Source: Gemmatirosa kalamazoonensis
Lineage (GTDB): Bacteria; Gemmatimonadota; Gemmatimonadetes; Gemmatimonadales; Gemmatimonadaceae
Assembly (NCBI RefSeq): GCF_000522985.1
Contig: NZ_CP007128.1
Location: forward strand, 3,518,220-3,582,219
DNA: 64,000 nucleotides
Reading direction: 5' to 3'
The translations under genes were made by a program, and so were the position numbers. Positions 1-64,000 of the stretch are shown piece after piece (the stretch's first letter is position 1; every line of letters begins with the position of its first letter). The notes beneath the pieces were generated by a model. The model had not been told where the DNA came from. It did not search any database and saw only the letters and a list, made by a program, of their open reading frames with translations.

Positions 1-1315
1 TGCTGAGCATCGGGGCCGTGGGGTCGAGCCCCACGAGCGGCCGCACGTCGGGATCGGTGCGCAGCAGCCGCTCGCCCGCCACGCGCACCATCCAGTTGCC
101 GTGCGGCGCCGCCGCGAGCAGCGTGGCCGCGGTGCGCAGCACGCCCGCCTCGACCTGCCGGCTGTAGAGGAAGCCCGAGCTCCACACGTCGGTGGCGAGG
201 AGCGCGCGGTCGCCCGGATGCCAGATGCGCCCCACCCACGCGTCCAGATGCGCCGCCGGTGCCCGCAGCAGCAGCTTCTCGCCCACGCCGACCACCGCGG
301 AGTACTCGAAGCCCATCGGCACGTCGAACACCGCGTCGTGCGGCAGCAGCCATGTCGTCGGCGCGTAGCGCGTCGCCACGCGATCCACGCCGACGTCGGC
401 GCCGACGAAGCGGCGCGCGACCGTCTCGGGCCCCGGCGTGCGCATCCCGTCGAAGCGCGTCATGCGCGCGCTCGCGAGCTCCGCGCCCGCGCTCACGTAG
501 AGCGCGGCGCCCGCCGCGTCGTCCGTCACGCGTCGCCCGACGAGCCCCTGCACGCCGCCGCGCGAGAAGTGGCCAGCCGCGCCGAACATCGGCCACCGCG
601 ACGCGCTCGTCGCCGTGAACGAGCCGCGCCACGGACGGGCGACGTCGCGCTCGTCGCTGCGCAGCGTGAGGCTCGACAGCCGCTCGTTAGGCAGCCGCGA
701 CAGCCGCACGCGGCCGACTATGGGCGAACCGAGTACGAATGGGTCAACGAGCGAGACGCTGCCGCCGACGCGACCGCTCCGGGTCTCGATCCCCGCGCGC
801 ACCTCGCGCCCGCTGCCGAGGAAGTTGCGTTCCTCGACGCCGAGCAGACCGTTAGGCAGCCGCAGGCCGCGCGACGGCTCCAGCTCCTCCGCCCCCGGCG
901 GCGGTGGCGCGGCGGCGCGCAGCTCGGGGGAGATGCTCCACGCGTCGCGCGTCGCCACGGTGAGCGCGACGCCATCGGTCCCCTCGCACCGCTCGGCCAC
1001 GATCGACGCGTCGTCGAGGAAGCGCAGGCGGCGCAGACGACGCAGCGACTCCGCCACGCGCGCCGTGTCCGCCACGTCGCCCGGCGCGATGAGCAGCCGC
1101 TGCCGGACGGCGCCGGCGCGCGTGCGCACGTGCACCAGGCCGGTCACCGCGCCCACGATGCCGTGCTCCGCCGGGTTCTCGGTGGAGACGTCGACGCTCA
1201 GCACCCGCTCGCCGGCGACCGCCGCGAGGTTCGTGCGGCTCTCGATGCGCTCGCACCGCTGCGCCGCGAGACGCGTCCCGCACAGCGGAAGCGCCGCGAC
1301 CGCGAGAGCGGCCAT
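1..1315 (-). CDS. Omp85/BamA-like outer-membrane protein (3' part outside window)
   Basis: The minus strand is open from an ATG at 1315 to the left edge (438 codons), so the C-terminus is missing. The N-terminus looks like a signal peptide ending in AAQ near residue 19. An in-frame TTG at 1336 would add seven residues including a lysine, giving a better signal peptide, so the start is uncertain. Residues about 60-110 resemble a POTRA unit (RQRLLIAPGD, then ESLRRLRRLRFLDDA). About residue 160 the NFLGSGREV motif resembles the entry into an Omp85-type barrel. The rest is rich in alternating hydrophobic and polar residues. Probable role is outer-membrane insertion or export, but the specific family is not established. 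It is divergent from the PEP-CTERM gene. Confidence 0.6.
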   Translation of the reverse strand, partial: MAALAVAALPLCGTRLAAQRCERIESRTNLAAVAGERVLSVDVSTENPAEHGIVGAVTGLVHVRTRAGAVRQRLLIAPGDVADTARVAESLRRLRRLRFLDDASIVAERCEGTDGVALTVATRDAWSISPELRAAAPPPPGAEELEPSRGLRLPNGLLGVEERNFLGSGREVRAGIETRSGRVGGSVSLVDPFVLGSPIVGRVRLSRLPNERLSSLTLRSDERDVARPWRGSFTATSASRWPMFGAAGHFSRGGVQGLVGRRVTDDAAGAALYVSAGAELASARMTRFDGMRTPGPETVARRFVGADVGVDRVATRYAPTTWLLPHDAVFDVPMGFEYSAVVGVGEKLLLRAPAAHLDAWVGRIWHPGDRALLATDVWSSGFLYSRQVEAGVLRTAATLLAAAPHGNWMVRVAGERLLRTDPDVRPLVGLDPTAPMLS

Positions 1316-1466
1316 CGAGGACGTCGGATGCTTCAAAGGTCGCGGCTGACGGATGGACTGCCGGACTGGTGTACCGGCCTCGAGCGGCCGGCGGGGACGG
1401 CGTAGGCTACGCGGAGTGCATGGACGGCGCCAGCGCGTCGAGCTCGACTCGACGGGCGGAATTTGT

Positions 1467-1495
1467 TTGACGCTCCAGTCCGGGAGCCCGATAGT
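1467..1495 (+). promoter_or_regulatory. sigma-70-type promoter of the PEP-CTERM gene
   Basis: TTGACG at 1467-1472 and GATAGT at 1490-1495 are separated by 17 bases. Transcription would begin about 1502, leaving a leader of roughly 46 bases with a GGAGG ribosome-binding site at 1538-1542 just before the ATG at 1548. Confidence 0.55.
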
Positions 1496-1547
1496 GAAGC
1501 TGCTGCGTTGCAAATGCTGCCGGCCTCTCCCTCACCCGGAGGTAGCC

Positions 1548-2174
1548 ATGCAAACGCACCTTCCCACCTGGCTTCGGCGAGCCTCGCTCGCCGCCGTGTA
1601 CCTCGGCGCCGCGACCGCGGCCGCGCAGCCTCCGCCGGGGACGCCGATCGGTGCCTTCCGCGGCCAGCGCTTCGTCATGCGGGTCTCGGAGAACCCCGCG
1701 CTCGATGGCATCGGCCAGCTCTTTCCGATCATGGGGCAGCGCCGCAACGCGGCGGGGCGACCGGCCGGTCCCATCGTTCCGTTCGCGGTCCAGTCGGGGT
1801 TCGCCGAGCTGTTCGACGACGTCGCCCAGACCGTGCGCAGCGACGACCTGTGGTTCTACAGCAACGGGAACCGCCCCGTGGGCATACCGGTCGCCGCGCC
1901 CGCCTGCCCGGTGCTCTCCTGCATCTGGCTGGTCTCCGACAACAACGTCGCCAGCCCCGGTGGCAACGAGGCGCCCGAGACGTACGTGGCGTCGTTCGTG
2001 TTCAGCGCCAGCCTCCCGCAGGGATCCGTCGACGCGACGTCCCAGCTGTCTGAGGCGGAATACACGTTCGAGGAGCCGCCGGACGTGGACACCGTGGTGC
2101 CCGAGCCGGCAGAGCCGCTGCTCGTCGGCGCCGGGCTGCTCGGCATCACCGCCGGCGTGCGGTCGAAGAAGTAG
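1548..2174 (+). CDS. PEP-CTERM sorting-signal protein
   Basis: This 208-residue secreted protein starts at the ATG after a clear GGAGG site. It has an N-terminal signal peptide (basic TWLRR, hydrophobic stretch, AAAQ) and ends with a PEP-CTERM tripartite tail: VPEPAEP, a short hydrophobic helix LLVGAGLLGITAGV, then RSKK. That tail is the known target of exosortase/archaeosortase-type transpeptidases, so an exosortase should exist elsewhere in the genome. The middle domain (residues about 30-180) has two cysteines (CPVLSC) but no family that I recognise. Extracellular display or matrix function is inferred from the tail alone. Confidence 0.85.
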   Translation: MQTHLPTWLRRASLAAVYLGAATAAAQPPPGTPIGAFRGQRFVMRVSENPALDGIGQLFPIMGQRRNAAGRPAGPIVPFAVQSGFAELFDDVAQTVRSDDLWFYSNGNRPVGIPVAAPACPVLSCIWLVSDNNVASPGGNEAPETYVASFVFSASLPQGSVDATSQLSEAEYTFEEPPDVDTVVPEPAEPLLVGAGLLGITAGVRSKK

Positions 2175-2213
2175 CAGCTAGGGCAGGACCGCCCACTCGA
2201 GAGGCCGGACGCC

Positions 2214-2252
2214 AGAAGCCCCCCTCCGACCCGTCATCGGAGAGGGGCTTCT
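2214..2252 (+). terminator. hairpin after the PEP-CTERM gene
   Basis: AGAAGCCCC pairs with GGGGCTTCT through a stem of about 15 bp with one bulge and a loop of about 7 bases, 39 bases after the stop codon. There is no T-run, so it may act as a Rho-assisted terminator or an mRNA 3' stabiliser. Confidence 0.55.
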
Positions 2253-2256
2253 CGCA

Positions 2257-2562
2257 TGGTCGACTTCGGGTACTACCCGACCCGCACCACGCTCCGGCTT
2301 CCGATCCTCGGTCACCGGCGGTAACTGACTGGCTTACCGGCAGTTACCGGTGACCTTGGACGTACGGGAAGACGTAGACAAAGGATCACCTCCTTGATGC
2401 GGGTTCGACATGTTCCGGATAGGAAGGGACGACGCGGATCGGAGCTTTGGAGGTTCGACCCGCGCATCCGCCCACGTGCCTCCGAAGCCACGCGACAGCG
2501 GACGTTGCAGGATACCCGTTAGTGATGGTGAGGTTCCAGTCCCCGTCCCAATCTTTCGGCCC
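2257..2562. other. intergenic region with inverted repeat and possible promoter
   Basis: No convincing gene lies here. An imperfect inverted repeat at 2310-2355 has the arms GGTCACCGG...GTAACTG and CAGTTACCGGTGACC. A 13-base match to the 3' end of 16S rRNA (GGATCACCTCCTT) lies at 2383-2395; read on the minus strand it is an ideal Shine-Dalgarno. TTGATG at 2394 and GATAGG at 2418 are 18 bases apart and could be a promoter for the S9 peptidase. The sequence AATCTT lies 7 bases before the peptidase start codon and is an alternative -10 element. Confidence 0.4.
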
Positions 2563-4743
2563 ATGCGCATCACCGCGTCCCTCCTCGGCCTCGTCGCACT
2601 TCCTGCCGCGCTCGGCGCGCAGGCGACCCCCGCCCGCCACGCCTTCCGGCTCGCCGACTGGTACCGCGTCGCGACGGTCGGCTCGCCGGCGGTCTCGCCC
2701 GACGGCAAGCGCGTGGCGTTCACCGTCACCACCGTGCGCGAGTCGGAGAACAAGCGACACAGCGAGGTCTGGGTCGCGCCGGTCGCCGGTGGCGCGCCGG
2801 CGCGGTACACGTCGCCGAGCACCGAGAGCACGAGTCCGCGCTGGTCGCCCGACGGGCGGTACCTGTACTTCGCGTCGACGCGACCGGGCGTGAAGGCGAC
2901 CACGTGGCGGCTGCGGATGGACGCGGCGGGCGGCGAGGCGGAGCCGGTCGAGGGACCGATCGCGACGAGCTGGTCGCGCGACGGACGCGTGCTCGTCTTC
3001 GGCGACACGAGCACCGGCCCGGCGCGCGACACGACGGCGCGCGACCCGTTCGGCCGCATGCAGGCCATGGCGCGTCCGCCCTACGGCGCGATCACCCGGC
3101 CGGCCGACCCCGCGCGCTTCGACGGCCGCCACGTCGTCGACTTCGGCTACAAGTCGAACGACCGCGGCTTCGTGCCGAACCGCCGCGAGGCGCGCCGCTG
3201 GAACGCGTCGCAGATCTGGGTGCAGAGCGGCGACGCGGCGCGCAAGCAGCTCACGAGCACGGCGTACTCGCATCGCGGCGTGTCGGTGTCGCCCGACGGC
3301 CGCTGGATCGCGTTCCTCGCCGACCCGCGGCTGCGCTCCGACTCCGCCGTAGAGGCCGAGCGCGATTCGTTGGGCCGGCTGCCGTACGACGCGGCGCGCG
3401 ACGAGGCGTCGCGCAACGACGTCGACCTGTTCGTGATCCCCGCGACGGGCGGCGAGCCGCGGCGCGTCGCCGCGTACGACGGCACGGAGAGCGACTTCGC
3501 GTGGTCGCCCGACTCGCGGCGCATCGCGTTCGTCGGACGTCCCGCGCGCACGAAGTCGGCGCGCCTCTACGTCGTCGACGCCGCCGCTCCGACCGCGGCC
3601 GCCCCGACCGAGCTGCTCGGCGACTGGAAGTACGAGCCGGAGTCGATCACGTGGCTGCCTAACGGCGACATCGGCATGTCGGCGTCGCTCGGCGGGCGTT
3701 CGGCCTTCCTGCTCGTCTCGCCGGCGACGAAGAAGATCCGCGAGGTCCTCGGCGGGCGTCGCCGCATCGCGTCGCCGTCGACCGACGACGCGGGCACCGT
3801 GGTCGCCTACGTATCCACCGACGTCACGCACCCGACGGAGCTCTACGTCGCGACGCCCGACGGCCGCAACGAGCGCAAGGTGACGAGCTTCAACGACGCG
3901 CTGAACGCCGAGGTGGCGTGGAGCGACGCCGAGCGGTTCACGTACCAGAGCGTGGGCGGAGTCGAGATCGAGGGGTGGCTCATGAAGCCGTACGGCTACG
4001 AGCCGGGGAAGAAGTACCCGCTCGCGCTCTACATCCACGGCGGCCCGCACTCGCAGTACAACGAGGGGTGGTTCGACGAGTTCCAGAACCTCGCCGCCGA
4101 GGGGATGTGGGTGCTGTACACGAACCCCCGCGGGTCGAGCGGCTACGGCGCGGACTTCACGTACGCGTCGCGCTTCGACTGGGGCGGGAAGGACTACGAG
4201 GACCTCATGAAGGCGGTCGACATCGCGGCGCGGCGCGCCGACGTCGATTCCACGCGCATGGGCGTCACCGGCGGCTCGTACGGCGGCTTCATGACCGCGT
4301 GGATCACGACGAAGACGAACCGCTTCAAGGCGGCCGAGGCCGACCGCATGATCAGCGAGTGGACGTACTGGTACGGCGCGTCCGACGCGCAGGGGCTCAC
4401 GGAGTTCGAGTTCGCCGGCAAGCCGTGGGACAACTTCGCGATGTACGACACGCTGTCGCCGATCCGACACGTGACGAAGGTGCGCACGCCGACGCTCATC
4501 GTGCAGAGCGAGGACGACTTCCGCACGCCGATGGGGAACGCGGAGCTGTGGTTCATCGCGCTGCGCAAGATGGGCGTGCCGGCGGAGCTCGTGCGCTACC
4601 CGCGCTCGACGCACGAGCTGTCGCGCAGCGGTGAGCCGTGGCTGCTCGTCGACCGGCTCGGTCGGCTGCGGCAATGGTTCGGGTACTGGCTGCAGGACAA
4701 GCAGCCGACGACCACCGCGGCCGCGGCAGCCGGCACGCGCTGA
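2563..4743 (+). CDS. secreted S9-family prolyl oligopeptidase
   Basis: The 726-residue serine peptidase starts at the ATG that begins a clean signal peptide (MRITASLLG...LGAQ); longer in-frame starts would bury it. Residues about 25-470 form a TolB/WD40-like propeller with repeated SPDG motifs (SPDGKRVAF, SPDGRWIAF). Residues about 475-720 are the alpha/beta hydrolase domain. The nucleophile serine is in GGSYGGF, the aspartate in SEDDFRTP and the histidine in RSTHELSR. The known family activity is cleavage of short peptides, often after proline or as a dipeptidyl/acylaminoacyl peptidase. The substrate cannot be set from sequence. Its stop overlaps the start of the next gene, so the two are probably co-translated. 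Confidence 0.92.
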   Translation: MRITASLLGLVALPAALGAQATPARHAFRLADWYRVATVGSPAVSPDGKRVAFTVTTVRESENKRHSEVWVAPVAGGAPARYTSPSTESTSPRWSPDGRYLYFASTRPGVKATTWRLRMDAAGGEAEPVEGPIATSWSRDGRVLVFGDTSTGPARDTTARDPFGRMQAMARPPYGAITRPADPARFDGRHVVDFGYKSNDRGFVPNRREARRWNASQIWVQSGDAARKQLTSTAYSHRGVSVSPDGRWIAFLADPRLRSDSAVEAERDSLGRLPYDAARDEASRNDVDLFVIPATGGEPRRVAAYDGTESDFAWSPDSRRIAFVGRPARTKSARLYVVDAAAPTAAAPTELLGDWKYEPESITWLPNGDIGMSASLGGRSAFLLVSPATKKIREVLGGRRRIASPSTDDAGTVVAYVSTDVTHPTELYVATPDGRNERKVTSFNDALNAEVAWSDAERFTYQSVGGVEIEGWLMKPYGYEPGKKYPLALYIHGGPHSQYNEGWFDEFQNLAAEGMWVLYTNPRGSSGYGADFTYASRFDWGGKDYEDLMKAVDIAARRADVDSTRMGVTGGSYGGFMTAWITTKTNRFKAAEADRMISEWTYWYGASDAQGLTEFEFAGKPWDNFAMYDTLSPIRHVTKVRTPTLIVQSEDDFRTPMGNAELWFIALRKMGVPAELVRYPRSTHELSRSGEPWLLVDRLGRLRQWFGYWLQDKQPTTTAAAAAGTR

Positions 4744-6149
4744 TGTCGACGATCGCGGCACCGGAGCGGGTGGGGGAGCCGTTAGGCGCGCCCGCGGCGG
4801 CGCCGCCCGCCGCGCCCATCGTCGAGCAGCGCATCCCGACCGAGGTGAGCGCGGCGTGGGAGCTGGAGCTGCTCATCGCCGGCGCCGTGACGTTCGCGCT
4901 GTTCCAGCTTCCCGGATCCATCGACGCACTGCGCGAGCAGCTGATGCCGAAGGCCACGGGCGGCTGGCTGATGGCGGTGCTGCTCGGCTACCTGTACACG
5001 AAGGTCATCGTCTACACGCTCATCGCGGCGTTCCTGCTCAACCTCACGCTGCGCGCATACTGGGTCGGACTCGTCGGACTGCACTCGGTGTTCCCGCGCG
5101 GCGTCGACTGGGAGCGCATGCAGTCGCGGGCCGGCCCGGCGACGATCGAGGAGTACCGCAGGCGGCACTCGTCGATCCCGTCGATCATCGCACGCGTCGA
5201 CAACTTCGCGAGCGTCATCTTTTCGTTCGCGTTCCTCGTCGTCGTGACGTGCCTCTTCTCGCTCGTCGGGTCGGCGCTGTTCGGCGGTGTCGCGTGGGCG
5301 ATCAACCAGCTCGTGTTCGGCGGCCGGCACGGACTGCTCGTGTTCGAGCTGCTCGCGTTCGGCTTCGCGGTGCCGCTCGTCGCGATCGGCGTCGTCGACA
5401 AGAAGTACGGGCGCCGCTGGGCGCCCGACAGCGTCGCCGGGCGTCGTCTGCGCAGGGCGGCGCGCGTCGCGATGCGCGTCAACGGCTCGTCGCTGCTCGG
5501 CCCGATCATGTTCACGCTGTACACGAACGTGCGGAAAGGGCTGCTGATGGCGACGTTCTACGCCACGTTCGTCGGCGCGCTGCTCATCGCGATCGTCGAG
5601 CTGTTCGTCCGCCTCGGCGCGTTCGCCGGCGGCGCGCCGCGCTACGTCCCCGACGACGAGGCAATCCGCGGCGTCGACGCCGACCACTATGAGTCCATGC
5701 GCGGTGCGGCGTCGAACCCGGGCGCGATCACGATCCAGTCGGACGTGATCCAGGATCCGTACGTGCGGCTGTTCATCCCGTACTCGACGGACCGCCACGA
5801 CCCCGCGCTCGCCGCGTCGTGCCCGCAGGCCGCGCCGCTCCGCCCGGGACACCTGCACTTCGCGATCGCGCCGAGCGGCAAGCAGCGCGACGTCGTGGAG
5901 CGCAACGCGACCGCGGTGCTCGCGTGCCTCTCGCGCATGCACACCGTGACGCTCGACGGCGCGCCGCAGGACGTGGCGCTGCGCTTCTACACCCAGCCCG
6001 CGACCGGCCGCCGCGGGATGATCGCGTACCTCCCGACCGCGACGCTCGCCTCGGGCCCGCACACGCTGGCCGTCATGCCCGCGCCGCGCGCGCCGGACAG
6101 CCGGAACGCGACGCCGCTGCGGCCCATCGAGATCCCGTTCTGGAAGTGA
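4743..6149 (+). CDS. multi-pass membrane protein of unknown function
   Basis: This 468-residue protein starts at an ATG overlapping the upstream TGA. After a proline/alanine-rich cytoplasmic N-terminus there are about five to six hydrophobic segments: near residues 42-60, 80-105, 158-190, 205-225 and 275-305. A soluble C-terminal half of about 150 residues follows, with a PYVRLFIPY motif and a beta-rich LPTATLASGPHTLAV stretch. I do not recognise the family. Coupling to the S9 peptidase suggests the two are expressed together. The C-terminal domain probably faces the periplasm, but this is inference. The gene is followed directly by a long hairpin repeat shared with the convergent ftsH paralogue. 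Confidence 0.8.
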   Translation: MSTIAAPERVGEPLGAPAAAPPAAPIVEQRIPTEVSAAWELELLIAGAVTFALFQLPGSIDALREQLMPKATGGWLMAVLLGYLYTKVIVYTLIAAFLLNLTLRAYWVGLVGLHSVFPRGVDWERMQSRAGPATIEEYRRRHSSIPSIIARVDNFASVIFSFAFLVVVTCLFSLVGSALFGGVAWAINQLVFGGRHGLLVFELLAFGFAVPLVAIGVVDKKYGRRWAPDSVAGRRLRRAARVAMRVNGSSLLGPIMFTLYTNVRKGLLMATFYATFVGALLIAIVELFVRLGAFAGGAPRYVPDDEAIRGVDADHYESMRGAASNPGAITIQSDVIQDPYVRLFIPYSTDRHDPALAASCPQAAPLRPGHLHFAIAPSGKQRDVVERNATAVLACLSRMHTVTLDGAPQDVALRFYTQPATGRRGMIAYLPTATLASGPHTLAVMPAPRAPDSRNATPLRPIEIPFWK

Positions 6150-6246
6150 CAGGGCAGGAGGGCAAGAGGGCGCGCGCGAAACGCGCGAGGGCACGAGAGA
6201 ATCGGAATCTCTCGTGCCCTCTTGCCCTCCCGCCCTCCTGCCCTCG
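6150..6246. repeat. octamer-built hairpin element (family C, copy 1)
   Basis: The left arm is made of GGGCAGGA/GGGCAAGA-like 8-base units and the right arm of their complements (TGCCCTCT, TGCCCTCC). The inner stem is a GAGGGCACGAGAGA arm with a seven-base loop. It fills the space between two convergent genes and may end transcription from both sides. A GTTAGGC motif begins two bases after the right arm and supplies the TAA stop of the ftsH paralogue. A second copy of this family overlaps the end of folP. Confidence 0.85.
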
Positions 6247-6249
6247 CCG

Positions 6250-8166
6250 TTAGGCGGCGGACAGCTGCTGCGCGCAGTGCACGCCCTGCGCACGGGCGAT
6301 CGTGATCACCTCGTCCGCCGAGAGCACGTCCTTCTCGAGCAGCGCCTGCGCCACCGCCTCGACCGCCGCGCGGTGCTCCCGCACCAGCGCCTCGGCGCGG
6401 TCGGCCTGCTCGCGGATCAGCGCGCGGACCGCGGTGTCGATCTGGCTCATGAGCTGCGAGCTCGGCTGGCCGCCCTGCGCCGAGGCATCCGCGCTCACGA
6501 GCCCCACCTGCTCGCTCATGCCGAAGTCGGCCACCATGCGGCGCGCGACGTTCGTCGCCTGCACCAGGTCCCCGCCCGCGCCCGACGTGATCGCCTCGGG
6601 GCCGAAGAACTCGAGCTCCGCCGCGCGGCCGCCGAGCGCCTTCGCGATGAGGCCGAGTAGGTAGCGGCGCGTGTGCAGGTGACGGTCGACGTCGGGAGCG
6701 AAGTGCGCGGCGCCCAGCGTGCGCCCGCGCGCCTCGATCGTGACTTTGTGCAGCTTGTCCTCGGGGCACGCCACGAGGCCGACGATCGCGTGTCCCGCCT
6801 CGTGCAGCGCCACGAGCCGACGCTCGTCCTCGCTCACCGTGACGCCGGAGCGCACGCGGCCGAGCAGGATCTTGTCGCGCGCCTGCTCGATGTGCGCGTT
6901 CGTGATCTCGGACGAGTCGGCGTGCACGGCGATGATCGCCGCCTCGTTCAGCAGGTTCGCCAGCTCGGCGCCCGAGTGGCCGACGGTGAGCGCGGCGAGG
7001 CGCTCGAGGTCGACGTCGGCGGCGAGCTTCGACGTCTTCGCGTGGATCTTCAGGATCTCGAGACGATCGTTCGTCGTCGGCAGCGACACCTCGACCACGC
7101 GGTCGAAGCGTCCCGGCCGCCGCACCGCGGGGTCGAGCATGTCCTCGCGGTTCGTCGCCGCCATCCACACGACGCCCTCGCTGCCGGCCATGCCGTCCAT
7201 CTCCACGAGGAGCTGGTTCAGCGTGACCTCTTCCTCGCCCGAGCGGTTCGGCCGGCCGCGGCGGCCGCCCAACGAGTCGAACTCGTCGATGAACACGATG
7301 CACGGCGCCGCGTCGCGCGCCTGCTTCGCGAGCTGGCGCACGCGCTTGGAGCCGACACCGACGTACATCTCGTTGAAGTCGGAGCCGGCGGCCTGGATCA
7401 CCGGCACGCCCGCCTCGCCGGCGACGGCACGCGCGAGCAGCGTCTTGCCCGTGCCCGGCGGGCCGACGAGCAGGATGCCCTTGGGGCACTTCGCGCCCAT
7501 GTTGCGGAAGCGCTCCGGGTCCTTCAGGTAGGCGATCACGTCGCGCAGGTCGGCCTGCGCCTCGCGCGCGCCGCCGACGTCGGCGAGCGTGAGCCGGCGC
7601 GACGGGGGCGTCGCGGCGAAGCGCGTCCGTGTCGCACCACCGCGCGATCGCACGACCAGGAAGCCGATCATGCCGAGCAGCGCGGCGAAGCTGAGAAGCT
7701 GGATGATCTGCTCCGGCGAGTGCAGGCGGTCCTGCTCCGCGACGCGCACGCGGGCGCCGGACTGCGACCACCGGTCGAGCGTCTCCACCGACACACCGCG
7801 CGGCGGGATGGTGGCCGTCACGACGTTGGTGACGCGGCCGTAGACCAGCTGCTTCGCGGTCAGCTCGGCCAGCACGCGGTTGTCGCCCTCGTCGAGCAGG
7901 ACGTCGCGCACCTGCCCGGCGGCGATCGCGCGCGACAGCTCCGAGTACGCGATGACCGGCGGCGCATCGGCGGCGGGATGCAGCACCCGCCAGCCGACGA
8001 CGGCGGCGATCGCGATCGCGATCACGATGCCGAACGTCCAGTAGCGCACGGGGCCACCGCTGCGCGACAGGAGCCCGAGGTTCGCGCGCGTGCGCAGGTT
8101 CCGGCGCTCCTTCGACGGCGACTGCTGGCCGGAGCGCAGGACGGCAGGTTTACGGAAGAGGGGCAT
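6250..8166 (-). CDS. ftsH: FtsH-family ATP-dependent zinc metalloprotease (divergent paralogue)
   Basis: The 638-residue membrane AAA+ protease has a cytoplasmic basic N-terminus and a first membrane helix near residues 43-60. A short periplasmic domain and a second helix near 155-172 follow. The AAA module has Walker A GPPGTGKT, Walker B IVFIDEFD and the SRH region RRPGRFD. The zinc site is HEAGH followed by a distal acidic region. FtsH degrades misfolded or regulatory membrane and soluble proteins. This copy differs from the one at 18741: a long arginine-rich N-terminal tail (KERRNLRTRANLG) and a shorter C-terminus. It is encoded alone, upstream of two inverted repeats that may regulate it. 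It may be a specialised copy rather than the housekeeping one. Confidence 0.93.
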   Translation of the reverse strand: MPLFRKPAVLRSGQQSPSKERRNLRTRANLGLLSRSGGPVRYWTFGIVIAIAIAAVVGWRVLHPAADAPPVIAYSELSRAIAAGQVRDVLLDEGDNRVLAELTAKQLVYGRVTNVVTATIPPRGVSVETLDRWSQSGARVRVAEQDRLHSPEQIIQLLSFAALLGMIGFLVVRSRGGATRTRFAATPPSRRLTLADVGGAREAQADLRDVIAYLKDPERFRNMGAKCPKGILLVGPPGTGKTLLARAVAGEAGVPVIQAAGSDFNEMYVGVGSKRVRQLAKQARDAAPCIVFIDEFDSLGGRRGRPNRSGEEEVTLNQLLVEMDGMAGSEGVVWMAATNREDMLDPAVRRPGRFDRVVEVSLPTTNDRLEILKIHAKTSKLAADVDLERLAALTVGHSGAELANLLNEAAIIAVHADSSEITNAHIEQARDKILLGRVRSGVTVSEDERRLVALHEAGHAIVGLVACPEDKLHKVTIEARGRTLGAAHFAPDVDRHLHTRRYLLGLIAKALGGRAAELEFFGPEAITSGAGGDLVQATNVARRMVADFGMSEQVGLVSADASAQGGQPSSQLMSQIDTAVRALIREQADRAEALVREHRAAVEAVAQALLEKDVLSADEVITIARAQGVHCAQQLSAA

Positions 8167-8291
8167 GCGGAAAGGCGGGATCGGTCCGCGGGGCGCGGCC
8201 GGTGGCGTGCGGAAGTGGCGACGAGACGGGACGCCGGCGCGACGCTGCCGCGAGGGGCAGACGACGGGCTGGAACGCCCTGTAACACGACC

Positions 8292-8359
8292 ATACGCGAG
8301 GACCGATCTCCGCGTATCGCGCCGTGCGACGTGGTTATCCGGGGAACTTCAAGGATAAC
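8292..8359. promoter_or_regulatory. two inverted repeats upstream of the ftsH paralogue
   Basis: ATACGCG (8292-8298) pairs with CGCGTAT (8311-8317), and GTTATCC (8334-8340) pairs with GGATAAC (8353-8359). Each is a 7-bp dyad with a 12-base centre, a typical spacing for a dimeric regulator. They lie 130-190 bases before the ftsH paralogue start, in a gap with no other gene. Operator function is inference. Confidence 0.35.
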
Positions 8360-8440
8360 TGTTTACACGCCGCTTCTCGTCACGATCCCTCGTGCGCGCA
8401 GCCGCCGGACTGAACGTGCGGCCAGCGCGCCGTGACGGCC

Positions 8441-8986
8441 TCAGGCGGCGACGTCGCGCTCGGCGGCGCGCGCGAGCAGCGTGACGACCTCGTCCAGCGT
8501 GGTACGGCCGCGGTCGCGGGCGTACCAGGTGCGGACGTACCGGTAGCGCTCGTCCTTCTCCATGGTCTTGCCGACCGTGGTCGCCCAGAGCTGGAGCTCG
8601 CTCGGCCGGGGCCCCCACCAGCCGTGCTCGACGAACGCCGAATCGAGCGCGATGACGACCGGGATTGAGCGCGACCCGTTCGTGAGGTGCGCGTCCATGA
8701 GGTCCGGGTTGTCCTCCCGGCCGACGACGCGCAGGTCGAGGTTCGGGGCGCGCTCGGCCAGTCGGGCGAGGTGGGGCACGGTGTTCACCGCGTCACCGCA
8801 CCAGTCCTCGACCATCACGAGCAGGTGCCACTGGCCGGCGACCGCGGCGGCCCGCGCGACGATCTCGTCCGGCACCCGCGCCAGCCGGTACGTGTCGCGC
8901 CAGAGCTGCGCGTGCTTCTGGGCCCGCTCCAGGAACTCGGCGAACCGGAGCGCGTGCTCGTAGCGGGATCGGTAGCTCAGCTGCAT
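8441..8986 (-). CDS. thioredoxin-family protein (Thioredoxin_9-like)
   Basis: The 181-residue protein begins at ATG 8986. The thioredoxin-fold core is at residues about 50-140. Its VEDWCGDA motif, followed by NTVPHLARLAE, matches the Thioredoxin_9 type. That type has a single active-site-like cysteine in WCGD rather than a CxxC pair. A cis-proline region follows (RSIPVVIAL). No signal peptide is visible, so it should be cytoplasmic. Redox or chaperone function cannot be assigned, and with one cysteine it is unlikely to be a general disulfide reductase. TATCTT lies seven bases before the start codon, so the transcript may be leaderless. Confidence 0.8.
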   Translation of the reverse strand: MQLSYRSRYEHALRFAEFLERAQKHAQLWRDTYRLARVPDEIVARAAAVAGQWHLLVMVEDWCGDAVNTVPHLARLAERAPNLDLRVVGREDNPDLMDAHLTNGSRSIPVVIALDSAFVEHGWWGPRPSELQLWATTVGKTMEKDERYRYVRTWYARDRGRTTLDEVVTLLARAAERDVAA

Positions 8987-8993
8987 GGGTCGA

Positions 8994-8999
8994 AAGATA
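8994..8999 (-). promoter_or_regulatory. -10 element of the thioredoxin-like gene
   Basis: TATCTT on the minus strand ends seven bases before the ATG at 8986. This spacing would place the first transcribed base at or next to the start codon. A good -35 box is not evident; CTGACG lies about 20 bases further upstream. Confidence 0.4.
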
Positions 9000-9152
9000 C
9001 CGGGGCGTCCATGGGGCGCCGTCAGGCGAAAATCGGACCCTCGACGCCCGGGATCCTGACGAGCCCTCATCTTGCGCCCGGGCTGCGGTGGCGGACACGT
9101 TCGCCGCACGCGTTCGCCGCTCCCGCATCGCCCACCCGGCCCAGGGGTCCTC

Positions 9153-11806
<2,654 letters not shown>

Positions 11807-11813
<7 letters not shown>

Positions 11814-11830
11814 CGCGCGCGGGTCAGCTC
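11807..11830. terminator. dyad spanning two convergent stop codons
   Basis: GAGCTGAC and GTCAGCTC form a perfect 8-bp stem with an 8-base GC-rich loop. The stop codons of the malate synthase gene and the convergent dehydrogenase lie inside the dyad. The genes are only 10 bases apart, so this is the only candidate terminator for either. No T-run follows on either strand. Confidence 0.45.
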
Positions 11831-13278
11831 ATCCAGTTCACGCCGGCCGCGCGGTTCCATTTCGTGGTGAGCTTCTTCGACTGCGTCCAGAACTCGATGG
11901 AGCCCTTGCCGGTGATGTCGCCGACGCCGAAGCGCGACTCGTACCAGCCGCCGAACGAGAACGGCTCGCGCGGCACCGGCACGCCGACGTTCACGCCGAC
12001 CATGCCCGTGCTCGCGCGCTCGAAGACGCGGCGCGCGACGGCGCCGCTCTCGGTGTAGACCGACGCGGCGTTGCCATACGGCGACGCGTTCTCCACGGCG
12101 ATCGCCTCGTCGAGCGACGTCGCGCGCACGATGGCGAGCACGGGGCCGAACACCTCCTCGCGCGCGATGCGCATGTCGGGCGTGACGTGGTCGATGATCG
12201 TCGGCCCGATGAAGTAGCCGCCCTCCTTCCCCGGCACCTTCACGCCGCGTCCGTCGACGAGCACCGTGGCGCCGGCCGCCTCCGCCTCGTCGACGTAGCG
12301 CACGATGCGCTCGAGCGCCGCGGCGGAGATGACCGGACCGATGTCGCGGCCGGGCACCATCGCCCGCGCGACCTCCACCATGCGCGCGATGACCGGATCG
12401 ACGTCGCGCACCGCGACCATGACCGACGCGGCCATGCACCGCTGCCCCGCGCACCCCGACATCGACGCGACGATGTTCGACGCCGCCATCTCGCGGTCCG
12501 CGTCGGGCATGACGATGAGGTGATTCTTCGCGCCGCCGAGCGCGAGGCAGCGCTTGAGGTTCGACGTCGCGCGGCGGTAGACGACCTTCGCCGTCGCCGT
12601 CGAGCCGACGAAGGAGACGGCGGCGATGTCGGGGTGGTCGCAGATCGCCTCCACCGCGTCGCGCCCGCCGTGCACCACCTGGAACACGCCCGCCGGCAGT
12701 CCCGCCTCGAGCAGCAGCTCCGCCGTGCGGTTCGCGCTGAGCGGCACGAGCTCCGACGGCTTGAGAATCATGCAGTTGCCGAGGGCGATCGCGTTCGGGA
12801 TCGTCCAGTGCGGCACCATGTTCGGAAAGTTGAACGGCGCGATCGACGCCACGACGCCTAACGAAAAACGCTCGACGCGGCACTCCACGCCGCGGCTCAC
12901 CTCGAGCAGCTCGCCCGTCGCGATCTGCGGCAGTGAGCACGCGAACTCGCACAGCTCCGCCGCCTTCAGGATCTCGGCCCGCGCCTCGCTCTCGATCTTG
13001 CCGTTCTCCTCGCTCACGAGCGCGGCGAGCGTGTCGACGTCGCGCTCGAGCAGCGCCTTGTAGCGGAAGAACACCTGCACGCGCTCCTTGATCGGCAGCG
13101 CGGACCACGCCGGGAACGCGGCCCTGGCGCACTGCACCGCGGCGTCGACCTCGCGCGCGCCGGAGAGCGGCACCCGGGAGATCACGGTCCCGTGGCTCGG
13201 GTCGTACACGTCGAGCGTCGGGAGATCCGCGTCGACGAGTGCGCCGCCGACGTGGTTGCGGAGTGGATCATATTTCAT
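11824..13278 (-). CDS. mmsA: CoA-acylating methylmalonate-semialdehyde dehydrogenase
   Basis: The 484-residue aldehyde dehydrogenase oxidises methylmalonate or malonate semialdehyde to propionyl- or acetyl-CoA with NAD and CoA in valine, inositol and beta-alanine breakdown. Visible family marks are FNFPNMVPHW, KPSELVPLSA, SFVGSTATAK (NAD-binding), GGAKNH and the catalytic cysteine in GCAGQRCMA. The CAGQRC context is typical of the MMSDH class rather than ordinary ALDHs. The start is the ATG opening KYDPLRNHVGG; the longer open frame upstream only translates the adjacent hairpin repeat. It is convergent with malate synthase, so both feed acetyl-CoA and C3-acyl units into central carbon metabolism. 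Confidence 0.92.
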   Translation of the reverse strand: MKYDPLRNHVGGALVDADLPTLDVYDPSHGTVISRVPLSGAREVDAAVQCARAAFPAWSALPIKERVQVFFRYKALLERDVDTLAALVSEENGKIESEARAEILKAAELCEFACSLPQIATGELLEVSRGVECRVERFSLGVVASIAPFNFPNMVPHWTIPNAIALGNCMILKPSELVPLSANRTAELLLEAGLPAGVFQVVHGGRDAVEAICDHPDIAAVSFVGSTATAKVVYRRATSNLKRCLALGGAKNHLIVMPDADREMAASNIVASMSGCAGQRCMAASVMVAVRDVDPVIARMVEVARAMVPGRDIGPVISAAALERIVRYVDEAEAAGATVLVDGRGVKVPGKEGGYFIGPTIIDHVTPDMRIAREEVFGPVLAIVRATSLDEAIAVENASPYGNAASVYTESGAVARRVFERASTGMVGVNVGVPVPREPFSFGGWYESRFGVGDITGKGSIEFWTQSKKLTTKWNRAAGVNWMS

Positions 13279-13294
13279 GGAGCGCCTCGAAGGA

Positions 13295-13363
13295 GCGAGC
13301 GTGGAGCGTAAAGCGTGGAGCGTGGAGATCTCGGGTGCTCCACGCTCTACGCTATACGCTCGC
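13295..13363. repeat. heptamer-built hairpin element (family A, copy 1)
   Basis: Tandem GCGTGGA-type units form the left arm (13295-13327) and TCCACGC/TCTACGC-type units the right arm (13338-13363). They pair over about 26 bp with mismatches around a 10-base centre. The element occupies nearly the whole gap between mmsA and the upstream gene and ends three bases before that gene's stop codon. Three further copies of this family are in the window. Confidence 0.85.
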
Positions 13364-13365
13364 AT

Positions 13366-16347
13366 TCACGGGCGCAGCGCCACCGACGCGTAGATGCGTG
13401 CGCGGCGGCGCGTGGGTCCGTCCAGCGGGTATGCCGCGCCGGCGACGATGTGCGTCCCCGGTGCGCGCGCGAACGGCACCGGGCCGCTCGTGAACGTCGC
13501 CTCCACGCCGACGACGCGGAGCCACGTCGAGGAGACGTCGGGCGTGCGTGCGGCCCAGGCGTACGGCGTCAGTGGCGCGCGTGTGAGCTCCGCGCGCGCG
13601 ACCTGCACGCGGCGGCCGACGAGCGCCGCCGTCGGCAGCGCCGGCATGAGCACGCGCTGTCCGAGCAGCGCACCGTCGAGCAGCGTGGACTCGGCGCCGC
13701 CGACCGCGAAGCGCTCGAACGTGGGCGCGCCGCCGCTCGTCTCGCCGACCGCGCCGCTCGCGCGCACCGCGACGAGCGGCGACCGGATCGCGAGCGCCGC
13801 CGAGCCCAGCCAGCGCTGGAACGGCCGCCCGGCGCTGCGGCCCACGGCGCCGGTCATCGCTGCCGACGCCGAGGCGAGCACGTCGCCGCGTCCGTGCGTC
13901 GTGCCGGCGCGCAGCTCCGCGAACGCGAGCGCGCGGTCGCCGCGCAGGGAGTCGGCGCGCAGGGTGCCTAACGAACCGCCGAGCCGTGCGGCGATCGCCG
14001 ACGAGCCGAGCACGGCGCGCGGCGAGAGCGCCAGCAGGCCGCCCGCGTAGCGCACGTCGTCGCGGCGGTCGACGGCCGTCTCGAGCCCGCTCGCGACGTC
14101 GATGCGCTGTGCCGCGGCGAACGCCTGCGCGTCGATCGTGACCGGCAGCGCGCGCAGCGCCGCCGACAGCGAGCCGCCGTGCCACACCCGCGGCACGCCC
14201 GCCGCGCCGGCGAGCACCCACGTGAGACGCCCGACCGGATCCGCGGCGGTGAGCGCGACCGTGCCGCCCTCGCCGTCGCCCCCCGCGACGAGCCCGGGGA
14301 GCAGCGAGTAGCGGTGCGGCCCGAGGCCGTAGCGGCGAGACGCGCCGAGCACGGTCGCAGGGAAGGAATCCGCCGGCGCCGGCGGACGGCGGAGCGAGAT
14401 CGCGGCGCCCGCCGCTGCGGCGCCGGCGCCGACCGCGACGCGCGCGCCCGTGCCGACGAGCGATGCGACCGCACGTTCGGCGGGCGCGCTGTCGAGCGCG
14501 ATGCGACGCAGGTCGAATCCCGTGCTGCGGAGCGCGAGGAAGTACGCCGCGCGCTGCGGCCCGATCGGCTCGGGCGCCATCGCGGCGCCCGTGACGCGCG
14601 TGACGGCCGTCGCGACCCCGGTCGCGAGATCGAGCCGCTCGATGTTCGGCACGCCACCCACGTCGGCGGCGACGAGCAGCGCACGTCCGTCGGGCAGGAA
14701 CGCGGGGTCGTAGCGCGACGCACCGTCGTCCGGGCCCACGGCACGCAGCCCGCCGCCGGGCGCGTCGACCGCGCCGACGAGCACGTGCCACGGTCCCGCC
14801 TCCTGCGCGGCGACGGCGAAGCGGCGGCCGTCGGGTGCCCAGCGCGGGCGCGAGAACGTGCGCTCCAGTGCGCCCTCGATCAGCGTCGACACCGCGCCGG
14901 TCGCGAGGTCCACGCGCACGACGTCGCACCAGCCGGGTGTGCAGCGGGTGCCCAACGCCGTTAGGCCGTCCGGGCTCGGGTCGGCGTCGCGCACGGCGGC
15001 GCCGCGCGTCACGCGCCGCACCGAGCCGCGCTTCGTGTCCCACAGCCAGAGGTCGGGGCGAAATCGCCCATCGGTGAGCGGCTCGTCGCGCTCGAGGAGG
15101 ATCCGCTCGCCGTCGGGGAGCCAGCGCGGGTCGCGGAACGCTCGGCCGTCGCGGGAGCGCAGCGTCGCCACGGCGCGCTTCGGCGGCGGGAGATACGGCG
15201 TCGCGGGCACGTCCTCGGGATCGCGCACACGGGCGCGCCGGCGTAGGCGAGCGGCGGCGCGTTCGCGCGTCGTGTCGCGCGGCTCCGCGCCGGTTCGCCA
15301 CACCACCACGCGCGACGCGCGGCCCGGCGTGCGCACGACGAGCGCGACGCGCGCACCGTCGCGCGATACGGCGGGATCGCCGGTCGCGCCGCGCAGCCGC
15401 TGCACGAGCGTCCCTTCCGCCAGTCCGGTCTCGCGCAGCGCCCGCTCGGCGGCGATCGCCTCCGCGGTGACCTCGGCCGACCAGCGCGCGTAGAGCTCCG
15501 CCGGCGAGCCGGGAAACACGCCCGCGAACGCGGCGTCGAACGTGCGCGGCGTGCGTGCCGTGAGGCGGCGCCAGACGTACGGGAGGCTCGAGTCGCCGCG
15601 CTGCGCGACGAGCCACTCGAAGTACGCGGAGCCCGCGAGATAGGCGAAGCTCCCGCCGGCGAATCCCGCCGTGCCGCTGATCTGCGCGTACGTCGGCAGC
15701 CTGCCCTCGAGCGCCCACTGTCGCAGCACCGCCGGGCGCCACGCACCGAACGGACGGCCGCCGCCGGTGAGCTTTCCTTCCACGTACGTCGCGTAGCCCT
15801 CCCACACCCAGCGCGGCGTCTTCGGGCCGATGGGGCCGATGTTCGTCGGGAGCAGCATCGCGAGGCGCGCACGCAGCGGGTTGCGCGTCGGGCGCGTGAG
15901 GTGCGCGACGTGCGCGAACTCGTGCACCGCGAGCAGCTGCGTCCATGCGCTCGACGTGCCGACCGCGTCGCGCGGCTCGTCGGGAACCGGCCAGAGGAAC
16001 ATCGCCGGACCGCGCAGGAACGGATATGCGGAGCCGTTCGCCTGATTGTACGGGTCGGCGACGAGCACCGTGACCCGATCGCATGGCGCCCAACCCACGA
16101 GGGCGCGCACGGCGTCGCGCTCGGCCTCGATGCGCGCGGCGACGTCACGCGTCCAGGGCTCGAGCTCGCGCGGGAAGTGAAACACGAAGTGCGGCGTCTC
16201 GAGCGTGCGCCACGCCGCGGCGGGCGCGATCGGCACGTACGGTTCCATGCTCTGCGCGCCGAGCCGCGCGACGGCGAGCGATGCGGCCGCGAGCAGCGCG
16301 CCGATTTGGGCGGCGACGATCCGAGCGACGGCGCAGCGCGGTGGCAT
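13366..16347 (-). CDS. secreted metallopeptidase with TolB-like propeller and C-terminal barrel
   Basis: This 993-residue protein has a signal peptide (basic start, hydrophobic stretch, LGAQS near residue 33). Residues about 45-270 are a peptidase-MA-like domain (TPHFVFHFPRELEPW) with the zinc motif HEFAH in AVHEFAHVAHL and a downstream glutamate in WVWEGYATYVEGK. Residues about 320-620 carry TolB-type repeats (SRDGARVAL, LPDGERILL, APDGRRFAV, LPDGRALLV). The last about 330 residues are glycine/alanine-rich with alternating hydrophobics and resemble an outer-membrane beta-barrel. The architecture suggests a surface- or periplasm-exposed protease anchored in the outer membrane. The substrate is unknown. 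It follows a small membrane-protein gene on the same strand. Confidence 0.82.
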   Translation of the reverse strand: MPPRCAVARIVAAQIGALLAAASLAVARLGAQSMEPYVPIAPAAAWRTLETPHFVFHFPRELEPWTRDVAARIEAERDAVRALVGWAPCDRVTVLVADPYNQANGSAYPFLRGPAMFLWPVPDEPRDAVGTSSAWTQLLAVHEFAHVAHLTRPTRNPLRARLAMLLPTNIGPIGPKTPRWVWEGYATYVEGKLTGGGRPFGAWRPAVLRQWALEGRLPTYAQISGTAGFAGGSFAYLAGSAYFEWLVAQRGDSSLPYVWRRLTARTPRTFDAAFAGVFPGSPAELYARWSAEVTAEAIAAERALRETGLAEGTLVQRLRGATGDPAVSRDGARVALVVRTPGRASRVVVWRTGAEPRDTTRERAAARLRRRARVRDPEDVPATPYLPPPKRAVATLRSRDGRAFRDPRWLPDGERILLERDEPLTDGRFRPDLWLWDTKRGSVRRVTRGAAVRDADPSPDGLTALGTRCTPGWCDVVRVDLATGAVSTLIEGALERTFSRPRWAPDGRRFAVAAQEAGPWHVLVGAVDAPGGGLRAVGPDDGASRYDPAFLPDGRALLVAADVGGVPNIERLDLATGVATAVTRVTGAAMAPEPIGPQRAAYFLALRSTGFDLRRIALDSAPAERAVASLVGTGARVAVGAGAAAAGAAISLRRPPAPADSFPATVLGASRRYGLGPHRYSLLPGLVAGGDGEGGTVALTAADPVGRLTWVLAGAAGVPRVWHGGSLSAALRALPVTIDAQAFAAAQRIDVASGLETAVDRRDDVRYAGGLLALSPRAVLGSSAIAARLGGSLGTLRADSLRGDRALAFAELRAGTTHGRGDVLASASAAMTGAVGRSAGRPFQRWLGSAALAIRSPLVAVRASGAVGETSGGAPTFERFAVGGAESTLLDGALLGQRVLMPALPTAALVGRRVQVARAELTRAPLTPYAWAARTPDVSSTWLRVVGVEATFTSGPVPFARAPGTHIVAGAAYPLDGPTRRRARIYASVALRP

Positions 16348-16375
16348 CGACGAGGGTGACGCGGTGGAATGCGAC

Positions 16376-16408
16376 GAGGGCGGGCGCCCGGTCGGCGCCC
16401 GCCCTCGC
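16376..16408. terminator. strong GC palindrome
   Basis: CGAGGGCGGGCGCC and GGCGCCCGCCCTCG pair perfectly around a five-base centre. The palindrome lies downstream of the small minus-strand membrane gene and 29 bases before the metallopeptidase start. It could attenuate or end transcription between them. No T-run is present. Confidence 0.45.
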
Positions 16409-16450
16409 GGAAGGAATCGCAGGTGCCGCGCCGCGTTCAGCGCGCCGTGG

Positions 16451-16639
16451 TCAGCGCGTCGCGACCGGCTCCGTGCGGCGCCCGCGGGCGGCGACGCGAT
16501 CCTGAAGCCACGTCATCGGGATCAGGAACAGCGGCGAGAGGAACATGCCGAGCAGCGTGTTGATCCACACCAGCGCCATGTAATACGCCGTCATCCCGAA
16601 GGCAGCCCAGAGGGTGCCGAACACGTTGTGCGATTCCAC
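16451..16639 (-). CDS. small membrane protein, unknown function
   Basis: A 62-residue protein starts at GTG, preceded on the minus strand by AGAGGA seven bases away. It has one long hydrophobic region (residues about 10-45), probably two closely spaced helices joined by GMFLSPLFLIP, then a basic tail (QDRVAARGRRTEP). I do not recognise a family. The good ribosome-binding site and codon use like its neighbours support a real gene. A strong GC palindrome lies between it and the metallopeptidase. Confidence 0.6.
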   Translation of the reverse strand: MESHNVFGTLWAAFGMTAYYMALVWINTLLGMFLSPLFLIPMTWLQDRVAARGRRTEPVATR

Positions 16640-16772
16640 GAGGTCGTCCTCTGATCAGGTGTGGCGCGAAACGTAGCGAGCCGGGTCGGAGGTCGGTAGC
16701 GGCGCACCGCGTCGACGATGACGCTCGCCGAGGCAGGTGCCGCGCCGCGACGACGCGGGCGGGGGTGAATCG

Positions 16773-16803
16773 TTGCACTGAGGTCCCCCATCCGGGGGAT
16801 AGC
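16773..16803 (+). promoter_or_regulatory. possible promoter of tilS
   Basis: TTGCAC at 16773-16778 and GATAGC at 16798-16803 are 19 bases apart. The -10-like box ends eight bases before the GTG at 16812, a leaderless arrangement. A small CCCCC/GGGGG hairpin lies in the spacer. The long spacer and weak -10 make this tentative. Confidence 0.3.
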
Positions 16804-16811
16804 GAGAGCCT

Positions 16812-18182
16812 GTGGCCGACCGCTACCCATTCGGACGCATGGGGATCCCAGACGTCGTACGCGGCGTGCGCGACGCCGTGCGCGCCCGCCTCGAGCCGGT
16901 GGACCGGGTCGTCCTCGCCGTCTCCGGCGGCGTCGACTCGATGGTGCTGCTCGACGCCGCGGCGGTGGTCGCCGCCGAGCGGATCGCCGCCGTCGCGACG
17001 TTCGATCACGGCACCGGCGCCCACGCCCGCGACGCCGCGGCGCTCGTCCGGCGCGAGAGCGCGGCGCGCGGCCTTCCCGTCGTCGTCGGGCGGGGCGAGC
17101 TCGCCGCCGGAGGCGAAGCTGCGTGGCGCGAGGCGCGGTGGCGGTACCTGCGGGCGACCGCCCGCGACGTTGGCGCGTCGGCCGTCGCCACGGGCCACAC
17201 GCGCGACGACCAGGTGGAGACCGTCGCCCTGCGGATCCTGCGCGACGCCGGGCCGCGCGGCCTCGCCGGGCTGCTCGCCGGCGCGCCGGACGTCGTGCGG
17301 CCGCTGCTCGACGTGGAGCGGCGCACGGTCGCCGGGTACGCCGCGACGCGCGCGCTCCAGTGGCTGGAGGATCCGAGCAACGTGGCGCCGCGGCATCGCC
17401 GGAACCGCGTGCGGCACGAGTTGTTGCCCGCCCTCCGCGCGGCGCATCGCGCGATCGACGACGAGCTGCTCGCGGTGGCGGCGCGCGCGGCGGCATGGCG
17501 CGGTGACGTGGAGCACTTCGTGGACGCGAACGTCGCGCTCCGCCGGGGCGCCGGGGGGGCGTTCGTCGTTGCCACCCGCGATCTCGCTCGGTATGATGCG
17601 GAGGAGCTGGCCGTGCTGTGGCCGGCGATCGCGGCGCGTGCGGGTGTGCGCCTCGACCGCCGCGGAACGGTCCGGCTGGTGGAGTTTACAATGAGCATCG
17701 CCGCGGGAGCCGACGTCGGGGCCGAGATTCAACTCTCCGGCCCCGTCGAAGTAACGGCTGGCCGCGGCGAGATCGTTCTCCGGCCGTGGCGCCCGCGCCC
17801 GGTCGTCGCGCCGGAGGCGGTCGGGGAAGTGCCGCTCAGGGGAGGGAGCGGGGAGGGCGTGGTCGTCGGCCGATGGCGGCTGCGGCCGGGGTGTGCCGAA
17901 ACGGACTCGCCCTGGTGCGCGTATCTGCCGAGTGACCGGTCGCTCGCCGTCCGCCCGTGGCGGGCCGGCGACCGGATGCGCGTGGTGGGGGGGCAAGCGG
18001 CACGTCGTGTGAAACGGTTCTTCGCCGATGCGCGCGTGCCCGCCCGCGAGCGGGATGGCTGGCCGGTCGTCCTCATGGACGACGAGATCGTGTGGATCCC
18101 TGGAGTACGCCGCAGCGACGCGGCAACGGACCGGCCCGGTCGGCCGGGGGTACACTTCCTCTGTGAACGCATCGACGGCTGA
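16812..18182 (+). CDS. tilS: tRNA(Ile)-lysidine synthase
   Basis: The enzyme ATP-dependently attaches lysine to C34 of tRNA-Ile(CAU), changing its decoding from AUG to AUA. The 456-residue protein has the N-terminal PP-loop SGGVDSM near residue 37. It also has the TGHTRDDQVET motif and the family LEDPSN/RNRVRHELLP region. A C-terminal TilS-C-like domain follows (FFADARVPARERDGWPV, then DDEIVWIPGVR). GTG 16812 is chosen because a -10-like box sits eight bases before it; ATG 16839 is the alternative. The gene overlaps hpt by 20 bases, and tilS-hpt-ftsH is a common gene order in bacteria. Confidence 0.93.
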   Translation: MADRYPFGRMGIPDVVRGVRDAVRARLEPVDRVVLAVSGGVDSMVLLDAAAVVAAERIAAVATFDHGTGAHARDAAALVRRESAARGLPVVVGRGELAAGGEAAWREARWRYLRATARDVGASAVATGHTRDDQVETVALRILRDAGPRGLAGLLAGAPDVVRPLLDVERRTVAGYAATRALQWLEDPSNVAPRHRRNRVRHELLPALRAAHRAIDDELLAVAARAAAWRGDVEHFVDANVALRRGAGGAFVVATRDLARYDAEELAVLWPAIAARAGVRLDRRGTVRLVEFTMSIAAGADVGAEIQLSGPVEVTAGRGEIVLRPWRPRPVVAPEAVGEVPLRGGSGEGVVVGRWRLRPGCAETDSPWCAYLPSDRSLAVRPWRAGDRMRVVGGQAARRVKRFFADARVPARERDGWPVVLMDDEIVWIPGVRRSDAATDRPGRPGVHFLCERIDG

Positions 18183-18714
18183 CCCGCGGCTGGAAGGGCG
18201 CGCTCTGCGCCGCATCGCTTTCTCCGAGGAGCAGATCGCGGCTCGGGTGAAGGCGCTCGGCGACGAGATCACCGCCGCCTACCCGGACGGCGAGCTGCTC
18301 GTCCTCGGGCTGCTGAAGGGCAGCTTCATCTTTCTGAGCGATCTGGTGCGCGCCATCCATCGGCCGCTCCAGGTGGACTTTCTCGTCGCGTCGAGCTATG
18401 GCGACGCGATGGTGTCGAGCGGCATGGTCCGGCTGCTCTACGACCCCGAGACCCAGCTCGAGGGGAAGCACATCCTGCTCGTGGAGGACATCGTCGACTC
18501 CGGCCGCACGCTGCAACAGCTCGTCGAGCTGTTGGGCGAGCGGAAGCCGCGGTCGCTCGGGATCTGCGCGCTCCTCCACAAGCACATCGCCTCCCACCTG
18601 AAGCATCCCGTGCGCTTCGTCGGCTTCGACGCGCCGCACGAGTTTCTCGTGGGCTATGGGCTCGACCACGCGGAGAACTTTCGGCACCTGCCGTACGTGG
18701 CGAGCCTGCAGTGA
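18163..18714 (+). CDS. hpt: hypoxanthine-guanine phosphoribosyltransferase
   Basis: The 183-residue salvage enzyme converts hypoxanthine or guanine plus PRPP to IMP or GMP. The PRPP-binding motif is VEDIVDSGRTL. The flexible loop and substrate region show VASSYGDAMVSSG, and LKGSFIF is the N-terminal PPi loop. The GTG start lies inside tilS, and the length matches the family. Overlap with tilS implies translational coupling, and ftsH follows 26 bases later. Confidence 0.94.
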   Translation: MNASTADPRLEGRALRRIAFSEEQIAARVKALGDEITAAYPDGELLVLGLLKGSFIFLSDLVRAIHRPLQVDFLVASSYGDAMVSSGMVRLLYDPETQLEGKHILLVEDIVDSGRTLQQLVELLGERKPRSLGICALLHKHIASHLKHPVRFVGFDAPHEFLVGYGLDHAENFRHLPYVASLQ

Positions 18715-18740
18715 CTCCACGGCAGTAACCGGTGCGGTAA

Positions 18741-20726
<1,986 letters not shown>

Positions 20727-20735
20727 CCGAGAGAG

Positions 20736-20820
20736 TCTCTCTACGCTCTACGCTCCACGCTCCACGCTCGCTTCGTCGCCCGACGGAGTGAGCGTGGAGC
20801 GTGGAGCGTAGAGCGTGGAG
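20736..20820. repeat. heptamer-built hairpin element (family A, copy 2)
   Basis: Arms of tandem TCTACGC/TCCACGC units (20736-20771) and their complements GCGTGGA/GCGTAGA (20786-20820) pair over about 35 bp. The central part itself forms CGTCG/CGACG. It lies between ftsH and folP, ending ten bases before the folP start codon. This hairpin could terminate ftsH transcription or stabilise mRNA ends. Confidence 0.88.
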
Positions 20821-20829
20821 GACACGGCC

Positions 20830-21711
20830 ATGCGCTGGATACTGCCGTCACGCGTCATCGAGTTAGGCCGGCCGTTCGTGCTCGGCGTCGTCAACGTGAC
20901 GCCGGACTCGTTCAGCGACGGCGGGTGGCTCGCCGACGCCGACGCGGCCGTCGCGCACGCGGAGAGGCTGCTCGACACCGGCGCGGACGGCGTGGACATC
21001 GGCGGGGAGTCGACGCGGCCGCACAACGCGGGGCCGGTTCCCGTCGACGAGGAGCTGCGGCGCGTGCTGCCGGTCGTGAGCACGTTGCGCCTCACGCGGC
21101 CGGACGCGCTGATCTCCATCGACACGACGAAGGCCGAGGTCGCGCGCGCGGCGCTCGACGCGGGCGCGGACGTCGTGAACGACGTGTCCGCGCTGCGGCT
21201 CGACCCCGAGATGGCCCACGTCTGCGCGTCGCACGGCGCGGGTGTGATCCTCATGCACTCGCGCGGCACGGTCGCCGATATGGCGACGTTCGCGCACGCC
21301 GACTACGGCGACGACCCGGTCGGCGACGTCGTACGCGAGCTCGCGTCGCAGCTCGACGCCGCGCGCGACGCCGGCATCCCCGGCGGCCGCATCGTGCTCG
21401 ACCCCGGGGTCGGCTTCAGCAAGCGCTCGGCGGTGTCGCTCGCGGTGCTGCGCGAGCTCCCGCGCTTCGCGGCACTCGGCCGGCCGCTCATGGTGGGCGC
21501 GTCGCGCAAGCGATTCATCGGCGAGCTCTCGGGCGTGAGCGAGCCCGCCGCGCGCGTGCACGGGAGCGTCGGCGCGCACGTGGCGGCGCTCGCGCACGGC
21601 GCGCGGCTGTTCCGCGTCCACGACGTGCGCGCGCACCGCGAGGCGCTGGACGTCGCCTGGGCCGTACTGAGAGGGCAGGAGGGCACGAGGGCAGGAGGGC
21701 ACGAGGGCTGA
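20830..21711 (+). CDS. folP: dihydropteroate synthase
   Basis: The enzyme joins p-aminobenzoate to dihydropterin pyrophosphate in folate synthesis, in the cytoplasm. The family signatures are GVVNVTPDSFSDGG near residue 19 and DIGGESTRP near 59. SIDTTKAEVA, DPGVGFSK and VGASRKRFIGE lie further on. At 293 residues it is slightly long. The last about 14 residues (ending GQEGTRAGGHEG) are encoded by the left arm of a family C hairpin, so the element has replaced or extended the natural C-terminus. ATG 20830 is preferred to GTG 20815, which lies in the preceding repeat. Confidence 0.94.
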   Translation: MRWILPSRVIELGRPFVLGVVNVTPDSFSDGGWLADADAAVAHAERLLDTGADGVDIGGESTRPHNAGPVPVDEELRRVLPVVSTLRLTRPDALISIDTTKAEVARAALDAGADVVNDVSALRLDPEMAHVCASHGAGVILMHSRGTVADMATFAHADYGDDPVGDVVRELASQLDAARDAGIPGGRIVLDPGVGFSKRSAVSLAVLRELPRFAALGRPLMVGASRKRFIGELSGVSEPAARVHGSVGAHVAALAHGARLFRVHDVRAHREALDVAWAVLRGQEGTRAGGHEG

Positions 21712-21752
21712 CGACTCTCCTGCCCTCATGCCCTCTTGCCCTCCTGCCCTGT
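21670..21752. repeat. octamer-built hairpin element (family C, copy 2)
   Basis: The left arm is GAGGGCAG/GAGGGCAC units (21671-21708) and the right arm their complements CTGCCCTC/TTGCCCTC (21717-21751). The folP stop codon lies at the loop-side end of the left arm, so the arm is translated. An ATTAGG string resembling GTTAGGC follows the right arm by a few bases, and the cdaA start codon lies 20 bases downstream. Confidence 0.87.
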
Positions 21753-21771
21753 CTATTAGGTTGGGCGCCAT

Positions 21772-22563
21772 ATGGACCTTGTCGAGCAGGTACGGCTGCT
21801 GAACTTCGGCTGGCGCGACGCGGTGGAGATCGCGCTCGTCGCGTTCGTGCTGTACCGGCTGCTCCTGCTGTTCCGCGGCACGCGCGCGGTGCAGATTCTC
21901 TCCGGCATCGCCGTGCTGTGCATCGGCTACGGCGTCGCGTGGGCGCTGCGGCTGACGACGATCACGTACCTGCTCGAGATCGTCTTCAAGTACGGCGCGT
22001 TCGCGCTGCTCATCGTGTTCCAGCCCGAGCTGCGCGCGGCGCTCGCGCACCTCGGCCAGGCGCGTGTCACGCACCTTTTCCGCCGCCTCGAGGAGGAGGA
22101 GGTCGTCGACGAGGTGACCGACGCCGTGGAGCGACTGAGCCGCTCGAGCACGGGCGCCATCATCGTCGTGGAGCGCGACGTGCCGCTCGGCGACTACGTG
22201 GAGACGGGCACGCCGCTGAACGCGAAGGTCTCGGGCGACCTGCTGACGACGATCTTCACGCCGTACTCGCCGCTGCACGACGGCGCGGTGATCATCCGCG
22301 GCGACAGCATCATCGGCGCGAGCTGCATCCTTCCGCTGTCGCAGGCGCCGATCGAGGACCGCTCGCTCGGCACGCGCCACCGCGCGGCGTTAGGCCTCTC
22401 CGAGGAGACCGACGCGCTCGTGCTCGTGGTGAGCGAGGAGACGGGGATCATCTCGCTCGCGACCGGCGCGCGTCTGGTGCGCAACCTCACGCCGGCGCAG
22501 CTGCGCGACACGCTCACCGGCCGACTGCCGCGCGGGGCGGAGCAGGCGATCGTCGCCGCCTAG
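21772..22563 (+). CDS. cdaA: diadenylate cyclase (c-di-AMP synthase)
   Basis: The CdaA-type enzyme makes c-di-AMP from two ATP; that messenger controls potassium and osmolyte uptake and wall homeostasis in other bacteria. The 263-residue protein has three N-terminal membrane helices (about residues 20-35, 40-57 and 60-80). The DAC domain follows, with SPLHDGAVII and GTRHRAALGLSE as catalytic motifs. The context here is folP upstream rather than cdaR/glmM, but folP-cdaA neighbours are seen in some phyla. TAGGTT ends nine bases before the ATG and may be a -10 element formed at the edge of the hairpin repeat. Confidence 0.94.
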   Translation: MDLVEQVRLLNFGWRDAVEIALVAFVLYRLLLLFRGTRAVQILSGIAVLCIGYGVAWALRLTTITYLLEIVFKYGAFALLIVFQPELRAALAHLGQARVTHLFRRLEEEEVVDEVTDAVERLSRSSTGAIIVVERDVPLGDYVETGTPLNAKVSGDLLTTIFTPYSPLHDGAVIIRGDSIIGASCILPLSQAPIEDRSLGTRHRAALGLSEETDALVLVVSEETGIISLATGARLVRNLTPAQLRDTLTGRLPRGAEQAIVAA

Positions 22564-22567
22564 CCGC

Positions 22568-24451
22568 TCAGCCTCCCGGCTGCGCCGCATCGAGCATCGA
22601 CTGCAGCGTCGCCGCGTCGGGCTGCAGGTCGGCCGAGCGGGCGATGCCGGCGCGGACGCGCGCGAGCTGGATGCGCACGTTCTCGTGCGCGGCCACGACG
22701 TCGGTGCGCTGCGCGCGCACGAGCTCCAGCGCGGATCGCAGGTCGCTGACGAGCGACAGACGCCGGCTGAGCAGCACGGCGCGCGTCGTGACGCCGGCTC
22801 CCTCGGCCGACGACGGCGTGTCCGCGCGCCACGCGCCGTCGCCGCCATCGCCCGCCGCGCCGGGGCCGACCTCGGCGAGCGCCCGCTCGACGTCCTCCTC
22901 GCGCCGCCGCAGCGCGGCGAGCGTCGCGTCGTAGCGCTCGAGCAGCTTCGGAAGCTCGGGAAGGTCGCGGCGCACCGCGTCGGGCAGCACGACGTCCGCG
23001 CGCGTCGGATCGAGCGACGGTGCGGCGCGGTCCTCGGCGCGCACGCCGAGCCCCGCGAGGCGGAAGAAGAACAGCGTGAAGCCGCTCCGCCACAGTCGGC
23101 CGGCGAACGCCCACGACCGGCGCTCCGCCTTCGGGCTCGAGTTCAGGCCGATGATGAGCGCGACGATGGCCGCGATGTAGAACGGCATCGCGAGGCCGAT
23201 CGAGAGCGGCTTCGGCCAGTGCAGCAGCCTGCGCGTGAACAGCAGCGCGATCGCCAGCGGCATGCAGGTCCCCGCGACGATGAACGCGCGCCGCCGCATG
23301 CGCGCGATGCGCGCCTGCCGCTTGCCGCTGTACATCACCGCGACTTCGGCCTCGCGGGCGTCGCGCTCGACGACGAAGGCGCGGATCACGTCGCCCGCGC
23401 CGTAGCCGTCGATGAGCAGCTGGCGCGCGCGGCGGCCGAGGTCGAGGAGGACCGCGGCGATCGCGCCGACCGGCCCGCCGATGATCGCCGGCCAGCGACT
23501 GCCGCTTCCGGGCAGGCTCACGAGCGAGAACACGGTCACGATGAACAGCATCATCGTGCTCTGCTCGGCGACGCGCTGGAAGTTGCGCACCTGCGGCGGC
23601 ACGTCGACGGTGCGCGTCTCGACCTCGGTGAGCGCGTCGGCGAGCGCCTCGGCCGACGGGAACCGGTCGTCGGGCTGCTTCGCGAGACACCGATCGATCG
23701 CGGTGGCGAGCCGCGCCGGGATGCCCGGGCGGCGCGACGCGACCGGCGGCGCGGGACGGGTGACCTGCATCGCGAGCAGCGCGGTCACCGACTCCGCCTC
23801 GAACGGCAGCGCGCCGGTGAGCGCGAGGAATGCCACGACGCCGAGCGAGTAGAGGTCGCTGCGTCCGTCGACCTTCTCGCCCGCGGCCTGCTCGGGGCTC
23901 ATGAACTGCGCCGTGCCCATCACGTGCCCGTCGATCGTGAGCGCGCGTGTGGCGTCGGCGACGCGGGCGATGCCGAAGTCCGTGACGAGCGCGCGGCCGG
24001 TCGCCCGCTCGATGAGGATGTTGTCCGGCTTGATGTCGCGGTGCACGATGCCGCGCCCGTGCGCGTAGGCGAGCGCCCACGCCACTTCCTGCACGAGCCG
24101 CGTCGCGTCCGCCGGCGACAGCGGGCCGACCCGCGAGACACGGCGTGCCAGCGTCTCGCCGTCCACGTAGCCCATGACGAAGAACACGACGTCGTCGTGC
24201 TCCTCGACGGCGTGGATGGGGACCACGTTCGGGTGCGACAGCCCCGCCGCCGTGCGCGCCTCGCGCAGGAACCGCTCGCGCAGCGCCGGCTGCCGCGCGA
24301 GGGTGACCGGGAGCACCTTGAGCGCCACGGCGCGGTCGAGCGCGAGGTCGCGTGCGAGCACCACGACGCCCATGCCGCCGCGTCCGAGCTCGCGCTCGAT
24401 CGAGAAGCGACCGCGCGCGGCCTCCTGCAGGGCGAGGATCTCGCTGTCCAT
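22568..24451 (-). CDS. membrane-anchored PASTA-less Ser/Thr protein kinase
   Basis: The 627-residue Hanks-type kinase has its catalytic domain at residues 1-about 265. Visible motifs are the glycine loop GRGGMGVV, catalytic VALKVLP lysine, HRDIKPDN, DFG (VTDFGIARV) and MSPEQ. After a linker there are hydrophobic segments near 300-315, 325-345 and 405-450. They resemble the paired helices of 2TM-domain kinases common in Gemmatimonadota-like genomes. A charged C-terminal region with predicted coiled coil follows. There is no PASTA repeat, so it probably does not sense muropeptides directly. The long open frame upstream of the ATG is a shadow of the divergent gene. Confidence 0.9.
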   Translation of the reverse strand: MDSEILALQEAARGRFSIERELGRGGMGVVVLARDLALDRAVALKVLPVTLARQPALRERFLREARTAAGLSHPNVVPIHAVEEHDDVVFFVMGYVDGETLARRVSRVGPLSPADATRLVQEVAWALAYAHGRGIVHRDIKPDNILIERATGRALVTDFGIARVADATRALTIDGHVMGTAQFMSPEQAAGEKVDGRSDLYSLGVVAFLALTGALPFEAESVTALLAMQVTRPAPPVASRRPGIPARLATAIDRCLAKQPDDRFPSAEALADALTEVETRTVDVPPQVRNFQRVAEQSTMMLFIVTVFSLVSLPGSGSRWPAIIGGPVGAIAAVLLDLGRRARQLLIDGYGAGDVIRAFVVERDAREAEVAVMYSGKRQARIARMRRRAFIVAGTCMPLAIALLFTRRLLHWPKPLSIGLAMPFYIAAIVALIIGLNSSPKAERRSWAFAGRLWRSGFTLFFFRLAGLGVRAEDRAAPSLDPTRADVVLPDAVRRDLPELPKLLERYDATLAALRRREEDVERALAEVGPGAAGDGGDGAWRADTPSSAEGAGVTTRAVLLSRRLSLVSDLRSALELVRAQRTDVVAAHENVRIQLARVRAGIARSADLQPDAATLQSMLDAAQPGG

Positions 24452-24532
24452 GGGTGCAATATGTAATCGTCCTGCCGCGAACCCGAGGCTGGGGGTGCCG
24501 AGCGGCGTCGCGACGTGCGACGTTTCGCCCCC

Positions 24533-26500
24533 ATGCCGCTCGACGACGTGCCGGGCGACGCCCGCTCCCATCCGCGCGCGCGACGCACGGCGCTCGTGGC
24601 CGGCGTCGCGCTTCTCGCGCTCTACGCGCTCTCGGCGGCGACCGACGTCACGTTCTGGGACGCGGGCGAGTTCCTCGCCGCGTTCCACACGCTCGGCATC
24701 CCGCATCCCCCGGGCACGCCGCTGTTCGTGCTGCTCGGCCGCGTCGCGGTGCTCGTGCTCGCGCCGCTCGGGCCCGTGCTCTCGGCGAGCCTGCTGTCGG
24801 CGCTGTGCGCCGCGGCGTCGGGTGCGATCGCGGCGCTGCTGCTCGCGCGCTGGATGCGCAGCGGGTGGGCCGCGGTGGCGGCTGCGCTCTGCGCCGGCGC
24901 GACGTCGACGATCTGGCTCGACGCGACGGAAGCGGAGGTCTACTCGGCGTCGCTCTTGCTCGTCGCGCTCGCGCTCCTCGCCGCCGATCGCATGGGACGC
25001 GCGGCGGGCGGACGACGGCACGCGTATCTCATCGCGTACCTGTTCGGCCTCGCGGTGCCGCTGCATCTCAGCGCGCTCGTCGGCGCGCCGGCCATCGCGC
25101 TGCTCGCGGCGAGCGACGAGTCGGGCCACGTCGACTGGCGCTGCGCTCTCGAGCTGTTCGGCGCCGCGGTGCTCGCGGCCGGCACGGGACGCGTGTCGCT
25201 CGCGCTGTGCGTCGCTGGGGTGGTCTGCCTCGCCGCGTCGTCGCCGCCCGTTAGGCGGCGGGCGCTCGCCGCGCTCGGCATGACGGCGGCCGTCGCGCTC
25301 GGGGTGAGCGGCGCGGTGGTGCTGCTGCTGCGCGCGCGGCACGCTCCGGCGCTCGACCAGGGCCACGCCGTGACGTGGAGCGCGCTCGCCGACGTGATCG
25401 CGCGCCGGCAGTACGCCGTGCCCGGGCTGTGGCCGCGCACCGCGCCGTGGTGGATCCAGGTCGCCAACGTCTTCGAGTGGGCCGACTGGCAGTTCGCGCT
25501 CGGCGTCGACGGCCGGGCGGGGCCGAGCCCGTGGCGCACGCCGCTCACGCTCGCGTACGCGGCGCTCGGCGTGCTCGGCGCGCGCGACCTGCGGCGGGCG
25601 AGCGTCCGCGGCTTCAACGCGACGCTCGTGCTGCTCGTCGCCGGCAGTCTCGGCGTGGTCGCGTACCTGAACCTGCGCGCGGGCCCGTCGTTCGGTTGGG
25701 GCGTGCTCCCCGACGACGCGACGCACGAGGCGCGCGAGCGCGACTACTTCTTCGCGCTCGCGTTCTGGACGTGGGGGCTGTGGGCGGGACTCGGCGCGAT
25801 GGCTGTCGCGCGGCGCGCGATGGCTCGCGTTAGGCAGGCGCCGCCCGGGGCACCGCGCGCGGTCGGGCTGGTGCTCGCCGCGCTGCCGATCGCGACGAAC
25901 TGGCGTGCCGTCGCGCGACGCCGCAGTCCCGACGCCGAGCTGCCGCGTGCGCTCGCGAGCGGCATCCTCGCCAGCGCGCCGGCGAACGCGGTGCTGCTGC
26001 TCGTCGGCGACAACGACACGTACCCGATCTGGTACCTGCAGCTCGGCGAGCGCCGCCGACCGGACGTGACGCCGGTGACCGTGCCGCTGCTCGGCGCGCC
26101 GTGGTACCGCGGCGAGCTCGCGCGCCGCCACCGACTGCTGCATGCCGACGCGCCGGCACGGTGGAGCGGCACCGCCTCCGTCCTGCGCGAGATTGCCGAC
26201 GCTGCGGCGCGCGAGCGGCGGCCGCTCGCCGCGGCGGTCGGTGTGAGCGACGCCGACCGCACGCGGATCGGCGGCACGTGGACGCTGACGGGGCTCGTGT
26301 GGGTGCGCACCGCTGCCACGGGCGACGGGCGCGTCGTGGACTCGGTGGCGACCGCGCGCATCGCGGCCCGCATCGACACGACGTTGTTCGCACCGGTCCG
26401 CCCGGGCTCCGACGGCGCCGGCGAGTGGGCGCAGGCGCTGCTCGGGTGCCCGCGTCGCGCGCTGGTGCGGTCCCTTGATGCGACCTGTAACCTCAAGTAG
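24533..26500 (+). CDS. DUF2723-family multi-pass membrane protein (GT-C-like)
   Basis: The 655-residue membrane protein carries the DUF2723 hallmark at residues about 35-65: TFWDAGEFLAAFHTLGIPHPPGTPLF. The acidic residue after the first helix resembles the metal/donor site of GT-C glycosyltransferases. About ten hydrophobic helices follow, then a soluble C-terminal domain of about 170 residues (NAVLLLVGDNDTYPIWYLQ). Some relatives in Bacteroidetes are linked to protein O-mannosylation, but the reaction here is unproven. ATG 24533 is preferred to GTG 24515. It is divergent from the kinase gene. Its stop codon overlaps the -10 box of the next gene. Confidence 0.85.
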   Translation: MPLDDVPGDARSHPRARRTALVAGVALLALYALSAATDVTFWDAGEFLAAFHTLGIPHPPGTPLFVLLGRVAVLVLAPLGPVLSASLLSALCAAASGAIAALLLARWMRSGWAAVAAALCAGATSTIWLDATEAEVYSASLLLVALALLAADRMGRAAGGRRHAYLIAYLFGLAVPLHLSALVGAPAIALLAASDESGHVDWRCALELFGAAVLAAGTGRVSLALCVAGVVCLAASSPPVRRRALAALGMTAAVALGVSGAVVLLLRARHAPALDQGHAVTWSALADVIARRQYAVPGLWPRTAPWWIQVANVFEWADWQFALGVDGRAGPSPWRTPLTLAYAALGVLGARDLRRASVRGFNATLVLLVAGSLGVVAYLNLRAGPSFGWGVLPDDATHEARERDYFFALAFWTWGLWAGLGAMAVARRAMARVRQAPPGAPRAVGLVLAALPIATNWRAVARRRSPDAELPRALASGILASAPANAVLLLVGDNDTYPIWYLQLGERRRPDVTPVTVPLLGAPWYRGELARRHRLLHADAPARWSGTASVLREIADAAARERRPLAAAVGVSDADRTRIGGTWTLTGLVWVRTAATGDGRVVDSVATARIAARIDTTLFAPVRPGSDGAGEWAQALLGCPRRALVRSLDATCNLK

Positions 26501-26503
26501 AAT
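26475..26503 (+). promoter_or_regulatory. promoter of the YggS-DivIVA gene, leaderless arrangement
   Basis: TTGATG (26475-26480) and TAGAAT (26498-26503) are 17 bases apart. The -10 box includes the stop codon of the upstream gene and ends eight bases before the ATG at 26512. The transcript would begin at or within two bases of the start codon, and no Shine-Dalgarno is visible. Confidence 0.55.
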
Positions 26504-26511
26504 TGCACGTT

Positions 26512-27810
26512 ATGCCGTTTTCGGACCTTCCCGCGCGCCTCCACGAGATCCGTGAACGGGTGGACCGCGCCGTGGCGCGGGGCGGGCACCGGCAACGCGT
26601 GGCGATCGTCGCGGTGACCAAGACGCACGGCCCCGAGGCGGTGCGCGCGGCGTGGGACGCGGGCATCCGCGACGTGGGGGAGAACAAGGTGCAGGAGGCG
26701 CTGGCGAAGATGGAGGCGGTGGACGTGCCGGCGCGGTGGCACCTCATCGGTCACCTGCAGCGCAACAAGGTGAAGCAGATCGACGGCTTCGCGCTGGTGC
26801 ACTCCGTGGACAGCGCGCGTCTCGCCGACGCGGTCCACGCGCACGGGATCCAGCGCGGCCGCGCCGTCGACGCGCTGCTCCAGGTGAACGTGAGCGGCGA
26901 GGGGACCAAGGGCGGCTATCCGCCGGACGAGCTGCGGGCCGAGGCGGAGCGGCTCGCGACGCTGCCGGGGATCGTCGTGCGCGGGGTGATGACGATGGCG
27001 CCGTTCGACGCGCCGGAGTCGGTGCTGCGCACCGTGTTCGCCGGCGCGCGCGCCGCGCGCGCGGTGCTCGCCGAGGTGGGCCACCCGGCGACGGAGCTGT
27101 CCATGGGAATGTCCAACGATTACGAGATCGCCGTCGAGGAGGGCGCGACGATGGTGCGTCTCGGCACGCTACTCTTCGGCGCGCGCGCGAGTGACGCGCC
27201 GCCACAGGATCAGATGACCGACGCGACCTTCCGTCTCACGGCGCTCGACGTGCGCCGATACGACTTCGGCACCGCCTTCCGCGGCTACGACAAGACGCGC
27301 GTGGACCAGTTCCGCGAGCAGGTGGCCGAGGAGATCGAGCGACTCACGCGCGCCAACCAGGAGCTGGACGAGAAGGCCCGCAACTTCCTGGAGCAGCTGC
27401 GCGCGTTCCGCGAGCGCGATCGCGCGCTGAACGAGGCACTCATCGGCGCGCAGAAGCTGCGCGAGGACACCCAGGCGCAGGCCGAGCGCGAGGCGGAGCT
27501 GCTCCGACGCGAGGCGCAGCTCGAGGCCGAGCGCACCGTGGCCGCCGCGCGGCGCGACGCCGAGCGCGAGATCGAGCGGCTGCGCGGCGAGGCGCGGCGC
27601 ATCGAGGACGAGATCGCGAGCCTGGACCGCGTGCACCGCACGTACATCGCGCAGCTGCGACTGCAGGCCGAACGTCAGCTCGCCGAGCTGGCGGCGTCGG
27701 AGGCGGCCGCGCTGCCGCCGGTGCCGCAGCGCGCACGGCTCGCGGCCACGGGCGGAGGGGAGGACGACGGCCGCGCCGCGGCCGACGCCACGCAGAAGAC
27801 GACGGAGTGA
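26512..27810 (+). CDS. YggS-type PLP protein fused to a DivIVA domain
   Basis: One uninterrupted 432-residue frame holds two proteins that are usually separate. Residues 1-about 228 are YggS/PLPBP (pyridoxal-phosphate homeostasis). They have the PLP lysine in VAVTKTHG (K37), GENKVQEA, HLIGHLQRNK, and SMGMSNDYEIAVEEGATMVRLG near the end. Residues about 240-290 are a DivIVA N-terminal domain (LTALDVRRYDFGTAFRGYDKTRVDQF). The rest is a long charged coiled coil with a disordered tail. An internal ATG at 27214 follows AGGATC by four bases, so DivIVA could also be made alone. The gene overlaps ileS, a known yggS/divIVA neighbourhood. DivIVA proteins recruit others to curved membrane at poles and septa. 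Confidence 0.88.
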   Translation: MPFSDLPARLHEIRERVDRAVARGGHRQRVAIVAVTKTHGPEAVRAAWDAGIRDVGENKVQEALAKMEAVDVPARWHLIGHLQRNKVKQIDGFALVHSVDSARLADAVHAHGIQRGRAVDALLQVNVSGEGTKGGYPPDELRAEAERLATLPGIVVRGVMTMAPFDAPESVLRTVFAGARAARAVLAEVGHPATELSMGMSNDYEIAVEEGATMVRLGTLLFGARASDAPPQDQMTDATFRLTALDVRRYDFGTAFRGYDKTRVDQFREQVAEEIERLTRANQELDEKARNFLEQLRAFRERDRALNEALIGAQKLREDTQAQAEREAELLRREAQLEAERTVAAARRDAEREIERLRGEARRIEDEIASLDRVHRTYIAQLRLQAERQLAELAASEAAALPPVPQRARLAATGGGEDDGRAAADATQKTTE

Positions 27811-30800
27811 CCGTGGAGGAGACCACCGCAGTGCAGGAGCGCGATCAGGCGCCCGAGCGCGAGCGCTACGCACAGATCCCGCCCGACCAGTCGCCCGACG
27901 CGCTGGAGCGGGGGATCCTCGACGGCTGGACGGAGGAGGACCTCTTCGCCCAGACGCTCGCCGCGCGCGAGGGTGCGCCCGACTTCGTGTTCTTCGAGGG
28001 CCCGCCGACGGCGAACGGACGCCCCGGCATCCACCACGTGTTCGCGCGCACGATCAAGGACCTGTTCTGCCGCCACCGCGCGATGAAGGGGTTCCGCGTG
28101 CTGCGCAAGGCGGGATGGGACACGCACGGCCTGCCGGTCGAGATCGAGGTCGAGAAGGCGTTAGGCATCAGCGGCAAGCAGGACATCGAGAAGCTCGGCG
28201 TCGCGGAGTTCAACCGGCTCTGCCGCGAGAGCGTGTTCCGCTACCGCGCCGACTGGGAGCAGCTCTCGGCCCGCATGGGCTACTGGCTCGACTACTCGGA
28301 TCCGTACGTCACGTACACGAACGAGTACGTGGAGAGCGTGTGGTGGGCGCTGAAGACGCTGCACACGAAGGACCTGCTGTACCTCGGCCACAAGATCCTG
28401 CCGTACTGCCCGCGGTGCGGCACGTCGCTGTCGTCGCACGAGGTGGCGCAGGGGTACGAGGACGTCGAGGATCCCAGCGTCTTCGTGGCACTGGACCTGG
28501 CCGAGCCGTCGGGACTCGGGACTCGGGACTCGGGACTCGACTCCCCCACGAGTCCCGAGTCCCGAGTCCCGAGTCCCGGCCGTCGCCGTCTACTCGTCTG
28601 GACCACCACGCCGTGGACGCTCGTGTCGAACACGGCGCTCGCGGTGCATCCCGATCTCACGTACGTCGAGCTGCGCAAGAAGTCCGGCGTCGACTGGACG
28701 ATCGTGCTCGCCGAGGCGCGCGTAAGCGCGGTGCTCGGCGGCGACTGGCAGGATCGGTGGGACGTCGTGGGGCAGATGCAGGGGCGCGAGCTCGCCGGCA
28801 AGCGGTACACGCGCCCCCTCGACTGGGTGCCGTATCCCCTCGAGGGGGAGCATGAGATCGTCCTCGCCGAGGAGTTTGTGTCGGCGGAGGAGGGGACCGG
28901 CATCGTGCACATGGCGCCGGCGTTCGGCGCCGACGACTACGCGGCGGGGCGGCGGCATGAGCTCGCGTTCCTGCAGCCGGTGAACGCGCGCGGCGAGTTC
29001 GAGGCGTCGGTGCCCGTCATCGGCGGCACGTTCTTCAAGAAGGCCGACCCGGCGATCGTCGCGGAGCTGGAGAAGCGCGACGTGCTGTGGAAGGCGGGCA
29101 CGATGGTGCACTCGTACCCGCACTGCTGGCGATGCCGCACGCCGCTGATCTACTACGCGCGCGAGAGCTGGTTCGTGCGCACCACGGCGTACGCGAACGA
29201 GATGCTCGCGCGCAACGCGCGCGTCGACTGGCACCCCGAGGAGGTCGGGAGCGGCCGGTTCGGCACGTGGCTCGAGAACAACATCGACTGGGCGATCTCG
29301 CGCGACCGCTACTGGGGCACGCCGCTGCCGGTGTGGGTGAACGACGCCGATCCGTCGGAGGTCGACGTCATCGGCAGCTACGCGGAGCTGGCCGAGCGCA
29401 TCGGCCGACCGTTGCCCGACGACTTCGATCCCCACAAGCCGTTCATCGACGAGTACACGTGGCCGGCGCCGAGCGGGCGCGGGACCATGCGCCGCGTGCC
29501 GCAGGTGATCGACACGTGGTTCGACTCGGGCTCGATGTCGTTCGCGCAGTGGCACTACCCGTTCGAGAACCGCGACCTCACCGCGCACCAGTTCCCGGCC
29601 GACTTCATCGCCGAGGGCGTGGACCAGACGCGGGGCTGGTTCTACTCGCTGCTCGCGATCGCGACGGGGCTCGGCGACGCGCTGCCTAACAATTCCTCCA
29701 CGCTCCACGCTGCACGCTCCACGCTCGGCCAGGCGGGCGACGGAGCGAGCGTGGAGCGTGGAGCGGAGAGCGTGGCAGCGCCCTATCGGGCGGTGGTCGT
29801 CAACAACACCGTCGTCGACGCGCAGGGGAAGAAGATGTCGAAGAGCCGCGGCAACGCGGTCGACCCGTGGGCCGTGATCGAGCGGCACGGCGTCGACGCG
29901 GTGCGGCTGTTCTTCATGGGCGTCGGACAGCTCGCCATCGAGCGGCGGTTCGACGAGGGCGTGATCCGCGAGTTCGCGGGGCGCTTCCTGCTCACGCTGC
30001 GCAACGTCTACAACTTCTTCGCGCTGTACGCGAACTTCGGCTGGGAGCCGGGCGCGGACGATCCGCCGGTGGCGGCGCGGTCGCTGCTCGACCGCTGGGT
30101 GCTGTCGCGGCTCGCCGCGGTGGAGAGCGACGCCGACGCGCTGCTCGAGGCGTACGATCCGACCACCGCGGTGCGGCGCATCGTCGAGTTCTTCGACGAC
30201 GACGTGTCGAAGTGGTACGTGCGGCTGTCGCGCGACCGCTTCTGGAACGGCCACGAGTCGGCCGACGGGCGCGCCGCGTTCGCCACGCTGCGCGAGGTGC
30301 TCGTGGTGACGGCGCGGCTACTCGCGCCGGTCGCGCCGTTCCTCGCCGACTGGATGCACCGGCAGCTCGCGGGCAGCTCGGTGCACCTCGCGCCGTACGT
30401 GCGGCCGGAGCGCGGGGGCCGCGAGCACGACCTGGAGGCGGCGATGGACGCCGCGCGGCGGCTCGCCACGCTCGGCCGCGCCGCGCGAGAGACGGTGAAG
30501 ATCCCGGTGCGCCAGCCGCTCGGCGAGCTCGTGGCGGTGATCCCGTTCCCCGATGGTGCGGGCGCGGTGGGTGAGGTCGCGCGGCTGGTGCACGAACTGG
30601 AGCCCCTGCTGGCGTCCGAGCTGAACGTGAAGCGCGTGCGGTGGGCGGCGTCGGGCGACGCGCTCGTCACGCTGGAGCCCAAGCCGAACTTCCGCGTCCT
30701 CGGCAAGCGCTTCGGCAAGTCGACGCCGCGCGCCGCGGAAGCGGTGGCCGGGCTCGGCGCCGACGCGCTGCGGCGCTTCGAGCGCGGCGAAGCGGTCGGC

Positions 30801-31265
30801 ATTGTGATCGACGGCGCGGATCACCTGCTGGAGCCGGGAGATCTGACCATCGTGCGGCGTGCCTCGGGCGACTACGTTGTCCAGGAATCCGAGGGGTACG
30901 TGGCGGCGCTCGACCCTGCGGTATCCCCCGAATTGCGCCGCGAGGGGCTGGCCCGGGAGGTCGTCAGCCGGGTACAGCGGTTGCGCAAGGAGGCCGGCCT
31001 GGCGGTGAGCGACCGCATCCGGCTGATCGTCGCCGGAGCTGCCGAGGTGGAGGCGGCGGTCCGGGAGCATCACGACTACGTCGCGGGCGAGGTGCTCGCG
31101 ACCCAGCTCGCCGTTGGAACATCCGGGGGTACTAAGTCGTCATCCGTCGGTGATACGGGACCCGATGGGGCGACGGAGCCCAGTTCATCCCGACCACACG
31201 TGACGCAGACCTTCGACCTCGACGGTCGCGAGGTCCGCGTCTCTCTCAGTAAGGACGAGTTCTGA
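27807..31265 (+). CDS. ileS: isoleucyl-tRNA synthetase with two in-frame hairpin insertions
   Basis: This 1152-residue class I synthetase charges tRNA-Ile. The HIGH-equivalent is in PTANGRPGIHH near residue 70, the editing-domain WTTTPWTLVSN follows near 265, and KMSKS lies near 675. The long C-terminal anticodon region fits the larger eukaryote-like IleS type. The GTG start overlaps the preceding stop. Two repeat hairpins are translated in frame. The first covers residues about 235-257 (family B) just before the editing-domain strand. The second covers about 628-657 (family A) between GWFYSLLAI and the KMSKS loop. Both sit where relatives have short surface loops, so activity is probably kept. 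Confidence 0.95.
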   Translation: MTVEETTAVQERDQAPERERYAQIPPDQSPDALERGILDGWTEEDLFAQTLAAREGAPDFVFFEGPPTANGRPGIHHVFARTIKDLFCRHRAMKGFRVLRKAGWDTHGLPVEIEVEKALGISGKQDIEKLGVAEFNRLCRESVFRYRADWEQLSARMGYWLDYSDPYVTYTNEYVESVWWALKTLHTKDLLYLGHKILPYCPRCGTSLSSHEVAQGYEDVEDPSVFVALDLAEPSGLGTRDSGLDSPTSPESRVPSPGRRRLLVWTTTPWTLVSNTALAVHPDLTYVELRKKSGVDWTIVLAEARVSAVLGGDWQDRWDVVGQMQGRELAGKRYTRPLDWVPYPLEGEHEIVLAEEFVSAEEGTGIVHMAPAFGADDYAAGRRHELAFLQPVNARGEFEASVPVIGGTFFKKADPAIVAELEKRDVLWKAGTMVHSYPHCWRCRTPLIYYARESWFVRTTAYANEMLARNARVDWHPEEVGSGRFGTWLENNIDWAISRDRYWGTPLPVWVNDADPSEVDVIGSYAELAERIGRPLPDDFDPHKPFIDEYTWPAPSGRGTMRRVPQVIDTWFDSGSMSFAQWHYPFENRDLTAHQFPADFIAEGVDQTRGWFYSLLAIATGLGDALPNNSSTLHAARSTLGQAGDGASVERGAESVAAPYRAVVVNNTVVDAQGKKMSKSRGNAVDPWAVIERHGVDAVRLFFMGVGQLAIERRFDEGVIREFAGRFLLTLRNVYNFFALYANFGWEPGADDPPVAARSLLDRWVLSRLAAVESDADALLEAYDPTTAVRRIVEFFDDDVSKWYVRLSRDRFWNGHESADGRAAFATLREVLVVTARLLAPVAPFLADWMHRQLAGSSVHLAPYVRPERGGREHDLEAAMDAARRLATLGRAARETVKIPVRQPLGELVAVIPFPDGAGAVGEVARLVHELEPLLASELNVKRVRWAASGDALVTLEPKPNFRVLGKRFGKSTPRAAEAVAGLGADALRRFERGEAVGIVIDGADHLLEPGDLTIVRRASGDYVVQESEGYVAALDPAVSPELRREGLAREVVSRVQRLRKEAGLAVSDRIRLIVAGAAEVEAAVREHHDYVAGEVLATQLAVGTSGGTKSSSVGDTGPDGATEPSSSRPHVTQTFDLDGREVRVSLSKDEF
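28510..28578. repeat. heptamer-built perfect hairpin inside ileS (family B)
   Basis: The left arm is CGGGACT repeated four times plus CG. The right arm is its exact complement, giving a perfect 30-bp stem with a nine-base loop (28540-28548). Total length is 69 bases, or 23 codons, so the ileS frame is kept. It encodes a Ser/Pro/Gly/Arg-rich loop. This is the only copy of the CGGGACT family in the window. Confidence 0.92.
29691..29776. repeat. heptamer-built hairpin inside ileS (family A, copy 3)
   Basis: TCCACGC/TGCACGC units (29696-29727) pair with GCGTGGA/GCGGAGA units (29746-29775) over about 30 bp. The centre is GGCCAGGCGGGCGACGGAG-like. The element is translated in frame in ileS just before the KMSKS loop. 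A GCCTAAC motif abuts its left edge at 29684-29690. Confidence 0.88.
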
Positions 31266-31708
31266 TGCCGACCAGCGGTGCTACGACGGGCACGACCGGC
31301 ACGACGAAGAAGCACAAGCCGATGACCAAGAAGCAGCTCGCGCATTTCGAGAAGCGGCTGCTCGAGGAGCGGAAGCGCGTGCTCAAGGAGCTCGGCCATC
31401 ACGGCGAGACGTTCGGCGCCAGCCAGCAGGAGTCGGACGGCGACCTGAGCTCGTACTCGTTCCACATGGCGGATCAGGGCACCGACGCCATGGAGCGTGA
31501 GAAGGCGTTCCTCTTCGCGAGCCAGGAGGGGCGCTTCCTCTGGCACATCGACGAAGCGCTGCGCCGGCTCTATCGCTCGCCCGAGACGTTCGGCCGCTGC
31601 CACAGCTGCGGCAACGAGATCGCCTTCGAGCGCCTCGACGCACTGCCGCACGCGCGGTTCTGCATCGAGTGCAAGCAGAAGGAGGAAGACAGCAAGAAGG
31701 GCGGCTGA
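31265..31708 (+). CDS. DksA/TraR-family zinc-finger protein
   Basis: The 147-residue protein has a basic, threonine-rich N-terminus and a coiled-coil region (residues about 20-95). It ends in a C4 zinc finger CHSCG...CIECK typical of the DksA/TraR family. DksA-type proteins bind RNA polymerase through the secondary channel and adjust rRNA and stress promoters, often with ppGpp. The tip acidic residues characteristic of DksA cannot be confirmed here; a DGD motif near residue 60 may be the equivalent. The start overlaps the end of ileS, and lspA follows. An ileS-dksA-like-lspA order is common in several phyla. Confidence 0.88.
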   Translation: MPTSGATTGTTGTTKKHKPMTKKQLAHFEKRLLEERKRVLKELGHHGETFGASQQESDGDLSSYSFHMADQGTDAMEREKAFLFASQEGRFLWHIDEALRRLYRSPETFGRCHSCGNEIAFERLDALPHARFCIECKQKEEDSKKGG

Positions 31709-31718
31709 GTCGCGCCGC

Positions 31719-32354
31719 ATGCAGGACGACGTGACTACCCCGCCGGCCGAGAGGCCGACCGACACGGCGTACGTGCCATTCACCGGGTCATCGAGCAGCG
31801 ACGCGAGCACGAACGGCGTCGTGTTCTGGCCCGTGGTGCTCGCCGTGGTGCTCGCCGACGTCGTCACGAAGGCGATGGCGGTCTACGCGCTGCATCCGCC
31901 GGGAGTGCCGTACGCCGTCGCCGGCGACGCCGTGCGGCTGACGCTCGTGTACAATCCCGGCGCCGCCTTCGGCCTGCACCTCGGGCCGTACTCGCGGTGG
32001 ATCTTCCTCGCCCTCACGGCGGGCGTGCTGTCCATCCTCTGGCGGCTCTACAAGCAGACGCGCGACCGCGACAACCTGCGCACGTTCGCCCTCGCGCTCG
32101 TGTGCGGCGGCGCCGTCGGCAACGCGCTCGATCGACTCCGCTCGGCGGAAGGCGTCGTGGACTTTCTCGACCTCGGTACCGGCGCCGTGCGCTGGCCGAC
32201 GTTCAACCTCGCCGACGTCGCGGTGAGCGTCGGCGCGTTCCTGCTCGCGTGGGTGCTGTGGGGCGACGATCCCGCCGCCGAGCCGGCGATGGTGACCGAG
32301 CGTCCGCAGCCGACCGTGCAGCCGGCCGTGCAGCCGTCGAGCGACCTGCCGTGA
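31719..32354 (+). CDS. lspA: signal peptidase II (lipoprotein), first tandem copy
   Basis: The 211-residue membrane aspartyl protease removes lipoprotein signal peptides. Four helices are visible. Family motifs are YNPGAAFGLHL, GNALDRLRS with the first catalytic aspartate, and FNLADVAVSVG with the second. The N-terminus has an extra 40 polar residues, and the C-terminal tail has VQPAVQP repeats. The first helix contains LADVVTKA instead of the more usual LDQxTK seen in the next gene. All catalytic residues are present. It overlaps the second lspA by four bases. Confidence 0.92.
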   Translation: MQDDVTTPPAERPTDTAYVPFTGSSSSDASTNGVVFWPVVLAVVLADVVTKAMAVYALHPPGVPYAVAGDAVRLTLVYNPGAAFGLHLGPYSRWIFLALTAGVLSILWRLYKQTRDRDNLRTFALALVCGGAVGNALDRLRSAEGVVDFLDLGTGAVRWPTFNLADVAVSVGAFLLAWVLWGDDPAAEPAMVTERPQPTVQPAVQPSSDLP

Positions 32355-32950
32355 GCACCACGCTCGCTCCCGTCTCGCCGACCGACGCGCGGCACGGATC
32401 GTCACGCGCCGGCTCCGCGCTCACGGCGATCGCGATCATCGTCGTCATCGTCCTGCTCGACCAGTGGACGAAGCACCTCGCCGTGACGCACCTCGTGCCG
32501 CGGCACATGCCGCACGAGATCATCGGCGACGTCGTACGCTTCACGCTGACGTTCAACCCCGGCGCGGCGTTCGGCATGCACCTCGGCGACGCGTCGCGGT
32601 GGGTGTTCACGCTCCTCACGCTGCTCATCCTCGGCTTCCTCGTGCGGCTGTTCACGGGGACGCCGCGGCACGACACGGCGCTGCGCCTCGCCGTCGCGAC
32701 GGTGATGGGCGGCGCGCTCGGCAACCTCGTGGACCGGCTCCGCTCCGCGAGCGGCGTCGTCGACTTCATCGACATCGGCGTCGGCGACGTGCGCTTCTGG
32801 ACGTTCAACGTCGCCGACACGGCGGTGAGCCTCGGCGCGGTCGCGCTGGTGATCCTGCTCTGGCGTCGCGACCTCCACGCGAGCCGCGCGGCCGCGCCGA
32901 CCGAGCTGTCGCCGGACGAGCGGCTCGCCCGCGAGTCGAGCGAGCCGTGA
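32351..32950 (+). CDS. lspA: signal peptidase II (lipoprotein), second tandem copy
   Basis: A second complete 199-residue LspA starts at GTG overlapping the stop of the first copy. It has LDQWTKHLAV in helix 1, FNPGAAFGMHL, GNLVDRLRS and FNVADTAVSLG. Both catalytic aspartates are present and four helices are visible. It is closer to the standard family sequence than the upstream copy. Two adjacent functional-looking copies suggest gene duplication with divergence in substrate range or in how they bind lipoproteins. rluD follows with a four-base overlap. Confidence 0.93.
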   Translation: MSTTLAPVSPTDARHGSSRAGSALTAIAIIVVIVLLDQWTKHLAVTHLVPRHMPHEIIGDVVRFTLTFNPGAAFGMHLGDASRWVFTLLTLLILGFLVRLFTGTPRHDTALRLAVATVMGGALGNLVDRLRSASGVVDFIDIGVGDVRFWTFNVADTAVSLGAVALVILLWRRDLHASRAAAPTELSPDERLARESSEP

Positions 32951-33969
32951 CCGACCCGGTGGGCGGAGCCGGCCTGCCGCCCGCCGCCCCCGGACGCCAC
33001 GAGGTCGCCGCCGGCGCGGACGACGCGGGGAGCCGACTCGACGTCCTCGTCGCCGCGCGACTCGGCCTGTCGCGCAACCAGGCGGCGACGCTCATCGCCA
33101 CCGGCGCGGTGCTCGTCGGCGGCCGGCGCGAGAAGGCGGGCTACCGCATCCGTGCCGGCGAGACCGCCGTCGTCGACGTGCCGCAGCCGCCCGGGCGCGA
33201 GGTGATCGGCGAGGCCATCCCGATCGAGGTCGTGTACGAGGACGAGCACCTCGTCGTCGTGAACAAGGCCGCGGGCATGGTCGTGCACCCCGCGCCCGGC
33301 AACTGGTCGGGCACGCTCGTGAACGCGCTCGTCGGACGTGGACAGGAGCTGGCGGACGGAGCGGGCGAGGAGCGCCCGGGCCTCGTCCACCGGCTCGACA
33401 AGGACACGTCGGGGCTGCTCGTCGTCGCGAAGAGCGATCGCGCGCATCGCCTGCTCAGCGCCGCGATCGCCGATCGGCGCGTGACGCGCCGCTACGCCAC
33501 GGTGTGCTGGGGGCACCTGAAGGAGGAGCGCATCACGGTCGAGAAGCCGATCGGCCGCGATCCGCGAGACCGCAAGCGCATGGCGATCGTCCAGGGAGGG
33601 AAGGCGGCGCGCACCGACTTCGCGCGGCTCGCGCGGTTCGATGCGGGCGACCTGCTGCGCGCGCATCTGCATTCGGGTCGCACGCATCAGATCCGCGTGC
33701 ACCTCGCGAGCATCGGGCACCCGGTGTTGGGCGACGACACGTACGGCGGCGGCGGCGGACGCCGGCTCGTCGGGCTGCCGCCCCGTCGGCACTTCCTGCA
33801 CGCGGCGTGGCTGCGCTTCCGCCATCCCGTGACGGGCGCGCAGATGGATCTGCGCGCGCCGCTTCCGGACGACCTGCGCGCATCGCTCGCGCGCATCGCC
33901 GAGGACCCCGCGCTGTCCACGCACGCCGATCCGCTCGCCGCGTTCGGCTTCTACGACGTCGATGATTGA
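32947..33969 (+). CDS. rluD: 23S rRNA pseudouridine synthase RluD family
   Basis: The 340-residue enzyme converts uridines to pseudouridine in 23S rRNA helix 69 if it is a true RluD. An S4-like RNA-binding domain lies at residues about 25-85. The catalytic domain has the signature HRLDKDTSGLLVVAK with the catalytic aspartate, plus HSGRTHQIRVHL and GHPVLGDDTYG. The length matches the family. The GTG start overlaps lspA, and the stop overlaps the start of cheW by eight bases. The pairing lspA-rluD is frequent in bacteria. Confidence 0.94.
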   Translation: MTDPVGGAGLPPAAPGRHEVAAGADDAGSRLDVLVAARLGLSRNQAATLIATGAVLVGGRREKAGYRIRAGETAVVDVPQPPGREVIGEAIPIEVVYEDEHLVVVNKAAGMVVHPAPGNWSGTLVNALVGRGQELADGAGEERPGLVHRLDKDTSGLLVVAKSDRAHRLLSAAIADRRVTRRYATVCWGHLKEERITVEKPIGRDPRDRKRMAIVQGGKAARTDFARLARFDAGDLLRAHLHSGRTHQIRVHLASIGHPVLGDDTYGGGGGRRLVGLPPRRHFLHAAWLRFRHPVTGAQMDLRAPLPDDLRASLARIAEDPALSTHADPLAAFGFYDVDD

Positions 33970-34456
33970 CGAGCTGCACCAGGAAGAACCGCACGTCGAA
34001 GACGACGAAGCACCGCGCGTGATGCTCGTGCGCGTGAGCGACGACCGTCTCGCGCTGCCGGTGCGCGACGTGCTCGAGGTGCTGCGCGCGCGCGACACCA
34101 TGCCGGTTCCCGGCACGCCGCCGTGGGTGCGCGGGCTGCTCGCGCTGCGCGGCACGCTCGTACCCGTGGCCGATCTCGCCCGGCGCGGCGGCATCGCGAC
34201 CGACGTGCCGTGGCTCGTCGTCGTCGAGCGCGACGGCCGGCGTGCGGCGCTCGGCGTGCTCGCGATCGACGGCGTGCATCCGGTGGAGGACGGGGAGCGG
34301 CCGCCGCTCGGACATCCGCGCGACACGTTGCCCCGGCGCGCCTCCGTGCGTCTCCTCCCTCGAGAGGTCGGGACCGCCACGACAGCGGGCCTCCCGGCCG
34401 CGGCCGACGTGCTCGACGTCGGTGCGCTGTTCGAGGAGCTCTTCGAGGGAGAGTGA
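33962..34456 (+). CDS. cheW: CheW-like adaptor protein
   Basis: The 164-residue protein is a single CheW domain (two small beta barrels) that links receptors to the CheA kinase. Visible features are VMLVRVSDDRLALPVRDVLEVL at the start, VPGTPPWVRGLLALRGTLVPV, and a second barrel around ALGVLAIDGVHPVEDGERPP. The ATG lies inside the last codons of rluD. It is the first gene of a chemosensory module and is followed three bases later by cheY. Relatives in this type of cluster may couple soluble inputs rather than MCPs, since no MCP gene is nearby. Confidence 0.85.
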   Translation: MIDELHQEEPHVEDDEAPRVMLVRVSDDRLALPVRDVLEVLRARDTMPVPGTPPWVRGLLALRGTLVPVADLARRGGIATDVPWLVVVERDGRRAALGVLAIDGVHPVEDGERPPLGHPRDTLPRRASVRLLPREVGTATTAGLPAAADVLDVGALFEELFEGE

Positions 34457-34459
34457 CGC

Positions 34460-34822
34460 GTGGCCAAGTCCGTGCTCATCTGCGACGATGCGATCTTCAT
34501 GCGCACGATGGTCGGCGACATCCTCACGCAGGCCGGCTTCGACGTCATCGGCGAGGCCGAGTCGGGGATGCAGGCGGTGGAGCGCTACAAGGAGCTGCGC
34601 CCCGACCTGGTGACGATGGACATCGTGATGCCCGACATGGGCGGCATCGACGCCGTGCGCGAGATCGTGAAGCTCGATCCCGACGCGAAGGTGCTGATGT
34701 GCTCCGCCATGGGGCAGCAGGCGCTCGTGGTGGAGGCGATCCAGGCGGGCGCGAAGGACTTCGTCGTGAAGCCGTTCCAGCCGAGCCGCGTGCTGGAGGC
34801 CGTGACGCGCGTGCTGGGGTGA
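34460..34822 (+). CDS. cheY: CheY-like single-domain response regulator
   Basis: The 120-residue receiver domain is complete, with the acidic pair in ICDDAIF, phospho-acceptor aspartate in VTMDIVMPD, switch serine in LMCSAMG and lysine in FVVKPF. No output domain is attached, so it signals by protein contact. The GTG start follows GAGAGTGACGC. Its stop overlaps the cheA GTG. Likely phospho-donor is the adjacent CheA and likely phosphatase is CheC. Confidence 0.92.
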   Translation: MAKSVLICDDAIFMRTMVGDILTQAGFDVIGEAESGMQAVERYKELRPDLVTMDIVMPDMGGIDAVREIVKLDPDAKVLMCSAMGQQALVVEAIQAGAKDFVVKPFQPSRVLEAVTRVLG

Positions 34823-36720
34823 CGGCGCCGTCCACGGCGTCGCGCTACGCGGCGCTGTTCGCGACCGAGAGTCGCACACTGCTCCATGCGGCGGCGACGG
34901 CCGCGTCGGCGTTAGGCACGCCCGACGCGGCCGCGCGCGCAGCGGCGGTGGACGCGCTGTTCCGCGCCGTGCACTCGCTGAAGGGGATGGCCGGCGCGAT
35001 GGAGCTCGCGGCGGTGGAGACGTTCGCCCACGCGCTGGAGACCGCCCTCGCCGCGATGCGCGACGGCGCGCTCGCGATCGAGCCGATGCTCGTCGATACG
35101 ATCGTCGCCGCGGTCGATCGGCTGGACGAGGCGGTCGAGGCGTCGCTCGCCGGCCGCACGCTCGATCTCGCCGCGGACGCCGAGACGCTGCGCCAGTTCG
35201 CGAGCGACGCGCCGGCCGCGGCGCTGCCCACCGCCGCCGTGCTCACGCCGCTTCCCGGTGCGCCCGTCGTGCACGTTCGCATCGACCCCGATGCGGCGCT
35301 TCCCGGCGCGCGGGCCGCCGTCGCGGTGCGCAAGCTGGAGGCGTTAGGCACCCTCGACGCGTGCGTCCCGCCGCGCGACGCGTTGTTCGACGCGACGTTC
35401 GACGGCCGACTGAGCGTGCGGCTCCGCACCGCCGCGTCCGGCGAGGCGCTGCAGGCGGCGGCCCGCGCGGCCGGCGACGTCGCCGAGGTGCGCGTGGAGT
35501 CCGCGGCCGTCGTGGATCCCGCGTCGTCGCGCACGAGGGCCGCGTCGCCCCCGCCCGCGTCGCCTGCGCCCGCGGCGCTCGTGCGCGTGGAGCGCGCGCG
35601 GCTCGACGCGCTGCTCGACGTCGCGAGCGAGCTCACGATCGCGCGCGTCCGCCTCGCCGCGGCACTCGGCGGCGTCGCCGATCCCGCGGTCGCTGCGGCG
35701 GCGGCCGACATCGCGCGTCTCGTCGGCGCCTTGCACGAGGAGGTGCGCGGCACGCGCACCGCGCCCGCCGCGGACGTGTTCGAGCGGCTGCCGCGCGTGG
35801 TGCGCGATCTCGCGCGCGTGCTCGGCAAGCGCGCGGAGCTCGTCGTCGAGGGCGGCGACGTCGCGCTCGACCGCGCGGTGCTGGAGGAGCTGCACGAGCC
35901 GCTCGTGCATCTGCTGCGCAACGCGGTGAGCCACGGCCTCGAGTCGCCGGAGGAACGCGTGGCGGCGGGGAAGCCCGCCGTGGGCCGCATCGTGCTGCGC
36001 GCGGAGCGCGACCGCGACGCGGTGGTGGTGAGCGTGCGCGACGACGGCCGCGGCATCGACCGCGGGCGAGTGCGCGACCGTGCCGCCGACGACGGACGCG
36101 CGGTGCCGGACGCGCTCGACGATCACGCACTGCTCGCGCTCCTCGCGCGCCCCGGCTTCACGACGGCGCGCGAGGTGAGCAGCGTCTCCGGCCGCGGCGT
36201 CGGCGTCGATGCGGTGCGCGATCGCGTGCGCCGCTTCGGCGGCACGCTCTCGCTCTCCACGCAGGCCGGCGAGGGCACGTGCTTCTCCATGCGCCTGCCG
36301 CTCACGCTCGCCCTCGGCCGCGCGCTCGTCGCGCGCGTCGGCGGCTCCGCCGTGGCGGTGCCCGTGGGCAGCGTGCGCGAGACCGCCGACGTCGATGCCG
36401 AGTCGCTCGGCCACGACGGCGGGCGCGAGGTGTGGCGCGTGCGCGACGAGTCGCTGCGGGTGGTGCGGCTGCGCGACGCCCTCGGTGTTGCCTCCGCGCC
36501 TGCGGCCGCGTCCGAGGGCGAGATGGCGGTGATCGAGGCGGGCGAGCGGCGCGCGGCGCTGCTCGTCGATGCGCTCGACGGACAGCAGGACGTGATCGTG
36601 CGTCCGCTGCCGCCACTTCGCGGCGCGCTCAGGATCTTCGGCGGCGCGACGATACTCGTAGACGGAACGCCGGCGCTGGTGCTCGACGCCCCCACGCTGC
36701 TCCAGACAACCCTCGGATGA
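34819..36720 (+). CDS. cheA: CheA-type histidine kinase
   Basis: The 633-residue kinase has an N-terminal HPt domain with phospho-accepting His52 in AVHSLKGMAGAM. A middle domain (residues about 150-230) resembles a P2/ACT-like fold. The P3 dimerisation segment follows (VERARLDALLDVASELTIARVRL). The HATPase domain has the N box HLLRNAVSHGLE, G1 DDGRGID and G2 SGRGVGVDAVR. The C-terminal CheW-like P5 domain begins at LPLTLALGRALVARV. The GTG overlaps the cheY stop; the upstream extension of the frame is a shadow. No receiver domain is attached. Confidence 0.93.
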   Translation: MTAPSTASRYAALFATESRTLLHAAATAASALGTPDAAARAAAVDALFRAVHSLKGMAGAMELAAVETFAHALETALAAMRDGALAIEPMLVDTIVAAVDRLDEAVEASLAGRTLDLAADAETLRQFASDAPAAALPTAAVLTPLPGAPVVHVRIDPDAALPGARAAVAVRKLEALGTLDACVPPRDALFDATFDGRLSVRLRTAASGEALQAAARAAGDVAEVRVESAAVVDPASSRTRAASPPPASPAPAALVRVERARLDALLDVASELTIARVRLAAALGGVADPAVAAAAADIARLVGALHEEVRGTRTAPAADVFERLPRVVRDLARVLGKRAELVVEGGDVALDRAVLEELHEPLVHLLRNAVSHGLESPEERVAAGKPAVGRIVLRAERDRDAVVVSVRDDGRGIDRGRVRDRAADDGRAVPDALDDHALLALLARPGFTTAREVSSVSGRGVGVDAVRDRVRRFGGTLSLSTQAGEGTCFSMRLPLTLALGRALVARVGGSAVAVPVGSVRETADVDAESLGHDGGREVWRVRDESLRVVRLRDALGVASAPAAASEGEMAVIEAGERRAALLVDALDGQQDVIVRPLPPLRGALRIFGGATILVDGTPALVLDAPTLLQTTLG

Positions 36721-37349
36721 CGACGACGCTCGACGACCTCCGCACGCTGACGCCGCTGCAGCTCGACGCCCTCCGCGAGGTCGCGAACATGGGCGCCGGT
36801 CACGCCGCGACCGCGCTGTCGCAGATGACCGGCGGCACGATCATGATCAGCGTGCCGCGGCTGAACATCACGCACCTCGACGAGGTGCCCCCGCAGTTCG
36901 GCGCCGCCGAGGAGCCCGTCGCCGCGGTGCTGCTCGACATGCTCGGCGATCTGACGGGCCGCACGCTGCTCGTCTTCCCGAAGCCGACAGTGATGCGCAT
37001 GGCGGAGCTGATGCTGCGCCGTCCCGCCGGCTCGTCGGTCGCGCTCGGAGAGCTCGAGCGCTCCGCGATCAAGGAGGCGGGCAACATTCTCAGCGGTGCG
37101 TACCTGAACGCGCTGAGCGACTTCATGGGGATGGTGCTGCTCCCGTCGCCGCCGACGCTCATCGTCGACCGGTCGAGCGCGATCTGCACGCCGGCGTGCC
37201 TCGGCGAGAACTTCACGTCCGAGTACGTGTTCGTCGTCGAGACGGAGTTCTTCATGGAGGACATCGCCGAGCGGCTGCACGGCTTCTTCTTCCTGCTGCC
37301 CGACCCGGCCTCGCTGCACGCGATCCTCCGCGCCGTGCGGCTCGCGTAA
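36717..37349 (+). CDS. cheC: CheC-type CheY-P phosphatase
   Basis: The 210-residue protein shows two copies of the CheC/CheX active-site pattern with Glu and Asn. One is REVANMGAGHAATAL near residue 20 followed by VPRLN. The other is ERSAIKEAGNILSGAYL near 120 followed by LLPSPP. CheC proteins dephosphorylate CheY-P and in some species are stimulated by CheD; no cheD is in the window. ATG overlaps the cheA stop. Having both catalytic pairs intact implies full phosphatase potential. Confidence 0.9.
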   Translation: MTTTLDDLRTLTPLQLDALREVANMGAGHAATALSQMTGGTIMISVPRLNITHLDEVPPQFGAAEEPVAAVLLDMLGDLTGRTLLVFPKPTVMRMAELMLRRPAGSSVALGELERSAIKEAGNILSGAYLNALSDFMGMVLLPSPPTLIVDRSSAICTPACLGENFTSEYVFVVETEFFMEDIAERLHGFFFLLPDPASLHAILRAVRLA

Positions 37350-37355
37350 CGTCCG

Positions 37356-40016
37356 ATGTCGCAGCAGGACGCCGGCGCGCTCGCCGCGCTCGCGCGTCGC
37401 GCCGATCCGGCGGACGCGGGGGCGCAGAACAACCTCGGTGTCGTGCTGCTCGCCCGCGGCGAGCGGGCCGGGGCCGCCGCCGCCTTCGCGCGCGCGCTCG
37501 CGCTCGACCCGCGCATGACGCTCGCGCGGAGCAATCTCGACGCCGCGGGCGGGCTCGCCGTGCGCGCCCAGCGCGCCCAGGAGCTGCGCGCCCGCGTACG
37601 CGCCGACGGCGGCGATCTCGACGCGCGCCGCGAGCTCGCGCTGCTGCTCGCCGAGACGGGCCGCGCCGACGACGCGCGGCGCGAGTTCGACGCGCTGTGC
37701 GCGCTCGCGCCCGATGCACCCGGCCCGCGCATCCTCCGCGCGCTGTTCGAGCAGCGCGTCGGCGACCTGGACGCGGCGGAGGCGTGGCTCACGCAGGCCA
37801 TCGCGCTCGATCCGCGTGCCGCGCTGCCGCGCGCGCACCTCGGCGAGGTGGTCTATCACCGCGGTGAGCCCGCCCGCGCGCTCGCGGTGCTCGACGGGGC
37901 CATCGCGCTCGCGCCGGAGCACGCCGACGCGCACTGGGTCCGCGGCTTCGTGCTCGGCGAGCTCGGTCGCGCCGACGATGCGGCCGCCGCGACGGCGCGC
38001 GCGCTCGCGCTGAATCCGTCGCTCGGACGCGCGCAGCTGAACCTCGCGGCGCCCGGCGTCGCGCCCGAGGAGGTGGCCGCAGCGGTGGCCGCGGCGCCGT
38101 CGGCACCGTTAGGCGGGGCCGACGTGAACCTCGCGCTCGGCCTCGCGCTGCGCGAGAAGGGCTACTTCGACGAGGCGGTGCGCGAGTACCGCCGCGCGCT
38201 CGCCTGCGGCGCCGACGAGCGGCACGTCGCGCGCGCGCTCGGCGAGCTGCATCTGCTGCGCGGCGCGCCGGCCGACGCGCTGCCACACCTCTCACGCCTC
38301 GTCGAGCTCGCGCCGGACGACGCCGCGTCGTGGCACGCGCTCGGCGTCGCCGCGCATCTCGCGGGACGCGTGGTCGACTCGGAGGACGCGTACCGGCGCG
38401 GCGTCGCGCTCGCCGGCCAGCGTCGCGCCGCGGCGCCGATCCTGAACGACCTCGGCGTCCTGCGGGCCGCGCGCGGCGAGCGCGCGGAGGCGGTCGAGCT
38501 GCTGGGCGCCGCGGTGCGGCTCGACCCGACGCTACGGCGCGTGCGGCTGAACCACGCACAGCTCCTCGTCGCCACCGGCGCGCACGATCGCGCCCTCGCC
38601 GAGTATCGCGCGGTGTTGCGCGATGCCGCCGCCGACGCCGACGCGTGGACGGGCCTCGGCGCCATGCTCGCCGCCGCGGGACGCACCGCCGACGCGCGCG
38701 CCGCGCTCGCCCGCGCGCTCGACGCCGATCCCTCGCGCGCCGACGCGCGCTACGAGCTCGGTTTCCTCGCCGCGGCGGCGGGCGATCTCTCCGCGGCGCG
38801 TCGCGAGGCGGAGCACGCGATGGCGCACGCGCCGCTCGTCATGCGTCGCCCGCTGGAGCTGGCGCTCGACCTCGGCGGCGCCGTGCCGCTCACCGTCGCG
38901 CCCGCGCCCGACGCGCTCGATGCTCCGGTGCACGGCTTCTCGATCGCCGAGGACGCGCTCGACGCGCTGCTCGGCGACGTGCTCGCGCCGGCCGAGGAGC
39001 CGTCGGATCCGACCGCGCCTAACGATCCCGCGCGCGCGTTCGTCGTCGCCGAGGAGTGCCTGCGGGCCGGGCTCTACGAGCGCGCGTCCGCGGCGGTCAG
39101 CGCGGCACTCGCCCGCGGCGCGGACCGGGCCACCGGCCTCGTGCTCCTCGCCGACGCGTTCGCCGCGCAGGGCTACTTCGGCGAAGCGCTGGAGCGGTAT
39201 CAGGAGGCGCGTCAGGCGGACGCCGCGTCGCTGCGCGCGCGGCTGGGCGAGCTTCGCATGCTGCGCGAGACCGGCCGTCGCGACGCGTCGCTCGCCGCCG
39301 CGGACGCGTTCGTCGCCGACCACCCCGCGCACGCCGAGGCGCTCGCGCTCCTCGCCGTCGCGCGCGCGGATGCCGGCGATCCGGATGCCGCGCGCGAGGC
39401 CTTGGGCCGCGCCGAGGCGTTCGCCGACGACGCGGACGTGTGGGCGCTCGTCGCGCAGGCGTGGCGCGCGCTCGGCGAGCACGACGCCGAGGCCGACGCG
39501 TGCGGCCGCGGGCTCGCGCTCGCGCCGGAGCGCTGGCGGCTGCGTCTCACGCTCGCGCGCGCGCTCGCCGCGGCCGGGCACGATGACGCGGCGGAAGCCG
39601 CGCTCGCGCCGCTCGTGGAGCCGGCATCGGGCGGCGCGCGCCTCGTCGAGCCGTGCGTCGAGATGGCCGCGCTGCGTGCGCACGCCGGCGACCGCCGCGG
39701 CGCGCGCGCCCTGCTCGTCGACGTGCTCGCCGCCGACCCGCTGCACGTCGACGCGCTCGCGCAGCTCGGCGCGCTGCTGCTCGACGAGGGGCGCCTGGTC
39801 GACGCGGCCGTCGCCGTGCGCCGCGTGCTGCGCCTCGAGCCCGAGCACGCGCTCGCCCTCGCGCTCGACGGCGAGCTGCTCGTGCACGCGGGCGACGTGC
39901 CTAACGCACGCGCGCGCTGGAGACGCGTCGTGGAGCTGGAGCCGGCGAGCGTCGGCGCCATGCGCGCGCGCCGCGGGCTGTCGGCGCACGCGGGGCGCGT
40001 GGAGGCCGCCGCATGA
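37356..40016 (+). CDS. large TPR-repeat scaffold protein
   Basis: The 886-residue protein consists almost entirely of tetratricopeptide repeats, with recurring A-rich helix pairs such as NNLGVVLLARGERAGAAAAF and DVNLALGLALREKGYFDEA. No signal peptide or membrane helix is visible, so it is cytoplasmic. It lies between cheC and a DUF4388 gene that starts inside its last codons. TPR arrays serve as protein-binding platforms. In Myxococcus, a TPR protein (SgmX) binds MglA-GTP at the leading pole. A similar MglA-binding role here is a hypothesis based on the adjacent mglA. Confidence 0.85.
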   Translation: MSQQDAGALAALARRADPADAGAQNNLGVVLLARGERAGAAAAFARALALDPRMTLARSNLDAAGGLAVRAQRAQELRARVRADGGDLDARRELALLLAETGRADDARREFDALCALAPDAPGPRILRALFEQRVGDLDAAEAWLTQAIALDPRAALPRAHLGEVVYHRGEPARALAVLDGAIALAPEHADAHWVRGFVLGELGRADDAAAATARALALNPSLGRAQLNLAAPGVAPEEVAAAVAAAPSAPLGGADVNLALGLALREKGYFDEAVREYRRALACGADERHVARALGELHLLRGAPADALPHLSRLVELAPDDAASWHALGVAAHLAGRVVDSEDAYRRGVALAGQRRAAAPILNDLGVLRAARGERAEAVELLGAAVRLDPTLRRVRLNHAQLLVATGAHDRALAEYRAVLRDAAADADAWTGLGAMLAAAGRTADARAALARALDADPSRADARYELGFLAAAAGDLSAARREAEHAMAHAPLVMRRPLELALDLGGAVPLTVAPAPDALDAPVHGFSIAEDALDALLGDVLAPAEEPSDPTAPNDPARAFVVAEECLRAGLYERASAAVSAALARGADRATGLVLLADAFAAQGYFGEALERYQEARQADAASLRARLGELRMLRETGRRDASLAAADAFVADHPAHAEALALLAVARADAGDPDAAREALGRAEAFADDADVWALVAQAWRALGEHDAEADACGRGLALAPERWRLRLTLARALAAAGHDDAAEAALAPLVEPASGGARLVEPCVEMAALRAHAGDRRGARALLVDVLAADPLHVDALAQLGALLLDEGRLVDAAVAVRRVLRLEPEHALALALDGELLVHAGDVPNARARWRRVVELEPASVGAMRARRGLSAHAGRVEAAA

Positions 40017-40630
40017 CCGCGCCCGCCGAGCCGCGCGCCGCCGTCATCGAGGGCTCGCTGCGCGAGGTCGCACTGGCCGACGTGCTTCAGCTCCTGGAGC
40101 TCGGCCGCAAGACGGGCATCCTCCACGTCACGGACGCGGTGGCCGGCCGACGCGCGCACCTCACGCTCGTGCAGGGGCGCATCCGCGACGCGGTGATCGA
40201 CGGCGAGCTGGCGGCGCGCGGCGACCGGCAGGTGCGCGAGGTCGCGATCGAGCTGCTCGGCTGGTCGAGCGGCCGGTTCGCCGTGGAGCCGCTCGACGAG
40301 ACGACGGCGACGCGCGGCAGCACGGTCGGCGTCGACTCGGTGCTCATGGAGGCCGCGCGCCGCGCCGACGAGTGGGCGCGCCTCGCCGACCGGGTGCCCG
40401 GCGCGCACGCTGCGCCGCGCCTCGCTCCCGTCGCGCCGCACGCCGCGCCCGTCGTGCTCGCGCCCGAGGAGTGGGAGGTGCTCGCCTACGCCGACGGCGT
40501 GGCCGACCTGCGCGCGATCGCCGCGCGGAGCGGGCGCGACCTGCTCGCGGTGGCCGCCGCGGTGCACCGCCTCGTCGGCGAGGGCCTGCTGACGGTGACC
40601 CGCGACGCAGGGGACGCGTCAGAGATCTGA
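40013..40630 (+). CDS. DUF4388 (PATAN-like) protein
   Basis: The 205-residue protein begins with a DUF4388 domain (residues about 10-110): the characteristic DVLQLLELGRKTGILHV, then LVQGRIRDAVIDG and a FAVEPL strand. The C-terminal 70 residues look like a winged-helix-like fold (ADLRAIAARSGRDLLAVAAAVHRLVGEGLL). DUF4388/PATAN domains occur in PatA-type regulators and in MglA-linked proteins. Their biochemical role is not settled. ATG overlaps the end of the TPR gene, and mglA follows 15 bases after. A second DUF4388 gene lies three genes downstream. Confidence 0.82.
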   Translation: MTAPAEPRAAVIEGSLREVALADVLQLLELGRKTGILHVTDAVAGRRAHLTLVQGRIRDAVIDGELAARGDRQVREVAIELLGWSSGRFAVEPLDETTATRGSTVGVDSVLMEAARRADEWARLADRVPGAHAAPRLAPVAPHAAPVVLAPEEWEVLAYADGVADLRAIAARSGRDLLAVAAAVHRLVGEGLLTVTRDAGDASEI

Positions 40631-40645
40631 CCGGAGACCCGAACC

Positions 40646-41254
40646 GTGCCCCTCGTCAACTACGTCACGCGCGAGATCACCTGCAAGATCGTCTATTACG
40701 GGCCGGGTCGGTCCGGGAAGACGACGAACCTGCGCTTCATCCACGAGCGGCTGCCCGTGGATCGCGCCGGTCGCATGGTGTCGCTCGCGACCGAGGGGGA
40801 CCGCACGCTGTTCTTCGACTTCCTGCCGGTGGACCTCGGCGTCGTCGCGGGCTTCGCGACGCGCTTCCAGCTCTACACGGTGCCGGGACAGTCGTACTAC
40901 GCAGCCACGCGGCGCCTCGTGCTGCAGGGCGCCGACGCGGTGGTGTTCGTCGCCGACAGCCGCCGCCGCCAGCTCGACGAGAACGTCGAGAGCTTTCAGG
41001 ACCTGCACGAGCACCTCGCCGCGCACGGCGTCGATCCGCGGCAGGTGCCGCTCGTCCTGCAGTACAACAAGCAGGACCTCCCGCGCGAGATCGCGGCCGA
41101 TCCGAGCGAGCTCGCCGACGTGCTGAACTTCCGCGGCGTGCCGGAGTTCGCCGCCGACGCGCTGCGCGGCACGAACGTGTTCGAGACGATGCGCGCGGCG
41201 TGCGGCGCCGTGCTGCGCCGCCTCACGGCCGGCACCACGTTAGGCGCCGCGTGA
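40646..41254 (+). CDS. mglA: MglA-like small GTPase
   Basis: The 202-residue Ras-like GTPase has P-loop GPGRSGKTT, switch region MVSLATEGDRTLFFDFLP, the MglA-specific TVPGQ in place of DxxG, and NKQDL for guanine specificity. MglA sets the leading pole and drives gliding or type IV pilus motility in Myxococcus and Thermus. GTP hydrolysis normally needs MglB, a roadblock protein that is not encoded nearby. The GTG start has a GGAGA site. Its stop overlaps the next gene. Its presence inside a che module is the key link from chemosensory signalling to cell polarity. Confidence 0.92.
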   Translation: MPLVNYVTREITCKIVYYGPGRSGKTTNLRFIHERLPVDRAGRMVSLATEGDRTLFFDFLPVDLGVVAGFATRFQLYTVPGQSYYAATRRLVLQGADAVVFVADSRRRQLDENVESFQDLHEHLAAHGVDPRQVPLVLQYNKQDLPREIAADPSELADVLNFRGVPEFAADALRGTNVFETMRAACGAVLRRLTAGTTLGAA

Positions 41255-42306
41255 CGACGCTCGCCGCCGCGCGGACGCTCGTCTTCGACGAGCGCTTCCG
41301 CTTCGACACGTTCGTCGTCGGCGACGGCACGCGCGAGGCGGCGGAGGCGGCGCGCCTCGTCGCCGAGTCGCCGGGTGCGCGGTGGAACCCGCTCATCGTG
41401 CGCGCGGGGGCGGGGCAGGGCAAGTCGCACCTGTTAGGCGCCGTCGCGTCGCGCGCGCGCGAGCTGCATCCGGGTCGCCGCATGCTCGCGCTCAGCGCCG
41501 ACGAGTACCCGATGCCGCCGCTCGGCGACGCCGCCATCGTGCTCGTCGACGACGTGCGCGCCGGACTCGAGCCGACGCGTGCCGCCGCGCTCCGCGACCT
41601 GGTCGACGCCGCCCTCGCCGCCGGCGCGCAGGTCGTGATCGCGGAGGCGGGGACCGCCGTCTCGCGCGAGGAGGCCACCGCGTGGGTGGCGCGCAGCGCG
41701 CGCGCGCGACTCGTGCGCCTCACCGCGCCCGACGCTGAGGTGCGCCTCGCGATCGTGCGCCAGGCCGCCGCCGCCCGCTCGCTCACGCTCGCGCCGGACG
41801 TGCTCGCGAGCGTCGCGGACGAGCCGGTCGATTCGGTGCGCGAGCTGCTCGGGCGACTCGGCCGCGCGGGCACCGCGCCGGCGACCGAGCGCTTCTCGCT
41901 CGGCGACGACGGCGACTTCGCGAGCTTCCTCGACGAGGTCGCGCGCGAGGTCGCGGCGTACGCCGAGCCGTGGCGCGTCAGGCTGGGCGAGGCGAGCGCG
42001 CGGTGGCGTGCCGAGGGACACGACGTCGAGGTGCTGGAGCGCGCGCTTCGTGAGTCGGCCGCCCCCGACGTCGACGCGCTGCTGGCCGAGTTCGAGCGCG
42101 GCATCGCGCGGCAGCAGGAGGAGCGCGCGGCCGCGGAGCGCGAGGCGGCCGCGCGCGACGCCGCGCGCGTCGCCGCGCGCGTCGCCGCCGAGCAGGCTGC
42201 CAGGCGCGCCACGCCGGCGCCCACCACGCCGCCCGTCGTGAACGCCGAGGGGTGGGTGCTCGACTGGCCCGACGTGCGCGACCTGCTGGTGGAGGCGTAC
42301 CGCTGA
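41251..42306 (+). CDS. DnaA-type AAA+ ATPase without a recognised DNA-binding domain
   Basis: Residues about 10-190 of this 351-residue protein resemble the DnaA/Hda ATPase core: FRFDTFVVGDGTREAAEAA, WNPLIVRAGAGQGKSHLLGAV (Walker A) and IVLVDDV (Walker B). A sensor-like helical lid follows (APDVLASVADEPVDSVRELLGRL). The C-terminus has no DnaA box-binding HTH. It instead carries WRVRLGEASARWRAEGHDV, DVDALLAEFERGI and a long alanine/glutamate coiled coil. GTG overlaps the mglA stop. It may be a regulatory or assembly ATPase for this module. I know no characterised family with this function. Confidence 0.75.
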   Translation: MTTLAAARTLVFDERFRFDTFVVGDGTREAAEAARLVAESPGARWNPLIVRAGAGQGKSHLLGAVASRARELHPGRRMLALSADEYPMPPLGDAAIVLVDDVRAGLEPTRAAALRDLVDAALAAGAQVVIAEAGTAVSREEATAWVARSARARLVRLTAPDAEVRLAIVRQAAAARSLTLAPDVLASVADEPVDSVRELLGRLGRAGTAPATERFSLGDDGDFASFLDEVAREVAAYAEPWRVRLGEASARWRAEGHDVEVLERALRESAAPDVDALLAEFERGIARQQEERAAAEREAAARDAARVAARVAAEQAARRATPAPTTPPVVNAEGWVLDWPDVRDLLVEAYR

Positions 42307-43979
42307 TGGCCATCCGCGGCAGCCTCGCCGAAGCGGGCCTCCCCGACGTGCTGCAGCTCCTCGCGCTCGGTCAGAAGACCGGGTGCCTGAGCGTCGCGCG
42401 CGCCGGCGACTTCGGCTCGATCTACTTCGTGAACGGCCGCGTCGCGCACGCGTCGCTCGTGAACCGCCGCGACAAGCTCGGCGAGCAGCTGCTGCGCGCC
42501 GGCTCCGTCGACGCCGCGGACCTGAGCGCCGCCCTCGCCGAGCAGGTCGCCGATCCGTCGCGCCGCCTGGGCGAGCTGCTCATCCGCCGCGGCGCGGTCG
42601 ATCCCGCGGCGCTCGTGCGCCAGGCGCGCTTGCAGGTCGAGGAAGCGGTGCTCGAGCTGTTCACGTGGACGCAGGGGACGTTCAGCTTCGAGCCCGAGGT
42701 GCGCGTCGACCTTCCGGTCACCCCGCTCTCGATCGATCCGTCGGCGCTGCTGCTCGAGGGCGCGCGTCGCGCCGACGAGCGCGCGCGCATCGCGCACCAC
42801 GTACCGGGGCGCGACTCCGTGTTCGCGCCGGCCGCCGACGCGCCGCGCGACGCTGCCGGCGCGCTCGACGCCGAGCGTGTCGTGCCGCTGCTCGTCGCGC
42901 GCGAGATCGAGCTGTCGCCGGGCGAGCTGCGCGTCCTGCCGACGATCGACGGACGGCGCGACGTCGCGCAGCTCGCCGACGCCGCGGGCGTCGTGGAGTT
43001 CGACGCGATGCGCGCGCTGTTCGCGCTCGCCGACGCGGGGCTCGTCGTGCGCGTCGGCGCCACGACGCCGCCCGATCCGCGTGCGGGCGCGAAGCTCGAC
43101 GAGCATCGCAACCTCGGCGTCGCGTTCTACCGCGCGTCGCTGTTCGACGAGGCGGTGCGCGAGTTCAAGCGCGTGCTCGAGCTCTCGCCCACCGACGGCC
43201 ACGCACGCTTCCACCTCGGTCTCGTCGCGCTGCGCCGCGGCCGTTGGGCGGAGGCCGCGGGCTCGCTCGGCGAGGCGGCCGCGCTCCCCGGCGCGCCGGC
43301 CGTCGTGTTCCACGCGCTCGCCGTCGCGCGCCGCGAGCTCGGTGCGCTCGGCGACGCGCACGAGGCACTCGACGAGGCGGAGCGGCGCGGACTGCCCGTG
43401 GATGCGCGCGTGCAGGCGCTGCGCGTGTCGCTGCACCTGCGCGCCGGAAACGCCGACGCGGCGGACGTGCTGATGCGCGCCGGCGTCGGTGCCGACGCGG
43501 AGTCGCGCGCGCGCCCCGCGGCGTGGTACCATTATGCCGCGCTCTCGGCCGCGCGCGCGGGTGACGCCGCGCGCGCTGGCGAGCTGCTCGAGGCGGGGCA
43601 CGCGGCGCACCCGCGCGCCGCGGCGCTGCTCGCGAACCTCGCCGCGCTCCGGCTGCACGAAGGGCGCGCCGAGGACGCACTGCGACACGCGGAGGCGGCG
43701 CTCGCCGAGGACGCGACGCTCGCGCCGGCGCACAAGACCGCGGGCGACGCGCACTACCGCGCCGGGCGATTCGCCGACGCGGCGGCGTGCTACGAGCGCG
43801 CCGTCGCGATCGCGCCCGCGGCGGGTGCCGATGCGTGGCTGCGGCTGGGCAACGTGAGGCTCCGACAGGGCGACCGCGACGCGGCGGCCGTGGCGTGGCG
43901 CCGCGCGTTGGAGGTCGATCCGCAGCACGCGATCGCGCGCGGCAATCTCGCGGCACTCGGACGCGAGGTGCCCGCGTGA
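42306..43979 (+). CDS. DUF4388 domain fused to TPR repeats
   Basis: The 557-residue protein starts with a DUF4388 domain (residues about 1-100: DVLQLLALGQKTGCLSV, YFVNGRVAHASL). A helical region follows with repeated LGELLIRRGAV-type segments (about 60-150). A winged-helix-like stretch lies around 220-260, and TPR repeats cover 260-540 (NLGVAFYRASLFDEAVREFKR). The DVLQLL..GxKTG motif is shared with the 205-residue DUF4388 protein upstream, so the two are likely paralogues. Start overlaps the ATPase stop; cheR overlaps its end. This is a plausible scaffold or sensor of the module. Confidence 0.85.
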   Translation: MAIRGSLAEAGLPDVLQLLALGQKTGCLSVARAGDFGSIYFVNGRVAHASLVNRRDKLGEQLLRAGSVDAADLSAALAEQVADPSRRLGELLIRRGAVDPAALVRQARLQVEEAVLELFTWTQGTFSFEPEVRVDLPVTPLSIDPSALLLEGARRADERARIAHHVPGRDSVFAPAADAPRDAAGALDAERVVPLLVAREIELSPGELRVLPTIDGRRDVAQLADAAGVVEFDAMRALFALADAGLVVRVGATTPPDPRAGAKLDEHRNLGVAFYRASLFDEAVREFKRVLELSPTDGHARFHLGLVALRRGRWAEAAGSLGEAAALPGAPAVVFHALAVARRELGALGDAHEALDEAERRGLPVDARVQALRVSLHLRAGNADAADVLMRAGVGADAESRARPAAWYHYAALSAARAGDAARAGELLEAGHAAHPRAAALLANLAALRLHEGRAEDALRHAEAALAEDATLAPAHKTAGDAHYRAGRFADAAACYERAVAIAPAAGADAWLRLGNVRLRQGDRDAAAVAWRRALEVDPQHAIARGNLAALGREVPA

Positions 43980-44839
43980 CGACGCTCACCATCACATCCC
44001 CTGCAGCACTCGTGACCGCTCCCCTCGATGCCGACGATCCGGAAGGCCTCGCCCGTCTCCTCGTGAAGGTGACGGTGGAGCGCGGCTTCCGCTGCGGCAG
44101 CTACAAGGAGCGGTGCCTGCGGCGGCGCATCGCGGTGCGCATGCGCGCGAAGGGCGTCCACACGTTCGACGACTACGCGCGCGTGCTCGACGCCGACGCG
44201 CACGAATACGACCGGCTGCTCGACGCGCTCACGATCAACGTCACGAAGCTGTTCCGGAACTGGGACTCGTGGAGCGCGCTCGCCGCGAAGGCGCTGCCGA
44301 AGCTGTGGGACGTCACCGGCGGCGCGATGCGCGTGTGGAGCGCCGGCACGTCGTCGGGCGAGGAGGCGTACTCGCTCGCCGCGCTGCTGCATCGCCACGC
44401 CGAGTCGCGCGGCGAGACCGCGCGGCTCGACGGCGCGCTCGTGTTAGGCACCGACATCGACCGTGCGAGCCTCGCGGCCGCCGCGCGCGGCACGTTCGGC
44501 GACGCGGCGTTCGCCGACACGCCAGCGGAGCTGCGCGAGCGCTACTTCCCGGGCGCGCTCCCGGCGGCCGCGGCGCCCGAGCTGCGCTCGCTCGTCGCGT
44601 TCGAGCACCGCGACCTGCTGCTCGAGCCGCCGCCGGCCGGGCCGTGGCACCTCATCGTGTGCCGCAACGTGTTGATCTACTTCGACCGGCAGACGCAGGA
44701 GGTGCTGTTCGAGCGCTTTCACGAGGCGCTCGCGCCCGGCGGCATGCTGTTCCTCGGCAAGGTGGAGACGCTGCTCGGGCCGGCCCGACAGCGCTTCGCC
44801 GCGGTGGACCAACGTGAGCGCATCTACCGCCGCCTCTGA
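43976..44839 (+). CDS. cheR: CheR methyltransferase
   Basis: The 287-residue enzyme uses S-adenosylmethionine to methylate receptor glutamates. An N-terminal all-helical domain (RRRIAVRMRAKGV, DRLLDALTINVTKLFRNW) is followed by the SAM-binding core. Visible motifs are WSAGTSSGEEAYSLA, VLGTDID and IVCRNVLIYFD. GTG overlaps the preceding stop, and cheB starts inside it. Since no MCP is encoded nearby, its methyl acceptor is elsewhere in the genome or is a non-MCP protein. Confidence 0.94.
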   Translation: MTTLTITSPAALVTAPLDADDPEGLARLLVKVTVERGFRCGSYKERCLRRRIAVRMRAKGVHTFDDYARVLDADAHEYDRLLDALTINVTKLFRNWDSWSALAAKALPKLWDVTGGAMRVWSAGTSSGEEAYSLAALLHRHAESRGETARLDGALVLGTDIDRASLAAAARGTFGDAAFADTPAELRERYFPGALPAAAAPELRSLVAFEHRDLLLEPPPAGPWHLIVCRNVLIYFDRQTQEVLFERFHEALAPGGMLFLGKVETLLGPARQRFAAVDQRERIYRRL

Positions 44840-45467
44840 GCTGGCGCCCGCGCCGCGGGTCACGCGCCATCCGTCCCGGGTGGTGGTCATCGCCGCGTCC
44901 ACCGGTGGGCCTAACGCGCTCGCCCGCGTGCTCCCCGCGCTGCCGGCGTCGCTCGGTGCCGCGGTGCTCGTGGCGCAGCACATGCCGCCGGGCTTCACCG
45001 GCTCGCTCGCCCGCCGCCTCGACGCACTGAGCGCGCTTCCCGTGCGCGAGGCCGTGCAGGGCGACGTGCTCGAGCCGGACCACGTGTACCTCGCGCCGGG
45101 CGGCCTGCACATCCTCGTAGATCTCGCCGACGGCGTGCCGTGCGTGCGCCTCGACCCCCGCGAGCCGCTGTGGGGCGTCCGTCCCGCGGCCGACCTGCTG
45201 TTCGAGTCCGCCGCGCGCGCGTTCGGCGAGTGCACCGTCGGCGTGGTGCTCACCGGCATGGGGCGCGACGGCGCGGCGGGTCTGCGCGCGGTGCGCCGGG
45301 CCGGCGGCGCCGCGCTCGTGCAGGACCGCGACTCGTCCGTCGTGTTCGGCATGCCGCAGGCCGCGCTCGATGCGGCCGGCGCGGATCGTGTCGTGCCGCT
45401 CGCGGAGCTCGGCCAGGCCGTCGCCGACGCCGTGCGCCATCTCCCGCCTAACGTCCCCGCCGTCTGA
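44814..45467 (+). CDS. cheB: CheB methylesterase domain without receiver
   Basis: The 217-residue protein is a CheB catalytic domain only. The catalytic serine is in IAASTGGPN, histidine in AQHMPPGF and aspartate in GMGRDGAAG. Usual CheB carries an N-terminal receiver that blocks and controls the active site; here there are only about 22 polar residues before the domain. Activity would therefore be constitutive or controlled by another protein. GTG 44814 lies within cheR. Confidence 0.9.
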   Translation: MSASTAASELAPAPRVTRHPSRVVVIAASTGGPNALARVLPALPASLGAAVLVAQHMPPGFTGSLARRLDALSALPVREAVQGDVLEPDHVYLAPGGLHILVDLADGVPCVRLDPREPLWGVRPAADLLFESAARAFGECTVGVVLTGMGRDGAAGLRAVRRAGGAALVQDRDSSVVFGMPQAALDAAGADRVVPLAELGQAVADAVRHLPPNVPAV

Positions 45468-45475
45468 CGTTCGCC

Positions 45476-46426
45476 GTGCATTCGATCGCCGCCACCGACC
45501 TCGTCGCGCTGAACGCGCGCCTCGCCGACCTCGACGCCCGCCTCGATGCGCAGCTCGACGCGACCGGCGCGCCGCTCGCCGCCGACGCGCGCGACGCGCT
45601 GAAGGCCGAGATCATCGCGCTGATTCGCGACGCCGACCGCGAGGCCGCCGCGCTGCTCGCGCTGAAGGACGAGGCGAAGGCCCTCGCCGCGAAGTGGAAG
45701 CGCCTCCCGACCGCCGTGGAGATGCCCGACGTCGTCCCGAGCGACGCGAGGGACGCCGCCCCTGATTCCGCCGCGGCCGGTCAGCTGAGCACTCGTGTCG
45801 ACCACCTCGGCGCGTCGACGTTCGTCGCGAAGGGGTGGAGCGCGATCTGCGTCGCCGACTACGTCGCGGCGGAGACCGCGCTCGCGCGCGCGCTGGAGCT
45901 CGCGCCCGAGGATCTCGAGGCCGCTGCGCTGCACGGCTGGGCGCTCATGGGACAGGCGCGCTACGACGAGGCGCTCGCCGTGCTGCAGAGCGTCCTCGCG
46001 CGGCAGCCCGAGCACGAGCTCGCGCGCGTGAACGTCGGCTATGTGTGCCTGCAGAAGGGGATCTACGGCGAGGCGATCGAGCATCTCGTGCGCGCCGCGC
46101 GCGGCGGCGAGGATCGCAAGGCCGCGCTCTACGCGAACTACTACCTCGGCCTCGTGTACCTGCGCCGCGAGATGTTCGACGACGCGGCGAACTTCTTCCA
46201 GCGCGCCATCGCGCACGGCCCGAACCTCGTCGAGGCGCGCTACGAGCTCGGGCGCGCGCTCTGGTTCGGCGGCGATCGCGCCGCCGCGGTCGAGGCGTGG
46301 CGCGCGGGCGCGGCGTCGGGCAAGTTCAACGCATGGGCGAAGCGGTGCGAGGACATGTGCGCGGCGGTGGAGCAGGGTGGCGCGCCACCTTCCGTCGCCG
46401 ACTCCTTCGCGCCGCAGCCGGCGTAG
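45476..46426 (+). CDS. TPR protein with N-terminal coiled coil
   Basis: The 316-residue protein begins with a charged coiled coil (residues about 5-85: LNARLADLDARLDAQLDA, DEAKALAAKWKRLP). TPR-type helices follow (AALHGWALMGQARYDEALAVLQ, YANYYLGLVYLRREMFDDAANFF). No signal peptide is visible, so it is cytoplasmic. The GTG start is nine bases after the cheB stop. The last gene of the module overlaps its end. It is probably a structural partner within the chemosensory module. Confidence 0.82.
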   Translation: MHSIAATDLVALNARLADLDARLDAQLDATGAPLAADARDALKAEIIALIRDADREAAALLALKDEAKALAAKWKRLPTAVEMPDVVPSDARDAAPDSAAAGQLSTRVDHLGASTFVAKGWSAICVADYVAAETALARALELAPEDLEAAALHGWALMGQARYDEALAVLQSVLARQPEHELARVNVGYVCLQKGIYGEAIEHLVRAARGGEDRKAALYANYYLGLVYLRREMFDDAANFFQRAIAHGPNLVEARYELGRALWFGGDRAAAVEAWRAGAASGKFNAWAKRCEDMCAAVEQGGAPPSVADSFAPQPA

Positions 46427-47394
46427 CGACCGCGCTCGCCGCCGCCGCTGCGCCGGCCTCCGCGCAGCCCGCCGAGCCGCCGATCGCGGCGCCCGGCGCC
46501 GAGCGCTTCGACGTCGGCCGCTTCACCGCCGTCGCCTATCCCGCGGACGCGCACCTGGCGCGCGCGCTGCTGGCCGCCGCCGTGAAGCGCGACACGTATC
46601 CCGGTCTGCCGCGGCCGAAGGCGCGCGTGCTGCTCGCCGTGGCCCCCGACGCGCGCCGCTTCCGCGCGTGGGTCGGGCCCGAGGCGCCGGAGTGGGGCGC
46701 CGCGATCGCGTTCCCCGACCTCCAGCGGATCGTGATGCAGGGACGATCCGCCGGCTCCGACGCGGGCGACCCCGTGAGCGTCTTTCGCCACGAGCTCGCG
46801 CACCTCGCGCTGCACGAGTACCTCGGCGACCTCCCGCCGCGCTGGTTCGACGAGGGATACGCCGGCTGGGCCGCCGGCGAGTGGGGACGTGACGAGTCGC
46901 TCGCCACGAACGTCGCGCTGCTGCTCGGCGGCATGCCCACGCTCGACTCGCTCGAGGCGGGGTTCTACGAGGGCTCGCGCACGGCCGAGCAGAGCTACGC
47001 GCTGGCGTTCCGCGCCGTCTCCGACCTCGCGTCGCTCGATCCGGAGCGCGGGCTCACGCTGTTCTTCCGGTACTGGAAGGAGACCGGCCGGTTCGACGCC
47101 GCGGTGCGCAGCGCGTACGGCATGACCGGCGACGCGTTCGAGGCGCTGTGGCGGACCCGCACCCGGCGGCGCTACGGCGCGCTCGCGCTCGTCGCGAACC
47201 TGTCGCTCGCCACGGCGATCTTCTCCGTCGCGTTCCTGCCGCTGTGGATCGCGCGCCGGCGTCGCGACAAGCGCCGGCTCGAGGCGCTCCGCGCGGCCGA
47301 CGAGGTGGCCGAGCGCGAGGAGCGGGAGAGCGCCCTCGCCGCGCTCCTCGGGGCTCCCGACGAGCCGCCCGAGGAGCGTTCCATTAGCACTTGA
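46357..47394 (+). CDS. secreted, membrane-anchored peptidase-MA-like metalloprotease
   Basis: The 345-residue protein has a signal peptide (RRRLLRAAAG...ASAQP). The zinc motif HELAH lies in FRHELAHLALHEYL, with a downstream acidic residue in RWFDEGYAGWAAGEW. A C-terminal membrane helix (LVANLSLATAIFSVAFLPLWIA) is followed by a basic cytoplasmic tail. It therefore faces the periplasm with its tail inside. GTG 46357 is preferred; ATG 46333 is possible. The gene overlaps the TPR gene by 70 bases. It resembles the N-terminal part of the larger protein at 13366. Whether it belongs to the chemosensory module is uncertain. Confidence 0.72.
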   Translation: MRGGGAGWRATFRRRLLRAAAGVATALAAAAAPASAQPAEPPIAAPGAERFDVGRFTAVAYPADAHLARALLAAAVKRDTYPGLPRPKARVLLAVAPDARRFRAWVGPEAPEWGAAIAFPDLQRIVMQGRSAGSDAGDPVSVFRHELAHLALHEYLGDLPPRWFDEGYAGWAAGEWGRDESLATNVALLLGGMPTLDSLEAGFYEGSRTAEQSYALAFRAVSDLASLDPERGLTLFFRYWKETGRFDAAVRSAYGMTGDAFEALWRTRTRRRYGALALVANLSLATAIFSVAFLPLWIARRRRDKRRLEALRAADEVAEREERESALAALLGAPDEPPEERSIST

Positions 47395-47424
47395 TTAAGT
47401 GTGCGAGTCGCGCCGCGCGTTCCG

Positions 47425-47453
47425 TTGACACCCCAACATGGCGTTTCTAGTCT
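47425..47453 (+). promoter_or_regulatory. promoter with consensus -35, leaderless arrangement
   Basis: TTGACA (47425-47430) and TAGTCT (47448-47453) are 17 bases apart. The -10 box ends seven bases before the ATG of the 56-residue gene, so the transcript would begin at the start codon. It could also drive the tRNA-Val gene just downstream. Confidence 0.6.
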
Positions 47454-47460
47454 ACCGCGC

Positions 47461-47631
47461 ATGGCTCAGCCCAGCATCGTGGCGCGGACGCGCACGTACC
47501 GGTGGTGGCTCGTCGCGTTCGTCGTGCTGCTCGCCGGCTACGCCGATCTCTGGCGCGGTGGCGACACGCTGGCCCCGTTGCTGCTCGTCCTCGGGTACTG
47601 CGTCTTCGTGCCGCTCGCGATCGTGAAGTAA
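47461..47631 (+). CDS. tiny membrane protein next to tRNA-Val
   Basis: This 56-residue protein has a basic N-terminus (VARTRTYRWW) and two hydrophobic segments, VAFVVLLAGYADLW and LAPLLLVLGYCVFVPLAIV. It has no recognised family. The start is supported by the promoter that ends seven bases upstream. It ends three bases before the tRNA, so the two are likely on one transcript. A membrane role is inferred from hydrophobicity alone. Confidence 0.6.
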   Translation: MAQPSIVARTRTYRWWLVAFVVLLAGYADLWRGGDTLAPLLLVLGYCVFVPLAIVK

Positions 47632-47634
47632 CCG

Positions 47635-47708
47635 GGGCGAATAGCTCAGCCGGTCAGAGCACCTGTCTTACACACAGGGGGTCGGGGGTTCGAGTCCCTC
47701 TTCGCCCA
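47635..47708 (+). tRNA. tRNA-Val (anticodon UAC)
   Basis: The 74-base cloverleaf is complete: acceptor GGGCGAA/TTCGCCC, D stem GCTC/GAGC, anticodon stem CCTGT/ACAGG with loop CTTACAC (anticodon TAC), and T stem with loop TTCGAGT. The discriminator is A. The CCA end is not encoded. It follows the tiny membrane gene. Confidence 0.95.
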
Positions 47709-47844
47709 TTCCGCCGGCCGGGTCTCCAACGGAGCCGCGCGCCGCGCGGTCGTTGAAGGGCGTCGGGGGACACGGGATCACCTCCGGCGCCCGCGCCGTC
47801 TTAGGACTGTGGAGAGTGGCAGCTCTCGGGTGTTGACGAGCCGG

Positions 47845-47875
47845 TTGGCACGCCGCTCGCCGGAACCGTCATAAT
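47845..47875 (+). promoter_or_regulatory. possible promoter of the secreted TPR gene
   Basis: TTGGCA (47845-47850) and CATAAT (47870-47875) are 19 bases apart. This leaves about 35-40 bases of leader before the GGAGG (47905-47909) and start codon of the TPR gene. The spacer is longer than ideal. Confidence 0.4.
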
Positions 47876-47917
47876 GCGTTGGGGGTACGGATGTTTAACG
47901 CTTTGGAGGTTAACCCA

Positions 47918-49639
47918 TTGAAGGCTCGGTACTGCCAGGCGCTCTCGGCTCTCGCCGCCGGCCTTGTCGCGAGCGCCCCCGTCGCGCCGGTCGCGGCGCA
48001 GACCACCCGCACGGCTGATCCCAATGCCCCGCGGCTCGTGGTCACCGTATTCCGTTCCGCGGACAAGAACGCCGGCGTGCAGGCCGCGGACGCCATCCGT
48101 ACGCGGATCTCCCAGGACGTGTCCGTGAAGCAGCTGTGGGTGCTGCCGAAGCAGGACATCACGTCCAACCTCGAGGCGTCGGGCTTCCCGACGAACGAGG
48201 CGCTCAACATGAACGACGCCCGGCAGCTCGCCCAGCTGCTCCGGGGCGACGTCTTCCTGGTCGGCAACGTCGTCCGCGACAGCGCCGGCTACCGGGTGGA
48301 CGCGCAGTACGTCCTCACGCGCGACCAGTCGCTCGTCCAGCCGCTCGGCAGCTTCCGCGTCGGGAAGCCCGACCAGGCCGCGGGCGCCGTGTCGAAGGCG
48401 TTCCAGGACGCGCAGAAGGCGTTCATCGCCGAGCGCAACTGCGTCAACAAGGCGCGCGACGGCAAGTACGCGGAGGCGATCGCCGAGGCCCGCAAGGGCA
48501 TCGCCGCCTACCCGAACTCGACGCTGAACCGGATCTGCCTCGCCAACATCATGGTGACGCAGAAGGCCTCGCCCGACTCGATCCTGGCGGTCGTGAACGA
48601 GGTGCTGCGCATCGATCCGCGCAGCAAGCCGGCCCTCACCGTCGCGTACCAGTCGCTGAAGGACGCGGGCAAGAACGCCGAGGCGACGGACATGCTGCTC
48701 CGGCTCGTCGGCGCGGACCCGGCGAACTCCCGCCTCGTCGAGCAGGTGATCAACGAGTTCGCCGCGAGCGGCCAGGCCGCTAAGGCCATCCCGTTCGTCG
48801 ACCAGCTCGTGCGCGACAACCCGGGCGACCCGAACTACCTCTCGCTCCAGATGCGCGTGCACCTGGCGGCGAAGGACTACAAGGGCGGTATCGCGGCGGG
48901 TGAGGAGCTCCTCAAGGCCGACACGGCCCAGGCCACGGCGGACGTGTTCACCCGCCTCGCTGCCGCCGCGGCTGTCGACAGCCAGCCGCAGAAGGCGTCG
49001 CAGCTCATGGCGCAGGCGGTGGCGAAGTTCCCGACCAACATCGAGCTGCTCACGAACTACGCGGACATCCTCCGCACGGCCGGCCAGAACCAGCAGGCGC
49101 TGGACGTCCTGAACAAGGTTGCCCAGTCCAACCCGCAGGCGAAGGGCATCAACATCAGCCGCGCGCGCATCTTCTCCGAGATGAACCAGCCGGACAGCGC
49201 GCTCGCGGCGCTCAAGTCGGCGCTCACCGCCGGGGACAGCGCGAGCACCGTGGCGCTCTACGCCGTCAGCGTCGGCCAGAACGTGTTCAAGGCCGCGCAG
49301 GCGTCGAAGGCGATCGCGGACTTCCAGCGGGCGGTGCCGTTCTTCGAGTTCGCGAACACGACGAGCGCGACCCCGGAGGGCCAGTTCCTCCTCGGTGCGA
49401 CGCAGTTCTCGATCGGTGCCACGCTCCTGCAGGACATCAACAAGCTCGCCCGCGGCAGCGCGGCCGAGAAGCGGCAGGGCTGCGACATGTCCAAGACGGC
49501 GCAGGCGGCGTTCACCCAGGCGCAGATCAACCTGCCGGCGGGTGGCAAGTTCAACCCGACCGCGACCCAGCAGATGCTCGCCCAGCTCGCGCAGTACTCG
49601 CCGTACGCGGACCAGTTCGCGAAGGCGCTCTGCAAGTAA
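47918..49639 (+). CDS. secreted TPR-repeat protein
   Basis: The 573-residue protein has a signal peptide (MKARYCQALSALAAGL...PVAAQ) and many TPR-type helix pairs (residues about 180-520). An N-terminal domain with IRTRISQDVSVKQLWVLPKQ precedes them. TTG 47918 is chosen because GGAGG lies eight bases before it and gives a compact signal peptide; ATG 47891 is an alternative. The protein is likely periplasmic or outer-membrane attached. Its function is unknown. A strong intrinsic terminator follows, so it is its own transcription unit. Its AT content is slightly higher than that of its neighbours. Confidence 0.85.
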   Translation: MKARYCQALSALAAGLVASAPVAPVAAQTTRTADPNAPRLVVTVFRSADKNAGVQAADAIRTRISQDVSVKQLWVLPKQDITSNLEASGFPTNEALNMNDARQLAQLLRGDVFLVGNVVRDSAGYRVDAQYVLTRDQSLVQPLGSFRVGKPDQAAGAVSKAFQDAQKAFIAERNCVNKARDGKYAEAIAEARKGIAAYPNSTLNRICLANIMVTQKASPDSILAVVNEVLRIDPRSKPALTVAYQSLKDAGKNAEATDMLLRLVGADPANSRLVEQVINEFAASGQAAKAIPFVDQLVRDNPGDPNYLSLQMRVHLAAKDYKGGIAAGEELLKADTAQATADVFTRLAAAAAVDSQPQKASQLMAQAVAKFPTNIELLTNYADILRTAGQNQQALDVLNKVAQSNPQAKGINISRARIFSEMNQPDSALAALKSALTAGDSASTVALYAVSVGQNVFKAAQASKAIADFQRAVPFFEFANTTSATPEGQFLLGATQFSIGATLLQDINKLARGSAAEKRQGCDMSKTAQAAFTQAQINLPAGGKFNPTATQQMLAQLAQYSPYADQFAKALCK

Positions 49640-49665
49640 GCGCGGCACGCCGTAAGCTCGACGAC

Positions 49666-49702
49666 GAGGGCCCCGGGGACGTCCCCGGGGCCCTCTTTTT
49701 TT
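49666..49702 (+). terminator. rho-independent terminator
   Basis: A GAGGGCCCCGGGGAC arm pairs perfectly with GTCCCCGGGGCCCTC (15-bp stem, almost no loop), followed by seven Ts. It ends the secreted TPR gene and separates it from the division cluster. Confidence 0.9.
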
Positions 49703-49730
49703 CCACAGTCTAGCTTGCCTGGACGCACGA

Positions 49731-49758
49731 TTGACCCGTTTTCGAGCAACGCTAGGTT
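49731..49758 (+). promoter_or_regulatory. promoter of the division/cell-wall cluster
   Basis: TTGACC (49731-49736) and TAGGTT (49753-49758) are 16 bases apart. The -10 box ends ten bases before the rsmH ATG at 49769, so the leader would be only a few bases. The same TAGGTT lies nine bases before the cdaA start. Confidence 0.45.
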
Positions 49759-49768
49759 GCCGTGTCCG

Positions 49769-50761
49769 ATGGCTGAACGTGCTCGGTGGGATAGTGCGTA
49801 TCACGCGCCCGTACTCGCGGCCGAGATCGTCCGTCTCCTTCGAGAGGCTCCAGCCACAGTCCGTCGAGCCGGCACCTCCCTCCCGCTCGCGCTCGACGGC
49901 ACGCTCGGTGGTGGTGGCCACTCGCTCGCGCTCCTCGAGGCGGGCTTCCGGGTCGTCGGTACCGATCGGGATCCACAGGCGCTCGCCGAGGCCTCGGCCC
50001 GCCTGCAGGCCTACCTGAACGACGGGCGCTTCCGCGCTCTCCTCGCCAACTACGCCGACGTCGCCGAGCTCGACGCGTTCTCCTCCGAGCGCCTCGACGC
50101 AGTCCTCCTCGACCTCGGCATCTCGTCTCACCAGATCGACGACCTCTCGCGCGGCTTCTCCTTTCGGGAGGGAGTCGCGCTCGACATGCGGATGGGAACT
50201 GACGCACGGACGGACGCGGCCACGTTCCTCAACGACGCCGACGAGCGCGAGCTCGTTCGCGTCTTCCGCGAGTACGCCGACGAGCCCCGCGCGCCGCGCC
50301 TCGCGCGCGAGATCACGCGACGCCGAGCGACGCGCGCGTTCGCCACGAGCGACGATCTCGTGGGCGCGATTCGCGGCGCGCTCGGTCCCCGCACCGGCCC
50401 CGGCGACTTCGCCCGCCTGTTCCAGGCGGTGCGCATCGAGGTGAACGACGAGCTGTCGCGCCTCGCGCAGGCGCTGCCGGCGCTGCGCGATCGCCTCGCC
50501 CCCGGCGGCCGCATGGCGATCATCGCCTACCACAGCGGCGAGGACCGCCTCGTGAAGCACGCGTTCCGCGAGTGGAGCACCGGCTGCATCTGCCCGCCGC
50601 GCCAGCCGATCTGCACGTGCGGCCACGTCGCGCTCGGCGAGACCGTCACGCGCCGGGCGGTGGAGGCCGGGGACGCCGAGCGCGAGCACAACCCGCGCGC
50701 GCGCAGCGCGAAGCTGCGCGTCTGGCAGCGCGCCGAGGTGCCGGCGGAGGTGGCGTCGTGA
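49769..50761 (+). CDS. rsmH: 16S rRNA m4C1402 methyltransferase
   Basis: The 330-residue RsmH (MraW) methylates C1402 in 16S rRNA. Visible motifs are HAPVLAAE near the start, DGTLGGGGHS (SAM-binding), DLGISSHQID and GRMAIIAYHSGEDRLVK near the end. The ATG is chosen because upstream in-frame codons lie in the promoter. It is the first gene of the dcw cluster and lacks an upstream mraZ. ftsL overlaps its stop. Confidence 0.94.
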   Translation: MAERARWDSAYHAPVLAAEIVRLLREAPATVRRAGTSLPLALDGTLGGGGHSLALLEAGFRVVGTDRDPQALAEASARLQAYLNDGRFRALLANYADVAELDAFSSERLDAVLLDLGISSHQIDDLSRGFSFREGVALDMRMGTDARTDAATFLNDADERELVRVFREYADEPRAPRLAREITRRRATRAFATSDDLVGAIRGALGPRTGPGDFARLFQAVRIEVNDELSRLAQALPALRDRLAPGGRMAIIAYHSGEDRLVKHAFREWSTGCICPPRQPICTCGHVALGETVTRRAVEAGDAEREHNPRARSAKLRVWQRAEVPAEVAS

Positions 50762-51087
50762 GCGCCCGCCGATCGACGCGCGGGCCGCGCCGCAAGCGTG
50801 GCTGGGCCGTCGTGGGACTCGTGCTCGTCTCGTTCGTCCTCATCGCGTCGGGGATCGTGTGGCGGCGCAGCCGCGGCATCGCCCAGGCGCGCGAGCTCCG
50901 CGACCTCGCGCGCAAGCGTGCGCAGCTCGTCGCCGAGCGGGCCGCGCTCGAAGGGGCGGTGCGCGTGGCGGCCAGCCGCGCGCGCATCGGTCCCGTGGCG
51001 GAGCAGCGGCTCGGCATGCGCGTGCCGGCCGACACCCAGGTCGTCCTCATTCAGCGTCCGGCGCCGCGCGCGCCGACCGCGCGTTAG
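50758..51087 (+). CDS. ftsL: FtsL-like cell-division protein
   Basis: The 109-residue bitopic protein has a basic cytoplasmic N-terminus, one membrane helix (about residues 17-34: WAVVGLVLVSFVLIASGIVW) and a short coiled coil (ARELRDLARKRAQLVAERAALEG). FtsL is the usual occupant between rsmH and ftsI and forms the FtsQLB complex that activates FtsWI. Identification rests on position, size and topology more than sequence identity. GTG overlaps the rsmH stop. Confidence 0.75.
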   Translation: MSARRSTRGPRRKRGWAVVGLVLVSFVLIASGIVWRRSRGIAQARELRDLARKRAQLVAERAALEGAVRVAASRARIGPVAEQRLGMRVPADTQVVLIQRPAPRAPTAR

Positions 51088-51105
51088 GAAGCAGGAGCGT
51101 TCACG

Positions 51106-53148
51106 GTGCCGATCGAGCGGACCAACGTCATTCACGGCGCATTGCTGCTGTTCGCCGGTGCGATCGTCGCGAAGGCCGCGCACGTGCAGATCGTGCAGCA
51201 CGGGCAGTGGAAGGCGCGCGCCGCGCAGCTCCACTTCGACGACGACACGATCCCCGCGCCGCGCGGCACCATCACCGACGCGTCCGGGCGCGTGCTCGTG
51301 GAGAACCGCGAGCTGGTGCGCATCCGCGTCGCCCCGCGCGAGCTGCGCGACCGCGCGCGGGTCGCCGCCACGCTCGGCAAGGCCGGCGCGGCGAAGGAGT
51401 GGGTGCGCCGCGCCGTCGACACGACGCGCAAGTGGGTCGAGGTGCCGGGCACGTTCCTCCCCACCGACGTCGCGGCGATCACCGAGCAGCGCGGCGTCTA
51501 CCCGCAGCCGGTGGTGCAGCGCGTGTTCTCCGGCAGCGAGGGGATCCGACGCGTCGTCGGCCGCGTGGGCGGCGACGGACGGCCGCTCGACGGCATCGAG
51601 CTCGCCCTCGACACGCTGCTGCGCGGCGAGCGCGGCACGGCGATGATGCTGCGCGACGGCAAGGGCGGCGCGCTCGAGTCGCCATTCGCGCGCGGGCAGG
51701 CGGCGCGCGCGGGGCACGCGGTCACGCTCACGATCAACGCGGCGCTGCAGGACATCTGCGAGCGCGCGCTCGCCGACGCGCTGAAGACCCTCGGCGCGAC
51801 GGGTGGTGACATCGTCGTCATGAACCCGCACGACGGCGACGTGCTCGCGCTCGCGAGCCAGCGCTCCGACGTGCGCACCACGTCCGCGACCGCGCTCAGC
51901 GAGCCGTTCGAGCCCGGGTCCACCATGAAGCCGCTCGTCGCCGCGCGGCTGCTCGAGCTCGGGCGCGCGAAGGCCGACGAGGTGGTGAACACCGAGAACG
52001 GCGAGTACGCGCTGAACGGCCGCGTCATCCACGACGACGAGCCACGCAAGGAGCTCGCGCTGCGCGACGTGATCCGCGTGTCGAGCAACATCGGCATCGT
52101 GAAGTTCGCCCAGCGGCTCGCGCCGCGCGAGCAGTTCGAGATGATGCGCGACATGGGCTTCGGCTCGCCCACCGGCGTGCCGTATCCCGCCGAGTCGCGC
52201 GGCCTCGTGCGGCCGCCGTCGAAGTGGACGCCGCAGTCGCCGGCGTCGATGGCGATGGGCTACGAGGTGGCCGTGACGCCGCTGCAGCTCGCGACGGCGT
52301 ACGCGGCGGTCGCGAACGGCGGCTCGCTGCTCGAGCCCGCGCTCGTGCGCGAGGTGCGCGACGACGAGGGGAACGTGGTGTGGCGGCACGAGCCGCGCGT
52401 CGTTAGGCGCGTGATGAGCCCGCGCACCGCGGCCACCGTGCGCGAGATGCTCGAGGCCGTGGTCGACAGCGGCACGTCGACGGCGGCCGACCTCGCGAGC
52501 TTCACGCTCGGCGGCAAGTCGGGCACGGCGCGTCGTGTCGAGCGCGGCATCGGCTACGCGGCCGGCCACTACAACGCGGTGTTCGCCGGGATCTTCCCGG
52601 TCGAGGATCCGCAGTTCGTCATCGTCGTGAAGCTCGAGAACCCGCAGGGCGACTCGTACTTCGGCGGCAAGACCGCGGGCCCGGTGACGAAGGGGCTGAT
52701 CCAGGCCGCGCTCGCCGCGCGCGACGCCGCCCTCGACCGCGCCGCGCTCGCGCCGCGCGTGCTGCCGAAGGCGCGCTCCGCGTACTCGCCGAAGCCGTCG
52801 GCGCGCGACACGGAACGCGCGAACACGGCCGTCGCGCCGCGCACCGTGACCGTCGTCGCCGCGCCGCTCGACCTCCGCCGCGACTCGAACGACGTGGACG
52901 CGGTCGACCAGAGCGCGGTCCGCTACGTGGTGCGGCTTCCAGCGCCGAAGACGTCGCGCGCGCCGGCCTCTCCGCCGCGCGCGGTCCCCGCGGTGCAGGG
53001 CTTGCCTCTGCGGGACGCGCTCTACGCTCTCCATCGAGCGGGCTTCCACGTGCGGCTCGCGAACGGCGCCCCCGCCGGACGCACCATTCCCGCCGCTGGA
53101 TCGCTCGCCGCGGCGGGCACCGAGGTCACCCTCTACCGCGCACCATGA
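51106..53148 (+). CDS. ftsI: division transpeptidase (PBP2x/SpoVD-like) with C-terminal PASTA
   Basis: The 680-residue class B penicillin-binding protein cross-links septal peptidoglycan. There is an N-terminal membrane helix, then a dimerisation domain. The transpeptidase has STMK (in EPGSTMKPL), SSN (in VSSNIGIV) and KSGTA (in GGKSGTARR). A single PASTA-like domain lies in the last 60 residues (VQGLPLRDALYALHRAGFHV). PASTA-bearing FtsI is typical of Gram-positives and some other phyla. AGGAG eight bases before the GTG supports the start. It overlaps murE. Confidence 0.94.
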   Translation: MPIERTNVIHGALLLFAGAIVAKAAHVQIVQHGQWKARAAQLHFDDDTIPAPRGTITDASGRVLVENRELVRIRVAPRELRDRARVAATLGKAGAAKEWVRRAVDTTRKWVEVPGTFLPTDVAAITEQRGVYPQPVVQRVFSGSEGIRRVVGRVGGDGRPLDGIELALDTLLRGERGTAMMLRDGKGGALESPFARGQAARAGHAVTLTINAALQDICERALADALKTLGATGGDIVVMNPHDGDVLALASQRSDVRTTSATALSEPFEPGSTMKPLVAARLLELGRAKADEVVNTENGEYALNGRVIHDDEPRKELALRDVIRVSSNIGIVKFAQRLAPREQFEMMRDMGFGSPTGVPYPAESRGLVRPPSKWTPQSPASMAMGYEVAVTPLQLATAYAAVANGGSLLEPALVREVRDDEGNVVWRHEPRVVRRVMSPRTAATVREMLEAVVDSGTSTAADLASFTLGGKSGTARRVERGIGYAAGHYNAVFAGIFPVEDPQFVIVVKLENPQGDSYFGGKTAGPVTKGLIQAALAARDAALDRAALAPRVLPKARSAYSPKPSARDTERANTAVAPRTVTVVAAPLDLRRDSNDVDAVDQSAVRYVVRLPAPKTSRAPASPPRAVPAVQGLPLRDALYALHRAGFHVRLANGAPAGRTIPAAGSLAAAGTEVTLYRAP

Positions 53149-54650
53149 GTCCCTCCGCCCCCGACAGCTCCGACAGGCCGCGCGTGGAGCCGCGCGCCAT
53201 CGAGCGCGCGCTCGCCGCCGCGGGGCTGCTGCTCGAGGTAGAAGGGACGCTGCCGGAGGCGGCGCAGGGGATCACGGACGACAGCCGCGCGGTGCGTCCC
53301 GGGACGCTGTTCGTCGCCGTGCGCGGCTCCGCGGCCGACGGCCACGCGTACCTCGCCGACGCCGCGCAGCGCGGCGCCGTCGCGGCGCTCGTGGAGCGGC
53401 CGGGCAGCACGACGCTCCCCGCGCTCGTCGTGCGTGACGGCCGCCGCGCCGCCGCGATCGCCGCGGCCGAGGCGTACGGCCATCCGGCCACGGCGCTCAC
53501 GCTCGTCGGCGTCACCGGCACGAACGGCAAGACGACGACCGCCGGCATGCTGCGCCACCTGCTCGACGCGCCGGCGCGCGCCGCGGCGTCGATCGGCACG
53601 TTAGGCGTCCTCGTGGGGAGCGCCGGCGAGGAGATGCCGGGCGGCGCGGGTCTCACCACGCCCGGCCCGGTGGAGCTGCAGCGCGTGCTGCGCGTGCTCG
53701 TCGACCGCGGCGTGCGCTCGGTCGCCATGGAGGTGTCGTCGCACTCGCTCGACCAGCGCCGCGTCGAGGGGCTGCGGTTCGACGCGGCGGTGTTCACGAA
53801 CCTCACGCGCGATCACCTCGACTACCACGGCACGATGGAGGCGTACTTCGCGGCGAAGGCGCGGCTCGTCGAGTACCTCGAGCCGCAGGGCGCCGCGATC
53901 GTGAACGCCGACGATCCCGCGTGGGCCGCGCTGCCGCGCGCCGGGCGCACGATCACGTTCAGCACGGCCGGCGCCGATGCGGACGTGCAGATGCGCGACC
54001 TCGCGTTCGACGCGGCGGGCACGCGCGCGACGCTGGTGGTGGGCGGTGCGTCGGCGCCGGTGCGCGTGCCGCTCCTCGGCGACTTCAACGTGGCGAACGC
54101 CGCCGCCGCGGTCGCCGCCGCACACGCGTTAGGCGTCTCGCTCGGCGACATCGTCGAGCGGCTCGCCACGGTGCCCCAGGTGCCCGGGCGCCTCGAGATC
54201 CTGCGCGAACGGCCCACGGTGCTGCGCGACTACTCGCACACGCCGGACTCGCTCGAGCGGGCGCTGGCCGCGATGCGCCCGTTCACGGCGGGGCGGCTCA
54301 TCGTGGTGTTCGGCGCCGGCGGCGACCGCGACCCGGGCAAGCGGCCCGAGATGGGGCGCGCCGCGGAGCAGGGCGCCGACGTCGTCATCCTCACGAGCGA
54401 CAACCCGCGGACGGAGGATCCGGAGAAGATCCTCGACGACATCCAGGCCGGCATGTCGCGCGCGCCCGACGCGCGCATCGAGGACCGCCGCGCGGCGATC
54501 GCGCGCGCGCTGGAGATCGCGGGCCCCGACGACGTCGTGGTGCTCGCCGGAAAGGGACACGAGACGTATCAGATCCGCGGAACCACGAAGCACCCGTTCG
54601 ACGAGCGTGAGATCGTGACCGAGCTGTGGAACGACATGGTGGGCGCGTGA
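53145..54650 (+). CDS. murE: UDP-MurNAc-tripeptide synthetase (meso-DAP-type)
   Basis: The 501-residue ATP-dependent ligase adds the third stem-peptide residue. Visible motifs are the Walker-like VTGTNGKTTTAG, the MEVSSHSLDQRRVEG substrate loop, HTPDSLERAL and SDNPRTEDP. DNPR is the signature for meso-diaminopimelate rather than lysine, so the wall is DAP-type. ATG overlaps the ftsI stop. Confidence 0.96.
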   Translation: MSPSAPDSSDRPRVEPRAIERALAAAGLLLEVEGTLPEAAQGITDDSRAVRPGTLFVAVRGSAADGHAYLADAAQRGAVAALVERPGSTTLPALVVRDGRRAAAIAAAEAYGHPATALTLVGVTGTNGKTTTAGMLRHLLDAPARAAASIGTLGVLVGSAGEEMPGGAGLTTPGPVELQRVLRVLVDRGVRSVAMEVSSHSLDQRRVEGLRFDAAVFTNLTRDHLDYHGTMEAYFAAKARLVEYLEPQGAAIVNADDPAWAALPRAGRTITFSTAGADADVQMRDLAFDAAGTRATLVVGGASAPVRVPLLGDFNVANAAAAVAAAHALGVSLGDIVERLATVPQVPGRLEILRERPTVLRDYSHTPDSLERALAAMRPFTAGRLIVVFGAGGDRDPGKRPEMGRAAEQGADVVILTSDNPRTEDPEKILDDIQAGMSRAPDARIEDRRAAIARALEIAGPDDVVVLAGKGHETYQIRGTTKHPFDEREIVTELWNDMVGA

Positions 54651-56056
54651 GCACGCCCACGCCGGCGCCGGGCGCCACCGACTTCTGGACCCTCGACCGC
54701 GTCGCCGCGGCGCTGCATGACGTGCTGCGCGGGGCGGTGCCGCGCGGCGACGAGCCGCTGCGCGCCGTGAGCACGGACACGCGCGCCGTGACGTCGGGCG
54801 ACCTGTTCGTCGCGCTCGTCGGCGACCGGTTCGACGCGCACGACTTCCTGCCTAACGCCGTGGAGAAGGGCGCCGCCGCGCTCGTCGTCTCCGACGCGCG
54901 CCGCACCGCGGGACTCGGCGTGCCGGTGTACGAGGTGGGCGACACGCTCGTCGCGCTCGGCCGGCTCGGGCGCTACTGGCGGCGCGCGTGGGGCGGCACG
55001 GTCGTCGGCGTGGCGGGCTCCAACGGCAAGACGAGCACGAAGGAGCTGCTGAAGGCGGCGCTCGGCGCCGCGCGCCGCGTCTCGGCGACGAGCGGAAACC
55101 TGAACAACCTCGTCGGCGTGCCGCTCACGCTGCTCGCCATCCCGCCGGAGACGGAGATCGCGATCGTCGAGATGGGCACGAACATGCCCGGCGAGATCGC
55201 CCGCCTGCGCGCGATCGCCGAGCCGTCCGTGACCGTGATGACGTCGATCGGCGAGGAGCATCTCGAGGGCCTCGGCGACCTCGCCGGCGTGCTGCGCGAG
55301 GAGAGCGACGCGTTCGACGACGTGGAGCTGGCGGTCGTACCCGCCGATCAGCCCGAGGTGGCCGAGGCGGCCGCGGGCCGTGCGCGCCGCGTCGTGCGCG
55401 CGGGGCTCGACGACGGCGACCTGAAGACGGAGCGGTGGTCGATCGGCGGCGACGGCGCCGGCACGCTGCTCGTCGACGGCGTCGAGGTGCGACCTGCCGT
55501 GCGCGGCGTGCACAACCTGCGCAACACGATGCTCGCGCTCGCCGTGGCGCGCGCGCTCGGCGTGTCGCTCGACGATGCGGCGCGCGGCGTCGCGGGCATG
55601 CCCCAGCCGAGCATGCGCTCGGCGTGGTCGCAGCTCGGCGGCGTGACGCTCATCAACGACGCGTACAACGCGAACCCCGGCAGCACGCGGGCCGCGCTCG
55701 ACCTGCTCGTGCACGCCGGCAGCGGTCGCCAGCGCGTCGCGGTGCTCGGCACCATGCGCGAGCTCGGTGCGCACGGCGATCGGCTGCACGAGGAGATCGC
55801 GCGCCGCGCGCTCGACGCCGGCATCGAGGTGGTGGCGGGCGTCGGCGACTTCGCGGATGCGCTGGAGCGCGTCGCGTCGCGCGATGCACGCGTCGTCACG
55901 GCGCGCGAGGTCGAGGCGCTGTGGCCGCTGCTCGAGCCGCGCGTGTCGTCCGATGCAGTGATCCTGTTGAAGGCCTCGCGCGGCGTCGCGCTCGAGCGCA
56001 TCGTGCCGTCGCTCGAGCGGTGGGCAGGAGGAGAGCCCGCGTCGCAGCAAGTATAG
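54647..56056 (+). CDS. murF: UDP-MurNAc-tripeptide D-Ala-D-Ala ligase
   Basis: The 469-residue ligase adds D-Ala-D-Ala to complete the pentapeptide. Motifs are VGVAGSNGKTSTKELL, VEMGTNMPGEIARL, VRGVHNLRNTMLALA and INDAYNANPGSTRAAL. GTG overlaps the murE stop. The gap of 54 bases before mraY holds no gene. Confidence 0.95.
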   Translation: MSTPTPAPGATDFWTLDRVAAALHDVLRGAVPRGDEPLRAVSTDTRAVTSGDLFVALVGDRFDAHDFLPNAVEKGAAALVVSDARRTAGLGVPVYEVGDTLVALGRLGRYWRRAWGGTVVGVAGSNGKTSTKELLKAALGAARRVSATSGNLNNLVGVPLTLLAIPPETEIAIVEMGTNMPGEIARLRAIAEPSVTVMTSIGEEHLEGLGDLAGVLREESDAFDDVELAVVPADQPEVAEAAAGRARRVVRAGLDDGDLKTERWSIGGDGAGTLLVDGVEVRPAVRGVHNLRNTMLALAVARALGVSLDDAARGVAGMPQPSMRSAWSQLGGVTLINDAYNANPGSTRAALDLLVHAGSGRQRVAVLGTMRELGAHGDRLHEEIARRALDAGIEVVAGVGDFADALERVASRDARVVTAREVEALWPLLEPRVSSDAVILLKASRGVALERIVPSLERWAGGEPASQQV

Positions 56057-56110
56057 CAGCACGGCCGGCAGCACCCGCATAGATTCTCCGCGCCACGAAC
56101 CGTCAGACAC

Positions 56111-57265
56111 GTGCTCTATTTCCTGCTCCAGCCGCTGGCGCGCAGCATCAAGACGTTCAACCTCCTGAACTACATCACGTTCCGGGCGGGGGCGGCGTTC
56201 GTCACGGCGCTCATCGTGGCGTTCATCGTCGCGCCGACGATCATCCGTCGACTGCGCGCGATGGCCGTGCATCAGGTCGTGCGCGAGGGCACGCCCGACA
56301 CGCACGCCGGGAAGGGAACCACGCCGACGATGGGAGGGCTCATCATCCTCGTCGCGACGTTCGTCCCGCTCCTGCTCTGGGGACGCTACACGTGGCACCG
56401 CGGCGGGCAGTATCTCGTGACGGCGATGGTGCTCACGGCGTGGATGGGCGGCATCGGCTTCCTCGACGACTACCTCAAGCTGAAGCAGAAGCGCCTCGGG
56501 CTGAAGAACGAGGGGCTCGTCGAGCGCTACAAGCTCGTCGGGCAGCTCTCCGCCGGGCTCGCGTTAGGCCTGTACGTGTGGCTGTTCCCGCTGTCCACGC
56601 TCCCCGGCGCGTCGACCACGCTGCCGTTCTTCAAGTACATCCTCATCATCCCGTCGACGGCGGCGCTGACGTGGCTGTACATCGCGTTCGTGACGTTCGT
56701 CCTCACCGGCGCGAGCAACGCGGTGAACATCACCGACGGTCTCGACGGGCTGGCGTCGGGGCTCGTCGGGATCGCGGCGGCGACGTTCGGCGTGTTCGCG
56801 TACATGTTCGGCCGCTACGACACGAGCGGATACCTCCAGGTGTTCTACCTGCGCGGCGCGGGTGAGCTGACGGTGTTCTGCGCCGCGATCCTCGGCGCGT
56901 GCATCGGCTTCCTCTGGTACAACACGTTCCCGGCGCAGGTCTTCATGGGCGACACCGGCTCGCTCGCGCTCGGAGGCGCGCTCGGCGCGGTGTCGGTGCT
57001 GCTGAAGAGCGAGTTCCTGCTGCTCATCATCGGCGGCGTGTTCGTGGCCGAGATGTTCTCGGTGATCCTGCAGCGCTTCGTGTTCAAGTACCGCAAGCGG
57101 CGCCACGGCCTCGAGTACGCTCAACGACACCGCGTCTTCCTGCGGGCGCCCTTGCACCACCACTTCGAGGTGAAGGGGTGGCCGGAGACGCAGGTCGTCG
57201 TGCGGTTCTGGATCATCGGGATCTTCTGCGCGATCCTCGCGCTCAGCACGCTCAAGCTGCGCTGA
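56111..57265 (+). CDS. mraY: phospho-MurNAc-pentapeptide transferase
   Basis: The 384-residue integral membrane enzyme makes lipid I from UDP-MurNAc-pentapeptide and undecaprenyl phosphate. About ten helices are visible. Key motifs are GKGTTPTMGG, FLDDYLKLKQKR (catalytic aspartates), NITDGLDGLASG and HRVFLRAPLHHHFEVKGWPE. It starts with GTG and is two bases from the murD start. Confidence 0.96.
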   Translation: MLYFLLQPLARSIKTFNLLNYITFRAGAAFVTALIVAFIVAPTIIRRLRAMAVHQVVREGTPDTHAGKGTTPTMGGLIILVATFVPLLLWGRYTWHRGGQYLVTAMVLTAWMGGIGFLDDYLKLKQKRLGLKNEGLVERYKLVGQLSAGLALGLYVWLFPLSTLPGASTTLPFFKYILIIPSTAALTWLYIAFVTFVLTGASNAVNITDGLDGLASGLVGIAAATFGVFAYMFGRYDTSGYLQVFYLRGAGELTVFCAAILGACIGFLWYNTFPAQVFMGDTGSLALGGALGAVSVLLKSEFLLLIIGGVFVAEMFSVILQRFVFKYRKRRHGLEYAQRHRVFLRAPLHHHFEVKGWPETQVVVRFWIIGIFCAILALSTLKLR

Positions 57266-57267
57266 CC

Positions 57268-58680
57268 GTGCCCACCGACGTCTTCCGCGGGCACGCGCCG
57301 GGCGAGATCGCCGTCGTGGGGCTCGGCAAGAGCGGGCGCGCGGCCTCGGCGCTGCTCGCGCGCGACGGGCACGCGGTGTACGCGTCGGACGCGGGCGGTG
57401 GCGACGCGCTGCTCGAGGCGGCCGGCGCGCTCGCGCATCACGGCGTGGCGGTCGACGTCGGGTCGCACGACCTCGATCGCATCGCGCGCGCGGCGCTCGT
57501 CGTCGCGAGCCCCGGCGTGCCGCCCGACGCGCCGCCCCTCGCCGCGGCGCGCGCGCGCGACGTGCCGATCGTCGGCGAGATCGAGGTCGCGCTGCACTAT
57601 CTGCCGCGGCTGCGCTACGTCGCCGTCACCGGGACCAACGGCAAGACGACGACGACGGCGCTCATCGGCCACCTGCTCCGCGCGCTCGGCCGCGACGCGG
57701 TCGACGCGGGCAACATCGGGACGCCGCTCGCCGAGCTCGCGCTGCGCGATCGCCCGCCCGAGTGGGCCGCGCTCGAGCTGTCGTCGTTCCAGCTCCACGA
57801 CACGCCGAGCGTGAACCCGACGGTGGGCGTGGTGACCAACCTCAGTCCGGACCACCTGGACCGATACGCCTCGGTCGACGCGTACTACGCCGACAAGGCG
57901 CTCCTCTTCGCGAACGCGCATGCCGGGTCGCGCTGGGTGCTGAACGCCGACGAGCCCGAGGTCCTCGGCCTGTTCCGCCGGCTGCCGGGCGCGCCCCCGG
58001 TGCTGCCGGGGGAGACGCACGGGTTCAGCACGCGGACGAACGCTGCGGCCGCGTACTTCGACCGCGGAGCGGGCGACCTGGTGCTGCTCGAGGAGCCGCT
58101 GCTCCCACGCGCCGAGCTCCCGCTGCTCGGCGACCACAACGTCGCGAACGCCCTCGCGGCGTCGCTCGCGGTGGCGGTCGCCGATCCGTCGCACGCCGGG
58201 CCCGACGCCCGGCGCCGGCTGGCCGACGGGCTGCGCACGTTCCGCGCGCTCGCCCACCGGATGGAGCCCGTCGGGACGTTCGACGGGGTGGAGTGGATCA
58301 ACGACTCCAAGGCGACGAACGTTGCCTCCACGCTGGTCGCGGTCGCGGGAATGACGAAGCCGTTCGTCCTTCTATTGGGAGGGCGGCACAAGGGCGAGCC
58401 GTACACGGCGCTCGCGGAGCCGTTTCGCCGGTTCGGCAAGGTCGTCCTCGCGTACGGCGAGTCGGCCGCGATCGTGGAGAAGGATCTTGGCGAGCTCGTG
58501 CATGTCGAGCGACTCGGCTCGTCCTTCCCGGAGGTGATGGCCCGCGCGCGGGCGCTCGCCGGACCGGGGGAGGCCGTGCTGCTGTCGCCGGCCTGCTCCA
58601 GCTTCGACATGTTCGACAACTATGCGCAGCGCGGCGCCGAGTTCCGGCGACTCGCCGCGGAAACGGGCAGCATTCGATGA
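57268..58680 (+). CDS. murD: UDP-MurNAc-L-alanine:D-glutamate ligase
   Basis: The 470-residue ligase adds D-glutamate. Features are the N-terminal GLGKSGRAAS UDP-binding loop, VTGTNGKTTTTALIG, the NLSPDHLDRY segment, GDHNVANALAA, HRMEPVGTFDGVEWINDSKA and SPACSSFDMFDNYAQRG. GTG 57268 gives a normal length; the longer frame upstream is within mraY. ATG of ftsW overlaps its stop. Confidence 0.95.
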   Translation: MPTDVFRGHAPGEIAVVGLGKSGRAASALLARDGHAVYASDAGGGDALLEAAGALAHHGVAVDVGSHDLDRIARAALVVASPGVPPDAPPLAAARARDVPIVGEIEVALHYLPRLRYVAVTGTNGKTTTTALIGHLLRALGRDAVDAGNIGTPLAELALRDRPPEWAALELSSFQLHDTPSVNPTVGVVTNLSPDHLDRYASVDAYYADKALLFANAHAGSRWVLNADEPEVLGLFRRLPGAPPVLPGETHGFSTRTNAAAAYFDRGAGDLVLLEEPLLPRAELPLLGDHNVANALAASLAVAVADPSHAGPDARRRLADGLRTFRALAHRMEPVGTFDGVEWINDSKATNVASTLVAVAGMTKPFVLLLGGRHKGEPYTALAEPFRRFGKVVLAYGESAAIVEKDLGELVHVERLGSSFPEVMARARALAGPGEAVLLSPACSSFDMFDNYAQRGAEFRRLAAETGSIR

Positions 58681-59921
58681 CGACGACGACCGCGGCTCGC
58701 GGGCTCGAGCCGACCCAAATCGGGACGTACGACCGGCGCGCCGCGTCGCGGGCCCGGCGTGCCGACGTGCGCGAGCGGTGGCGCATGGGCGGCGAGGCGC
58801 GTGCGCTCGTCTTCGTCAACGCCGTGCTGCTCGCGTTCGGCCTCGCGACGCTGTACAGCGCGAGCGCGATCGTCGCCATGCAGTCGAAGCTGCCGAGCTA
58901 CTACTTCTTCATGAAGCAGCTCTCGGGCGCGCTCGTCGGCATCATCGTGTTCGCCGTCGTCGCGAAGCTCGACGCGGAGCGGTGGCGCAAGTGGGCGTGG
59001 CCGCTCATGGGGCTCGCGCTGCTCATGATGCTGGTGACGGTGCTGCCGTTCACGCGCGCCATCGCGCCGCCGATCCACGGGTCACGCCGCTTCCTGCTCG
59101 GCGGCTCCATCCAGCCGTCGGAGTTCGCGAAGCTCGCCGTCATCGTGTGGACGGCGATGCTGCTCGTGAAGAAGCAGGAGGACGGCACGCTGCGTCGCCT
59201 CACGAAGGGACTGTTCCCGTTCCTGCTCGTCGTCGGCGCGCTCGCGATGTTCGCGATCCTCGAGCCGGACCTGTCGATCGCGATGACGTTCCTGCTCATC
59301 ATGGCGATCATCCTGTTCGCCGGCGGCGTGCGTATCGGCCACTTCATCGCGCTCGGCGTGATGGGCATCCCGGTGCTCTGGCACGAGGCGGAGAAGCTCC
59401 AGTACGTCGTGCTGCGTCTCATCTCGTTCTTCCATCCCGACGAGAAGGCGCACGCGATCGTGAGCTACCAGCTGCAGCAGTCGCTCGTCGCCGTCGGCTC
59501 CGGCGGCGTGTTCGGGACGGGTTTCGGCAAGGGCGTGCAGCAGTACGGCTTCCTGCCGTTCCCGTACTCCGACTTCATCGGGAGCAACATCGGCGAGGAG
59601 TGGGGCTTCGTCGGCCTCGTGCTGCTCACGGCGTTCTATGCGCTGTACGCGTGGCTCGGCTTCCGCATCGCCGCGGCGGCGCGCACGCCGTTCCAGAAGA
59701 TGGTGGCGGTCGGCGTCACGACGACGATGGTGCTCACCGCGTATCTGCACATCGGCGTCGTCATCGGCCTCCTGCCGACGACGGGGCTCACGCTGCCGTT
59801 CATCTCGTACGGGCGCTCCAACCTCGTGCTGTCGCTGCTCATGACCGGGCTGCTGGTGAACATCGGCAGCGAGAAGCAGCGCATCGTCGGCGAGCACGCC
59901 ACCAACCCGTTCACCCCGTAG
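58677..59921 (+). CDS. ftsW: SEDS septal peptidoglycan polymerase
   Basis: The 414-residue SEDS polymerase has about ten membrane helices. The family marks are LYSASAIVA, GSRRFLLGGSIQPSEFAKL, LEPDLSIA (catalytic aspartate), QQSLVAVGSGG and NIGEEWGFVG. TTGLTLPFISYGRSN lies near the end. FtsW works with the FtsI transpeptidase encoded earlier. The N-terminus has about 35 extra basic residues. A family A hairpin follows the stop. Confidence 0.95.
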   Translation: MTTTTAARGLEPTQIGTYDRRAASRARRADVRERWRMGGEARALVFVNAVLLAFGLATLYSASAIVAMQSKLPSYYFFMKQLSGALVGIIVFAVVAKLDAERWRKWAWPLMGLALLMMLVTVLPFTRAIAPPIHGSRRFLLGGSIQPSEFAKLAVIVWTAMLLVKKQEDGTLRRLTKGLFPFLLVVGALAMFAILEPDLSIAMTFLLIMAIILFAGGVRIGHFIALGVMGIPVLWHEAEKLQYVVLRLISFFHPDEKAHAIVSYQLQQSLVAVGSGGVFGTGFGKGVQQYGFLPFPYSDFIGSNIGEEWGFVGLVLLTAFYALYAWLGFRIAAAARTPFQKMVAVGVTTTMVLTAYLHIGVVIGLLPTTGLTLPFISYGRSNLVLSLLMTGLLVNIGSEKQRIVGEHATNPFTP

Positions 59922-59925
59922 TGTT

Positions 59926-60002
59926 CTCCACGCTCCACGCTCTACGCTCGCCGTGCCGCCGGGGCATGGTGAGCGGGGAGCGTGGAGCGTGGAGCGTAGA
60001 GG
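59926..60002. repeat. heptamer-built hairpin element (family A, copy 4)
   Basis: TCCACGC/TCTACGC units (59926-59952) pair with GCGTGGA/GCGTAGA units (59971-60001), leaving a centre of about 18 bases. It fills the ftsW-murG gap and ends five bases before the murG ATG, so it would occlude the murG ribosome-binding region if folded in RNA. Confidence 0.87.
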
Positions 60003-60006
60003 AACC

Positions 60007-61113
60007 ATGCGGATCGTGGTGACTGGGGGCGGCACGGGAGGCCATCTGTACCCGGGACTGGCGATCGCGCGCGCGCTCGTGCGTGCCGACCCGCGCGTGC
60101 AGCCGTTCTTCGTCGGCGCGCGCCGCGGCATCGAGCGCGACGTGCTGCCGACGACGGAGTTCCCGCACCTGCTGCTGGATCTCCATCCGCTGTATCGCAG
60201 CGCGCCGTGGAAGAACTGGCTCACCGTGCGCGGCGCGTTAGGCGCGTGGAGCACGCTCGGGCGGCTGTTCCGCGAGGAGCGGCCAGCCGCCGTGATCGGC
60301 ACCGGCGGCTACGCGGCGGGGCTCGCGCTCGCGTACGGGGTGACGCACGGCGTGCCGACGATGCTGAACGAGGCGGACAGCCACCCGGGGCTCACGACGC
60401 GGCTGTTCGCGCGTTGGGCGCGTGAGGTGTTCCTCGGCTTTCCCGAAGGCGCGCGACTGCTGAAGCCGGGCCGTCGCACGCGCGTCGAGGCGTTCGGCAA
60501 CCCGATCGAGCCGCCGCCGGCGGTGCGCCCCGATCGCCCGGCGGCGCGCGCCGCGTGGGGCTTTCCGGCGAACGGCCTCGTGCTGCTCGCCGTCGGCGGG
60601 AGCCAGGGCGCGAAGGCGATCAACGACACGCTCGCCGCGTGGGTGCGGCGCGGGCTCCCCGACGGCGTGCATCTGCTGTGGGCGACGGGGAAGAATCAGT
60701 ACGAGCCGTACGCGGCGCTCGACGGCGCGTCAGGGGATCGCGTGCGCGTGCGGCCGTATCTGTCGCCGATCGCGGAGGCGTACGCGGCGGCCGATCTCGC
60801 GCTCACGCGCGCCGGCGCGATGACGATCGCCGAGCTGTGCGCGTGGGGAATTCCGTCCGTGCTCGTGCCGCTGCCGACGGCGGCCGCCGACCACCAGACG
60901 CACAACGCGCGCGCGATGGCGAACGCCGGCGCCGCGGTGCACGTGCCGCAGAGCGAGCTCACGCCCGAGCGGCTCGACGCCGTGGTCGGCGAGCTGCGTT
61001 CGGAGTCGGCGCGCGGGGCCCTCGCCGCGCGGGCCGCGGAGCGAGGCCGCCCCGACGCCGCCGCGCGCATCGCGGCTCGCGTGCTCGAGAGCGTCGCTGG
61101 CGCTCCCATCTGA
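60007..61113 (+). CDS. murG: undecaprenyl-PP-MurNAc-pentapeptide GlcNAc transferase
   Basis: The 368-residue GT28 enzyme turns lipid I into lipid II at the inner membrane. Motifs are VVTGGGTGGHLYPGLAIA, GTGGYAAGLALA, LNEADSHPGLTTRL, VGGSQGAKAIND and RAGAMTIAELCAWGIPSVLVPLP. The ATG follows a family A hairpin by five bases with no Shine-Dalgarno visible apart from GAGGAA. A longer frame upstream only translates the hairpin. Confidence 0.95.
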   Translation: MRIVVTGGGTGGHLYPGLAIARALVRADPRVQPFFVGARRGIERDVLPTTEFPHLLLDLHPLYRSAPWKNWLTVRGALGAWSTLGRLFREERPAAVIGTGGYAAGLALAYGVTHGVPTMLNEADSHPGLTTRLFARWAREVFLGFPEGARLLKPGRRTRVEAFGNPIEPPPAVRPDRPAARAAWGFPANGLVLLAVGGSQGAKAINDTLAAWVRRGLPDGVHLLWATGKNQYEPYAALDGASGDRVRVRPYLSPIAEAYAAADLALTRAGAMTIAELCAWGIPSVLVPLPTAAADHQTHNARAMANAGAAVHVPQSELTPERLDAVVGELRSESARGALAARAAERGRPDAAARIAARVLESVAGAPI

Positions 61114-61146
61114 CGCGAGCCGGTCTATATTGCGCCGCGGCCTCAT

Positions 61147-62562
61147 ATGTCTCTCCTGTCTGCAGTCGATCCCCGTCCGGTCCACTTCGTCGGCGTCGCC
61201 GGCGCCGGAATGAGCGCCCTCGCCGAGCTCCTCGCGCGGCGCGGCGCCATCGTCACCGGGTGCGACGCGCACCCGTCGCACGAGGATGATCTGCGCCGCC
61301 TGGGGATCGACGTGCGCGCCGGCCACGATCCGGCGCACGTGCGCGGTGCGCGCGCGGTGGTCGTGACGTCGGCCGTGCCGAAGGACCACCCCGAGCTCGC
61401 GGCCGCGCGCGCCGCCGGGCTGCCGGTGATCCGCCGCGCCGAAGCGCTCGCCGAGGCGATCGCCGGCGGCACCGTGGTCGGCGTGGCCGGCACGCACGGC
61501 AAGACGACGACGACGGTGATGACGACGGAGGCGCTCACCGCCGCCGGGCTCGCGCCGACCGGGATCGCCGGCGGCCGCGTGGGCGCATGGGGTGGCAACC
61601 TGCGCGTCGGCGCGTCGATCGACGCAGAGCGTGCGCTGTTCGTGGTGGAGGCCGACGAGTACGATCGCTCGTTCCTCGCGCTGACGCCCGATGTCGCCGT
61701 GGTGACCAACGTCGAGGCCGACCATCTCGACATCTATCGCGATCTCGACGACATCCGCGGCGCGTTCACCGAGTACGCGCGGCGTGCGCGCTATGTCGTC
61801 GCGAGCGCCGACGACGAGGGCGCGCGGTCGCTGCCGTACGCGGCGTCGTCGGAGGTCGTCCGCTTCGGCGTCACGCACGTCGCGGATGCGCGGCTCGTCG
61901 CGCGCGACGTACGCGCGGAGAACGGCGGCACGCGGTTCCTCGTGACGTACGACGGCGAGGACCTGGGCGAGATCGCGCTGCGCGTGCCGGGCGAGCACAA
62001 CGTGCGCAACGCGCTCGCCGCGATCGGCGTCGGCCTGCTGCTCGGCGCGAAGCTCGACGCGATGCGGCCGGGGCTCGAGTCGTTCGGCGGCGTGGAGCGT
62101 CGCTTCCAGCGCCTCGGCGCGGGTGCGGGCGTCGAGGTCGTCGACGACTATGCGCACCATCCGACGGAGATCGAGGCGACGCTCGCCGCGGCGCGCGCCG
62201 CGTTCCCCGGCCGCCGCGTCGTCGCCGCGTTCCAGCCGCACCTGTTCACGCGCACGCGCGATTTCGCCGGGGAGTTCGCGCGCGCGCTCGCCGCGGCCGA
62301 CGCGGTGTTCCTCACCGAGATCTATCCCGCGCGCGAGCAGCCGATCGACGGCGTGAGCGCGGATCTCATCGTCGACGCGGCGCGCGCGTTGGGCCGCCCG
62401 GTGACGTGGCGGGGCGAGCGCGCCGCCCTCGCCGACGCGCTCGCGGCGCACGCCGAGCGGGGCGACGTCGTGATCACGCTCGGCGCGGGCGACGTGACGC
62501 TCACCGGTCCGGAGCTGCTCGAGCGGCTGCGCGCGCCGCGGCACGCGGAGGCTGGGGCATGA
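61147..62562 (+). CDS. murC: UDP-MurNAc-L-alanine ligase
   Basis: The 471-residue ligase adds the first stem-peptide residue. Marks are HFVGVAGAGMSALAELL, GVAGTHGKTTTTVMT, VVEADEYDRSFL, VPGEHNVRNALAA and DDYAHHPTEIEATLAA. A TATATT string lies 15 bases before the ATG and may be a local promoter. The stop overlaps ftsQ. No murB or ddl lies between murC and ftsQ. Confidence 0.95.
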   Translation: MSLLSAVDPRPVHFVGVAGAGMSALAELLARRGAIVTGCDAHPSHEDDLRRLGIDVRAGHDPAHVRGARAVVVTSAVPKDHPELAAARAAGLPVIRRAEALAEAIAGGTVVGVAGTHGKTTTTVMTTEALTAAGLAPTGIAGGRVGAWGGNLRVGASIDAERALFVVEADEYDRSFLALTPDVAVVTNVEADHLDIYRDLDDIRGAFTEYARRARYVVASADDEGARSLPYAASSEVVRFGVTHVADARLVARDVRAENGGTRFLVTYDGEDLGEIALRVPGEHNVRNALAAIGVGLLLGAKLDAMRPGLESFGGVERRFQRLGAGAGVEVVDDYAHHPTEIEATLAAARAAFPGRRVVAAFQPHLFTRTRDFAGEFARALAAADAVFLTEIYPAREQPIDGVSADLIVDAARALGRPVTWRGERAALADALAAHAERGDVVITLGAGDVTLTGPELLERLRAPRHAEAGA

Positions 62563-63386
62563 GCGCGCCGGCGTTCGCGCACGACGCGATGCACGACGAG
62601 CACGACGACGAGCGTGTCGAGCGTCCATCGCGGCGTCGCGCGCGCGACGACGACGCGCCGCGTCGCCCGCGGTGGCGCGCGATCTTCGGCCTCACGGTGC
62701 TCGTGCTGTTCGTCGCCGCGCTCGCCTCGTCGCCATGGTGGGTGCCACGCGCGCTGTCGCGGCTGGCGTACTTCCGTGTGCGTCGCGTCGAGATCGACGG
62801 CGCACGCTACGCGCCGCCCGCCGAGCTGCTGGCGCGGCTGAAAGTGGACACGACGTGGTCGGTGTGGACGGATCTCGACGCGCTCGGTCGGCGCGTGTCG
62901 CGGCATCCGCTCGTCGCGAGCGCGCGTGTCGAGCGTCATCTTCCGGGCACGCTGCGCGTCGTGGTCAGCGAGCGCGTGCCGGTCGCGATGACGCCGTCGC
63001 GCGACGGGCTCGCCGTGCTCGGCGCCGACGGCCGCGTGCTGCCGATCGATCCGAGCCGCGTCGGCGGTGTCGACGTGCCCGTCGTCGCGTCGCCCGACGC
63101 GGCGGCGCTGCGCGTGCTCGACGCGCTGCGGCGCGAGGCGCCGGTGCTCTACGCGCGCGTGAGCGAGCTGCGGCGCGTGGGGCGCGACGAGCTGCGGCTC
63201 ACGGTGATGCCCGAGCGCGGCGACACCGTGGGACAGGCGCCGTTCCTGCTGCGCGTGTCGCCCGACGTGACGCCGGCGCGGCTCGCCGATCTGCTTCCGG
63301 TCGAGAGTGACCTGGCGCGACGCCGCGTCCGCGTCTCCGAGATCGATCTCCGCTATCGTGATCAAGTGATCGCCAGACTGCCATGA
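62559..63386 (+). CDS. ftsQ: FtsQ/DivIB cell-division protein
   Basis: The 275-residue bitopic protein has a cytoplasmic, strongly basic N-terminus (RRRARDDDAPRRPRWRA). A membrane helix follows (about 46-62: IFGLTVLVLFVAALAS), then a POTRA domain (LAYFRVRRVEIDGARYAPPAELLARL) and the FtsQ/DivIB domain (HLPGTLRVVVSERVPVA). FtsQ anchors the FtsQLB complex. It overlaps murC and ftsA by four bases each. Confidence 0.9.
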   Translation: MSAPAFAHDAMHDEHDDERVERPSRRRARDDDAPRRPRWRAIFGLTVLVLFVAALASSPWWVPRALSRLAYFRVRRVEIDGARYAPPAELLARLKVDTTWSVWTDLDALGRRVSRHPLVASARVERHLPGTLRVVVSERVPVAMTPSRDGLAVLGADGRVLPIDPSRVGGVDVPVVASPDAAALRVLDALRREAPVLYARVSELRRVGRDELRLTVMPERGDTVGQAPFLLRVSPDVTPARLADLLPVESDLARRRVRVSEIDLRYRDQVIARLP

Positions 63387-64000
63387 AGACCGAACGAACC
63401 GTCGCGGGGCTCGACATCGGATCGGGAAAGACGGTCGCGGTGATCGCCGAGATCGTCGGCGAGCTGCCGAAGCGGCCGGGAATTCGCGTGCTCGGTGTCG
63501 GCGAGGCGCGCACGACCGGCATGCGCCGCGGCGTCGTCACCGACATCGAGGAGACGACGCGCTCGGTGCGCCGCGCGCTCGACGACGCCGAGCGGATGGC
63601 CGGCGTGCAGGCGGACTCCGCGTTCGTCGGCATCGCGGGCGAGCACGTGCGCGCGATGACGAGCCAGGGCATCGTCGCCGTCGCCGGCGCGGAGATCACG
63701 AAGTCCGACGTCGATCGCGTGAACCAGGTCGCGCGCGTGCAGCCGCTGCCGCAGGATCGCGAGCTGCTGCATGCGATCCCTCAGGAGTACAGCGTCGACC
63801 GTGGCGGCGGCATCCAGGACCCCGTCGGCATGACGGGGATGCGCCTCGAGACGGAGATGTACCTCGTCACGATCGGTGCGTCGCCGGCGACGAACCTGCG
63901 CAAGAGCGTGGAGCGCGCGGAGTGCAAGGTGCGCGAGCTCGTGCTCGAGCCGCTGGCGAGCGCACTCGCCGTGCTCACCGAGGACGAGAAGGAGCTCGGC
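63383..64000 (+). CDS. ftsA: cell-division actin-like protein FtsA (truncated by window end)
   Basis: 206 codons are visible before the right edge. The N-terminus RTVAGLDIGSGKTVAVIAEI is the actin-family phosphate-1 motif. VGVGEARTTGMRRGVVTDIE and the 1C-domain region (SAFVGIAGEHVRAMTSQG) are typical of FtsA, which tethers FtsZ to the membrane. The ATG overlaps the ftsQ stop. ftsZ is expected next, outside the window. Confidence 0.95.
   Translation, partial: MKTERTVAGLDIGSGKTVAVIAEIVGELPKRPGIRVLGVGEARTTGMRRGVVTDIEETTRSVRRALDDAERMAGVQADSAFVGIAGEHVRAMTSQGIVAVAGAEITKSDVDRVNQVARVQPLPQDRELLHAIPQEYSVDRGGGIQDPVGMTGMRLETEMYLVTIGASPATNLRKSVERAECKVRELVLEPLASALAVLTEDEKELG

Follow-up and report, generated by a model that had tools for sequence, protein, structure and literature searches.

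Why should an ATPase of the DnaA kind be encoded inside a chemosensory gene cluster, directly behind the gene of an MglA-type GTPase, and which part of it matters there? The question is raised by a gene at positions 41251-42306 of a stretch of 64,000 nucleotides from Gemmatirosa kalamazoonensis (contig NZ_CP007128.1); this whole stretch is called the window, and all positions refer to it. The window protein is well supported as a reduced member of a DnaA-derived AAA+ family tied to one chemosensory/MglA/PATAN-TPR locus of the Gemmatimonadota, and we have very little doubt about its identity and history or about those of the family. As to function, the best explanation, to which we give a probability of about 0.45, would be that the protein is an adaptor of the PATAN/TPR protein encoded next to it, within a pathway from chemosensory system and MglA to type IV pili; the DnaA-type ATPase would be accessory and probably coupled to c-di-GMP sensing.

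In the open-access literature, which omits most subscription journals, no prior description of this DnaA-like family was found, nor any paper joining DnaA with MglA and PATAN. The open-access papers found on tandem DnaA or DnaA-like proteins deal with replication, plasmid and virus topics.

Genomic context of the DnaA-like gene

The genes of the cluster referred to below are as follows.

34460..34822, forward strand: CheY-like receiver, same cluster, conserved in relatives
34822..36720, forward strand: CheA, same cluster
40013..40630, forward strand: upstream single-PATAN (DUF4388) protein (Pfam), without MshEN insert in the window genome
40646..41254, forward strand: MglA-type small GTPase, directly upstream of the DnaA-like gene
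41251..42306, forward strand: DnaA-derived AAA+ gene, 351 aa, reduced member of the Gemmatimonadota family
42306..43979, forward strand: PATAN (DUF4388)/TPR protein, 557 aa from the ATG, constant downstream partner (Pfam, synteny, tree)
43980..44839, forward strand: CheR, start approximate (Pfam)
44814..45467, forward strand: CheB methylesterase domain protein (Pfam)

The GTG start of the DnaA-like gene lies within the mglA stop codon (GTGA overlap), as a preliminary description of this DNA had stated, and the gene ends three bases ahead of the ATG of the next one. Its GC content by codon position (0.84, 0.56 and 0.96; GC3 0.957) matches that of its neighbours. The genome comprises 7.48 Mb in 4 contigs and encodes a single further protein of the DnaA type, the product of the true dnaA (C2:1209662, 1.21 Mb), which is separate and full-length and belongs to a different clade of the domain tree. 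An association of the window gene with dnaA or dnaN was not found; the gene stands in the che/mglA cluster.

The order of this cluster is strongly conserved across Gemmatimonadota, other families included. The locus appears to govern movement over surfaces. In 20 regions the order reads, with few exceptions, CheY, CheA, CheC-like, TPR, PATAN, MglA, DnaA-like gene, PATAN/TPR, CheR, CheB. This conservation argues for a role of the DnaA-like protein in the locus, and the view that a DnaA-type ATPase belongs to a signalling cluster, already held in the preliminary description, is borne out by it. Away from the cluster, most genomes of the phylum encode another MglA-type GTPase (E about 1e-56 to 1e-60), which persists where the cluster copy is gone.

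Domain architecture and distribution of the family

The usual ortholog has about 600-690 aa and consists of a first AAA+ domain (AAA+1), a helical module, a second AAA+ domain (AAA+2) and a C-terminal tail. The corresponding parts of the window gene are listed here.

41278..41904, forward strand: AAA+1, DnaA domain III-like, residues 10-218 (Pfam, alignment, structure match)
41404-41427, forward strand: Walker A AGAGQGKS, kept in AAA+1
about 41536-41553, forward strand: Walker B ..VLVDD, kept in AAA+1
41908..42180, forward strand: helical module, about residues 220-310, between the two AAA+ domains in most orthologs (alignment)
41914..41961, forward strand: module helix 1 (residues 222-237), retained in the microprotein clade (see below)
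42190..42237, forward strand: low-complexity joint, site of AAA+2 in most orthologs (alignment)
42238..42303, forward strand: C-terminal tail WVLDWPDVRDLLVEAYR (ortholog alignment)

It had been proposed that the DNA-binding domain of a DnaA-like protein was replaced here by a new C-terminus. The tandem architecture of the orthologs contradicts this: the supposed new C-terminus is the module that ordinarily separates the two ATPases, and AAA+2 has been lost behind it. The alanine/glutamate coiled coil described at this place is indeed helical, but it is really the far end of the conserved module, followed by the conserved tail. The core of the module is predicted to be helical with high confidence (AlphaFold, pLDDT 94-97 over residues 241-300), and a counterpart of the tail, EKxVWxWPxxxxRxIEExR, closes every complete ortholog examined. 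Between module and tail, the three forward frames of the window gene hold no remnant of AAA+2, a domain likewise missing from the copies in f6, f9, g17 and the sister genomes L048 and L050. The C-terminal HTH (domain IV) of DnaA is absent from the Pfam matches at E<=0.1, in agreement with the preliminary description, and neither Pfam nor NCBIfam gave a match to any DNA-binding domain, HTH or otherwise, in the C-terminal part. No Pfam family covers the helical module and, in a search for solved relatives by sequence, the family profile matched AAA+ parts only, among the matches listed.

All 59 relatives searched contain a match to the window protein, the true DnaA being the only one in some. 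The module profile matches 179 of 295 Gemmatimonadota genomes (all at least 90% complete), nearly always with one copy each. The window copy is found by this profile (A2) with E=1.2e-29; it is itself 1 of the 19 profile rows, so that the independent support for its module comes from alignment and synteny. In G218 both AAA+ domains are present and the module is too divergent for the profile. An apparent absence of the gene in four genomes (G285, G159, G180, G251) looks like an effect of contig ends; the partners there keep their MshEN insert. Scanning 84,980 species genomes for the motif IL[RKE]WEGEG returned 24 relatives, all of them Gemmatimonadota, which is weak evidence that the module may be restricted to this phylum because the scan used one short motif; an alignment of wider scope offered no stretch of sufficient conservation. 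Among the matches listed for plasmid records there was only true DnaA.

Serial loss of the ATPase domains

The domain tree places AAA+1, AAA+2 and true DnaA in a clade each (99/96, 100/99 and 96/87). Architectures were mapped onto a midpoint-rooted tree of the PATAN/TPR partner comprising 61 rows. Families f1 to f5 have AAA+2; it is missing from f6, f9, the pair L049/L101 and the clade of the window (window, L048, L050; 100/100). Since the three clades are separate, AAA+2 was, most simply, present in the common ancestor of the family and repeatedly lost thereafter, about five times with the microprotein clade counted; AAA+1 appears to have been lost three times, in the sisters L048/L050, in L087 and in the microprotein clade. 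These counts presuppose a single gain of AAA+2 and the midpoint rooting. In f5 (L097, L099, G218) the P-loop of AAA+2 is degenerate, L099 having 'VVGRGGTDPRDLL' instead of Walker A; this may represent an intermediate state of loss.

The module profile matches nothing in the genera g5, g7 and g30. Outright gene loss was considered and rejected, as a short frame was found in the gap: it lies within the 230-260 bp 5' of the partner start at 8/8 loci and ends at the partner ATG in each of them. Its product, a microprotein of about 65 residues (~60-75 aa), is a fusion of module helix 1 (EFxSFLxDIAxxVAxRVESL) with the tail (..IVEWPxxxxRMIEEMR). The 8 genomes that carry it form a monophyletic clade (100/99). 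Synonymous and nonsynonymous codon differences in two close microprotein pairs (6/7 and 12/7) are too few to prove selection.

Sequence comparison identifies module helix 1 and the tail as the parts that are constant across the family. Nature has thus provided a domain-deletion experiment, a series running from a 650-residue protein with two ATPases through forms with one and none to a 65-residue remnant at the same place of the operon, and it marks the short helix and tail as the retained part. Because relatives without either AAA+ domain keep the module, or at least helix 1 and the tail, the ATPase is unlikely to be central to what the protein does.

The MshEN insert of the PATAN/TPR partner

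MshEN has been described as two 24-residue motifs of the form RLGxx(LVI)(LVI)xxG..., about 5 residues apart (PMC5013675). The window partner contains such a pair.

42474..42635, forward strand: MshEN-type motif pair (predicted c-di-GMP binding) within the partner's PATAN domain (9/10 and 9/10 positions, spacer 6)

The MshE-type model NF053729 (NCBIfam) gives the window partner 34.1 bits, just below the cut-off of 38, and it gives the partners of L043, L041 and L048 scores above it. The insert is kept at every one of the 63 module-bearing loci examined, of which about 57 are distinct, usually with 8-10/10 positions per motif. Weak motifs were seen in L087 (7/10 and 7/10) and in L042 (6/10 in the second motif copy), and in the L050 partner both MshEN arginines are replaced. 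As L050 also lacks MglA at the locus and any AAA+ domain, its whole signalling layer looks reduced.

The partners in the microprotein clade have lost the insert, and other residues as well (430 aa compared with 540 aa). The upstream PATAN gene served as a control: in these genomes it still carries at least one MshEN motif (8/10); hence, the loss of the insert is specific to the PATAN/TPR partner. A link between the loss of AAA+ domains and module and the loss of the insert is suggested by this pattern, and is suggestive only, because the monophyly of the clade makes the co-loss a single evolutionary event and because L048 is an exception: it has lost both AAA+ domains and its MshEN motifs are perfect (10/10 and 10/10), so any coupling between ATPase and insert is not strict.

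The co-loss might alternatively be a coincidence, both proteins having been trimmed under genome reduction. One event is all there is, several genomes of the clade are small (2.5-3.7 Mb), and the additional shortening of the partner would fit general trimming. We nevertheless consider coincidence rather doubtful, given the motif kept in the upstream PATAN gene and the exact sparing of helix 1 and tail, and we retain a coupling of the ATPase to the insert as part of the adaptor explanation.

The upstream PATAN gene (40013-40630) shows a pattern of its own: it lacks the MshEN insert in the window and in L048, and at least one motif is kept in the microprotein clade, including L138. The two PATAN genes thus lose the insert independently.

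PATAN/TPR as the constant neighbour

Since mglA overlaps the DnaA-like gene and adjoins it in nearly all relatives, the protein might act mainly on MglA, a known polarity switch in Myxococcus (PMC11580455), as its effector, chaperone or exchange factor, and the PATAN/TPR protein would then be a mere neighbour. However, the DnaA-like gene is kept and MglA is missing at the loci L143 and L144 (genus g4) and L050 (G030), and at L045 (G039) the local MglA is only 41% identical. Because MglA can be missing while the DnaA-like gene stays, the constant neighbour is, as judged from the sequences, the downstream PATAN/TPR gene and not MglA or CheA. An action chiefly on MglA is improbable for this reason, and the PATAN/TPR protein is preferred as the partner that the adaptor would serve.

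The AAA+1 domain of the window protein

The preliminary description had assigned the N-terminal part to the DnaA AAA+ pattern and quoted DnaA-type motifs from it. These motifs are present in the translation of the 351-aa frame, and Pfam Bac_DnaA (PF00308) matches residues 13-86 (E=1.1e-15; 58.6 bits against a cut-off of 23); no other Pfam family was matched by the protein at E<=0.01. A structure prediction, which had been recommended, confirmed the fold of DnaA domain III: in the AlphaFold model (pLDDT 84), residues 10-218 superimpose on it with Z 22 and an rmsd of 2.4 A over 205 residues. Ranked by structure, DnaA (Z 22; 8btg, 2z4r, 8bv3) comes ahead of Hda (16; 3bos) and other AAA+ proteins (~14). 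The Foldseek and VIA rows for the model span residues 2-217 only.

The window protein thus has the AAA+ fold and sequence of residues 10-218 in common with DnaA. Unlike DnaA, it is without domains I, II and IV, its gene is not near dnaN, the usual ortholog of the family carries two AAA+ domains, and the DnaA model TIGR00362 reaches 83.8 bits against a cut-off of 343.9. Hda is likewise a DnaA-type AAA+ protein without domain IV, but the window gene is in a different operon and of tandem ancestry, no sliding-clamp-binding motif was seen by eye in residues 1-20, and the NCBIfam Hda equivalog model TIGR03420 stays below its cut-off (44.1 against 194.8 bits).

AAA+1 retains both Walker motifs (A and B) and the sensor II VREL with its arginine. 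The ortholog alignment shows a 15-residue gap at the position of the DnaA ISM helices, and the sensor I and box VII arginine patterns are lost too; most orthologs keep all three. In the domain tree the window AAA+1 sits on a very long branch (1.63) inside the AAA1 clade. In DnaA, single-stranded DNA is contacted by the ISM, and the arginine finger is part of box VII. The window AAA+1 is probably still able to bind ATP. With ISM, sensor I and box VII lost, neither binding of single-stranded DNA nor a DnaA-type filament is to be expected of it; a role as nucleotide-gated clamp or remnant scaffold is more likely.

The long branch, the three lost elements and the sister genomes L048 and L050, which are without AAA+1 entirely, would also fit a decaying remnant with little function. 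We give little credence to this, as the frame is open with a strong codon bias, Walker A and B, sensor II, module and tail are all kept, and the gene is still translationally coupled to mglA. That the protein is a DnaA- or Hda-like DNA-associated regulator linking replication or the nucleoid to polarity is very improbable. Its DnaA-type AAA+ fold (Z 22) and a nearby cell-division cluster (rsmH at 49715) would suit such a role, but no DnaA domain IV is recognised, the ISM helices are deleted in the window, the Hda model stays at 44 bits against 195, and both AAA+ domains are dispensable in relatives. An adaptor with an accessory ATPase remains our preferred explanation.

Proposed function and related systems

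From the observed domain identity, ancestry, context, reduction and co-loss we infer docking, c-di-GMP coupling and pilus output in the following way. Helix 1 and the tail would dock the DnaA-like protein onto the PATAN/TPR protein, or onto a common target. The PATAN/TPR protein would act on the type IV pilus extension machinery, in the manner of SgmX or of PATAN response regulators. The remainder of the module and the AAA+ domains would together make up an ATP-dependent layer, which would either act on the c-di-GMP state of the PATAN domain's MshEN insert or report that state. Loss of the insert would make this layer useless, and the layer would consequently be lost too.

A link of the locus to type IV pili is indicated by context only. 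The window genome encodes PilM, three PilT-type ATPases and two Roadblock proteins, and PilM is also found in many genomes without the module. In Myxococcus, MglA acts on PilB via the TPR protein SgmX (PMC11580455); in cyanobacteria, PATAN regulators are tied to pili, and PixE has been reported to bind PilB1 (PMC7690835). A survey of the Ras superfamily lists PATAN genes near Group 1 MglA and mentions no DnaA there (PMC4316618).

The Gemmatimonadota locus resembles the MglA-SgmX-SopA-FrzS network of Myxococcus in that MglA, a TPR protein and accessory proteins occur together with type IV pili and chemosensory control (PMC11580455). There, too, the TPR effector has a partner not known from other contexts, SopA, which was reported from Myxococcales only, and no DnaA-type ATPase has been reported for that network (PMC11580455). 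In contrast to SgmX, the Gemmatimonadota TPR protein bears a PATAN domain with an MshEN insert. The locus also resembles PixG, PixE and LsiR, in which a PATAN domain connects chemosensory systems with pili (PMC7690835); here, however, PATAN is fused to TPRs and not to a receiver, and the gene of a DnaA-derived partner adjoins. With MshE and the MshEN receptor it has the tandem 24-residue motifs in common, known here from sequence. In MshE, a single protein contains motif and ATPase, whereas in Gemmatimonadota a pair of neighbouring genes encodes them separately, with an ATPase of DnaA type.

A bolder version, which we put forward as speculation and think unlikely to hold in full, would treat the locus as a split MshE, its sensor encoded by one gene and its ATPase by the neighbouring one: the DnaA-family ATPase would add to a PATAN/TPR pilus regulator a modular and dispensable layer that responds to c-di-GMP, and the essential core would be a 60-residue adaptor (helix plus Trp-Pro tail) used alone in some lineages. 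The ATPase layer and the c-di-GMP motif of its neighbour may belong together. In this family the DnaA ATPase fold apparently serves a purpose other than replication, within a signalling locus conserved across a phylum, and the findings are relevant to the convergence of MglA-type GTPases, chemosensory systems and c-di-GMP on type IV pili in organisms other than Myxococcus.

Two observations concern the region behind the cluster. A weak PilM_2 match at the right edge of the window (64000) may be ftsA. The gene rsmH (mraW; 49715-50761) follows the chemosensory cluster, and it lies near the cluster also in L033, L045, L046, L091 and L139; the motility and cell-division clusters therefore seem to be long-standing neighbours.
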